A DNA stretch of 32,982 nt from a virus. Positions 1-32,982 of this stretch are shown one piece after another. Below the pieces are notes generated by a model, which worked only from the letters and a program-made list of their open reading frames with translations, was not told the DNA's origin and searched no databases. The first letter of the stretch is position 1. The number at the start of each line of letters is the position of its first letter. The DNA is taken from positions 1 through 32,982 of the IMG/VR virus record IMGVR_UViG_3300010158_000019; one strand, 5' to 3'. Position numbers and translations under genes: made by a program.

Positions 1-123
1 AAATAAGCTGCCATCAATCCAAATCAATTTGCTAAAGTCTAAGCTAAAAATATCTTTATTAGATAACTTTACTTTACAAGTCAATAGCTTACTATCCTTG
101 TCGGTTATTTCTGACATATAGCT
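1..123. repeat. Terminal direct repeat, left copy (circular-assembly overlap)
   Basis: Bases 1-123 are identical to 32860-32982. The repeat lies wholly inside a coding region that reads through the junction without a frame break. A k-mer overlap from assembling a circular or circularly permuted genome is therefore more likely than a physical terminal repeat. The unique genome length would be 32,859 bp. Confidence 0.9.
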
Positions 124-2256
124 TGACCAATAAACATTGAATTGATTAACATTAATAGCACCACTAATCAACTCATAAAATAACTCTTGTGGCACTCCAA
201 ACTGAATGTCATTAGTTGGTGCATCAGGATCATCAAAGTGACCTGCATAAGGGTAATTAGTATAGCTTCCTAAAGTGCTATTTCCTGCTGCGTTCTTTAT
301 ATCCCAACTTGCAACACCACTAATTAACTTAGCTTGTAATATTCTAATGTTACTATCTTGTTGTTCTTCGCCTTGTCCTGTAGTAGTTCCGTTTCTTTTA
401 AATATTGTACTTACAACTTTATCTTCGCCTGAATAACCTAATAAAGGAGTTCCTGAAAATATTAATTCAATGTTGGTACTGTCTTTACTAAATTCAAATC
501 CGCTATCATATTTATAAGATCCGTAAGTTTGATTATATCGTTTCTTGTATAAATCGTTATAATAATCTCCATCATCTTTAAATTTAAAGTCATAATATCT
601 AGCGTTTAATTCACTCATTGGTTTTATTCTCAATGGCTGCGAACGGTCTATTTTATTACTCCAATCTAAAGCAGTTGCACATGCATAAAAATTAACGAAA
701 GGTTTTATTTGTAAATTCTTTTCTTTGGTGTTATCTTCAAAAATGTAAAGGTTGAATAATTTAATAACGCTACTAATAAAGTCTTTTTGTAGTATGTTTT
801 GAGGAATGGTGTCGTTGATAACAAGGTTTTGACCTATTGTAATCAAAGCGTAATTATTACCAGTATTGCCAAATGTTACTTGTAAATTATTTACAGTAAA
901 AGTGCAAATGTCACTAATGCCCGGTGTGCCTACCCATTCAGCCTCAAAAGTTAATATATCGGTATTGCTAAATGTTTTCGATAATAAATTAATTTCATTT
1001 GCTGCGTTATTAACTTCGCCTGATGAAATGTAAATATTATCAAATGTGTCTATTCTAGTTCCATTCTTTTTTATATTAACCTTAACATCTAAACTACCTA
1101 AGCTATTATCAAAATCAATATCAAATAATAACTTTATATCACCAGTTGCAGCAGTTCCACTTGTATATGTGAATTTGGTATTTGGTCTTAAATAGTATCC
1201 AGTACCTGCAACAAAATTTCCAAGTGTAGGTTGCACATCAAATTTAAAACCATTAGGATAAACAAGATTATCTAATGTCATTGTTGCCCCAACTGTAGAA
1301 GATATATCTAATTGTAACGAACTTTTTTTAGTTAATTCTTTTTTATTGTTAGGTATAATTAAACCTTTAAATCTTCTTGAATTAAATAAATCACAATCAT
1401 AAGTGTATCCAGTATAAGCAAAAATTTTGTCAATGTATTCTTTGACAAATAAAGCTGGTCTAAATGTTCCTACCTTATAATTTTTTTTATCTGATGAATA
1501 AGTACCATAGTCAATTAAAGGGTAATAGTAACCAGTACCAGTTCTATAAGAAAATACAACAGTACCACTGGTGTTTTGACCTACTGCAAAAGTTGTAGTA
1601 ATTACAATAGTTGTATCTGTTCCGTCATCACTAATTGTTTTAATGGTGTATGTACCATTGTTAGAAGTTCCAGTAATTGTAATTGTATCTCCTACTCCAA
1701 CATTAGCAACAGTATAACCATAAATAATCAATGTGCTTCCAATAAATGTAAGTCCACCAACTCCAGCAGTATGACTTATTGTTGAGCCAATAGTCCAACT
1801 GTTCGTAATATTAGCTATTGAGTAAGTATGATTATAAGCAGAAAAGTCTAACTCTTCCAATTTAGCTGCTCCTAATTTTGAAACAAAACCACCCAACTCG
1901 CCAAATATTACAGCTTCATATTCAATCATTCCATTATCTATGACTACTTCTAATATTCTAAATGTACCTTTAAATACTTGAATATTATCGGCAAACATTA
2001 TAGCACTAGCTGAAATACTTGCATTGAAATTTATACCAGTATTAGGCGAAGTAGTTGTATAATTATTACCTGCATTAATGTCAAATAAATTACCAAACAA
2101 AACATTGTTTCGATTCGTTCCGGGTAAAATAATCGTCTTGCTAAATGTTGTGTTTTTAGCTGAAAAGTCTTTGATGTCATCAATAGCCATAGTTAACATG
2201 ACGCTAAATGATTTGTCAACATCTACACTATATTTCTCTACAAATAATTCAATCAT
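1..2256 (-). CDS. Large distal-tail/baseplate-like structural protein (3' end continues at 32859-32773)
   Basis: This is the 5' part of a leftward gene cut by the window edge. Reading on through the circular junction gives 781 codons (780 aa) ending at 32773. The protein starts MIELFVEKYSVDVDKSF and is rich in beta-strand-like, Thr/Asn/Gly segments. An N-terminal stretch, FSKTIILPGTNRNNVLFG (about residues 43-60), resembles a motif I associate with tail proteins of Bacteroidota siphophages. Its start overlaps the previous stop (TAATG), and its own stop overlaps the tape-measure start, so it is in the late tail operon. A distal-tail, baseplate or adsorption role is inferred from position; no enzymatic motif is seen. 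Confidence 0.75.
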   Translation of the reverse strand, partial: MIELFVEKYSVDVDKSFSVMLTMAIDDIKDFSAKNTTFSKTIILPGTNRNNVLFGNLFDINAGNNYTTTSPNTGINFNASISASAIMFADNIQVFKGTFRILEVVIDNGMIEYEAVIFGELGGFVSKLGAAKLEELDFSAYNHTYSIANITNSWTIGSTISHTAGVGGLTFIGSTLIIYGYTVANVGVGDTITITGTSNNGTYTIKTISDDGTDTTIVITTTFAVGQNTSGTVVFSYRTGTGYYYPLIDYGTYSSDKKNYKVGTFRPALFVKEYIDKIFAYTGYTYDCDLFNSRRFKGLIIPNNKKELTKKSSLQLDISSTVGATMTLDNLVYPNGFKFDVQPTLGNFVAGTGYYLRPNTKFTYTSGTAATGDIKLLFDIDFDNSLGSLDVKVNIKKNGTRIDTFDNIYISSGEVNNAANEINLLSKTFSNTDILTFEAEWVGTPGISDICTFTVNNLQVTFGNTGNNYALITIGQNLVINDTIPQNILQKDFISSVIKLFNLYIFEDNTKEKNLQIKPFVNFYACATALDWSNKIDRSQPLRIKPMSELNARYYDFKFKDDGDYYNDLYKKRYNQTYGSYKYDSGFEFSKDSTNIELIFSGTPLLGYSGEDKVVSTIFKRNGTTTGQGEEQQDSNIRILQAKLISGVASWDIKNAAGNSTLGSYTNYPYAGHFDDPDAPTNDIQFGVPQELFYELISGAINVNQFNVYWSSYMSEITDKDSKLLTCKVKLSNKDIFSLDFSKLIWIDGSLF

Positions 2257-3329
2257 TATCTAAACTGTGTTTTGTAGCCATTATTAAATTCAACATCTAA
2301 TGTTAATTGCTGTAACCCATCTACTAACGTCTGCTTAAATTCGTAATTAGTAGCTGCTATTGCCATAGGGTATAGTGTGCTAATTCCTAACTGTTGAATG
2401 TATGCCATTGGTGAGCAAACTAATTCACTTAACCAGTACCATTCATTAGTGCTTAGTAAGTCTGTTGATACTCTTAACTTTTCATTAAACTTAACTCCGA
2501 ACATTGTCTTTTGTTCATACATAATGTTTGATGATTTAATGCTAACAACTCCGCTACTACTAACTCGATAAGGTAACTGCTGAAATGATTTTCGTTCAAT
2601 GTCAAAAGTCTTTTTACTTACCTTGTTAAATAAAACCGACTCAAAGCCTCCGAACTTATTTAGAAAATGAACAATATAGTTATCGTATAAACCACTGCAT
2701 GAAACTACTACGTTATAAGTAACGCCATTGATGACAACTGTATAATCACTTGTTAAACTGTTTGCAATATTGATATTTATTAAACTGTTTGCTGCTGCTG
2801 GTGTTATTGCTGTTGTAGTTCCATTAATCGTTACATTGAAACTTGAGGCACTTGCTGCAAAGTATGGAACGTAGAAAGTAGCACAACCACTCGGCAAATA
2901 GATAGTAGTAGGTCTGTTGCTTAAAACTTTGTTAGTGTAGCTGCTTAATGCTGTCAATGTATCAACACGACCATTGTAAGTATTAAAGAAATTCTTTGAT
3001 GTAGATGTTGCAACTATAGCCCCAACTGTGCCATTATATTCTTCTCTAATCTTTACTTGAACATCAATCCACCATTTGCCAGTTCCTAAATCAGTTGCTA
3101 GTGATGGCGTTATTGATTCTCTAATTATTGCAGCAGTGTCAAATATCCCTCTATTGTTTACTGGATTAGGGTATGTTCTCATAGTGTGAACCTTAACGCC
3201 TGCACACCATATCTCAGCCACATATTTATAATCTAATTTAGTTGGGTCTACTGCATTGGAATCATAAACAACATAAATTAATATGTCATTGACTGATTGA
3301 TAATTATCGGGTATTGTTTCAAATGTCAT
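2256..3329 (-). CDS. Tail/baseplate-like structural protein, 357 aa
   Basis: Begins MTFETIPDNYQSVNDILIYVVYD and is rich in beta-strand-like segments, with no transmembrane segment or catalytic motif. The N-terminal pattern (a short leader, then 'LIYVV..SN', then 'YVAEIWCAGVKV') resembles structural proteins repeatedly found beside the tape measure in Bacteroidota phages. It sits between a neck-like gene and the large tail protein, with one-base stop/start overlaps on both sides, so the three are probably translated together. The family assignment is from memory of sequence style and context; the exact tail role is unknown. Confidence 0.6.
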   Translation of the reverse strand: MTFETIPDNYQSVNDILIYVVYDSNAVDPTKLDYKYVAEIWCAGVKVHTMRTYPNPVNNRGIFDTAAIIRESITPSLATDLGTGKWWIDVQVKIREEYNGTVGAIVATSTSKNFFNTYNGRVDTLTALSSYTNKVLSNRPTTIYLPSGCATFYVPYFAASASSFNVTINGTTTAITPAAANSLININIANSLTSDYTVVINGVTYNVVVSCSGLYDNYIVHFLNKFGGFESVLFNKVSKKTFDIERKSFQQLPYRVSSSGVVSIKSSNIMYEQKTMFGVKFNEKLRVSTDLLSTNEWYWLSELVCSPMAYIQQLGISTLYPMAIAATNYEFKQTLVDGLQQLTLDVEFNNGYKTQFR

Positions 3330-3913
3330 TATTTAAAATTATTTATTATGTCTATTTTTACAGCCATTCCTAACTCTTTCTCAACTATGCTGCTAAATTC
3401 AGTTGTAGCATCTCGCCAAAAGTGAGTTGCTTTTATTCCCATTCTTTTAATCATATAGGCAACAGTTGTCGCAGCTTGTATCTGCCTATCTTTTACCTTG
3501 CCTTTTTTATTCAACACTGCATACTTAGATTGTGATATTTTATTTTCACGAACTAAATAATCTTTAACACTTTTAACCATTGCACCTTTGGGATCAACTC
3601 CCCTGGTCTTAAACTTAAACCTGCTACCTCTACTATTTGCCCAACCATCAACACCCTCATCTATGAATGATGCATACTTAGCAGCTACAATGTCAACGTA
3701 AAAAACTTTGCCTTTAACTTGAATAGATAAAGGTTCAATGCTACCTGCTAAATCACCGCTACTACTTGCATCTACATCACCCAACTTATTTGCCAAAGCA
3801 ATAGAATATTGAGCAGCTAATTGTGTTAGTTTATCCTGCGTCCCTACTGCAACAAAATCTTCTTTAGAAGCACTTGCACTTTCATCTAACCAATCTAAGT
3901 TTATTGTTGCCAT
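3329..3913 (-). CDS. Putative HK97 gp10-like neck/tail-completion protein, 194 aa
   Basis: A central region reading SGDLAGSIEPLSIQVKGKVF, then YASFIDEGVDGW, and a C-terminal MGIKATHFWRDA follow the pattern of gp10-like tail-completion proteins: a strand pair, an 'F(I/V)(D/E)xG' turn and a terminal helix. These proteins sit at the head-tail interface in HK97-type siphophages. The gene is packed between a 224-aa gene and the 357-aa tail protein with one-base overlaps. The motif match is by eye, so the call is tentative. Other small neck proteins share the same outline. Confidence 0.5.
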   Translation of the reverse strand: MATINLDWLDESASASKEDFVAVGTQDKLTQLAAQYSIALANKLGDVDASSSGDLAGSIEPLSIQVKGKVFYVDIVAAKYASFIDEGVDGWANSRGSRFKFKTRGVDPKGAMVKSVKDYLVRENKISQSKYAVLNKKGKVKDRQIQAATTVAYMIKRMGIKATHFWRDATTEFSSIVEKELGMAVKIDIINNFK

Positions 3914-4587
3914 TATTTGTTCATTTGCTTGTCATAATCTTGTTTCCTCTTAAGTGTGCTTAAAGTGTTCAATGCTTCCATAATTCCCAACTCGTAAGCC
4001 TGATGAACATTTAAACCAAGCCATTCGCCTACTTCTCTAGCTGCATAAGTCCAACCATCTATTTCAATGAAGGGATGCTTATTTAGTTTCTCTTGCTTGT
4101 CAAATTCCTGCAAATCTTCAGCATCATTCTCGGGTAGTTCAAACAACCCTTTAAACTTGCTTACTAAACCATTTAAACTATCAATAGCTGCAAGGCAATC
4201 ATTAACACAATAACTCGCATTATGATTTAAAAAGTAGTTTGCTTTAACATCATGATCTTTTTTCGACTTGCTTATGGTAGCAGCTACCAAATGCAAATTG
4301 TCAATAGGTGACTTCTTCAACCAATGCTGCATCTCTATAAATTGACCAAATGTGAACTTAGTTGCATCTGTTTGCAATTCGCGAAATGAGTAAAATGGCT
4401 TTTTGAAACCTTTTGCAAATATCTTTTCCACCTTATCGCAATACTTAACAAACTGCTTTCTAGTTAAATTATCAACTTCATCAGGTGACTTGTTCCACAA
4501 TTCACATATAATCATTGCCATTCTTTCGATGTCATCTTTGATTATTTCGTTTATTGAATAGCAAACTTGATACTGCTTTAAAGTCAT
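3913..4587 (-). CDS. Unknown late protein, 224 aa, possible tail-assembly factor
   Basis: Mostly helical and charged, starting MTLKQYQVCYSINEIIKDDIERM and ending in a Lys-rich tail. No domain is recognised with confidence. It follows TerL after a 34-nt gap and overlaps the start of the gp10-like gene by one base. Genes of this size and helical, charged character close to tail genes are often tail-assembly chaperones. No slippery sequence or -1 frameshift extension was found, so that idea is only contextual. Confidence 0.6.
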   Translation of the reverse strand: MTLKQYQVCYSINEIIKDDIERMAMIICELWNKSPDEVDNLTRKQFVKYCDKVEKIFAKGFKKPFYSFRELQTDATKFTFGQFIEMQHWLKKSPIDNLHLVAATISKSKKDHDVKANYFLNHNASYCVNDCLAAIDSLNGLVSKFKGLFELPENDAEDLQEFDKQEKLNKHPFIEIDGWTYAAREVGEWLGLNVHQAYELGIMEALNTLSTLKRKQDYDKQMNK

Positions 4588-4621
4588 AAGTATATAACTA
4601 ATTTTTAACGTGATTGTTTGA

Positions 4622-5791
4622 TTAACCGATAGTGTAAACTCCAGTAACCTTGTTTATTTTATTTAGTGCCACATACCTAATAGCATCGATACTATGGTTA
4701 AACTTATCAATAGGAGTGTTAAGTTGTTTACCATCTTTGTTTTCATCCCAACGATAGTTTCGTAATTCGCGAATTACATTAGTTGAGCGTGAGGTTACGT
4801 TTAAAGTAAAGTTTTGTAGTAGGTTGATTGATGCTTTAATACTATCAGCCCCTTTTTTTGCCGGCATAGTTGAAGAGTATCCGCCAATTCTTAATTCAGC
4901 TATTGATTTAGGTTCGGCACTATCTGCAATTATTTGATATTCTTTTTTTATGCCTAACTCATTAAACCTTTGTACTAGTTGTTGATTAGTTAGTTTAGTT
5001 TCGTATATTAACTCATCAATATAAAGTTCTTTGTCGTATCTATAAACTGCTACCATTGCAGTTGGGTCATTTGTGAAACCAAAGTCAATCCCATAGGCTA
5101 TTAGTTGAGCCTGTGTTGGTATGTCATCACATTGAACGAAATCAAAGATAGTACCTTGCAAGCTGCCTATTTGACCTAACCCATACACCTTATACCAGTT
5201 CGCCCAAAAACTCGATGTTTCTGCTTTTCGTTTAGCGTTTATAATAAAGTCTTTTGCACTATAAGGGCAAGCTTCGTTGTCTAAGTAGTTGATAGTAAGA
5301 AAGTCAACATTTGTATCTTGTTGCAATTCGGTGTGAAACCAAAATGAGTTTGTTGGATTCCAGTCTAAAAATATACCCTCTTTCGTTCTCATTGCTAACT
5401 CATTGTAAGCATTAAACAGGATGTTGTTGCACTCATTCATATAAAGCCAATCACGTCTTGCACCCCTTAGCTTTGCATCACTGTCTGCACTAAAGAACTC
5501 AATCTGTGAACCATTAGCAAAAGTATATTTAAAGTCTGAAGCGTTCCACCTGCCATCAACCCAACGCCCTGTGTCAATCATTATCTTTTTAAAGTCTTTA
5601 ATGCAACCACGTTTAAGATGTGGGATTGACTCGCTTACAACTGAAATATCAGTTTGCTTGTTTTTTGCAGCAATGTCTATTAGGATGGGGAGTATTGCAT
5701 AAGTCTTACCTGCACTAGTGCCACCTTGAACACCACGAACAAACTTATTAAGTTTGAGTATTTTGTTTATCGCAGTTGTTCGTATGAACAT
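4622..5791 (-). CDS. terL: Terminase large subunit
   Basis: The ATP-driven DNA-packaging motor and nuclease. The N-terminal ATPase shows Walker A GGTSAGKT (residues 23-30), and a Walker B segment LYMNE ends in the catalytic glutamate E120. The C-terminal RNase H-like nuclease has acidic residues in YGIDFGFTNDPTA (D236), IIADSAEPKS (D290) and NHSIDAIRY (D369). At 389 aa it is slightly short, as usual for compact Bacteroidota phage terminases. Its ATG follows directly on the stop of a 42-aa ORF (TAAATG), which in turn overlaps TerS, giving a three-gene packaging unit. Confidence 0.96.
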   Translation of the reverse strand: MFIRTTAINKILKLNKFVRGVQGGTSAGKTYAILPILIDIAAKNKQTDISVVSESIPHLKRGCIKDFKKIMIDTGRWVDGRWNASDFKYTFANGSQIEFFSADSDAKLRGARRDWLYMNECNNILFNAYNELAMRTKEGIFLDWNPTNSFWFHTELQQDTNVDFLTINYLDNEACPYSAKDFIINAKRKAETSSFWANWYKVYGLGQIGSLQGTIFDFVQCDDIPTQAQLIAYGIDFGFTNDPTAMVAVYRYDKELYIDELIYETKLTNQQLVQRFNELGIKKEYQIIADSAEPKSIAELRIGGYSSTMPAKKGADSIKASINLLQNFTLNVTSRSTNVIRELRNYRWDENKDGKQLNTPIDKFNHSIDAIRYVALNKINKVTGVYTIG

Positions 5792-5920
5792 TTAGAAATT
5801 ATATTTTTGGTTTTCAGTTATTTGCCATAAATCAACATCAATACATTGATAATAAAGATAACCTATTTTAGCGATGTCACCTTTTTTTGAATATGGAATA
5901 TGTTTTTTTATTTTATTCAT
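5792..5920 (-). CDS. Small coupled ORF between TerS and TerL, 42 aa
   Basis: MNKIKKHIPYSKKGDIAKIGYL... ends QITENQKYNF. Its ATG overlaps the TerS stop (ATGAATAA) and its stop touches the TerL ATG (TAAATG). Such tight coupling, plus the lack of any other explanation for the 121-nt gap, makes it a likely real gene. The first 15 residues are basic and the rest polar/aromatic; no family is recognised. It could help pair TerS with TerL or only serve translational coupling. Confidence 0.62.
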   Translation of the reverse strand: MNKIKKHIPYSKKGDIAKIGYLYYQCIDVDLWQITENQKYNF

Positions 5921-6311
5921 TTGGGAATAAAGGCTGCTCTATTACTTCGGTTTGTGTTTTCTCAACAAGGTTATTAAGTCTTTGAGTAATAGATGGATTA
6001 TAAATGTTTGTCATTCCGCCTACTATCTGATCTTCTCTAATTTCATCCTTGATCATACGGCAGATACTAACATATTCGCTATATCTATTATCAGGATTTA
6101 TGAAATATTGTTCAACTTCACAAATCATTCTCCTGCAATAATTTTTAAAACCCTCAAACGTCAATGGTTTTTCTCGAGCTTCAAAATCAGATTTGCCATC
6201 TTTACCAACAAATACATGTTTACGTACTGGATTTATTTTAGTAACTCTTTTATATTCATCGAATAAATATAAAAGTTTATCAGGAGTTTCTATAAGTTTA
6301 GGCTTTGGCAT
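5913..6311 (-). CDS. terS: Terminase small subunit-like DNA-packaging protein
   Basis: 132 aa from the ATG at 6311 (MPKPKLIETPDKLLYLFDEYKR). The only longer reading starts at a TTG at 6335 and is less likely. The body fits Bacteroidota-phage small terminases: an N-terminal helical DNA-binding part, a 'KPLTFEGFKNYCRR' helix, a conserved-looking 'IKDEIREDQIVGGMTNIYNPSITQRLNNL' segment and an acidic tail. It lies directly upstream of TerL, as expected. It should recognise viral DNA and deliver it to TerL. Similarity is judged from memory. Confidence 0.8.
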   Translation of the reverse strand: MPKPKLIETPDKLLYLFDEYKRVTKINPVRKHVFVGKDGKSDFEAREKPLTFEGFKNYCRRMICEVEQYFINPDNRYSEYVSICRMIKDEIREDQIVGGMTNIYNPSITQRLNNLVEKTQTEVIEQPLFPNE

Positions 6312-6549
6312 TATTATTTTGATTATCGTAAACAAATTTAACTAATTCACGAATGCAAGACTGGCATCCGTAAATAGTAAAATATCTTTCAGCATCTATT
6401 GTTTTTGCTATTTTTTGAAAAGTCTTTAAATCATCATCACCAGGGTAGATGTCTATGTCTAAATCTATCCTTTCGATTAGAAACTTATTAGCTTCTAAAA
6501 ATTCGGTGTAATCAAATTTTTGTGGTTGTTGTGTATTTTTCTTTTCCAT
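6298..6549 (-). CDS. Unknown small protein, 83 aa
   Basis: MEKKNTQQPQKFDYTEFLEANKFL..., acidic in the middle (DLDIDIYPGDDD), with a CQSC pair near residues 61-64 but no second metal-binding pair. It overlaps the 3' end of the sigma-like gene by 38 nt and the start of TerS by 14 nt, so it is within the late transcript. No family recognised. Overlap on both sides and an ATG start support expression. Confidence 0.6.
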   Translation of the reverse strand: MEKKNTQQPQKFDYTEFLEANKFLIERIDLDIDIYPGDDDLKTFQKIAKTIDAERYFTIYGCQSCIRELVKFVYDNQNNNAKA

Positions 6550-6982
6550 TTATTATTTTTTTAGAAATATTATTCAAAATTGAGTTTATAGTATTATGTG
6601 AAATGTTAGTTAATTGCTCAATTCCTCTGAGTGTATGTTGTTCACGAAGTTTAAGCAATTCTGATTCGTACCATTCCAACGAATCAAAGTTAATATTTAT
6701 TTCTTCATATTCTTCGTTTTTAAGTTCTATATTTTCAATACCTATACTTTCCTTATTTTTCTTTATAAAGTCCTTAAATTCGTTTATAATGACCCTATAA
6801 GCGTATGCGTTCAACTTTCCACTATTATATAATTCCAAAAGTAGCGAATTATTTACTTGTATCAACTTTAAAAAAGCATTTTGTTTGATATCTTCCTTGC
6901 AGTATGCAGGCAAAGTATTGATGACTTTGTCAATATCATTGCAAAGATACAACTCTGTAATTATATCATTAGTGCTTTTCAC
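6512..6982 (-). CDS. Sigma-factor-like transcription regulator, 156 aa
   Basis: Residues about 28-75 (CKEDIKQNAFLKLIQ...YAYRVIINEFKDFIKKNKES) resemble sigma region 2 of ECF-type factors. The C-terminal part (LREQHTLRGIEQLTNISHNTINSILNNISKK) looks like a region-4 helix-turn-helix. A GTG at 6982 is the only reasonable start. A small sigma-like gene just upstream of TerS is a recurrent arrangement in Bacteroidota phages, where it may switch on late genes. Here it heads the long leftward late block, after an unusual repeat-rich leader. The similarity is weak; a HTH regulator of another kind is possible. Confidence 0.55.
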   Translation of the reverse strand: MKSTNDIITELYLCNDIDKVINTLPAYCKEDIKQNAFLKLIQVNNSLLLELYNSGKLNAYAYRVIINEFKDFIKKNKESIGIENIELKNEEYEEININFDSLEWYESELLKLREQHTLRGIEQLTNISHNTINSILNNISKKIINGKEKYTTTTKI

Positions 6983-7016
6983 TTTGTAAAAATAAAGATG
7001 TTTTTATTAATCCACC

Positions 7017-7036
7017 AAAAAAAAGCGAAAGCGCCC
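7017..7036 (-). terminator. Weak intrinsic terminator-like hairpin, leftward
   Basis: On the minus strand a short GC-rich hairpin (GCG-CTTT-CGC plus wobble extensions) is followed by eight T's. It lies between the HNH gene and the sigma-like gene and may end the early leftward transcript. The stem is short, so efficiency is uncertain. Confidence 0.35.
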
Positions 7037-7037
7037 T

Positions 7038-7065
7038 CTTTCTTTCTTTCTTTCTTTCTTTCTTT
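7038..7065. repeat. Tetranucleotide microsatellite (CTTT)7
   Basis: Seven perfect CTTT units on the plus strand (AAAG on the transcribed strand), in the 118-nt non-coding stretch before the sigma-like gene. It lies outside coding sequence, so unit-number change would alter leader or promoter spacing rather than reading frame. Confidence 0.9.
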
Positions 7066-7070
7066 GCATT

Positions 7071-7100
7071 AGGGGGGTTTATGGGGGGGAGGTTTAAACC
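7071..7100. other. G-run tract and 10-bp palindrome in non-coding DNA
   Basis: Runs of six and seven G's separated by five bases are followed by the palindrome GGTTTAAACC, just beyond the HNH stop. In such an AT-rich genome this is striking. On the leftward transcript it is C-rich. Function unknown. Confidence 0.6.
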
Positions 7101-7430
7101 CTATTTTTTTAACGATGCATAATAGTGATTTAAATTTTCTTTTATTGTCATAAATTCTAAATTATCAATATGATTATTTTCTTTATTAAAATCTTTATGA
7201 TTAACAGTTAAATTGCTTTCTCCTATAAATGTTAAAGCTACTAATCTATGAACAAAATATTGTTTTATTTTACAATTCTCTGATAATCTAACACATAAAT
7301 ATCCTCTTCTATCTTTTCTTACAAAAATTATATTTTCTTTTCCACTCATTATACTCATAACTCTACCAAAATTACTTACTTTATAATTACCATTAAAACC
7401 TTTGATTTGTTTCCAAACTTCTATTTGCAT
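7101..7430 (-). CDS. NUMOD4-HNH homing-type endonuclease, 109 aa
   Basis: The N-terminus EVWKQIKGFNGNYKVSNFGRVMS (about residues 4-26) is a NUMOD4 DNA-binding motif. The C-terminal half contains VHRLVALTFIG...TVNHKDFNKENNHIDNLEF, an HNH_3 nuclease motif with the catalytic-type histidine in NHKD. These are free-standing selfish endonucleases common in phages. The start lies 11 nt after a terminator-like hairpin (see 7435-7520), an unusual leader. No intron boundaries are evident in neighbouring genes, so it appears inserted between operons. Confidence 0.88.
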   Translation of the reverse strand: MQIEVWKQIKGFNGNYKVSNFGRVMSIMSGKENIIFVRKDRRGYLCVRLSENCKIKQYFVHRLVALTFIGESNLTVNHKDFNKENNHIDNLEFMTIKENLNHYYASLKK

Positions 7431-7434
7431 AAAT

Positions 7435-7520
7435 AAAAAAAGCCTTTAAAAATTAAAAAGTATTCGCACTACTTTAAAATAATTAAAGGCAATAAGTTTA
7501 AATTTGTTGGTGCGAACAAC
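7435..7520 (-). ncRNA. Kissing-loop RNA/terminator element B
   Basis: Leftward, between the primase-helicase stop and the HNH start. Hairpin 1 (7506-7520) has a GTTG/CAAC stem and a 7-nt loop. Hairpin 2 (7442-7490, 49 nt) has 21-nt arms with two 2x2 internal loops and a 7-nt loop (plus strand TTCGCAC, 7463-7469). That loop is the exact reverse complement of the hairpin-1 loop (GTGCGAA, 7510-7516). Hairpin 2 is followed by seven U's (7435-7441) and four bases later by the HNH AUG. The sequence fits an intrinsic terminator whose loop can pair with an upstream loop. Regulatory function is inferred. Confidence 0.65.
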
Positions 7521-7543
7521 GAAGCAAATATAAGTATTTTTTA

Positions 7544-9304
7544 TTAAATAATAGGTAAATATTGTCTAGTGTCAGCATTAAAGGTATAAGAACAGAAATC
7601 AACTTTGCCCAACCAGCTAAACCTAACTTTTTGCACATAAATATCAACTATGCCTGTGTCAAAATTCCTGTAAACACATATACCATTATCTGTTTTATTA
7701 AACCAGTGAGCCGATCCTGATATGCTGTAAAGGTTTGGAATTTCAAACTTACCCTTTTCATCTTTTCTCATTTTAGTAGGATGTGCAACGATGAAAATAT
7801 GAATTTGATGTTGGAGTGCAAATGTTTTAATTTTTGTTAAACTTTCACTTATGTATTGTGTTTCTGTATATCCTGCTGGTATTTTATGCTCGATATAGTT
7901 CCAAGGATCAATGAGCAGTCCGTTAATTCCTTTTCTTTTAATTAGTTCAAGTGCCTTTTCAAGTATGCCATCAAGTGTGACATCAAGTGCATTGATATTC
8001 ATAAAATAAAAGAAGTCATTGATAACTTGCTTTGATTGTTCAAACTCCCATTGGCTTATTCTATTGTCTAAATTTTGTCTAAATGCAAAAGATTTGCCTA
8101 CTATTTTCTCCATTAATTTAGTAACGTGAAAGGTTGCTGGTGAATTTTCAAAAGAACATATTGCCCACTTCCATCCGCTTGATATTACAGACTTAGCCAT
8201 TATGTTATCAACCCATTCTGATTTACCCCCATTAGGTATGCCAGTAACTGTTGTAAATTGCCCACCAGTAAATTGAAGTAGATTATCAAAAGAACCTAAA
8301 CCAAATCTTTCGCCTTTAGGGTAACCATTTGAATAATAATCATTCAAATCGTGTTCCATATCTTCCATTGTGTGAACTCCATCAATAGGGAACTCTTTAG
8401 CATTATGAGTAAGTAACTTTAAATGCTCTTTGCCATATTTACAAAGTATTTCGTTTGCATCTTTGCAATCTTCAGGGAACTCTAACTTATAGCAACGTTC
8501 TTTACCAAATCTTCTAATTAATTCATCACTTAGTCTTTTTCCTGCTGGATCGTTGTCTGTTGCAATTATTATTTTTGTTTTGTTGGCAAAATAATCAAAG
8601 CAATTATCTAAGTATTTAAGATTTACTTTACCATTAACATTTGCACCATTTGGCACACTAACACAATTATATACTCCAGCTTCATACATTGATAAACAAT
8701 CTATTTCACCCTCAACTATTACACATTGTTTGTCATCTTTTATGGCATCTAAATTGTAGAATATAAGTTCAGCATCCTTTGCCAGCTTCATATCTTTATT
8801 TGCACCACGAAATTTGATATTAACAAGGTCCTGGTCTTTGTAATAATTAAAACAAATAACTGGAATATCTGTTTTAGCTTTTGGCATCCATTCAATGCTT
8901 TCTGTTATTCCAAATCTTAATAAAGTATTATTTGAAATTTTACGATTGATTTCAAAGTGCTGTAAAAACTTATCATTCAATTTTGTTAAACGTTCAACTG
9001 GTTTAATGTAATTAGTTGTATCTTCTTTAAGTTCAAAGTTTATAGATGCAGCAACTTTCTTTACAGCTTCAAAAAAAGTAGTGTTTTCGGATTCCATAAC
9101 AAAAGAAAAAACATCGCCACTTTTGCCACATCCAAAACACTTATACATATCGCCTTTAACTTTGAATGATGGCGATTTTTCATTATGAAATGGGCAAAGT
9201 CCTGAATGATTAGCACCGTATTTTTTTAGTTTAATTTTACTGCTAACGATGTCAAGTAATGATGCAGATTGTTTAAGTTCTTGTATTGATTCAAAATTAA
9301 TCAT
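7544..9304 (-). CDS. Primase-helicase fusion (CHC2 zinc finger, Toprim, RecA-like helicase)
   Basis: 586 aa, T7 gp4-like layout. A zinc-binding primase N-terminus has C37, H40, C56 and C59 (CPFH...CFGC). A Toprim domain follows (VIVEGE, residues 196-200; IATDNDPAGK, 248-256). The C-terminal helicase has Walker A GIPNGGKS (355-362), a Walker B-like LLIDPWNY and a downstream VAHPTKM...SGSAHWFNKTDN motif typical of DnaB-family enzymes. It should prime and unwind DNA at the phage fork. It overlaps the replisome-organizer-like gene (ATGA). No phage DNA polymerase is visible, so the host polymerase is probably recruited. Confidence 0.95.
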   Translation of the reverse strand: MINFESIQELKQSASLLDIVSSKIKLKKYGANHSGLCPFHNEKSPSFKVKGDMYKCFGCGKSGDVFSFVMESENTTFFEAVKKVAASINFELKEDTTNYIKPVERLTKLNDKFLQHFEINRKISNNTLLRFGITESIEWMPKAKTDIPVICFNYYKDQDLVNIKFRGANKDMKLAKDAELIFYNLDAIKDDKQCVIVEGEIDCLSMYEAGVYNCVSVPNGANVNGKVNLKYLDNCFDYFANKTKIIIATDNDPAGKRLSDELIRRFGKERCYKLEFPEDCKDANEILCKYGKEHLKLLTHNAKEFPIDGVHTMEDMEHDLNDYYSNGYPKGERFGLGSFDNLLQFTGGQFTTVTGIPNGGKSEWVDNIMAKSVISSGWKWAICSFENSPATFHVTKLMEKIVGKSFAFRQNLDNRISQWEFEQSKQVINDFFYFMNINALDVTLDGILEKALELIKRKGINGLLIDPWNYIEHKIPAGYTETQYISESLTKIKTFALQHQIHIFIVAHPTKMRKDEKGKFEIPNLYSISGSAHWFNKTDNGICVYRNFDTGIVDIYVQKVRFSWLGKVDFCSYTFNADTRQYLPII

Positions 9305-9672
9305 AGCACCATATTTTTAGAGTTATCAATATTTTTTGCCCATCTTTTTGCCGCCCCCTCTTTGCCTTTATTTTGTAGCGTTTGCCTGAGTTCAATAGTT
9401 TGCAAAAGTCTTTGAGAAAAGAATTTATTCTCTTCCATTGTAAACAATTCAAAAGATTGAATAACTGCTTTTACTTTAGTTTCTGTTGACTGCATCTGCA
9501 TAGCTAAAACTGGTATTATCTTCATAGGCAACCTGCCACCAGCAACTGCCAAACGTTCAACTATAAACCAGTAAATTCCATATCCTTCCATTCCTAACTC
9601 TTGCCTTAAGTATAATATCTTAACATCTTCAGAAGCCGTATAATCGTGTGAGAAATAATATGATTTGTTCAT
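9301..9672 (-). CDS. Replisome-organizer-like protein (DUF4373 / Lin1244-type N-terminal domain)
   Basis: 123 aa from the ATG at 9672 (MNKSYYFSHDYTASEDVKILYLRQELGMEGYGIYWFIVERLA). The segment from HDYTAS to VERLA matches the N-terminal domain of DnaD-like replisome organizers. Only that domain is present; the protein stops soon after a GKEGAAKRW basic patch, without a DnaD C-terminal domain. It overlaps the primase-helicase start (ATGA), giving a two-gene replication unit. The 9672 start is preferred because an upstream extension would run through the terminator-like hairpin of element A. Confidence 0.8.
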   Translation of the reverse strand: MNKSYYFSHDYTASEDVKILYLRQELGMEGYGIYWFIVERLAVAGGRLPMKIIPVLAMQMQSTETKVKAVIQSFELFTMEENKFFSQRLLQTIELRQTLQNKGKEGAAKRWAKNIDNSKNMVL

Positions 9673-9678
9673 AAAAAT

Positions 9679-9767
9679 AAAAAAGGCTCTCAGACTTAGG
9701 TGCTGTGGTAGTCGCTGCCTAAATCTTCGAGCCAAAAAGTTTAATTAATAATGCTACCACACATTAT
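9679..9767 (-). ncRNA. Kissing-loop RNA/terminator element A
   Basis: Leftward, between the GIY-YIG stop and the replisome-organizer start. Hairpin 1 (9748-9767) has a 6-bp ATAATG/CATTAT stem and an 8-nt loop CTACCACA (9754-9761). Hairpin 2 (9685-9733, 49 nt) has arms pairing as 5 bp, a 2x2 loop, 3 bp, one mismatch and 5 bp. Its loop contains TGTGGTAG (9704-9711), the exact reverse complement of the hairpin-1 loop. Six U's (9679-9684) and then A/U-rich bases lead to the AUG at 9672. Same geometry as element B with unrelated sequence. Function inferred. Confidence 0.65.
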
Positions 9768-9782
9768 AATATTGTTGCGAAG

Positions 9783-10142
9783 TTATTTGAAATAATCTAA
9801 ATGAAAACTATTTAATGATGGTTTAAATTTTTTTATCATATTTTTTTCACAATTTAATATTTCTTCAATAGAATAATTAACCATACAAAACCAAATACAA
9901 TAATCAAATACCATATCAGGATCTCTAAGATGTCCTAATAATCTTGTCTTAATATTTTTACTCATACCTATATAAACAAGACAATCTTTATAAAATAAAT
10001 GATATATCCCTTTTTTAGTTGGTATTATATTTTTTCCATAATAAGAAATTAATTGATTTAAATTAAATGGAGTTCCAATTAATTCATTTTTATAAAAAAA
10101 TTTTATTGTATCAATATTTTTTAATAATTCAGAACCTATCAT
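9783..10142 (-). CDS. GIY-YIG endonuclease, 119 aa
   Basis: From the ATG at 10142 (MIGSELLKNIDTIKFF). GIY at residues 45-47 (KKGIYHLFY), YIG at 57-59 (LVYIGMS), an arginine at 67 and a Glu in NCEKNMIKKFKPSLN fit a compact GIY-YIG nuclease core. It is probably a free-standing homing-type endonuclease. An upstream start at 10202 would overlap the methyltransferase by 53 nt and is less likely. It is AT-rich with long A/T runs and lies between the methyltransferase and replication genes, consistent with insertion. Confidence 0.85.
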   Translation of the reverse strand: MIGSELLKNIDTIKFFYKNELIGTPFNLNQLISYYGKNIIPTKKGIYHLFYKDCLVYIGMSKNIKTRLLGHLRDPDMVFDYCIWFCMVNYSIEEILNCEKNMIKKFKPSLNSFHLDYFK

Positions 10143-10149
10143 AGTTGTA

Positions 10150-11295
10150 TTATTTTTTAATAAAAGAAAATATATGCTCAATAACTGGTAAAGTCCAACC
10201 ATCTCCTAAAACTGAACCTGCTTTTGATTTTGATAAGATTGAAGTGTAACCATCAGGGAATCCTTGTAATCGTTCCATTTCTATTTGGTTGACTGTTCTA
10301 ACTATTCCATCTTTGTAAGAATATAGATTATTGTTAGATTCCATTAAACAAGGTGACTTTCCTTTTGTTACTCTACCTCTGCGAGTTTTTGAAGTAGGGA
10401 ATGATAAATCTAAACAATCATTTTCAGTAACGATATCATAACCTTTTAAAGTGTTTGTTTTGCATCGCATTTCTTTGTTTACTTCATATATCAATGTAAT
10501 CATTCCCGTAGTTTCGTTTCTGTGTTTTAAATAACGTTGTGTATTTGAATGACATTGATTTGTTTTTAATGAAACATGTTTATCAGTATCAACGTAAACA
10601 ATGGGACAAATACCTATGGAATCTCTACTTTTTAGATATTTTTGTGCTTCATTTGAATTTTCATTTTTATAAGTATTTTTACTTACATATCCTTCTAGTA
10701 AACAAGTTGATTTAACCCTTTCAACATAACCATCAGTAATAATATCCTTAAACATTATTCCTCTATCTTTTGGCTGTGGTATATCAGTTACTAAATCAAA
10801 CATTGTTGCCTTAGTTTTGATATTGCTCCAGTAGTATCTATCTCTTAATTGAGCAGTAACTAAACTACTATTTATTCGTACTGGATAAACTCCCAATGCT
10901 CTTGACATAATACCAACATCTAATTTTGTTGCACTTCCTACATTTTCTTGTAAAAACAATACATTAGGGTTAAGCGATTTGATGTGATTAAGTATATCGA
11001 CAAACACAAAGAACAAACTTGATTTGCTTCCATTAATTCCTGCACGTTTACCAGCTGCAGATAAATCTTTACAAGGTGAACCACTTAATATTAAATCGAT
11101 GCTTTGCCAATCAATATCCCACTCAAGCCATTTGGTTATATCTCCAACTTGAATAGTATCAGGGAAGTGATGTTGTGTTAATTCTATTGCATAAGGTTTA
11201 ATCTCGCTTGAATAATATTTATTGACTTTTATACCAGTATTTTCTAAAGCTTGTCTGCCTGTATTCATTCCATTAAATAAACTTACTACATTCAT
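10150..11295 (-). CDS. C5-cytosine DNA methyltransferase
   Basis: 381 aa with C5-methyltransferase motifs in order: motif I SLFNGMNTG (residues 5-13), motif IV GSPCKDLS with catalytic C75, motif VI QENV (116-119), motif VIII QLRDR (149-153), and C-terminal motifs RTVNQIEMERLQGFPDGY and SVLGDGWTLPVIEHI. It would methylate cytosine in phage DNA, most likely to evade host restriction. The start overlaps the upstream nuclease stop (ATGA). The middle is a long target-recognition region without obvious homology. Confidence 0.93.
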   Translation of the reverse strand: MNVVSLFNGMNTGRQALENTGIKVNKYYSSEIKPYAIELTQHHFPDTIQVGDITKWLEWDIDWQSIDLILSGSPCKDLSAAGKRAGINGSKSSLFFVFVDILNHIKSLNPNVLFLQENVGSATKLDVGIMSRALGVYPVRINSSLVTAQLRDRYYWSNIKTKATMFDLVTDIPQPKDRGIMFKDIITDGYVERVKSTCLLEGYVSKNTYKNENSNEAQKYLKSRDSIGICPIVYVDTDKHVSLKTNQCHSNTQRYLKHRNETTGMITLIYEVNKEMRCKTNTLKGYDIVTENDCLDLSFPTSKTRRGRVTKGKSPCLMESNNNLYSYKDGIVRTVNQIEMERLQGFPDGYTSILSKSKAGSVLGDGWTLPVIEHIFSFIKK

Positions 11296-11750
11296 AAAGT
11301 TATAATTTTGTCGTACAGTTCAAAAAATTGTTCAGGAGTTGCAATAAATTCATAAATGCCACCAGCTGCTCGTTCTCGTTCCTGTTCTCTAAATTGATAT
11401 TCACTTGCTTTATCTTTGCCTATTTTAACTTCAATCTTTACACTTCTGCCTTTAATCGTTGCAGTAATATCACTTGTCCCTTTTCGAGTCGTAGATGGTA
11501 TGTAAGTGCCAGCCCCTGCAATCTTATGACCTTGTGAGTTCTTTGCTTCAATATAACGACCTGCCGAACTTATACGAGTTGCATTGCTACCAGTCCAGTT
11601 TAAGAAGTTGCATATTAACTTAGTCAATCCATTAGCTGTTTTATACTTTGGAATAGTTGGATTTGTATAATGTCCATCTCTAACAAAGTTGGGAGCAGTT
11701 TTTTTTGTCTTGCTGTAGTGTGCTTCATTATATCGTTGTTTCCATTCCAT
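11292..11750 (-). CDS. PD-(D/E)XK nuclease of VRR-NUC type, 152 aa
   Basis: The C-terminal half contains KGTSDITATIKGRSVKIEVKIGKDKASEYQ. This gives an aspartate, then E-V-K, then a helix glutamine-type signature, the arrangement of VRR-NUC/resolvase-like nucleases. It may process branched DNA or act in recombination. It is coupled to the cytosine methyltransferase (ATGA overlap), so a restriction-modification-like role is a less likely alternative. Start at the ATG at 11750, three bases after the upstream stop. Confidence 0.75.
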   Translation of the reverse strand: MEWKQRYNEAHYSKTKKTAPNFVRDGHYTNPTIPKYKTANGLTKLICNFLNWTGSNATRISSAGRYIEAKNSQGHKIAGAGTYIPSTTRKGTSDITATIKGRSVKIEVKIGKDKASEYQFREQERERAAGGIYEFIATPEQFFELYDKIITL

Positions 11751-11752
11751 AA

Positions 11753-12139
11753 CTAAATAAATTTAAAAGTGAATGATGTATGATTACGTTTACCATTGGC
11801 ACATAGTGCAACTGTTGTTCTGCTTACACCTAACATCTTAGCAGCTTCAGAACCGCTATCGTAAATTTCAACACCGCCATAAGTATCAGTAACCTTTACT
11901 TTTTTACTAGATGACTTTCCCCTGGTCGTTTGTTGCGATAATTTACTTTGTATTTGTTCGGCAAAGTTTTCACTCTTATATACAAAGCACCATCCTTTTG
12001 TTTGTTTAAACTTACCTTGACAAACTAGATAGATACTTTCAACTGCTGCTTTACAATGCTCTGCTGCGTGAGTCAAGCTTTCAAATTCATGATAAGTGCT
12101 GCTTATTAATTTAAAGCCTATTACTTCAACTTTTCTCAT
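11753..12139 (-). CDS. NUMOD1/IENR1-like DNA-binding repeat protein, 128 aa
   Basis: Two similar modules are visible. One is around residues 18-54 (EFESLTHAAEHCKAAVESIYLVCQGK...GWCFVY). The other, at 93-127, reads YDSGSEAAKMLGVSRTTVALCANGK...FTFKF. Each has the 'S..EAA..LGvS..tI...c.Gk......f.f' pattern of intron-nuclease modular repeats (NUMOD1/IENR1). No HNH or GIY-YIG catalytic domain is attached, so this is either a stand-alone DNA-binding protein or a remnant of a homing endonuclease. It overlaps the preceding gene by 14 nt. Confidence 0.65.
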   Translation of the reverse strand: MRKVEVIGFKLISSTYHEFESLTHAAEHCKAAVESIYLVCQGKFKQTKGWCFVYKSENFAEQIQSKLSQQTTRGKSSSKKVKVTDTYGGVEIYDSGSEAAKMLGVSRTTVALCANGKRNHTSFTFKFI

Positions 12140-12380
12140 ACAATTCTTTTTTAAGGTTATTAACTTTTGTTAGTCCATATTCTATTACATCCTTTCGATA
12201 ATTAGGATCATCAAAATCAATCTTATCATCTTCATATAAAACATCTTCTAATTCATCAATTAGATGCTGCTTTTCTTTTGCTTTACCGATTTCGGATAAC
12301 CAATCAATATGTTTTTGTTTCAACGATATTGAATGAGTTAATAAGTTTAATACCCATTCCACTGGTGTTTCTTTTTTCAT
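12126..12380 (-). CDS. Unknown small acidic protein, 84 aa
   Basis: MKKETPVEWVLNLLTHSISLKQKHIDWLSEIGKAKEKQHLIDELEDVLYEDDKIDF...; helical, with an acidic centre. It resembles small accessory proteins common in Bacteroidota phages. No family or catalytic motif recognised. It sits in the early leftward run of small genes, 2 nt after the zinc-ribbon gene and overlapping the NUMOD-like gene. Confidence 0.65.
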   Translation of the reverse strand: MKKETPVEWVLNLLTHSISLKQKHIDWLSEIGKAKEKQHLIDELEDVLYEDDKIDFDDPNYRKDVIEYGLTKVNNLKKELYEKS

Positions 12381-12382
12381 TT

Positions 12383-12601
12383 TTAAAATTTATTGTGTAA
12401 ATAATACCAAATCTTTTTTGCAAAGTATTTAGTTGTTTCCCAAATAACTACTACTATTATTATTTTATTCATTTTTTTACAATTATCGCAATATAAAATA
12501 TCTTTTAACCCTGTGCAGATAACAACGCTACACTTTATGCATAGCGTTGCTCCATTGCCTCCGTTTATTTTATGTATTGGTTTTTTAATCATCATCTTCA
12601 T
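12383..12601 (-). CDS. Small zinc-ribbon-like protein with hydrophobic segment, 72 aa
   Basis: CIKC near residues 22-25 and CDNC near 38-41 form two CxxC pairs spaced like a minimal zinc ribbon. They are followed by IIIVVVIW (about 47-54), a short hydrophobic stretch. Starts at ATG 12601, or at the in-frame ATG codons 3 or 4. It overlaps a possible 27-aa membrane peptide upstream. Function unknown. Confidence 0.55.
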   Translation of the reverse strand: MKMMIKKPIHKINGGNGATLCIKCSVVICTGLKDILYCDNCKKMNKIIIVVVIWETTKYFAKKIWYYLHNKF

Positions 12602-12668
12602 AGTACATCAATATTAACAAAATTTTAATTGAATTCAATATTATTAGGAGAATTATAAATGCTTCCAT
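12585..12668 (-). CDS. Possible 27-aa membrane peptide
   Basis: MEAFIILLIILNSIKILLILMYYEDDD: one hydrophobic segment with an acidic tail. The ATG lies just after the stop of the interrupted gene, and the ORF overlaps the zinc-ribbon gene start by 17 nt. Such peptides can arise by chance in AT-rich DNA, so confidence is low. Confidence 0.3.
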   Translation of the reverse strand: MEAFIILLIILNSIKILLILMYYEDDD

Positions 12669-12672
12669 TATT

Positions 12673-12858
12673 TTAATTAAATAATTCAATAAAATCTTTT
12701 GCTGGTGCAATTTTAATGTCATTAGCTAAATATGATGTTATAGTTTCTGCTGTATAAAATCTTATTTTGTCGTATCTATAACCTCCATTACTTCTTCGCT
12801 CCCAATGTGATAAACATAAACATTCATAATATTTATTATTATAATATGAAATTACAAT
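12673..12858 (-). other. In-frame continuation of the 105-aa gene beyond TGA
   Basis: After the TGA at 12859-12861 the same frame stays open for 61 codons (IVISYYNNKYYECLCLSHWERRSNGGYRYDKIRF... to FIELFN) and ends in TAA. The residue composition is protein-like, and no good start codon lies near its beginning. This fits an interrupted gene, stop-codon readthrough or a sequence error rather than a separate gene. Confidence 0.5.
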
Positions 12859-13176
12859 TCATTCAGTTATATACTTTTTTTTATTAAAAGTCTTAGGATT
12901 TTCAGTTGTGTATTCCATACGAAAAGTTTTGCCTATCAAAGTAGTTTGACCACCAAATAAACTTAATTTAAATTTTACACCAAGTATCTCTACAGTCTTA
13001 CTATACCAGTATTCGCCAGCTACTAATTCTAGTTCATATTTTCTAAGATGATTTACATTATCAATAGACATATCATATAATAATTGAGTATAATCATTAC
13101 CGATTGAAATATTGAAAGCTGCATCAATATCAAAGTTTTCATTAGCCAACTTTAAGGCATTTAGTTTTTTTACCAT
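12859..13176 (-). CDS. Unknown early protein, 105 aa, apparently truncated by in-frame TGA
   Basis: MVKKLNALKLANENFDIDAAFNISIGNDYTQLLYDMSIDNV... ends KKKYITE. No family recognised. The upstream leader is A-rich, as for other genes here. The frame continues for 61 codons past the TGA, so the ancestral product was probably about 167 residues. A readthrough product cannot be excluded. Confidence 0.6.
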   Translation of the reverse strand: MVKKLNALKLANENFDIDAAFNISIGNDYTQLLYDMSIDNVNHLRKYELELVAGEYWYSKTVEILGVKFKLSLFGGQTTLIGKTFRMEYTTENPKTFNKKKYITE

Positions 13177-13203
13177 TTGTTTTATTTTGTTTTGTTTAAA
13201 AAT

Positions 13204-13410
13204 TTAAATTTTAGTTTTATCGCAATTTTCTCCCTTGTAAAAGTGTTTATTATTTCTATTCATTACAGTTCCATTAATTGGATATAGTTTCTCCATTTCC
13301 TGCTCAGTTATCCCTCCGTTGATTTGCCATAAACCAACTCCTTTTGAAATTAAGAAAGGAGTTTCATTCCTAATTTGTTTGTGGAGTAAGTATTTAGTAA
13401 TTGTTAGCAT
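13204..13410 (-). CDS. Unknown small protein, 68 aa
   Basis: From the ATG at 13410: MLTITKYLLHKQIRNETPFLISKGVGLWQINGGITEQEMEKLYPINGTVMNR... A longer version would need a TTG start at 13416. It overlaps the 3' end of the first leftward early gene by 17 nt. The 'WQINGG' and 'EMEKLYPING' pieces look folded but match no family I know. Confidence 0.55.
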   Translation of the reverse strand: MLTITKYLLHKQIRNETPFLISKGVGLWQINGGITEQEMEKLYPINGTVMNRNNKHFYKGENCDKTKI

Positions 13411-13714
13411 CTTCAATATTTATAGGGTTAATAATTGATTTAACTAATCCACGTTGTTTAAAGCTATTAACTAGCTGCTGCACTTCAATAACTGCAACTG
13501 GTGAATAAACCATTGCATCAATTAACTCACCGAGTAGCTGGTAGCGTTCTTGCTGGATCATCTGACACCATGTTGGATAATCTTCAACATTGCTATCATC
13601 AATGTTAAACTCTAATCCATCTACACCTTGATACTTGTTTTCTTCTAATTTGATTAGTGGTTCATTATGCAGTAAGAAGTCTGCATTTACTTTTGACTTA
13701 AAATACTTTGTCAT
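13394..13714 (-). CDS. First gene of the leftward early block, unknown, 106 aa
   Basis: The preferred start is the ATG at 13714 (MTKYFKSKVNADFLLHNEPLIKLEENKYQGVDGLEFNIDD...). The ATG at 13738 lies inside a promoter-like TAGTTTTG box. The protein is acidic in the middle with a helical C-terminus (QLLGELIDAMVYSPVAVIEVQQLVNSFKQRG). No function recognised. As the first gene after the divergent promoter region it is probably expressed immediately after infection. Confidence 0.6.
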   Translation of the reverse strand: MTKYFKSKVNADFLLHNEPLIKLEENKYQGVDGLEFNIDDSNVEDYPTWCQMIQQERYQLLGELIDAMVYSPVAVIEVQQLVNSFKQRGLVKSIINPINIEDANNY

Positions 13715-13735
13715 GTTTAAAAATTTGTTGAAATG

Positions 13736-13743
13736 CAAAACTA
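13736..13743 (-). promoter_or_regulatory. Leftward early promoter, -7-type box TAGTTTTG
   Basis: The minus strand shows TAGTTTTG, matching the Bacteroidota -7 consensus TAnnTTTG, 22 nt upstream of the ATG at 13714. A TTTG (13755-13758) lies only 11 nt further up, closer than the usual -33 spacing. The site faces the rightward promoter in a 90-nt divergent region. Confidence 0.5.
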
Positions 13744-13771
13744 TAAAATAAATTCAAATAAAAAAATTTAT

Positions 13772-13800
13772 TTTTTGTTATGTAGAAAATATTAACTTTG
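13772..13800 (+). promoter_or_regulatory. Rightward early promoter P1
   Basis: The 17-mer TTTTTGTTATGTAGAAA followed by TAACTTTG, which fits TAnnTTTG, ends 4 nt before the ATG at 13805. The same 17-mer, with CTTTG at the same distance, recurs at 14359-14387. The TTTG-to-box gap (15 nt) is shorter than the usual Bacteroidota spacing. Confidence 0.6.
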
Positions 13801-13804
13801 CAGT

Positions 13805-14191
13805 ATGAATTTTATAGAACAAATTATAGAAGCTGGATTTGTTGAACAAGGACAAAAACAGTTATTAGAAATATTACCACATAAAGAAAAGTGGATTCCG
13901 AAATGGTGGCAACAATACCCTTATGGTCAACATTGGTTTGGCTTAAGTAAAGATAATCCTGATGCATGGTTTTGCAAAGATGGTTTTGATGGTGTTCTGC
14001 AAATTAGTTTGCAAGGTTTCCAAATACCGATACCTACAAAAGAAGAGGATAAAATATTAATGCAAAATATGTCTTGTAGATATATCTGTTTAAAAATTGG
14101 TAACGAAAAAATATACGAAAGTTTCTCAGGCAAATTGCCACCTGATAATATTATGAATGATTTTATTAATGCAAGTAAAAATAATATATGA
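13805..14191 (+). CDS. First gene of the rightward early operon, unknown, 128 aa
   Basis: MNFIEQIIEAGFVEQGQKQLLEILPHKEKWIPKWWQQYPYGQHWFGLSKDNPDAWFCKDGFDGVLQISLQG... It is aromatic-rich with a WW pair and no recognised domain. Position next to promoter P1 suggests very early expression, a typical place for host-takeover or anti-host proteins; that is inference. The ATG lies so close to the promoter box that the mRNA may be nearly leaderless. Confidence 0.7.
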   Translation: MNFIEQIIEAGFVEQGQKQLLEILPHKEKWIPKWWQQYPYGQHWFGLSKDNPDAWFCKDGFDGVLQISLQGFQIPIPTKEEDKILMQNMSCRYICLKIGNEKIYESFSGKLPPDNIMNDFINASKNNI

Positions 14192-14355
14192 AATTAATTA
14201 CTGTTCGAGAATATGCCGAAAGTCAAGGTTTGACACCTCAGGCAATTAACTGGAGAATAAATAAATTGAAGCAATTAACCGGAGTTAAGCAAGTACATAA
14301 ATTAAATAAAAGATGTACCATGTTAGAGATGCAGTGCAATCGGTTGCGTAAATAA
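14188..14355 (+). CDS. Small helix-turn-helix protein, 55 aa
   Basis: MKLITVREYAESQGLTPQAINWRINKLKQLTG... has the form of a MerR/excisionase-type winged HTH: 'TVREYAESQGLTPQAINWRI' is helix-turn-helix, followed by basic residues (KLNKRCTMLEMQCNRLRK). The ATG overlaps the previous stop (ATGA). It may regulate the early promoters, one of which (P2) lies directly downstream. Confidence in DNA binding is moderate. Confidence 0.7.
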   Translation: MKLITVREYAESQGLTPQAINWRINKLKQLTGVKQVHKLNKRCTMLEMQCNRLRK

Positions 14356-14358
14356 TAA

Positions 14359-14387
14359 TTTTTGTTATGTAGAAAGTCCGATCTTTG
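14359..14387 (+). promoter_or_regulatory. Rightward early promoter P2 (repeat of P1)
   Basis: Identical TTTTTGTTATGTAGAAA 17-mer and a CTTTG at the same spacing as in P1; the -7 box here is GATCTTTG. It lies between the HTH gene and a 25-aa membrane peptide, 19 nt before that ATG. Confidence 0.55.
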
Positions 14388-14406
14388 TGTAACAAAACAA
14401 TTAAAC

Positions 14407-14484
14407 ATGAAAATTAAAACATTAATCTATTTATTAATCTTACTAGCTATCGCTGGTTACATTCAAGACGATATATGCAAGTAG
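14407..14484 (+). CDS. 25-aa hydrophobic peptide
   Basis: MKIKTLIYLLILLAIAGYIQDDICK: a single membrane segment with an N-terminal basic pair. It has an A-rich leader right after promoter P2, and the next gene starts inside its last codons (ATGCAAGTAG overlap). The coupling and position argue for expression. No function known. Confidence 0.5.
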   Translation: MKIKTLIYLLILLAIAGYIQDDICK

Positions 14485-14669
14485 ATAAAGACCTATACTC
14501 AAACGAACCTACTGCTATGTCTATTCAATTAGAGATAGAGCAAAGAAACTGGCAACCTAAAGCAGAACCAGGATCAACAATTAAACGTGCTAAAACATCA
14601 TTTAATCAAAATGTATGTAGCACTGTTTATGAAGTCTATATACACAATTTTTTAAACCCAAATACATAA
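14475..14669 (+). CDS. Unknown small protein, 64 aa
   Basis: MQVDKDLYSNEPTAMSIQLEIEQRNWQPKAEPGSTIKRAKTSFNQNVCSTVYEVYIHNFL...; polar, no domain recognised. It overlaps the membrane peptide and precedes the ERF gene by 5 nt, so it is in the recombination part of the early operon. Confidence 0.6.
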   Translation: MQVDKDLYSNEPTAMSIQLEIEQRNWQPKAEPGSTIKRAKTSFNQNVCSTVYEVYIHNFLNPNT

Positions 14670-14674
14670 ACAAA

Positions 14675-15238
14675 ATGGAAGCACTAGTAAAAATTCAAAA
14701 CGAATTAAAAGTACCTAAAGGCAAATTTAACACATTCGGCAGATACAAATATAGAACTGCCGAGCAGATATTAGAAGCTGTAAAGCCTATATTATTGAAG
14801 CATAATGCTACTTTAAGAATAACAGATAGTATTGAAGTAGTTGGTAGTAAATTATTTTTAAAAGCAACAGCTACAATATGGTATAATGAATGTAGAAATT
14901 ATATCGAATCTAATGGCTTTGCTGAAATGTCAGAGCATAAAGGAATGAGCAGCGAACAATCAACTGGAACTGCTTCTAGTTATGCTCGCAAATATGCTTT
15001 AAATGGTTTGTTTTTAATCGATGAATCAGAAGCCGATGCAGATAGTATTGATGCAGATAAACAACCTATTGAAGCAGCAGCTATTGAACCAAAGAAGCAA
15101 CCCATTAATGCAGTTAGATTTGATAAAGCTATTGCTGCATTGAAAGCCGGCAAAACAAATATTGAAACAATAGAAGCATTTGAACTTACCCAAGCACAAC
15201 AAGAACAATTACAATTAATAAAAAATTCTAAAATTTAA
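14675..15238 (+). CDS. erf: ERF-family single-strand annealing recombinase
   Basis: 187 aa. The N-terminal 120 residues (MEALVKIQNELKVPKGKFNTFGRYKYRTAEQILEAVKPIL...GMSSEQSTGTASSYARKYALNGLFLIDE) carry the ERF signature: FGRYKYRTAEQIL, an aromatic strand, and TGTASSYARKYAL. The C-terminal third is an Ala/Gln/Glu-rich helical tail. ERF proteins anneal complementary single strands during phage recombination and can help circularise ends. An SSB-like gene downstream in the same operon fits. Confidence 0.92.
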   Translation: MEALVKIQNELKVPKGKFNTFGRYKYRTAEQILEAVKPILLKHNATLRITDSIEVVGSKLFLKATATIWYNECRNYIESNGFAEMSEHKGMSSEQSTGTASSYARKYALNGLFLIDESEADADSIDADKQPIEAAAIEPKKQPINAVRFDKAIAALKAGKTNIETIEAFELTQAQQEQLQLIKNSKI

Positions 15239-15242
15239 AAAC

Positions 15243-15524
15243 ATGAAACTTTACAGCGAAACAACAATTTTAAAAAGACTTGAATCATTAAGCATTACTT
15301 ATCCTGCAATCTTTTTTGATGGCATGGAAGAAGAAAAAGAACAGCAAAAAGTAGATGATCAATTCAACTTTATGATGTTAGATGTAGTTACTAAACTAGT
15401 AGCAGCTAAAGTAGCTAATTATGGTCATTGTGATGATGAAGAAGTTTTGGACTGCTTTAAATTATCTAGTAAAATAATTACATTTATTAATAACAAAAAC
15501 TTGCAAAATGATGAAAAAAATTAA
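15243..15524 (+). CDS. Unknown early protein, 93 aa
   Basis: MKLYSETTILKRLESLSITYPAIFFDGMEEEKEQQKVDDQFNFMMLDVVTKLVAAKVANYG...; acidic, helical. It lies 4 nt after the ERF gene and overlaps the next ORF by 17 nt. No family recognised; it could be an accessory recombination factor judging by position only. Confidence 0.65.
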   Translation: MKLYSETTILKRLESLSITYPAIFFDGMEEEKEQQKVDDQFNFMMLDVVTKLVAAKVANYGHCDDEEVLDCFKLSSKIITFINNKNLQNDEKN

Positions 15525-15690
15525 ATCGTTTTTTTACAAACGAAAAGTTACTAAATTAGCATCTGCATTATTGCCAATACTGCTACTCGATGAAGTATAT
15601 ACTGAGAAAGAGTATGCAGTTGATGATGCAATATTTTTTGCAAAACTACTTTTAAAAGAAGGTAACTATATACGTGTTGGGACAAACTAA
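15508..15690 (+). CDS. Unknown small protein, 60 aa
   Basis: MMKKIKSFFYKRKVTKLASALLPILLLDEVYTEKEYAVDDAIFFAKLLLKEGNYIRVGTN. The N-terminus is basic, followed by ALLPILLLDEV, a short hydrophobic helix. Starts at either of two adjacent ATGs. It ends the first part of the rightward operon, just before an inverted repeat and a new promoter-like box. Confidence 0.55.
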   Translation: MMKKIKSFFYKRKVTKLASALLPILLLDEVYTEKEYAVDDAIFFAKLLLKEGNYIRVGTN

Positions 15691-15711
15691 AAAAAATAAA
15701 ACTTTTTTTAA

Positions 15712-15744
15712 TCGTGTTATTAACTATTTTGGTTAATAACACGA
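15712..15744. repeat. Perfect 13-bp inverted repeat
   Basis: TCGTGTTATTAAC (15712-15724) and GTTAATAACACGA (15732-15744) are separated by 7 nt. No U-tract follows on either strand, so it is a poor intrinsic terminator. An operator or a transcript-end hairpin before the PIN cassette is plausible. The rest of 15691-15857 holds A/T tracts and a promoter-like box; no gene seen. Confidence 0.8.
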
Positions 15745-15800
15745 AATCCCCATAATGTAATTTTTGCGATATTTTAACGTTATGTGAATAACTTTACGTG

Positions 15801-15808
15801 TACATTTG
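15801..15808 (+). promoter_or_regulatory. Promoter-like -7 box TACATTTG for the PIN cassette
   Basis: A perfect TAnnTTTG match 50 nt upstream of the coiled-coil gene. No clear -33 TTTG is at the usual distance, though a GTTATGT similar to P1 and P2 lies 15 nt upstream (15779-15785). Confidence 0.4.
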
Positions 15809-15857
15809 CAACCTTAAAGATTAGTTAGCCAAAATTATACCACTAAAAAAGTCCTAT

Positions 15858-16511
15858 ATGAATGAACAAATTGATGGATTAGAAAAAAATATCACCCACA
15901 TAAGCCAAGAATTAAAATCATTGTCAGACCTTATTGGTACTGGATTTACTAAAGTTGATACCAATTTTAATTCTATAAAAAACGAAATAAACACACTTAA
16001 CACTAAAATTGATTTATTAACTAAGAAGGTTGATTTATTAAAAGGCTCAACAAATGAAGGATTTGAGGATGTAGGATTAAAATTAGAAAACTTAACAGAA
16101 GAAATAACTAAAATAGGGATGGAGGTTGTTAAAATAAAAGATATTGACCTACAAAAAGAAATTAGCCACTATTATTTAACGACAACAATAAGTGGGATTG
16201 TTTATGAATTAGGCAGTAAAAATGATACAATAAGCCCACACATTTATATTGATGGAGAAGACTATAAAATATACATATCAAAAGAAGATGATTTATTATT
16301 AAAACCTTACTATAAAACTAATTCTTTAAATTTAAGATTAAGGCAAAAAATATCTATTAAAGACAATCATATAATTAGTGCAAGTTTGTTAAGTTTTGAA
16401 CCAAAAAATAAATCACTAATAGAATCATTAAACGAATTAGATACAACAGATTTTGATTGTTTAAAAGGTATTGAAAGCACAAACGATATTCTAACAAAAT
16501 ACTATGGCTAA
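15858..16511 (+). CDS. Coiled-coil protein coupled to PIN nuclease, 217 aa
   Basis: Residues about 5-95 are heptad-like (LEKNITHISQELKSLSDLIGTGFTKVDTNFNSIKNEINTLNTKIDLLTKKVDLL...) with two similar 'GxGF.kVd..f..i' stretches. The C-terminal half (about 105-217) is mixed alpha/beta with no recognised domain. It overlaps the PIN gene by 8 nt (ATGGCTAA), so the two are co-translated. It could be an antitoxin, scaffold or sensor for the nuclease; none of this is shown by sequence. No transmembrane segment. Confidence 0.75.
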   Translation: MNEQIDGLEKNITHISQELKSLSDLIGTGFTKVDTNFNSIKNEINTLNTKIDLLTKKVDLLKGSTNEGFEDVGLKLENLTEEITKIGMEVVKIKDIDLQKEISHYYLTTTISGIVYELGSKNDTISPHIYIDGEDYKIYISKEDDLLLKPYYKTNSLNLRLRQKISIKDNHIISASLLSFEPKNKSLIESLNELDTTDFDCLKGIESTNDILTKYYG

Positions 16512-17100
16512 AATCAATAATGAAATTTCTAAATGGCAGCACATTTTATTAGATACAGGAATAATTATTAAACTTCTTTTGTATAAAAAAAATCCAAACT
16601 CTGCTGAAAATAAGTTTGTTTATGATTTAATATCATTTCTATCTTCTAATAAATCAGAAGGGAATAAGAATAGAATATTTTATATATCTACTGTAACTCT
16701 TAGTGAAATATTATCAAATGAAGATGAAGCTGACAAAATACAAAAAATAGTGAATGTATTAAATAGCAATGATGTTGAATTTATTTCGTTTGACCAAGAT
16801 ATTGCGAAAGACTTTTCTAATTATTTGAAGCCATATTTAGAACGCAAGAAAATACACGAATTTGCAATTCAAGCTGGTTGGAAGCAACACGAATTAATGT
16901 TAGCGAGAGAATGGGTTACTAAAGACAAGATGATTATAATGTCGGGATTGAACAGAAATGTTGATGCTATTTTAACATTGGATAAAAATACATTTCTACC
17001 ATTTTGCGAAAAAATAGAAGCCCCTTGTGCAATATGTTATGAAGAGCATTTCCACCGAAGTGAAAGCGGTTCTAATTTCTTTGAATATACAAAAAGATGA
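16504..17100 (+). CDS. PIN-domain nuclease, 198 aa
   Basis: PIN-type acidic residues occur in order: D17 in HILLDTGII, E68 in STVTLSEIL, D141 in KDKMIIMSGL and D160 in AILTLDKNTF. That is the arrangement of VapC-like RNases. At 198 aa it is longer than typical VapC toxins (about 130) and has a C-terminal extension with CAICYEEHFHRSESG. It follows the coiled-coil gene with an 8-nt overlap and precedes a small basic protein. A toxin, anti-host or superinfection-exclusion role is inferred from family and cassette layout. Confidence 0.8.
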   Translation: MAKINNEISKWQHILLDTGIIIKLLLYKKNPNSAENKFVYDLISFLSSNKSEGNKNRIFYISTVTLSEILSNEDEADKIQKIVNVLNSNDVEFISFDQDIAKDFSNYLKPYLERKKIHEFAIQAGWKQHELMLAREWVTKDKMIIMSGLNRNVDAILTLDKNTFLPFCEKIEAPCAICYEEHFHRSESGSNFFEYTKR

Positions 17101-17107
17101 TAAAATA

Positions 17108-17266
17108 ATGGCAAAACAAACACCAATAAAGCCTAAGAAAGAACGCACGTCAAAGTATGAAGAGAAAGTAACGTTTAATGGTTCTTTTCAAGAAATGGTA
17201 AACATTTCATTGACTGGTGCAGGGGCTAAGAAAAAAGAGGTAAAGATTGTAAAACCTACCAAATAA
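17108..17266 (+). CDS. Small basic protein, 52 aa
   Basis: From the ATG at 17108: MAKQTPIKPKKERTSKYEEKVTFNGSFQEMVNISLTGAGAKKKEVKIVKPTK. It is Lys-rich, with a compact centre 'YEEKVTFNGSFQEMVNIS' that resembles small Bacteroidota host proteins I recall but cannot name. It lies 7 nt after the PIN gene and just before the cassette terminator, so it is the third gene of that unit. Confidence 0.65.
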   Translation: MAKQTPIKPKKERTSKYEEKVTFNGSFQEMVNISLTGAGAKKKEVKIVKPTK

Positions 17267-17269
17267 AAA

Positions 17270-17304
17270 AGCCTCATTGATTTGAGGCTGAAAAGTTTTT
17301 TTTT
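17270..17304 (+). terminator. Intrinsic terminator after the PIN cassette
   Basis: AGCCTCA (17270-17276) pairs with TGAGGCT (17283-17289) around a 6-nt loop. Nine T's follow at 17296-17304, after a 6-nt spacer. Rightward. With the promoter-like box at 15801 it makes the PIN cassette look self-contained. Confidence 0.75.
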
Positions 17305-17347
17305 GTTTAGTCCCAACACATATATAGTTACCTAAAAGAAATTAACA

Positions 17348-17698
17348 ATGAACTTAGCTAATATTTCAGATCATCTTACAGAACTTGAAAAGCAGAATGA
17401 AGCTATTAGTTTTAGATTGCATTTGATTGAAAACTATAATCAGCAAGTAATTCAATGGAGAAATGAAGTATTTGAATGTTTGCGAGGTTTAACAAAAACT
17501 CAAGCACAACAGTTAACTATGGCAGACTTTCAACCAAAATCTATAAGTAAATTCATTCCTGAATATTTAAGTAGTAATGATTTACTAACTATTTATAAAT
17601 CAATGGAACATATACTTCCGTCTGCCGGCAAGTATGAAGCAGAATTATTATTTGTTATTTCAAATTTCAAAGATTATGCAAAAAAGAAAACAAAGTAA
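17348..17698 (+). CDS. Unknown early protein, 116 aa
   Basis: MNLANISDHLTELEKQNEAISFRLHLIENYNQQVIQWRNEVFECLRGLTKTQAQQLTMADF...; largely helical with an N-terminal coiled-coil-like stretch and a Lys-rich end. No family recognised. It overlaps the next gene by 23 nt. Confidence 0.65.
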   Translation: MNLANISDHLTELEKQNEAISFRLHLIENYNQQVIQWRNEVFECLRGLTKTQAQQLTMADFQPKSISKFIPEYLSSNDLLTIYKSMEHILPSAGKYEAELLFVISNFKDYAKKKTK

Positions 17699-17909
17699 AG
17701 TAGTAGCTATTAATGGCTTTATTTCGGTTATGTATAACGATGTTAAGCATAGAACTACACACTATAGAAACTACTCAGAACGTAAGAAAATAATTGATAA
17801 TTTTAAAACCTTGAAACTTCCACTTAATAAATGGTATTATGTAATTGAACCAAATACAGAAGATTTAAAACATTCATCAACTTGCAGAAAAATAAACGAT
17901 TTGTTATGA
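17676..17909 (+). CDS. Unknown small basic protein, 77 aa
   Basis: From the ATG at 17676: MQKRKQSKVVAINGFISVMYNDVKHRTTHYRNYSERKKIIDNFKTLKLPLNKWYYVIEP... A longer start at 17634 overlaps the previous gene more heavily. It is basic and aromatic, possibly nucleic-acid binding. No family recognised. Confidence 0.55.
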   Translation: MQKRKQSKVVAINGFISVMYNDVKHRTTHYRNYSERKKIIDNFKTLKLPLNKWYYVIEPNTEDLKHSSTCRKINDLL

Positions 17910-18007
17910 TAGAATTATTAAGACATATAGGCTATTTATTTTGCTATTGCATAGATGATATAGTTGATGAATTTAATGACTTCAATTTTACTGAAAACGA
18001 TTTTTAA
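17906..18007 (+). CDS. 33-aa acidic peptide
   Basis: MIELLRHIGYLFCYCIDDIVDEFNDFNFTENDF. The ATG overlaps the previous stop (ATGA). It has a short hydrophobic front and an acidic tail. Plausible by coupling and by filling the gap before the SSB gene. Confidence 0.45.
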   Translation: MIELLRHIGYLFCYCIDDIVDEFNDFNFTENDF

Positions 18008-18014
18008 TTAAACA

Positions 18015-18028
18015 AACTCGGAGGAGTT
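18015..18028 (+). promoter_or_regulatory. Hairpin carrying GGAGGAG upstream of the SSB-like gene
   Basis: AACTC-GGAG-GAGTT forms a 5-bp stem with a GGAG loop, ending 11 nt before the ATG. GGAGGAG (18020-18026) looks like a Shine-Dalgarno sequence, rare in this genome, but is partly inside the stem. It could be a translational control site. Confidence 0.4.
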
Positions 18029-18039
18029 ACTCAAAAATT

Positions 18040-18315
18040 ATGGCAACAAATATCAGTATCAAATTAGATGTTACAAAAATTGACAAAGCGAAACTTTACA
18101 AAGGTGATAAAGGCACTTACCTTGATGCAACTATCTTAATGAAAGATGAAGCAGATCAATATGGCAATATTGGAATGATAGTGCAAAACGTAAGCAAAGA
18201 AGATAGAGAGGCTGGCGTTAAAGGTGCAATTTTAGGGAATGTGAAATATATTGCTAAGCAAGTGCAACAAGCGAAATCAGTTGAAATAGATTTGAGTCAA
18301 GATTTACCTTTTTAG
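18040..18315 (+). CDS. Single-strand DNA-binding-like protein, 91 aa
   Basis: MATNISIKLDVTKIDKAKLYKGDKGTYLDATILMKDEADQYGNIGMIVQNVSKEDREAG... fits a short OB-fold protein. It ends with EIDLSQDLPF, an acidic tip with terminal Pro-Phe like the SSB tail that recruits replication and repair proteins. It would protect single strands for the primase-helicase and ERF proteins. Last gene before the rightward terminator. Shorter than host SSB (about 110-170 aa), as common in Bacteroidota phages. Confidence 0.8.
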   Translation: MATNISIKLDVTKIDKAKLYKGDKGTYLDATILMKDEADQYGNIGMIVQNVSKEDREAGVKGAILGNVKYIAKQVQQAKSVEIDLSQDLPF

Positions 18316-18342
18316 TTTTCATATTTAGCTTTTGATTAATCC

Positions 18343-18372
18343 GGGGAGTGTTTCTACACACCCCTTTTTTTT
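18343..18372 (+). terminator. Rightward operon terminator
   Basis: GGGGAGTGT (18343-18351) pairs with ACACACCCC (18356-18364) with one A-A mismatch and a TTCT loop, followed by eight T's. It separates the rightward early operon from the converging late block, whose last gene ends at 18371. Confidence 0.88.
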
Positions 18373-18829
18373 AGCTAAAATAAAGCTTCGCTTCTGCTTT
18401 TCTTCGCCTAACTAATCCTGCTAATGTTTGACCATCCGCCTTAGTCCACATAAGAAAAGCATCAACAATAGTTAAATCTGCTGGATTAGCATTTACACGT
18501 TTAAGCAATGTAGAACCTTTTAAAGCCCCACTTCCACAATTGTAAGCAAATGATACTAACGCATCAAATTGATGCTGATTAACTGCATCTGTTGTCATTG
18601 CATCAACTTCCTTTGCTTTTTGGTTTAATTCAAACCTCATAAACTCAATGGCTTTCTTTTCATCTATTGGCAAGTCTTGTAACGTTACTTTTTTGCCATC
18701 AGGATATAGGATAGTTCCATAACCTATTGTTGGTACTTTTGCTGGACATAAATAAGGCTTACTAAAAAAACCCTCAAATGACTTTACTAAGTCAATACAA
18801 GCATCTGATATTTGTGTAATTTTTAGCAT
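18371..18829 (-). CDS. GH24 phage lysozyme (endolysin)
   Basis: 152 aa, the usual size for T4/P21-type lysozymes. The catalytic triad fits the E-8-(D/C)-5-T spacing: E19 in KSFEGF, C28 in PYLCPA and T34 in PTIGYGT. The centre residue is cysteine rather than aspartate, as in some endolysins. The C-terminal part (HQFDALVSFAYNCGSGALKGSTLL...LVRRRKAEAKLY) matches the GH24 helical lobe. No signal peptide or SAR segment, so a holin is needed. Last gene of the late block. Confidence 0.95.
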   Translation of the reverse strand: MLKITQISDACIDLVKSFEGFFSKPYLCPAKVPTIGYGTILYPDGKKVTLQDLPIDEKKAIEFMRFELNQKAKEVDAMTTDAVNQHQFDALVSFAYNCGSGALKGSTLLKRVNANPADLTIVDAFLMWTKADGQTLAGLVRRRKAEAKLYFS

Positions 18830-18841
18830 AAATTATATTTA

Positions 18842-19087
18842 TTAATTTTCTATTTTTCTATAATTATTTTCCCAAATTAATTTAGCCAATTCTGCGGAGT
18901 GTCCTTCAACTTTTATTTCAGACCATTTTGGGTTTTGTATGTGTACAATTTCGTGAATTAGTGTTTGCAGATGTTTTATGCCTTTCAATCTTGAATCAAT
19001 ATGAATTATACCTGTTTCCTTGTATGCAAGTCCTATGGCTTTGTGTTTGCCAAGTTTTTTGTGTACTATTTCGTTTACAGATTTCAT
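18842..19087 (-). CDS. Minimal HExxH zinc-peptidase-like protein, 81 aa
   Basis: LIHEIVHIQNPKWSEIKVEGHSAELAKLIWE contains HEIVH (residues 45-49), with a downstream acidic helix that could give the third ligand. The N-terminal strand 'AIGLAYKETGIIHIDSRLKG' precedes the helix as in SprT/WLM-like folds. It overlaps the 64-aa gene (ATGA) in the lysis region. Such tiny putative peptidases recur in Bacteroidota phages; substrate unknown. Confidence 0.65.
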   Translation of the reverse strand: MKSVNEIVHKKLGKHKAIGLAYKETGIIHIDSRLKGIKHLQTLIHEIVHIQNPKWSEIKVEGHSAELAKLIWENNYRKIEN

Positions 19088-19278
19088 CGGATACCTAACA
19101 TATTTTTTAACCCATCTAGATCAATAGTATCATTTTTTACACCCTCATTTTCACCAATAATTTTATGAAAAATTATTTTATTTTTTACTTTTTGTTTGGC
19201 TTCTGATTTACTATCAGCTTCGATAATAGTTTTCATTTTTTTGCCAAATATTTCAAAGTAAATTATGTATATTTTCAT
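19084..19278 (-). CDS. Unknown small protein, 64 aa
   Basis: MKIYIIYFEIFGKKMKTIIEADSKSEAKQKVKNKIIFHKIIGENEGVKNDTIDLDGLKNMLGIR: beta-alpha-beta outline, basic helix in the centre. Stop overlaps the start of the HExxH gene, so they form a pair. No family recognised. Confidence 0.6.
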   Translation of the reverse strand: MKIYIIYFEIFGKKMKTIIEADSKSEAKQKVKNKIIFHKIIGENEGVKNDTIDLDGLKNMLGIR

Positions 19279-19299
19279 AGTGTTGATTATTTGCTACAT

Positions 19300-19329
19300 T
19301 GTCAAGTATTATGCTCATTATAGTTGACA
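19300..19329. repeat. 30-nt near-palindrome
   Basis: TGTCAA (19300-19305) and TTGACA (19324-19329) flank an inner near-palindrome TATTATGCTCATTATA. It lies in the 53-nt gap before the 64-aa gene and just after the metallophosphatase stop. No U-tract, so more likely an operator or mRNA hairpin than a terminator. Confidence 0.55.
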
Positions 19330-19331
19330 TA

Positions 19332-20336
19332 TTACATCACTTCGCCATTATAGATACGATAATTTCTAAACTTAAACTTCCCTTTTTCGCTTACATCAAT
19401 CATTGCAAAACCATGATTCCATTTATTCATTGGCAACCATTTCGGAGTTAACCCGCATAAACAACCAACCGAGTAAGTAGTCATAATCTTTCCAAAGATA
19501 TTTGGCTCTGTATGTTCGCTTGATGTATGGCAATCGCCCTTAACTGCTGAATGTTTAGCTTGCAGGAATAAACCCCTTGCAGCATTTACTGGATTAAATA
19601 TGCCACGACCAAATTCATGACCATGAATGAAAGGCAACCCATTCATTACAACTATTCTTTTATCCCTTATTATGCTAATATTCGGACATCTTTTCTTTAC
19701 TATAGCTTCTAGTTCAAACTCTTCAACTCCCTTTAATTCATGTGCTTTCTGATATAAAAAACTATCATACCTTTCTTCGTGGTTTCCGAACTTGTAATAT
19801 ATCTTAACACCCTTAAATATCTTTTGTAACTCAGCAATAAATTCCTGTAAAATATCTAATTCCTCACTAAATCTTTTTTTACGAGGATCTTTTTGAAAAT
19901 AACTAACCGAATGAAAGTCCACTAAATCACCATTGATGAAAATAAAATCAGGGCTTTCTTTTTTCGCGAAATCAATGGCAGCAGTTAATGCCGAAACTGA
20001 ATGATAAGGCAAATGAACATCATTAATAATAAATCCTTTTTTATGACCTTTGATGTAAAATAACTCGAAACTTTCCTCATCAGATTTCGGCAAAATGTAT
20101 GGTGTAGTAGTTCTGTTTTTTTCGGTAAAAAGTGATTTGTCTTTCATTTTTGCTTTATTATTTGCACCACTCTTACCCTCTACTAACCTTATGCAGCTTC
20201 TAGCACTTTCTACATTCGTGAAGCATTCAGGATGCTTTTCATACATTATTCTTGCTAGCTTAGCAGTTGGAATATCAGCACCATATTTTAATCTAAATTC
20301 TCTTGCAATATTTAATTTAGTTGGTTTTGCTTGCAT
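19332..20336 (-). CDS. Calcineurin-like metallophosphoesterase, 334 aa
   Basis: Metallophosphoesterase motifs in order: NDVHLPYH (D106, H108), INGDLVD (G136-D137), KFGNHEERY (GNHE 184-187), FIHGHEFG (H238, H240) and KGDCHTSSEH (H270). These supply the two-metal site. The N-terminal 70 residues are basic and HTH-like, possibly DNA-binding. Phosphoesterases of this group are frequent in Bacteroidota phages, but their substrate is unsettled. Starts 3 nt before the spanin-like stop, so in the late operon. Confidence 0.9.
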   Translation of the reverse strand: MQAKPTKLNIAREFRLKYGADIPTAKLARIMYEKHPECFTNVESARSCIRLVEGKSGANNKAKMKDKSLFTEKNRTTTPYILPKSDEESFELFYIKGHKKGFIINDVHLPYHSVSALTAAIDFAKKESPDFIFINGDLVDFHSVSYFQKDPRKKRFSEELDILQEFIAELQKIFKGVKIYYKFGNHEERYDSFLYQKAHELKGVEEFELEAIVKKRCPNISIIRDKRIVVMNGLPFIHGHEFGRGIFNPVNAARGLFLQAKHSAVKGDCHTSSEHTEPNIFGKIMTTYSVGCLCGLTPKWLPMNKWNHGFAMIDVSEKGKFKFRNYRIYNGEVM

Positions 20337-20339
20337 ATT

Positions 20340-20990
20340 TTAAAAAGGTAGTTTAAAACCTTTTACGAAATTAAACACTTTAAAACTAAAGTAACAAATA
20401 ATTAAAATAAATAATAGCCAAAAGTTAAACTTCCATTTATTGATTAATTTTTTATCACTGGTTAAATCCTTATTTAGTTTTTCAATGTCTTGATCATTAT
20501 CATTTATTACATTTTTTAGTTGCAAATTATAATAAGCTAACCTGCTATTTTCAACACCCATATTATAAAGGGTCAATGTATCTTTTTGTGTAATAGTTTT
20601 AGTATGATAATGGTCAATGTAAATAGTGTCAAAAGGCAATTCATTATAAATGCTATCTATGTTAATTGCTGGGCATCCTTTGGCAAGCTGTGCTTTCAAT
20701 TTATTAATCACATTCATATCTTGCACCCTTACTATTCTTGTATTGATTGAGTCCTTTACTATGGTTTTAATTTCGATAGGGAAGTTTGTCGCACAGACCC
20801 TACTAATCAAATCTTTTTTCTTTTCTTTATAACTTGTATCAACATCACTATTAACTGCCTTATATGGCTTTAATGCTTTCTTTTCAGCATTGCAGCTTTG
20901 TAGTGCAATTACAGATATTAGTAATGCAATCAATACTGCTAAATAAATAAGTTGTTTATTTGGCGGATACTTCAAAACGTGATGTGACAT
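20340..20990 (-). CDS. Putative unimolecular spanin-like membrane protein, 216 aa
   Basis: From the ATG at 20990 (MSHHVLKYPPNKQLIYLAVLIALLISVIALQSC). A hydrophobic N-terminus ends in a lipobox-like LQSC (C33), followed by a long charged, partly coiled periplasmic region. Near the C-terminus there is a second membrane segment, FNFWLLFILIICYFSFKVF. Lipoprotein front plus C-terminal transmembrane helix is the layout of unimolecular spanins, which fuse inner and outer membranes in the last lysis step. A start at 21029 would overlap the previous gene by 29 nt. Neighbours (holin-like genes, lysozyme) fit. Confidence 0.6.
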   Translation of the reverse strand: MSHHVLKYPPNKQLIYLAVLIALLISVIALQSCNAEKKALKPYKAVNSDVDTSYKEKKKDLISRVCATNFPIEIKTIVKDSINTRIVRVQDMNVINKLKAQLAKGCPAINIDSIYNELPFDTIYIDHYHTKTITQKDTLTLYNMGVENSRLAYYNLQLKNVINDNDQDIEKLNKDLTSDKKLINKWKFNFWLLFILIICYFSFKVFNFVKGFKLPF

Positions 20991-21000
20991 ATTAATCTTT

Positions 21001-21234
21001 TTAATTAGTTTTTGAATATTCTTCTCCATTAGCTAAAACAACTTCAAGGGTATTTAATACACCACTTAATCCTACTCTTAGCCATAACATTATTAAACTA
21101 TTTTCAGTATAACCCATGGCTAACAACATTACTATTGCTGTATCACTCAACATTGTTAATGCTCTTTTTAATTTACGAAACCATTTAGGTGCCGGCTTAT
21201 TCGCATTGTCTAATGATGCTGTAATTTCTGCCAT
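21001..21234 (-). CDS. Holin-like small membrane protein, 77 aa
   Basis: MAEITASLDNANKPAPKWFRKLKRALTMLSDTAIVMLLAMGYTENSLIMLWLRVGLSGVLNTLEVVLANGEEYSKTN: an amphipathic basic front, then hydrophobic stretches at about 32-41 and 46-62. It resembles a conserved small protein near lysis genes in Bacteroidota phages. Its ATG directly follows the stop of the 55-aa membrane protein. Holin or antiholin role inferred. Confidence 0.65.
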   Translation of the reverse strand: MAEITASLDNANKPAPKWFRKLKRALTMLSDTAIVMLLAMGYTENSLIMLWLRVGLSGVLNTLEVVLANGEEYSKTN

Positions 21235-21235
21235 A

Positions 21236-21403
21236 TTATTTAGATTTTTTTATGTAATAACGGATAGCAAATAAACCTGCAACAATACTTACACAGCTAG
21301 CAGCTAACGTAAATATTGGCTGAATAGATGTGATACTTAGGTATGTTCCTAATGCAGAAATTAAAACCAATATTTTTCCTGCAAAAGTGTCTTGATGTTG
21401 CAT
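21236..21403 (-). CDS. Two-segment membrane protein, candidate holin, 55 aa
   Basis: MQHQDTFAGKILVLISALGTYLSITSIQPIFTLAASCVSIVAGLFAIRYYIKKSK: two hydrophobic segments (about 10-25 and 30-49) joined by a short turn, with a basic C-terminus, the outline of a small class II holin. The ATG is 2 nt before the fibre-gene stop and its own stop is followed after one base by the next ATG. It fills an otherwise empty gap in the lysis cassette. Confidence 0.7.
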   Translation of the reverse strand: MQHQDTFAGKILVLISALGTYLSITSIQPIFTLAASCVSIVAGLFAIRYYIKKSK

Positions 21404-21404
21404 T

Positions 21405-23453
21405 TTATTTACTTAAAATTTTTTCTAATTCTTTAACCCTTGCCTCAAGTTGTTGAATAGCTTTAACCATTGCAACATATATGGCTTCGCTTTCAAGTCC
21501 TAATTTACTTTCAAGATTTTCAGGATCTAATTTTCTAACTATTTTAGGCATTATGTTTTGTACATCTTGAGCAATAAAACCATATTTTAAATATGTTTTA
21601 GTACTATCTGAATTATAATAATAAGTTTTAGGTTTTAATTTTAATATTTCATTTAACCCATAAGGTATATCTTCTATATTATTTTTTAAACTACTATCAG
21701 ATGGATTAGTAGAAGTAAGTACACCTGAATTACTATAAACTATTCCAGTTGCTAATGATGACAAAGTAACATTACCATTACCTTTTACATTAAATAAAGA
21801 ACCTCCACCAATCCCATTTTCTACTTGTAAAATAATTTCTCCACTTGCTAATGTAGTTCTATTTGTTGAACCATTCCATTTATATCCAATAAAATCAATA
21901 CATGGAGCTGTTGGTGATGTACCACCTTGATAACCTATAAATGCTAATGGTATGCTTGTATTTACACCACTTCCCGTAAATCCAGCATATTGAATGCCTC
22001 CATTTGTTCCACTATATGGTCCTGTAAATGCCATTGTCGTACTACTTATAGCTGGATTAAATGTTACACTTGAATAATTAGGTGTAGTAGCATCTGCATC
22101 ATTCATTTGCCAAGTTGGATTTTGACCAGCTGTGGGTGTAGTTATGTTAATATATGGAGTTTGAATGCTATTAGAAAATATATTTGTATTAGTCCAAGTA
22201 TAGTTTTTAGTAGTATCTATTCCTATTGTTCCTGTTGTTGTTATTGGAGAAGTACCAGTAATACCACGACCTAAAGTAATGCTTGTTACTGTTCCTGTTC
22301 CTTTTGTAGATACATTGGTATTAACACTATCAATCTTTTTTTGTAATAACAATTTAGTCGCTAAAATAGCAGTATCAGCAGTTATAGTTCCGCTTGTTGT
22401 AATAGTACCACCACTTAAACCATTACCAGCGGCAACGCTTGTTACAGTACCAGCTCCTAAATTAATTCTAGCCGAATCAGCTGTAGTAGCACCAGTGCCA
22501 CCTCTATTTATTGCTACTTTAACCCCGTTCCAAGTTGCAGAAGTTATTGAACCTGCATAATCAAATGTGTTTGTTGACCAACTTACATTTGATGGTGCTT
22601 GCGAATGTGCATCCCAACTACCAGCAGCAGTTTGATTATCTATCAATTCTATAATTACATTAGCACCTGATGGAATAGATTTAACTAAAGTATTTGAATT
22701 ATTATTAACTGTTATAGCACCTTGACTTTGATTATTATTAAATGTAAATAATGCTCCTAGTGGTAATGTTTGAGCATTCGGAAGTTTAATTGTTTGCCCA
22801 TCTCTACCAGTAACTAAATAATATGGCGTTGAATTAACTGTTAATATTATTGGAGTTGAAGTTGCATCTATTGAAGTAAATCCATTAAAGAAATTGTTTG
22901 CACTAACATTATTGCTACCATAACTGCTATAAGGTACATAGCCAGTTAATGATGCACTTGTTAAATATGCTTTTGGATTACTTGAATAAGGATAATAACC
23001 ACTAGCACTTGAGTCTGATTTATTTAATTTTAAATTTATTCTATTACTTAATGAAGCAGTGTCAACTTTTCTTAAATAAGGAGTTAACATTGCAGCTGTA
23101 TCAGTATATTTCACACGCAAATTAATTCTGTTGCTTAATGATGTACTATCAAATGGTACTGGAGTATTTGCTAGAATAGCACTATCAACTTGATTCTTTC
23201 GATAATATCTAACTAAAAAAGCAGTATCTGTTGTGCTTATTGGATTCCATTTAATCCCACTCCAAGCAAAACAAGTTGCTCCTATTTGTGCAATTCCTAA
23301 CTTATTATTTACAGTATCCGTTGGAAGTATCAACCCGCCTCTAAATTTGCCACGTTGCCAATTCCAGCCATAATCAACACTTTTAAAATATTTAGTTGTG
23401 TCTTGAGCAAATGCTACACCCCAACACATCAATAATGCTAAAACTAATCTCAT
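21405..23453 (-). CDS. Tail fibre-like protein with S74 chaperone end and apparent signal peptide
   Basis: 682 aa. The N-terminus MRLVLALLMCWGVAFA-QDTT looks like a type I signal peptide with an AFA cleavage site (after residue 16). The middle has repeated fibre-like units (SNRINLR/K repeats; GTVTSVAAGNGLSGG and GTVTSITLGRGITG). The C-terminus has SDSSLKNNIEDIPYGL and YGFIAQDVQNIMP, the peptidase S74 intramolecular chaperone, with the Ser-x4-Lys dyad that trims itself after trimer folding, then a coiled coil. The start overlaps the previous stop (ATGA). Probable receptor-binding fibre; the signal peptide is odd for a virion protein. Confidence 0.85.
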   Translation of the reverse strand: MRLVLALLMCWGVAFAQDTTKYFKSVDYGWNWQRGKFRGGLILPTDTVNNKLGIAQIGATCFAWSGIKWNPISTTDTAFLVRYYRKNQVDSAILANTPVPFDSTSLSNRINLRVKYTDTAAMLTPYLRKVDTASLSNRINLKLNKSDSSASGYYPYSSNPKAYLTSASLTGYVPYSSYGSNNVSANNFFNGFTSIDATSTPIILTVNSTPYYLVTGRDGQTIKLPNAQTLPLGALFTFNNNQSQGAITVNNNSNTLVKSIPSGANVIIELIDNQTAAGSWDAHSQAPSNVSWSTNTFDYAGSITSATWNGVKVAINRGGTGATTADSARINLGAGTVTSVAAGNGLSGGTITTSGTITADTAILATKLLLQKKIDSVNTNVSTKGTGTVTSITLGRGITGTSPITTTGTIGIDTTKNYTWTNTNIFSNSIQTPYINITTPTAGQNPTWQMNDADATTPNYSSVTFNPAISSTTMAFTGPYSGTNGGIQYAGFTGSGVNTSIPLAFIGYQGGTSPTAPCIDFIGYKWNGSTNRTTLASGEIILQVENGIGGGSLFNVKGNGNVTLSSLATGIVYSNSGVLTSTNPSDSSLKNNIEDIPYGLNEILKLKPKTYYYNSDSTKTYLKYGFIAQDVQNIMPKIVRKLDPENLESKLGLESEAIYVAMVKAIQQLEARVKELEKILSK

Positions 23454-24184
23454 ATTTTATTTCTATTTAATATTTGTAATACTTGCTCAGGTTGCAATTC
23501 ATAATCAAACGTTATTTGCCCTGTAGTATCATTGAATGAATACATTGTAGGATCGAGTAATTTATCCCCTTGAAACACGCTTAAAATACCCCTATTTATT
23601 AATGCTGCTATAGTTACATTGTAACCCTCAGAACCAGTGCAAGTGTAAACAGTATTTGCAATATATTTTGCATCGTACCACATAGGAACTCCGCTGCTGT
23701 CTGTTGGGCTTTCAAAAGTTATATTTTGTGCAGGAACTTGACAACGATCCGAACCATAAGCAGTAGCAATTTGAACATCTAAACTTACACCAGCATTCAT
23801 ATCTTGCAACTTATATTTGCTAATATCAAAATTGTTGTCTGTTGAAATAAACCACGAATTTTGATAATTGCTAAAATTAAGCATAGCCATGTAGTCCTGT
23901 GCAATAGAAGCTAAATCACTTTTGATTTCAAATTCATTCAAACTGCTATCTGTTGCAATATCCATCAAATCCAAAAAATGAAAAGTAAAATTATAATAAA
24001 TCATTTTATCAACTTTACTAATTTTACCAGTAGGATTTAACTCAACAAAGCAAGCTGGATATGTAATATCCCCATGTGCTAAAAACTGCTCAATGTCACC
24101 AATATAAAAATATTTAATTTGCGAGTGACTTTGTGCTAGTGTTTGCAGTCTGTATATTATTTGCTTTAGTGTTAGTGGTATCAT
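23450..24184 (-). CDS. Putative tail-terminator/neck-type structural protein, 244 aa
   Basis: MIPLTLKQIIYRLQTLAQSHSQIKYFYIGDIEQFLAHGDITYPACFVELNPTG...: the N-terminal 120 residues have the helix-plus-strand outline of tail-completion proteins. The C-terminal half (CQVPAQNITFESPTDSSGVPMW...FDYELQPEQVLQIL) looks like an appended beta domain. It lies after the connector gene and before the fibre. Assignment is from position and general resemblance. Confidence 0.6.
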   Translation of the reverse strand: MIPLTLKQIIYRLQTLAQSHSQIKYFYIGDIEQFLAHGDITYPACFVELNPTGKISKVDKMIYYNFTFHFLDLMDIATDSSLNEFEIKSDLASIAQDYMAMLNFSNYQNSWFISTDNNFDISKYKLQDMNAGVSLDVQIATAYGSDRCQVPAQNITFESPTDSSGVPMWYDAKYIANTVYTCTGSEGYNVTIAALINRGILSVFQGDKLLDPTMYSFNDTTGQITFDYELQPEQVLQILNRNKI

Positions 24185-24245
24185 TTTGTTTTGCTAAGTA
24201 AACCTTTAATTTTTCTATAGTTTTTTTACTAATTCCTTTGCTCAT
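24114..24245 (-). CDS. Possible 43-aa small ORF overlapping the next gene
   Basis: MSKGISKKTIEKLKVYLAKQNDTTNTKANNIQTANTSTKSLAN. The ATG follows the connector stop by one base (TAATATG), the usual coupling here, and the front is helical and basic. It overlaps the 244-aa gene by 71 nt in another frame, which weakens the case. If absent, 24185-24246 is simply a short spacer. Confidence 0.4.
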   Translation of the reverse strand: MSKGISKKTIEKLKVYLAKQNDTTNTKANNIQTANTSTKSLAN

Positions 24246-24246
24246 A

Positions 24247-24849
24247 TTATGGGTTATAATTTGGATAAGGTAATATATTCGCCCTTGTCTTTTGGTTACT
24301 ACGTCTTGAATAACCATCTTTAGGGAAGTCATTTTCATCACCTAAATAAATTGGTGTAGTATAAGAAGTACGATCAGGGAACACAGTATCAATGCCACCA
24401 GTAACATTTACATATTCAGGATATAGACCTCCATTCTGTAATATATATAATCTTGCTCTCTTCATATAATGCTCAGCACGTTGCTTATATTTACTCTTTA
24501 ACAAGTTAATTTCTAATAAGTTTGGATTAGTTGACTTATCAGCGTTAGTAGTAGTTAATCCAGTATTCCAAATCTGATAATTAATGCTTCCAATAACTTC
24601 GCTTACAACTAGCCAACACATCGCATCTATTAGATAACTATCAACTAAAGTCTTATAATTACCAGCTAAAGTATTAGCAGCAATATCATTTTGTAATTTT
24701 ACAAATAATTTGCTCCCTAACATTGGCATCATTACCATATCCTGAATAGTTTTGATTTCAGGATAAATAAGCTTATCATCAACATTTGAATGTAGTGCTG
24801 TTCTGTCTTTTACAACGCTAGGCATTACAAGTAAAGTATTAGCACTCAT
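24247..24849 (-). CDS. Head-tail connector-like protein, 200 aa
   Basis: MSANTLLVMPSVVKDRTALHSNVDDKLIYPEIKTIQDMVMMPMLGSKLFVKLQND... matches a family common next to portals in Bacteroidota phages, with an all-helical first half like gp6-type adaptors (VDDKLIYPEIK..QD..M.P.LG..L). Ends PYPNYNP. It follows the portal by one base, consistent with a neck-ring role. Confidence 0.7.
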   Translation of the reverse strand: MSANTLLVMPSVVKDRTALHSNVDDKLIYPEIKTIQDMVMMPMLGSKLFVKLQNDIAANTLAGNYKTLVDSYLIDAMCWLVVSEVIGSINYQIWNTGLTTTNADKSTNPNLLEINLLKSKYKQRAEHYMKRARLYILQNGGLYPEYVNVTGGIDTVFPDRTSYTTPIYLGDENDFPKDGYSRRSNQKTRANILPYPNYNP

Positions 24850-24850
24850 A

Positions 24851-26890
24851 TTATTTATTTTTCTTTATTACTGCATTAGCAACCCATTCATGTCTGCAAT
24901 GTGCTTCTATTGTTCCGTTATTATTCCAAAATCCTCCAGCTGCTTTAAATACGTTATACCCTAATCTTTGCGAAATGTTTTGAATATCTTTTCTGCTCCA
25001 CATTCTACTCGATGAAAGTCCAACCATCTTTTTACAGAATGGTCTTGATGTTGGTAAAATATCAGCACCACTTACATCTTTTCGTTTTTCATAAGTGTAA
25101 AATATTTCAATCTTAGGAAGTTCAAATTTTGGAGTTTTTACAATTACTTTTATGATGCCACTTTCAGCACGTTCTATAATTTTATACTCGATAAATTTTT
25201 TTAAAATATCATCTATTACTTCAATAGGTTGATTTGTTGCTTGTGCTATTTCTTCATTGCTAAGTTTATTATTGTTTTGTAATAAGTCTTTAACTTGCTG
25301 CTCTAAATCATTTAATTCTATTGCAGCATCAAAAGCAAGTTTAATGTCAAAACTATCATCATCATAATAAGATGTTGACTTAATAAAGTTGTATCCACTA
25401 CGTTCGCTACCAAATTCTAAAAAAGCCAAATCAATATCTTTCTCATCACTTGAAAATTTAGTATCTAAAGTAGTAGGGTTATCATCAACTCCCAAATAAT
25501 TATTTATGTCCTCATCTGTAAACCCAAAGCCTTTAAGTTGAATTGCAGCTTGTGCTTTGCTTAGTTTGCCTTGTGTGAATAATCTGCTAATTCTCATTAG
25601 TGCCTGCTGCTGCCTGCCAGTAATATTAACAAGTGTATCATTTGTTAATGCAGTTGGTGTAGTTGCAGTAACTGTTCCATTTGATGTAGTATATTCAACT
25701 CCGTATTTGCTGCCATCAATTCCCAACTTTTCAAATACCCATTCTTTTGGTAACATTTCTTTAAAGTCAACTGGATTGATATCAACCCCTACTGGTTCAA
25801 TGTCTTTTATCTTAAACTTAGCAACTATACCATTACATGATGCAAAGTATGACATCAAGTCTTCAAATTGCTTTTGTTTAGCAGTAGCATAGGTATTTTT
25901 AAATGTATCAAATGCAATCTTTAATTCGGTTGCACTTCCTAATTTCCCCTCCTGTTGTATGCCGAAAAGTAACGGATGTGAAACGCTGTGACCGGCAAAA
26001 ATATTTTGTGTAATTAAATTATCTATTCTGCTAAAATCTTCTTTTGTTAAATCACTCGCCCCTAAATCATTTACTTCAGGTGCTTGTGTTTTGTCGTCAT
26101 TAAAAGTGATCATAACAGTTTCACCCTCACCACCAGTAAACTTATTCTTAACCCTTTGCTCAATGTCACGTTTTAAAGTTTCGTCTGCTGGTTGACCATT
26201 GAAAAAACTAATCATTTTTGAAGCACTAAAACCAGTTAATGCCTTAGTCAATGTAGCTTTACTAACTTCTATATCACTCTCAATCCAATTACAACATGCA
26301 ACCCAACTAGGTAGAGGATAAACTTTAACCCCTGGTCTATACTCCTTAAAATAAAATATAGTAGCTTTATCTGTTATTGTTGGATTAAATGCATCAAATT
26401 TTTGCACCTTTTCTGTGTAGTTTTTCCAATCCTTTTTATATTCAAAACTACTATTTTCATAATCAGTTCTTACATTATTAAATGTAAGGTTAAACCAATT
26501 AAAACCGCCACCCATTTTTGGGATGGCTTGAAGTGCAAAACCACCAAAAATTTCAGTATCTAAAATAGCATTTTTTGCCACAGTATTCCAATCATCTCCA
26601 AAATCATTTGCTGCTGCTAAAAAAGTTAGTGCTGCTGTATTAGTTAGATCTACTGGAGTGAAACCATTTCCGAAAATATAAACTACTTTACCATTTATAA
26701 TTGCACTATGCTTCGAAGATTTATTGAATAATGTTATTAAATAATCTCCATAGTCATCCTTTGCACCATACTTAACTATCCCACCAGTTAAAGGTTTTTT
26801 GAAAGTAGGGATAACGCTATCAGCAAAATTAAATTTTCGCTTTACAAATTCTATTTCAGTAAAATTTTTTGTCTTAGCCATTGTAACCAT
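24851..26890 (-). CDS. Portal protein with MuF-like C-terminal region
   Basis: 679 aa. Residues about 30-410 read as a portal: a stem-like helix, FSASKMISFFNGQP, and then DLTKEDFSRIDNLITQNIFAGHSVSHPLLFGIQQEGKLGSATELKIAFDTF, a typical clip/wing segment. Residues 510-590 contain a winged-helix-like stretch. The last 80 (PTSRPFCKKMVGLSSSRMWSRKDIQNISQRLGYNVFKAAGGFWNNNGTIEAHCRHEW) resemble the Cys/His end of MuF minor head proteins. The portal forms the DNA channel. ATG 26881 is an alternative start. Confidence 0.85.
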   Translation of the reverse strand: MVTMAKTKNFTEIEFVKRKFNFADSVIPTFKKPLTGGIVKYGAKDDYGDYLITLFNKSSKHSAIINGKVVYIFGNGFTPVDLTNTAALTFLAAANDFGDDWNTVAKNAILDTEIFGGFALQAIPKMGGGFNWFNLTFNNVRTDYENSSFEYKKDWKNYTEKVQKFDAFNPTITDKATIFYFKEYRPGVKVYPLPSWVACCNWIESDIEVSKATLTKALTGFSASKMISFFNGQPADETLKRDIEQRVKNKFTGGEGETVMITFNDDKTQAPEVNDLGASDLTKEDFSRIDNLITQNIFAGHSVSHPLLFGIQQEGKLGSATELKIAFDTFKNTYATAKQKQFEDLMSYFASCNGIVAKFKIKDIEPVGVDINPVDFKEMLPKEWVFEKLGIDGSKYGVEYTTSNGTVTATTPTALTNDTLVNITGRQQQALMRISRLFTQGKLSKAQAAIQLKGFGFTDEDINNYLGVDDNPTTLDTKFSSDEKDIDLAFLEFGSERSGYNFIKSTSYYDDDSFDIKLAFDAAIELNDLEQQVKDLLQNNNKLSNEEIAQATNQPIEVIDDILKKFIEYKIIERAESGIIKVIVKTPKFELPKIEIFYTYEKRKDVSGADILPTSRPFCKKMVGLSSSRMWSRKDIQNISQRLGYNVFKAAGGFWNNNGTIEAHCRHEWVANAVIKKNK

Positions 26891-27257
26891 TGTAAGTTGT
26901 TATAGGCTGATAGCCTTTGAATATATCCGCTGCTGTTTGCTTTAAAACCATTTTACCACGTTCAACTAAATTAAGTCCTGTAGTATCTGTATTTGTGCTG
27001 CTTGCTTGCTCATAAATATAGTATTGATATTGCCCTGCGTCTGCTAGTGCAAATATAGTCGAACTATTAAAAGTAAATGAGTTAAATCTATTCTTAAAAT
27101 TACTTGCATCATCAGCACTATTCACAATTTTAGTAACTGTAAATTCAGGAGTAGTTGACTTGAAAACAAATAAATAGTAAGGGTTATTTAATGTCCTACT
27201 TTCTTCAAGTGTTACAATTACAATATCTGCTGTATTATCTTTTGAAAGTACTATCAT
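26874..27257 (-). CDS. Conserved-type structural protein, 127 aa
   Basis: MIVLSKDNTADIVIVTLEESRTLNNPYYLFVFKSTTPEFTVTKIVNSADDASNFKNRFNSFTF...QYQYYIYEQAS...VERGKMVL: an immunoglobulin-like beta pattern. I recall the 'TL.E..TL.NPYYLF' and 'Y.iYEQ' strings from Bacteroidota phage structural genes of unknown role. Its ATG directly follows the U-tract of a terminator-like hairpin, so its expression is probably lower than that of the capsid and tube genes upstream. Confidence 0.65.
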   Translation of the reverse strand: MIVLSKDNTADIVIVTLEESRTLNNPYYLFVFKSTTPEFTVTKIVNSADDASNFKNRFNSFTFNSSTIFALADAGQYQYYIYEQASSTNTDTTGLNLVERGKMVLKQTAADIFKGYQPITTYNGYNG

Positions 27258-27290
27258 AAAAAAAAAGCGTGGCGTTATTATTCGCCACGC
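27258..27290 (-). terminator. Leftward intrinsic terminator abutting a start codon
   Basis: GCGTGGCG (27267-27274) and CGCCACGC (27283-27290) form a perfect 8-bp GC-rich stem with an 8-nt loop. On the minus strand nine T's (27258-27266) follow immediately, and the next base is the A of the ATG at 27257. Probably a partial terminator setting dosage below the capsid/tube genes. Confidence 0.88.
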
Positions 27291-27320
27291 CTTGTAAAGT
27301 TATTCTAAAATATTTTATTA

Positions 27321-27839
27321 CTATGCTCCTACTGTTCCAAGTGCAGCAAATGAAGTTGAATCAACCTTTGAAGCAAATACTTTTTCTTCTCCTACTAATG
27401 TAACTTCATAACCATTTCTATCACCTAACTTAATACCAGTCTTTGCATCAGCTTGTGTCGCTTTTAATCCGAAATCAACGCCATAAATCCAAGGAGTACC
27501 ATTATTATCAACTGCAACTGCAACTAATAAATTTTGAAATAATAACTCCAATTCGTTACGCAAAGAAACTGATAATTTATTGATAGGGAATTTGATAGTT
27601 TGAGTTACCATGTTAGTTCCATTCTCTCTACTTCCTGCTTTGCTTTCAGTAACGTCTGCTGTTTGATGTATCAATTCATACTTCCAAAACTTCTTTCCTA
27701 CAGCCTTAGTAATAGTAGTTGTGATACCAGCAGTTATTGAAACTGTTACATTCGCTTTCTCGATGAAGTAAAGTTCTTTGACACCACCGAACGAATCATT
27801 GCAATCTAATGAATAATTTTGTGTTAATGCACAAGCCAT
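27321..27839 (-). CDS. Candidate major tail tube-like structural protein, 172 aa
   Basis: MACALTQNYSLDCNDSFGGVKELYFIEKANVTVSITAGITTTITKAVGKKFWKYELIHQTADVTESK...NKLSVSLRNELELLFQNLLVAVAVDNNGTPWIYG...GDRNGYEVTLVGEEKVFA. The pattern of strands and the 'DRNGYE(V/L)T..G.E' ending recur in tail-tube-like proteins of Bacteroidota phages. It directly follows the capsid gene and precedes a strong terminator, as expected for an abundant virion protein. A tail tube is my best guess; other structural roles are possible. Confidence 0.65.
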   Translation of the reverse strand: MACALTQNYSLDCNDSFGGVKELYFIEKANVTVSITAGITTTITKAVGKKFWKYELIHQTADVTESKAGSRENGTNMVTQTIKFPINKLSVSLRNELELLFQNLLVAVAVDNNGTPWIYGVDFGLKATQADAKTGIKLGDRNGYEVTLVGEEKVFASKVDSTSFAALGTVGA

Positions 27840-27853
27840 ATTTATATAATTAT

Positions 27854-27873
27854 GGGGAGTTGTTACACTCCCC
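27854..27873 (-). other. Stable hairpin between capsid and tube genes
   Basis: GGGGAGT (27854-27860) and ACTCCCC (27867-27873) form a perfect 7-bp stem with a 6-nt loop. No U-tract follows leftward. It ends 14 nt before the ATG at 27839. Likely an mRNA-stabilising or translation-related hairpin. Confidence 0.6.
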
Positions 27874-27886
27874 TAGTTAGTTAATA

Positions 27887-28909
27887 TTATCCTACGTAAA
27901 GAACGTTGAACTTTTGATTTACAACGTGAGCAGCGATAGTCATGTTGTTTTTAATGAACATGTCCTCTCTGTTAAAAGCTATCTTATCAAGTTGTACTTT
28001 GTTAATGTCAGACTTCAAATCAGTACACCAAATTAAGTGTGATTTCAAAGCACAGATAACTACGTTCTCAGGAGTTGGTACAAACACAATCATTAAACCA
28101 TTGAAGTAGAAGCTATCCATATTTGGACTAATATCAAAAGGCTTTTTGTAGTCAGTAGTTACGTTGTTCGCTTGAATCAACATTTGCTTATGGCTCTTAG
28201 GAGCATAAATCAAAGGCATTTCAGAACCAGTCAAAACTACTGCGGGTATTGCTGCATACACCTTATCATATTCTGCCTTGATTGTACTTGCTGATATGGT
28301 TGTGCCTGCCACCTTAATTCTAGTTCCTACGCCTGCTGTTGCAGTTGCATTTGAACTATTGTAAATCATCTTAGCAAGGATACCATCAGTTTGTGATGCT
28401 GTTAAAGCTGCAACTGCTGTCTTTTCTGCTGCACCTACTGAAGTGTTAGCAGTACCTGCTGTTAAAGCTGCAACTGCTGTTTTTGTTGCACTTGTTACAC
28501 CAGTCCAAAATTCTTTCTCAGCAGCATAAGAAACTTGCTTTGCATATAACCCACCAATAACAATTCTTTCAAATTCGTTACTAAAAACTTCCCAAGCACC
28601 TGATGGCAAATCTCTTTTGAAACGTGAGAAACGAATAGTATTAGGATCAAACTCTTGGTAGAATTGAGTTTTAACTGGAGTTACTGCTACATCAAATGCA
28701 GTCAATGAACCTGCACTTGTTGGAATACCACTAGTGTAAGCTTGTAGAGTAGCTGTTGCAGTTGCTTCTGTAAAAATAGTTTCTGCTTTTACATCTTCTT
28801 CAAAAGTTACTAAACTTTTGTTGATAGTGTCATTTTGAAATAGTATTTCTTCTACTACCGGCTCGGCTGCTACGCCACGAATGTCAACGATATTGTATGA
28901 TATTGCCAT
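27887..28909 (-). CDS. Major capsid protein
   Basis: 340 aa: MAISYNIVDIRGVAAEPVVEEILFQNDTINKSLVTFEEDVKAETIFTE..., then FYQEFDPNTIRFSRFKRDLPSGAWEVFSNEFERIVIGGLYAKQVSYAAEKEFW, IYAPKSHKQMLIQANN and MTIAAHVVNQKFNVLY. These match the helical spine, A-domain and P-loop order of HK97-fold capsid proteins in Bacteroidota phages. It follows protease and scaffold genes, the classical head order. An insertion at about 145-180 contains an Ala/Thr-rich 20-residue repeat. HK97 fold is inferred. Confidence 0.85.
   Translation of the reverse strand: MAISYNIVDIRGVAAEPVVEEILFQNDTINKSLVTFEEDVKAETIFTEATATATLQAYTSGIPTSAGSLTAFDVAVTPVKTQFYQEFDPNTIRFSRFKRDLPSGAWEVFSNEFERIVIGGLYAKQVSYAAEKEFWTGVTSATKTAVAALTAGTANTSVGAAEKTAVAALTASQTDGILAKMIYNSSNATATAGVGTRIKVAGTTISASTIKAEYDKVYAAIPAVVLTGSEMPLIYAPKSHKQMLIQANNVTTDYKKPFDISPNMDSFYFNGLMIVFVPTPENVVICALKSHLIWCTDLKSDINKVQLDKIAFNREDMFIKNNMTIAAHVVNQKFNVLYVG
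28397..28480. repeat. Tandem 60-nt duplication inside the capsid gene
   Basis: A 24-bp stretch at 28397-28420 recurs exactly at 28457-28480, giving a 60-nt (20-codon) period. The protein shows KTAVAALTA twice. The rest of the unit has diverged, so the duplication is not brand new. Confidence 0.8.
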
Positions 28910-28931
28910 TTGTTATTTGTTTTTTTTATTA

Positions 28932-29486
28932 TTAATTTTGTTTTGAAAGTCTAAATTTTTGTAAAGGAGTAAGAGTTGAATAATCAACTACTTTTTCTAC
29001 TGGTGCAGTTATGCTCTTACCACTTAATTCAACAACTAATTCAATTAATTCTTTGTTAGCACTAATTGAAGCATTGAAGTTTTGCTTTTGTGAATTGATT
29101 GCAGCCTCTAATGTTGCAATTTGAGAAGTCATTTTAGCAATAGTTGTTTGCATTTTCTTCATTTCTTCAGGAAGCAAATCCTCTGCTGGTGAACTTAACT
29201 CAACAATTTTACCAGCTGCTACTTGAACAATAGTGTTATTGACTAAAGTATATTCGCCATCAGGTGCAGCAGTTTCGCCAATCATAACATCTCCGCCAAC
29301 TACTAAATCAGAAATACTTAATACAGTTTGACCGTCTAAAGTCTTGTAATCTGTAGCCATTTTAACTGGTGCTGGTGCTGGTGCTGGTGCTGGTGCTGGC
29401 ATTGGATCAGCAGCGTTAAATTTTGCAGCTAAAACCTCAAACGCACCTTTGATTTTATCTAATTTGTCTTTTAAATTTGTACTCAT
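28932..29486 (-). CDS. Putative scaffolding protein, 184 aa
   Basis: MSTNLKDKLDKIKGAFEVLAAKFNAADPMPAPAPAPAPAPVKMATDYKTLDGQTVLSISDL...: a short N-terminal helix, a Pro-Ala linker (about residues 30-40), a beta-rich middle (YKTLDGQTV...GEYTLVNNTIVQVAAGKIVEL), then a coiled coil (EEMKKMQTTIAKMTSQIATLEAAINSQ) and a C-terminal helix (STLTPLQKFRLSK). Layout and place between protease and capsid fit a scaffold. The linker is encoded by GCTGGT-type repeats at 29371-29394. Confidence 0.75.
   Translation of the reverse strand: MSTNLKDKLDKIKGAFEVLAAKFNAADPMPAPAPAPAPAPVKMATDYKTLDGQTVLSISDLVVGGDVMIGETAAPDGEYTLVNNTIVQVAAGKIVELSSPAEDLLPEEMKKMQTTIAKMTSQIATLEAAINSQKQNFNASISANKELIELVVELSGKSITAPVEKVVDYSTLTPLQKFRLSKQN
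29371..29394. repeat. Hexanucleotide repeat (GCTGGT)4 encoding the Pro-Ala linker
   Basis: Four perfect GCTGGT units with near-perfect units on both sides encode the alternating Pro-Ala linker of the scaffold. In-frame unit changes would lengthen or shorten the linker. Confidence 0.8.
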
Positions 29487-29494
29487 AAAATAAT

Positions 29495-30526
29495 TTATTC
29501 TACAATATAACTATCGAACTCGTCGTTTGTTTGATTTAAAAGCGTTAAAATTTCATCGGCTGCCATTTCTGTCGTCATTTCTATATTTGTTGGTTTGTAC
29601 TTGAATAAGCCCTCAACACTAAACCCTTTGAATTTTCCAGCTTTAACATCTGCCCAAACTGCATCATTCTCAACATAAAACGAACCAAACCAACTGCCAT
29701 TGGGTAAATCTTCAAAACCTTGCATTGGCATAATTCCCCTTTCAGTATCACATATAAAACTTTCAAACAAAGTCAACCCACTAACAACCGATCCGCTATC
29801 ATGCATTAAGTTTACATTATTCTGAAATCCTTTCTTTGCATACTTGATAGCTATCTGCTTTATTGTTTCTGCTGAAAACTTAATATAATATTCGCCTTGA
29901 TTATCATTGCGATATATCGGTTTTTCTGCAATCATTAATGGTCCTGAAATAATTCGCTTATCTTCATTACTAATTGCAAAATTTTGTTTCATAAACTTTT
30001 CACCTATGCTTCCAAGTTCTTTAATTACATCACTATTATTATCATAGTGTTTGCTTATTCCTAATTCTTTAATCTTTTCAACTTTAGCTTTATTGCTACC
30101 AGTAGCATAAACTTTACTTGATGCAATTCCTAACTCATTTGCTACTGATAACATTCCGTCTTTGTTATCTCTAGCCGAAATAATATAAACATCTTCGCCT
30201 TTGTCTATTGCTTGCTTTGCTAACTCTTTGCCTCGAGTAGTTGAAAGAGTATCATCATAATCAAAAGAAACTTTTTCACTTGCAAAATGTTGCTCCCACA
30301 TTGAGTTGCATATTGCTACTGCTTGCTCATTGCTTTTGCCCTCATTAATAACATAGCTTATACAACGTGGGATAAAGTCTGTTTGCCTTTCTCCCTTGTT
30401 AGGTTCAACAAATTGAAACGCTAAAAAGTTTTTTTCTATTGCTGGCTTATCTACTAATGCAACGAAGTTTACTTCGCTGTCATCATTTATGTTTTCTGAA
30501 ATCTTTAACTCGTAAATTGGTAACAT
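29495..30526 (-). CDS. XkdF-type prohead protease with inserted HAD-like domain
   Basis: 343 aa. The C-terminal half has the XkdF-type protease core: SGPLMIAEKPIYRND, YIKFSAETIKQIAIKY, NLMHDSGS (candidate catalytic H242), GSWFGSFYVENDAVWADVKAGKFKGFSVEGLF (candidate catalytic S303). Residues about 85-175 form a HAD-like module: FDYDDTL (D89, D91, T93), ISAR (S117), a lysine at 146-151 and HYDNN (D162). Residues 42-82 (GERQTDFIPRCISYVI...AVAICNSMWEQH) are a small phage-associated motif. It should cleave scaffold and capsid during maturation; the HAD role is unknown. Confidence 0.8.
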   Translation of the reverse strand: MLPIYELKISENINDDSEVNFVALVDKPAIEKNFLAFQFVEPNKGERQTDFIPRCISYVINEGKSNEQAVAICNSMWEQHFASEKVSFDYDDTLSTTRGKELAKQAIDKGEDVYIISARDNKDGMLSVANELGIASSKVYATGSNKAKVEKIKELGISKHYDNNSDVIKELGSIGEKFMKQNFAISNEDKRIISGPLMIAEKPIYRNDNQGEYYIKFSAETIKQIAIKYAKKGFQNNVNLMHDSGSVVSGLTLFESFICDTERGIMPMQGFEDLPNGSWFGSFYVENDAVWADVKAGKFKGFSVEGLFKYKPTNIEMTTEMAADEILTLLNQTNDEFDSYIVE

Positions 30527-30549
30527 ATTAATTATTTTATTTATATTTG
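30517..30549 (+). promoter_or_regulatory. Rightward promoter-like sequence, TTG-N22-TATATTTG
   Basis: TTG (30517-30519) and TATATTTG (30542-30549) fit the Bacteroidota -33/-7 pattern at an allowed spacing. It faces right, against the late operon, in the protease leader, upstream of a rightward terminator. Chance matches are common in AT-rich DNA. Confidence 0.35.
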
Positions 30550-30585
30550 CTTTTCAGTTTTCATGATGTTTAAAAATTTTTGGTT

Positions 30586-30618
30586 AAATCCTGACGTTTC
30601 TACGTTGGGATTTTTTTT
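30586..30618 (+). terminator. Rightward intrinsic terminator in the tape-measure/protease gap
   Basis: A 12-bp stem (30586-30597 with 30602-30613) and a TTCT loop are followed by T's to 30618. Two pairs are G-U only on the plus-strand RNA, so the stem is stronger rightward. On the minus strand a different hairpin (TTGGGAT/ATCCCAA, 30605-30625) overlaps the tape-measure stop. No gene is seen in 30527-30616. Confidence 0.6.
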
Positions 30619-32773
30619 ATCCCAACCTTGCTGCCCTATTTATCCTAGCTTGTCTTTCTTGATTATCTTTTATGTCTGTGTCTAGTACGAATGACCTACC
30701 AACTCCAGCACCAGCTGCATTGCCTACGCCTTGAATACTTGCACTATTCAACATAGTAGATTGTTGTTGTGGTGTAATTGGTGTTGGTAATGATGCAGCA
30801 GATGGAACACTACCACCACCACCATTTGGAACTTGAACAGCTAAAATTTTCTTTACTTGTGCAATACCACTAGCAACTGCTAAAGCTGCATTTATTGGTG
30901 CTAATACTGGACCTATAAATGGAATACCAACTGTTGATTCATACGCTTTTTGAGCAGCGGAGAAAGTTGATATAGTTGTTGATGCTATTGCTAAAGCTTT
31001 TCCTGCTCCTGTTGCCTCGCCTAATAATTGACTAATTGCATTTAATGAACTTGCTGCTGCATCTGCTGCTTGTGTAGTTGCATCTATTTTAGCCTTTGCT
31101 AAATCCTTTTCACTTTTAGCAATACCAATATTAATTATATCAGCTTGTGTTGCATATTTTTGTTTTATTCCTGTAGTGTCTAAACCTGCTGCTTCTGCTG
31201 CTGCTATTTCTGCATCTCTCTTTGCATTAATAGCTTCTATTTGTGCTGCTGCTTCCTGTTTAGCTAATTCAATTACTCTTTGTGTTTTTGTAAACGTATC
31301 CAATTTCTCAAGTTCCAAAGCAGCTTTTTTTGCATTGAATATTGATAAACTATTTTCTATTTCAGCGTTTTTAATATCAGCTAAACGCTTCTTTTTTATA
31401 TCATCTATTTGATTAGATAATTGATTTGCTTGTATATCTAATTCATTCTTTTTTTCATTGTATGCAATTTCAGCATCTACCCTTGCTTGCGTTCCAAGTT
31501 TAGTATTATTTATTAAATCATTTAATCTACTTAATTCATCTATTGCTTCACTTTCATTTATTTGTTTTAATACTTCTGTTTTATGCAATTCATCTTTTAT
31601 ACTATCAGCATTAGCTTTTAATCTTTCATAGTTTATTTTGCTTTCACTTTCGCCTGTAGCTTTTAGCATTGCATCATACTCTTTCATTAAAGAATTACGA
31701 TTTACTAATTGCTCACTTTCAAATCCAGCAACTGTAGCTAATACTCCTTTTCTTTCATTTTGTGCTGCTATTAATGCTTTTTGTAATTCAATGCTGGATG
31801 TATTAGATTGTAGTTCACTTGCTGCTGCTGCTATTTTAGTATCAGCAAGTGCTAACATCGTTTTTTGTTGTTCTTTCAATACATCCCCTAACTTATTATT
31901 TGCTGCTATTCTTTCAGTAATTGATTTACTATCATCATCTCTTATTTGTCTTAACTTTTCTGCTTGTCTATCATATTCCTCAACTAAACCTTTTAATCTT
32001 TCTTCAGCTAATGCTGCATTGTTTTTTAGTTGAATAGTTGCTTTGCTTTGCTCATAAATCGCACCTATACTTATTTTGCTTGCTTCTTTTACAACACCAC
32101 TAACTACACTAGTCACTTCTGTAGCTGCTTTACCTAAATTAGTAGCTACGCTATCAGCTGCATTTAATGCTTCTTTTGCAGTATCAGCTAAAGCTTGTTT
32201 TGTTTCAGCTATTCCTTTATTTAATTCTTCTGTTTTTTGTTTATTTTTATCTCCAAAAAAACTATTTTCCCAAGCTAACTGTGCCTCTTGAATTACTAAT
32301 TTAATTGCAAAAAAATTAACCTTAATAGGAGTTAATGCTATTGTTAGCAATCCCATCATAACAGCTTTTAACCCCTCAAATCCATTTGATGATTTACTAA
32401 CACTATCAGTTACAGAAATAACTATATCAATCAATTTATTTATTACTGTTGATATAGTTGTAAATACAGCACCTACTGCATCTGCAACTTTTTGATTTTT
32501 CATAAAAGTTTCTTTTAGAAACTCAAATGCAGATGTAATAAGTGAAACTACACCTAAAGCTTTCACAGCAGTTCCAAGACTTCCAAAAATACCACTCGCT
32601 GATTTACTTTCTTTTCCTGTTGATGATAATGTGTCTTTAAGTTTGCCAAAATTATCATCCGTCTTATTTCCAACTTTTCCAGCATTGTCTAATGATTTAC
32701 TAAAATCATTAACTCCTTTTGTTGCATCACTAGCATCTGCACTTATCCTCGCTTTTATTTCTATGTCTGCCAT
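30617..32773 (-). CDS. Tail tape measure protein, 718 aa
   Basis: MADIEIKARISADASDATKGVNDFSKSLDNAGK... starts like many tape measures. It is followed by hydrophobic helices (LGTAVKALGVVSLITSAFEFL; VMMGLLTIALTPIKVNFFAI), long Lys/Glu/Ala/Gln-rich coiled coils (about 180-560) and a hydrophobic C-terminal region (IASTTISTFSAAQKAYESTVGIPFIGPVLAPINAALAVASGIAQVKKIL). It sets tail length; at the usual relation of about 0.15 nm per residue, a tail near 100 nm is expected. Its start overlaps the large tail protein's stop (TAATG). Confidence 0.93.
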   Translation of the reverse strand: MADIEIKARISADASDATKGVNDFSKSLDNAGKVGNKTDDNFGKLKDTLSSTGKESKSASGIFGSLGTAVKALGVVSLITSAFEFLKETFMKNQKVADAVGAVFTTISTVINKLIDIVISVTDSVSKSSNGFEGLKAVMMGLLTIALTPIKVNFFAIKLVIQEAQLAWENSFFGDKNKQKTEELNKGIAETKQALADTAKEALNAADSVATNLGKAATEVTSVVSGVVKEASKISIGAIYEQSKATIQLKNNAALAEERLKGLVEEYDRQAEKLRQIRDDDSKSITERIAANNKLGDVLKEQQKTMLALADTKIAAAASELQSNTSSIELQKALIAAQNERKGVLATVAGFESEQLVNRNSLMKEYDAMLKATGESESKINYERLKANADSIKDELHKTEVLKQINESEAIDELSRLNDLINNTKLGTQARVDAEIAYNEKKNELDIQANQLSNQIDDIKKKRLADIKNAEIENSLSIFNAKKAALELEKLDTFTKTQRVIELAKQEAAAQIEAINAKRDAEIAAAEAAGLDTTGIKQKYATQADIINIGIAKSEKDLAKAKIDATTQAADAAASSLNAISQLLGEATGAGKALAIASTTISTFSAAQKAYESTVGIPFIGPVLAPINAALAVASGIAQVKKILAVQVPNGGGGSVPSAASLPTPITPQQQSTMLNSASIQGVGNAAGAGVGRSFVLDTDIKDNQERQARINRAARLG

Positions 32774-32982
32774 TAGTATATTTTATTTATTACTTTTAAA
32801 AGTTCGATTGTGCAAGTATCTTCACTACTTGCGTTAAAGTCTATTATCTTATTTAACCTAAATAAGCTGCCATCAATCCAAATCAATTTGCTAAAGTCTA
32901 AGCTAAAAATATCTTTATTAGATAACTTTACTTTACAAGTCAATAGCTTACTATCCTTGTCGGTTATTTCTGACATATAGCT
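32773..32982 (-). CDS. C-terminal end of the large distal-tail protein (continues from position 1)
   Basis: The last 69 codons and stop of the 780-aa tail protein that begins at 2256. Bases 32860-32982 duplicate 1-123, so only 32773-32859 (87 nt) is new sequence. The frame is continuous across the junction. The end reads KLTCKVKL-type strands and ...SSEDTCTIELLKVINKIY. Confidence 0.75.
   Translation of the reverse strand, partial: SYMSEITDKDSKLLTCKVKLSNKDIFSLDFSKLIWIDGSLFRLNKIIDFNASSEDTCTIELLKVINKIY
32860..32982. repeat. Terminal direct repeat, right copy
   Basis: Exact copy of 1-123, inside the large tail gene. Indicates that the sequence closes into a circle of 32,859 bp. Confidence 0.9.

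Follow-up and report, generated by a model that had tools for sequence, protein, structure and literature searches.

Two RNA elements encoded on the minus strand of virus record IMGVR_UViG_3300010158_000019 (positions 1 to 32,982; this whole stretch of 32,982 nt is called the window, and coordinates are window positions) are, with near certainty, cis-regulatory RNA leaders. Each consists of a promoter box and two hairpins whose loops can pair with each other, the second hairpin running into a U-tract and then an AUG. The same architecture is found in dozens of uncultured phages from a metagenomic collection of viral contigs, and since the letters of the loops vary from phage to phage while their match is kept, the comparison clearly speaks for selection on the loop-loop pairing, whose purpose is probably to meter or to lock replication. 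The reading I favor, to which I would give a probability of about one half, is that the element is a cis-acting transcription attenuator that doses expression of the replication initiator. As judged from Rfam 15 and the open-access literature, this RNA element is undescribed.

Anatomy and Genomic Context of the Two Elements

The elements are named E1 and E2 here (A and B in the original prediction). E1 (9673-9785, minus strand) begins with a promoter -7 box, TAACTTCG, at 9778-9785, identified by comparison with the consensus TAnnTTTG (PMC6847099). Hairpin 1 follows at 9744-9770, with its loop UGUGGUAG at 9754-9761, then a terminator-like hairpin 2 of 49 nt at 9685-9733, with its loop CUACCACA at 9704-9711, and finally, at 9673-9684, a 12-nt spacer to the AUG that includes a tract of 6 U. 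The corresponding parts of E2 (7428-7532, minus strand) are a -7 box, TATATTTG, at 7525-7532, hairpin 1 at 7506-7520 with the loop UUCGCAC at 7510-7516, a terminator-like hairpin 2, again of 49 nt, at 7442-7490 with the loop GUGCGAA at 7463-7469, and an 11-nt spacer with 7 U at 7431-7441. The hairpins were assigned from the fold together with the coordinates, and the boxes and U-tracts were read from the sequence itself. Within each element the two loops are complementary over their full length, and the loops of E1 do not match those of E2. The geometry given in the original prediction (two second hairpins of 49 nt, U-tracts of 6 and 7 nt, AUG at 12 and 11 nt, complementary loops) was recovered in full when the sequence was reread.

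Folding z-scores relative to shuffled sequences are -4.3 for E1 and -3.0 for E2. A scan of the window with fixed criteria returned two matches, E1 and E2; 150 dinucleotide shuffles returned 5 when no AUG was required and none when an AUG had to lie within 22 nt. Chance as the origin of the architecture is ruled out by these shuffles and by the further relatives described below. A kink-turn in hairpin 2, brought to mind by UGAA/GGA internal loops in some relatives, was also considered and is not needed in E1 or E2.

The surrounding genes, all on the minus strand, come in the order that had been predicted: a GIY-YIG-like ORF (9783-10142, with a Pfam score slightly under the cut-off), E1, a replisome organizer or replication initiator with a Lin1244_N domain, formerly DUF4373 (9301-9672; Pfam PF14297, E=1e-9), a primase-helicase with the Pfam domains Zn_ribbon_DnaG, Toprim, and DnaB_C (7544-9304), E2, and, led by E2, a NUMOD4-HNH (HNH_3) homing-type endonuclease (7101-7430; Pfam PF07463 and PF13392).

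Relatives in Other Phages

A search of viral contigs with the organizer protein found at least 80 loci, about 30 of which have the same architecture ahead of the gene. A script called elements at 31 of these protein-anchored loci, 4 of them false on reading, and missed 3 that are genuine; it classed 43 loci as lying directly behind another gene. This count suggests that the element is present where the gene has its own promoter.

An independent search used a DNA pattern composed only of the linker, the U-run, and the AUG, and was therefore blind to loop pairing. Among the matches listed, 33 of the 37 hits with a terminator stem have loop-loop complementarity of 7-8 nt, and the remaining 4 look like coding coincidences. 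When loop partners were swapped within this set, complementarity of at least 7 nt appeared in about 15% of the cases, largely because relatives share loop types. In the pooled set, again among the matches listed, loop complementarity was found in 88 of 93, the 5 exceptions being short coding coincidences with ORFs of at most 11 aa.

The sampled records mostly have a single element, ahead of a replication initiator. One contig, L242, has two, at its positions 2426 and 7532, with differing loops: GUAGGAU ahead of a primosomal-like gene and GUGAGAU ahead of an HNH gene adjoining a portal-like gene. In that contig the HNH cassette with its element lies between the terminase and portal genes (these two genes were identified by eye). 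The idea that each element has a private loop pair is borne out in the window as well as in L242, the two genomes that have a second element.

The genes that follow the elements belong to several PHROG replication families without obvious homology to each other, annotated as replication initiation protein, DnaA-like replisome organizer, DnaD-like helicase loader, and HTH_36 proteins. In a minority of elements, the gene that follows is GIY-YIG, HNH, or methylase-like, and where it is GIY-YIG or methylase-like, a presumed replication gene comes next. In L101, L144, and L190, unrelated initiator genes stand behind leaders that are of one type or that differ chiefly in their loops, which indicates that initiator genes have been swapped behind a shared leader. 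L101 and L144 have the same DnaB-like gene after the initiator.

Phages and plasmids in GenBank contain no element-like DNA, chance matches of 25-32 nt aside, and no element was found in the three named relative phages that were scanned. A covariance model (R1, described below) found the element in none of 395 Bacteroidota genomes, a weak negative in that 10 candidates per genome were scored and the filters were strict. The type of promoter, together with the named phages that come nearest (Flavobacterium, Cellulophaga, Tenacibaculum), makes a host from the Bacteroidota probable.

Covariation of Stems and Loops

Covariation was assessed in a MAFFT alignment of 21 relatives, which excludes the window and is dominated by one sequence type. 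All five helices covary, the kissing helix included. Paired cells amount to 97.1%, as compared to 75.7% in shuffles, double changes occur at 19 of the 23 pairs, and the covariation score is 0.614, as compared to 0.210 in shuffles and to at most 0.14 when the partners are slid by 1-3 columns. In the kissing helix, 5 of the 7 pairs have undergone compensatory changes. There are also near-identical elements whose main difference is a coordinated change in both loops, for instance GUCGUAU/AUACGAC versus GUCGUUU/AAACGAC, or GUCGGAU versus GUUGCAG within the same frame. RNAalifold proposes the same two hairpins. The stems contain 17 G-U pairs and no A-C pairs, pointing to the mRNA strand as the functional one.

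The model R1 was built from this alignment, with no pseudoknot and no window sequence. Its best two matches in the window are E1 (9670-9769, E=5.9e-6) and E2 (7428-7527, E=2.8e-5). The original prediction had staked itself on a covariance search turning up more examples with co-varying loops, and dozens came to light, in which the kissing helix covaries. Its proposal of an undescribed RNA family stands on these relatives, on that helix, and on the absence of any Rfam match.

Promoter and Start Context

A box of the form TAnnTT[T/C]G ends 0-12 nt ahead of hairpin 1 in 91% of 86 elements, as compared to 1.6% expected at random positions, and the commonest gaps between box and hairpin are 4 and 5 nt (58 of the 86). 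The Flavobacterium promoter has the consensus TAnnTTTG, with the G of the box at -5 (PMC6847099), and so, with a gap of 4-5 nt, transcription is predicted to start on one of the first two bases of hairpin 1. The box of E2 matches the consensus exactly, and its hairpin 1 begins 4 nt on, at the predicted +1; the box of E1 has one mismatch and a longer gap to hairpin 1. Since the element sits nearly always directly on a Bacteroidota promoter, hairpin 1 would form the 5' end of the RNA.

Such a position might suit an mRNA stabilizer, in which a hairpin at the 5' terminus, held by a second one, guards against decay that depends on the 5' end. Hairpin 1 does begin at the predicted +1 or +2 in 58 of the 86 elements, but the U-tract, the tight distance to the AUG, and the diversification of the loops are all left unexplained, and I consider a stabilizer very unlikely. 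With its pair of hairpins at the very 5' terminus of a phage transcript, the element also recalls the put RNA of phage HK022, a leader that modifies RNA polymerase and brings about antitermination in cis. The HK022 put hairpins are recognized by their sequence, whereas here the loops and stems change freely, the loops pair with each other, and a U-tract comes next, making a leader of that kind highly improbable.

Other dimensions are constrained across the elements. The complementarity between loop 1 and loop 2 extends over 6-9 nt, usually 7, the linkers between the hairpins are mostly 11-16 nt, with AACUUAUUG recurring, 47 or 49 nt is the usual length of hairpin 2, and the AUG lies 8-12 nt after it. 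The ten bases that precede the AUG are rich in U; in the other genes of these phages, the corresponding stretch is rich in A (60-70% A at -11/-10).

Proposed Attenuation of Transcription

Hairpin 2 has the form of an intrinsic terminator, a stable hairpin followed directly by a U-tract. Its mean energy is -18.8 kcal/mol, and on average 7.9 of the 9 bases after it are U in a set where the U-run was part of the selection; a U-run is present also in the protein-anchored loci, which were selected without it. The terminator reading is further backed by the U-tract TTTTTTATTT of an ordinary bidirectional terminator between plus-strand genes at 17257-17325, which is similar to the tracts after hairpin 2. 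That site was itself matched by R1 (E=0.002) and was rejected as a third element, being a plain terminator without loop pairing. A simple scan for consensus terminators found none at the elements, because the stem has internal loops.

The favored mechanism would work as follows. The promoter-plus-leader cassette would give rise to a 5' RNA that is structured, about 80 nt long, and active in cis on the initiator genes. Hairpin 2 would terminate or pause most transcripts at the U-tract, leaving only a fraction to read into the initiator gene. The pairing of the loops may set the frequency of termination, in that the emerging hairpin 2 is clamped or delayed, and in the mRNA that is read through, it may cover the start region as well. 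Initiator synthesis would then be low, dosed, or delayed. Any other RNA in the cell with matching loops would be expected to compete, creating selection for private, divergent pairs, much as with the incompatibility determinants of plasmids. E2 is the same cassette, carried by the HNH nuclease gene. The analysis found no signal or factor that regulates the element.

Two observations qualify this scheme. In some relatives (L043, L048, L064, L071), other bases break up the U-tract, weakening a reading of pure termination, and the spacing to the AUG is tighter than a terminator needs, a hint of a translational role. The main rival of attenuation concerns translation: the kissed structure, which ends 11-12 nt before the AUG, would be a lock or an activator that controls access of the 30S subunit. 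The distance from hairpin 2 to the AUG, always 8-12 nt, fits this proposal, and initiation in Flavobacterium is known to be tuned by structure between -20 and +20 (PMC6847099). There is precedent in the repZ pseudoknot of IncI-type plasmids and in the RNA structures that regulate I-TevI and segB of T4 and mobE of Aeh1 (PMC2988022), and the genes controlled here include homing nucleases. Against this proposal, neither the start codon nor the U-rich spacer is itself paired, and intrinsic terminators are typified by just this combination, a stable hairpin with a conserved U-tract behind it. I regard translational control as a real possibility, though a less than likely one.

Replacement of Leaders and Insertion of a Nuclease Gene

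The organizer gene of the window has 86-95% DNA identity with those of close relatives (blastn). In comparisons with L005, L008, L083, L086, and L087, the homology ends 11-12 nt before the AUG, at the border between hairpin 2 and the U-tract. Beyond that border, the leaders have global identities of 0.50-0.60, near or slightly above the 0.46-0.51 of shuffled sequences, and each has its own matched loops. On these alignments, the leader is evidently replaced between near-identical phages, with the gene and the architecture persisting. The loops differ in 42 of the 161 pairs whose coding sequences are at least 85% identical, counts that include a few entries with a misassigned loop. In the pair L042/L044, the coding sequences are 97% identical and the leaders 59%; the loop of L044 was misassigned in the list, and its true loop, GUCGCAU, still differs. 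Since both loops are on one transcript, divergence requires either paired mutations or exchange of the whole leader, and both are seen.

A leader that diversifies faster than its gene, as in those 42 pairs, would be expected if the terminated leader were a stable small RNA that interferes in trans with leaders of the same loop type, controlling copy number or superinfection in the manner of plasmid incompatibility or of immunity by the P4 CI RNA. The loops also differ when one genome has two elements, the controlled genes are replication initiators, and in IncK plasmids one change in a loop is enough to switch compatibility (PMC10724649). But both loops here lie on one RNA, so that intramolecular pairing should win. 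Outside the element, moreover, the loci show no excess of loop k-mers (44 observed, 65 expected), which implies that there is no separate partner RNA, and an antisense or target RNA elsewhere in the same phage was rejected for this lack of surplus loop words. Lysogenic immunity is not evident either, given that none of the 24 window proteins scanned, from a record that is possibly incomplete, matched an integrase or repressor. Control in trans is thus quite unlikely. The pattern of divergence nonetheless resembles, by analogy, plasmid replication control, in which loop bases set compatibility (PMC10724649). It is conceivable, if unlikely, that this is the first phage-borne self-kissing incompatibility code, in which the initiator is gated by self-matching loops and coinfecting phages of the same loop type interfere through exchange of leader RNA; the loops would then diversify by compensatory change and module exchange.

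E2 has a different history. A segment of 0.47 kb (7072-7542, minus strand, breakpoints from blastn) comprising the promoter, E2, and the HNH gene is present in the window and in L082 and absent from L083, L084, L005, L087, and L088. By this comparison, the segment is a compact homing cassette equipped with a leader RNA of its own. The original prediction saw two elements bracketing the replication operon by design, a view that finds no support here, since E2, absent with its HNH gene from close relatives, is the leader of the inserted gene and most sampled records have one element. The alternative that it raised, spread together with a homing nuclease, describes E2 well. The GIY-YIG-like gene accompanies the same E1 in L084 and is absent from L083, whose leader differs; from this distribution, the E1 leader was possibly co-converted together with the nuclease. 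Just downstream of the HNH gene, at 7040-7064, is a tract of the tetranucleotide repeat CTTT.

The association with nucleases raises the question of whether the inverted repeats might have no regulatory role and be left behind by inserting homing nucleases or by template switching at quasi-palindromes, the latter being able to restore complementarity. E2 did arrive with an HNH gene and a GIY-YIG gene adjoins E1, but most elements have no adjoining nuclease (in a motif scan too strict to serve as a census), covariation is seen in the four stem helices, too, independently of the loops, and the promoter and AUG stand in fixed register. An origin of this sort, with no regulatory role, is scarcely credible.

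Comparison with Known Systems

The kissing complex of RNAI and RNAII in ColE1 has 7-nt loops that pair fully. That complex is intermolecular, formed between sense and antisense RNA, and concerns a primer RNA, whereas the element described here is an mRNA leader. The c4 antisense RNA (Rfam RF01695) is a phage RNA whose hairpin loops pair with a target; it acts in trans, and the elements here have no Rfam match. At the gathering threshold, Rfam 15 has no match in the window, and when E values up to 5 were admitted for the window and the loci of four relatives, two chance-level matches appeared, neither on an element. No published description of the element was found in the open-access literature.

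Another close counterpart is the leader pseudoknot of repZ/repA in IncI, IncB, and IncL-M plasmids, likewise a leader RNA of a replication initiator gene with loop pairing. In those leaders, a few loop bases set specificity and are diversified between compatible replicons (PMC10724649). There, an antisense RNA (RNAI) from the opposite strand kisses stem-loop I, whereas in the present element a single transcript contains both partners, which have to mutate together, and there is in addition a terminator-like hairpin and U-tract at the AUG. In the satellite phage P4, replication genes are repressed by premature termination through pairing of leader RNA (PMC4825925), but the P4 CI RNA is a processed RNA that acts in trans through complementary segments, seqA and seqC, without a small kissing interaction of 7 bp between two hairpins at the promoter. 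The homing endonuclease genes of T4 and Aeh1 (I-TevI, segB, mobE, seg43) are controlled by RNA hairpins, that of seg43(25) lying immediately upstream of the start region (PMC2988022). These are single hairpins that mostly sequester the SD, without loop-loop pairing and without a family shared across replication genes.

What distinguishes the present case is a structured RNA family, with strong evidence from covariation, at the DNA replication switch of a large and mostly uncultured group of phages. Nature has in effect supplied a library of kissing-loop pairs, matched and apparently orthogonal, in which the geometry stays fixed, so that one can test directly whether pairing controls expression and whether loops that do not match leave each other alone. 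Should orthogonality hold, the pairs could be taken over as they are as regulatory parts for use in Bacteroidota, and coinfecting phages might compete with each other on this basis at the level of the replicon.

One further feature of the window concerns transcription. An ORF at 6512-6982, just ahead of the terminase genes, has a weak match to a phage RNA polymerase sigma factor (phrog_1740, E 1.8e-4) and, on the strength of that match, might encode a late-transcription switch.
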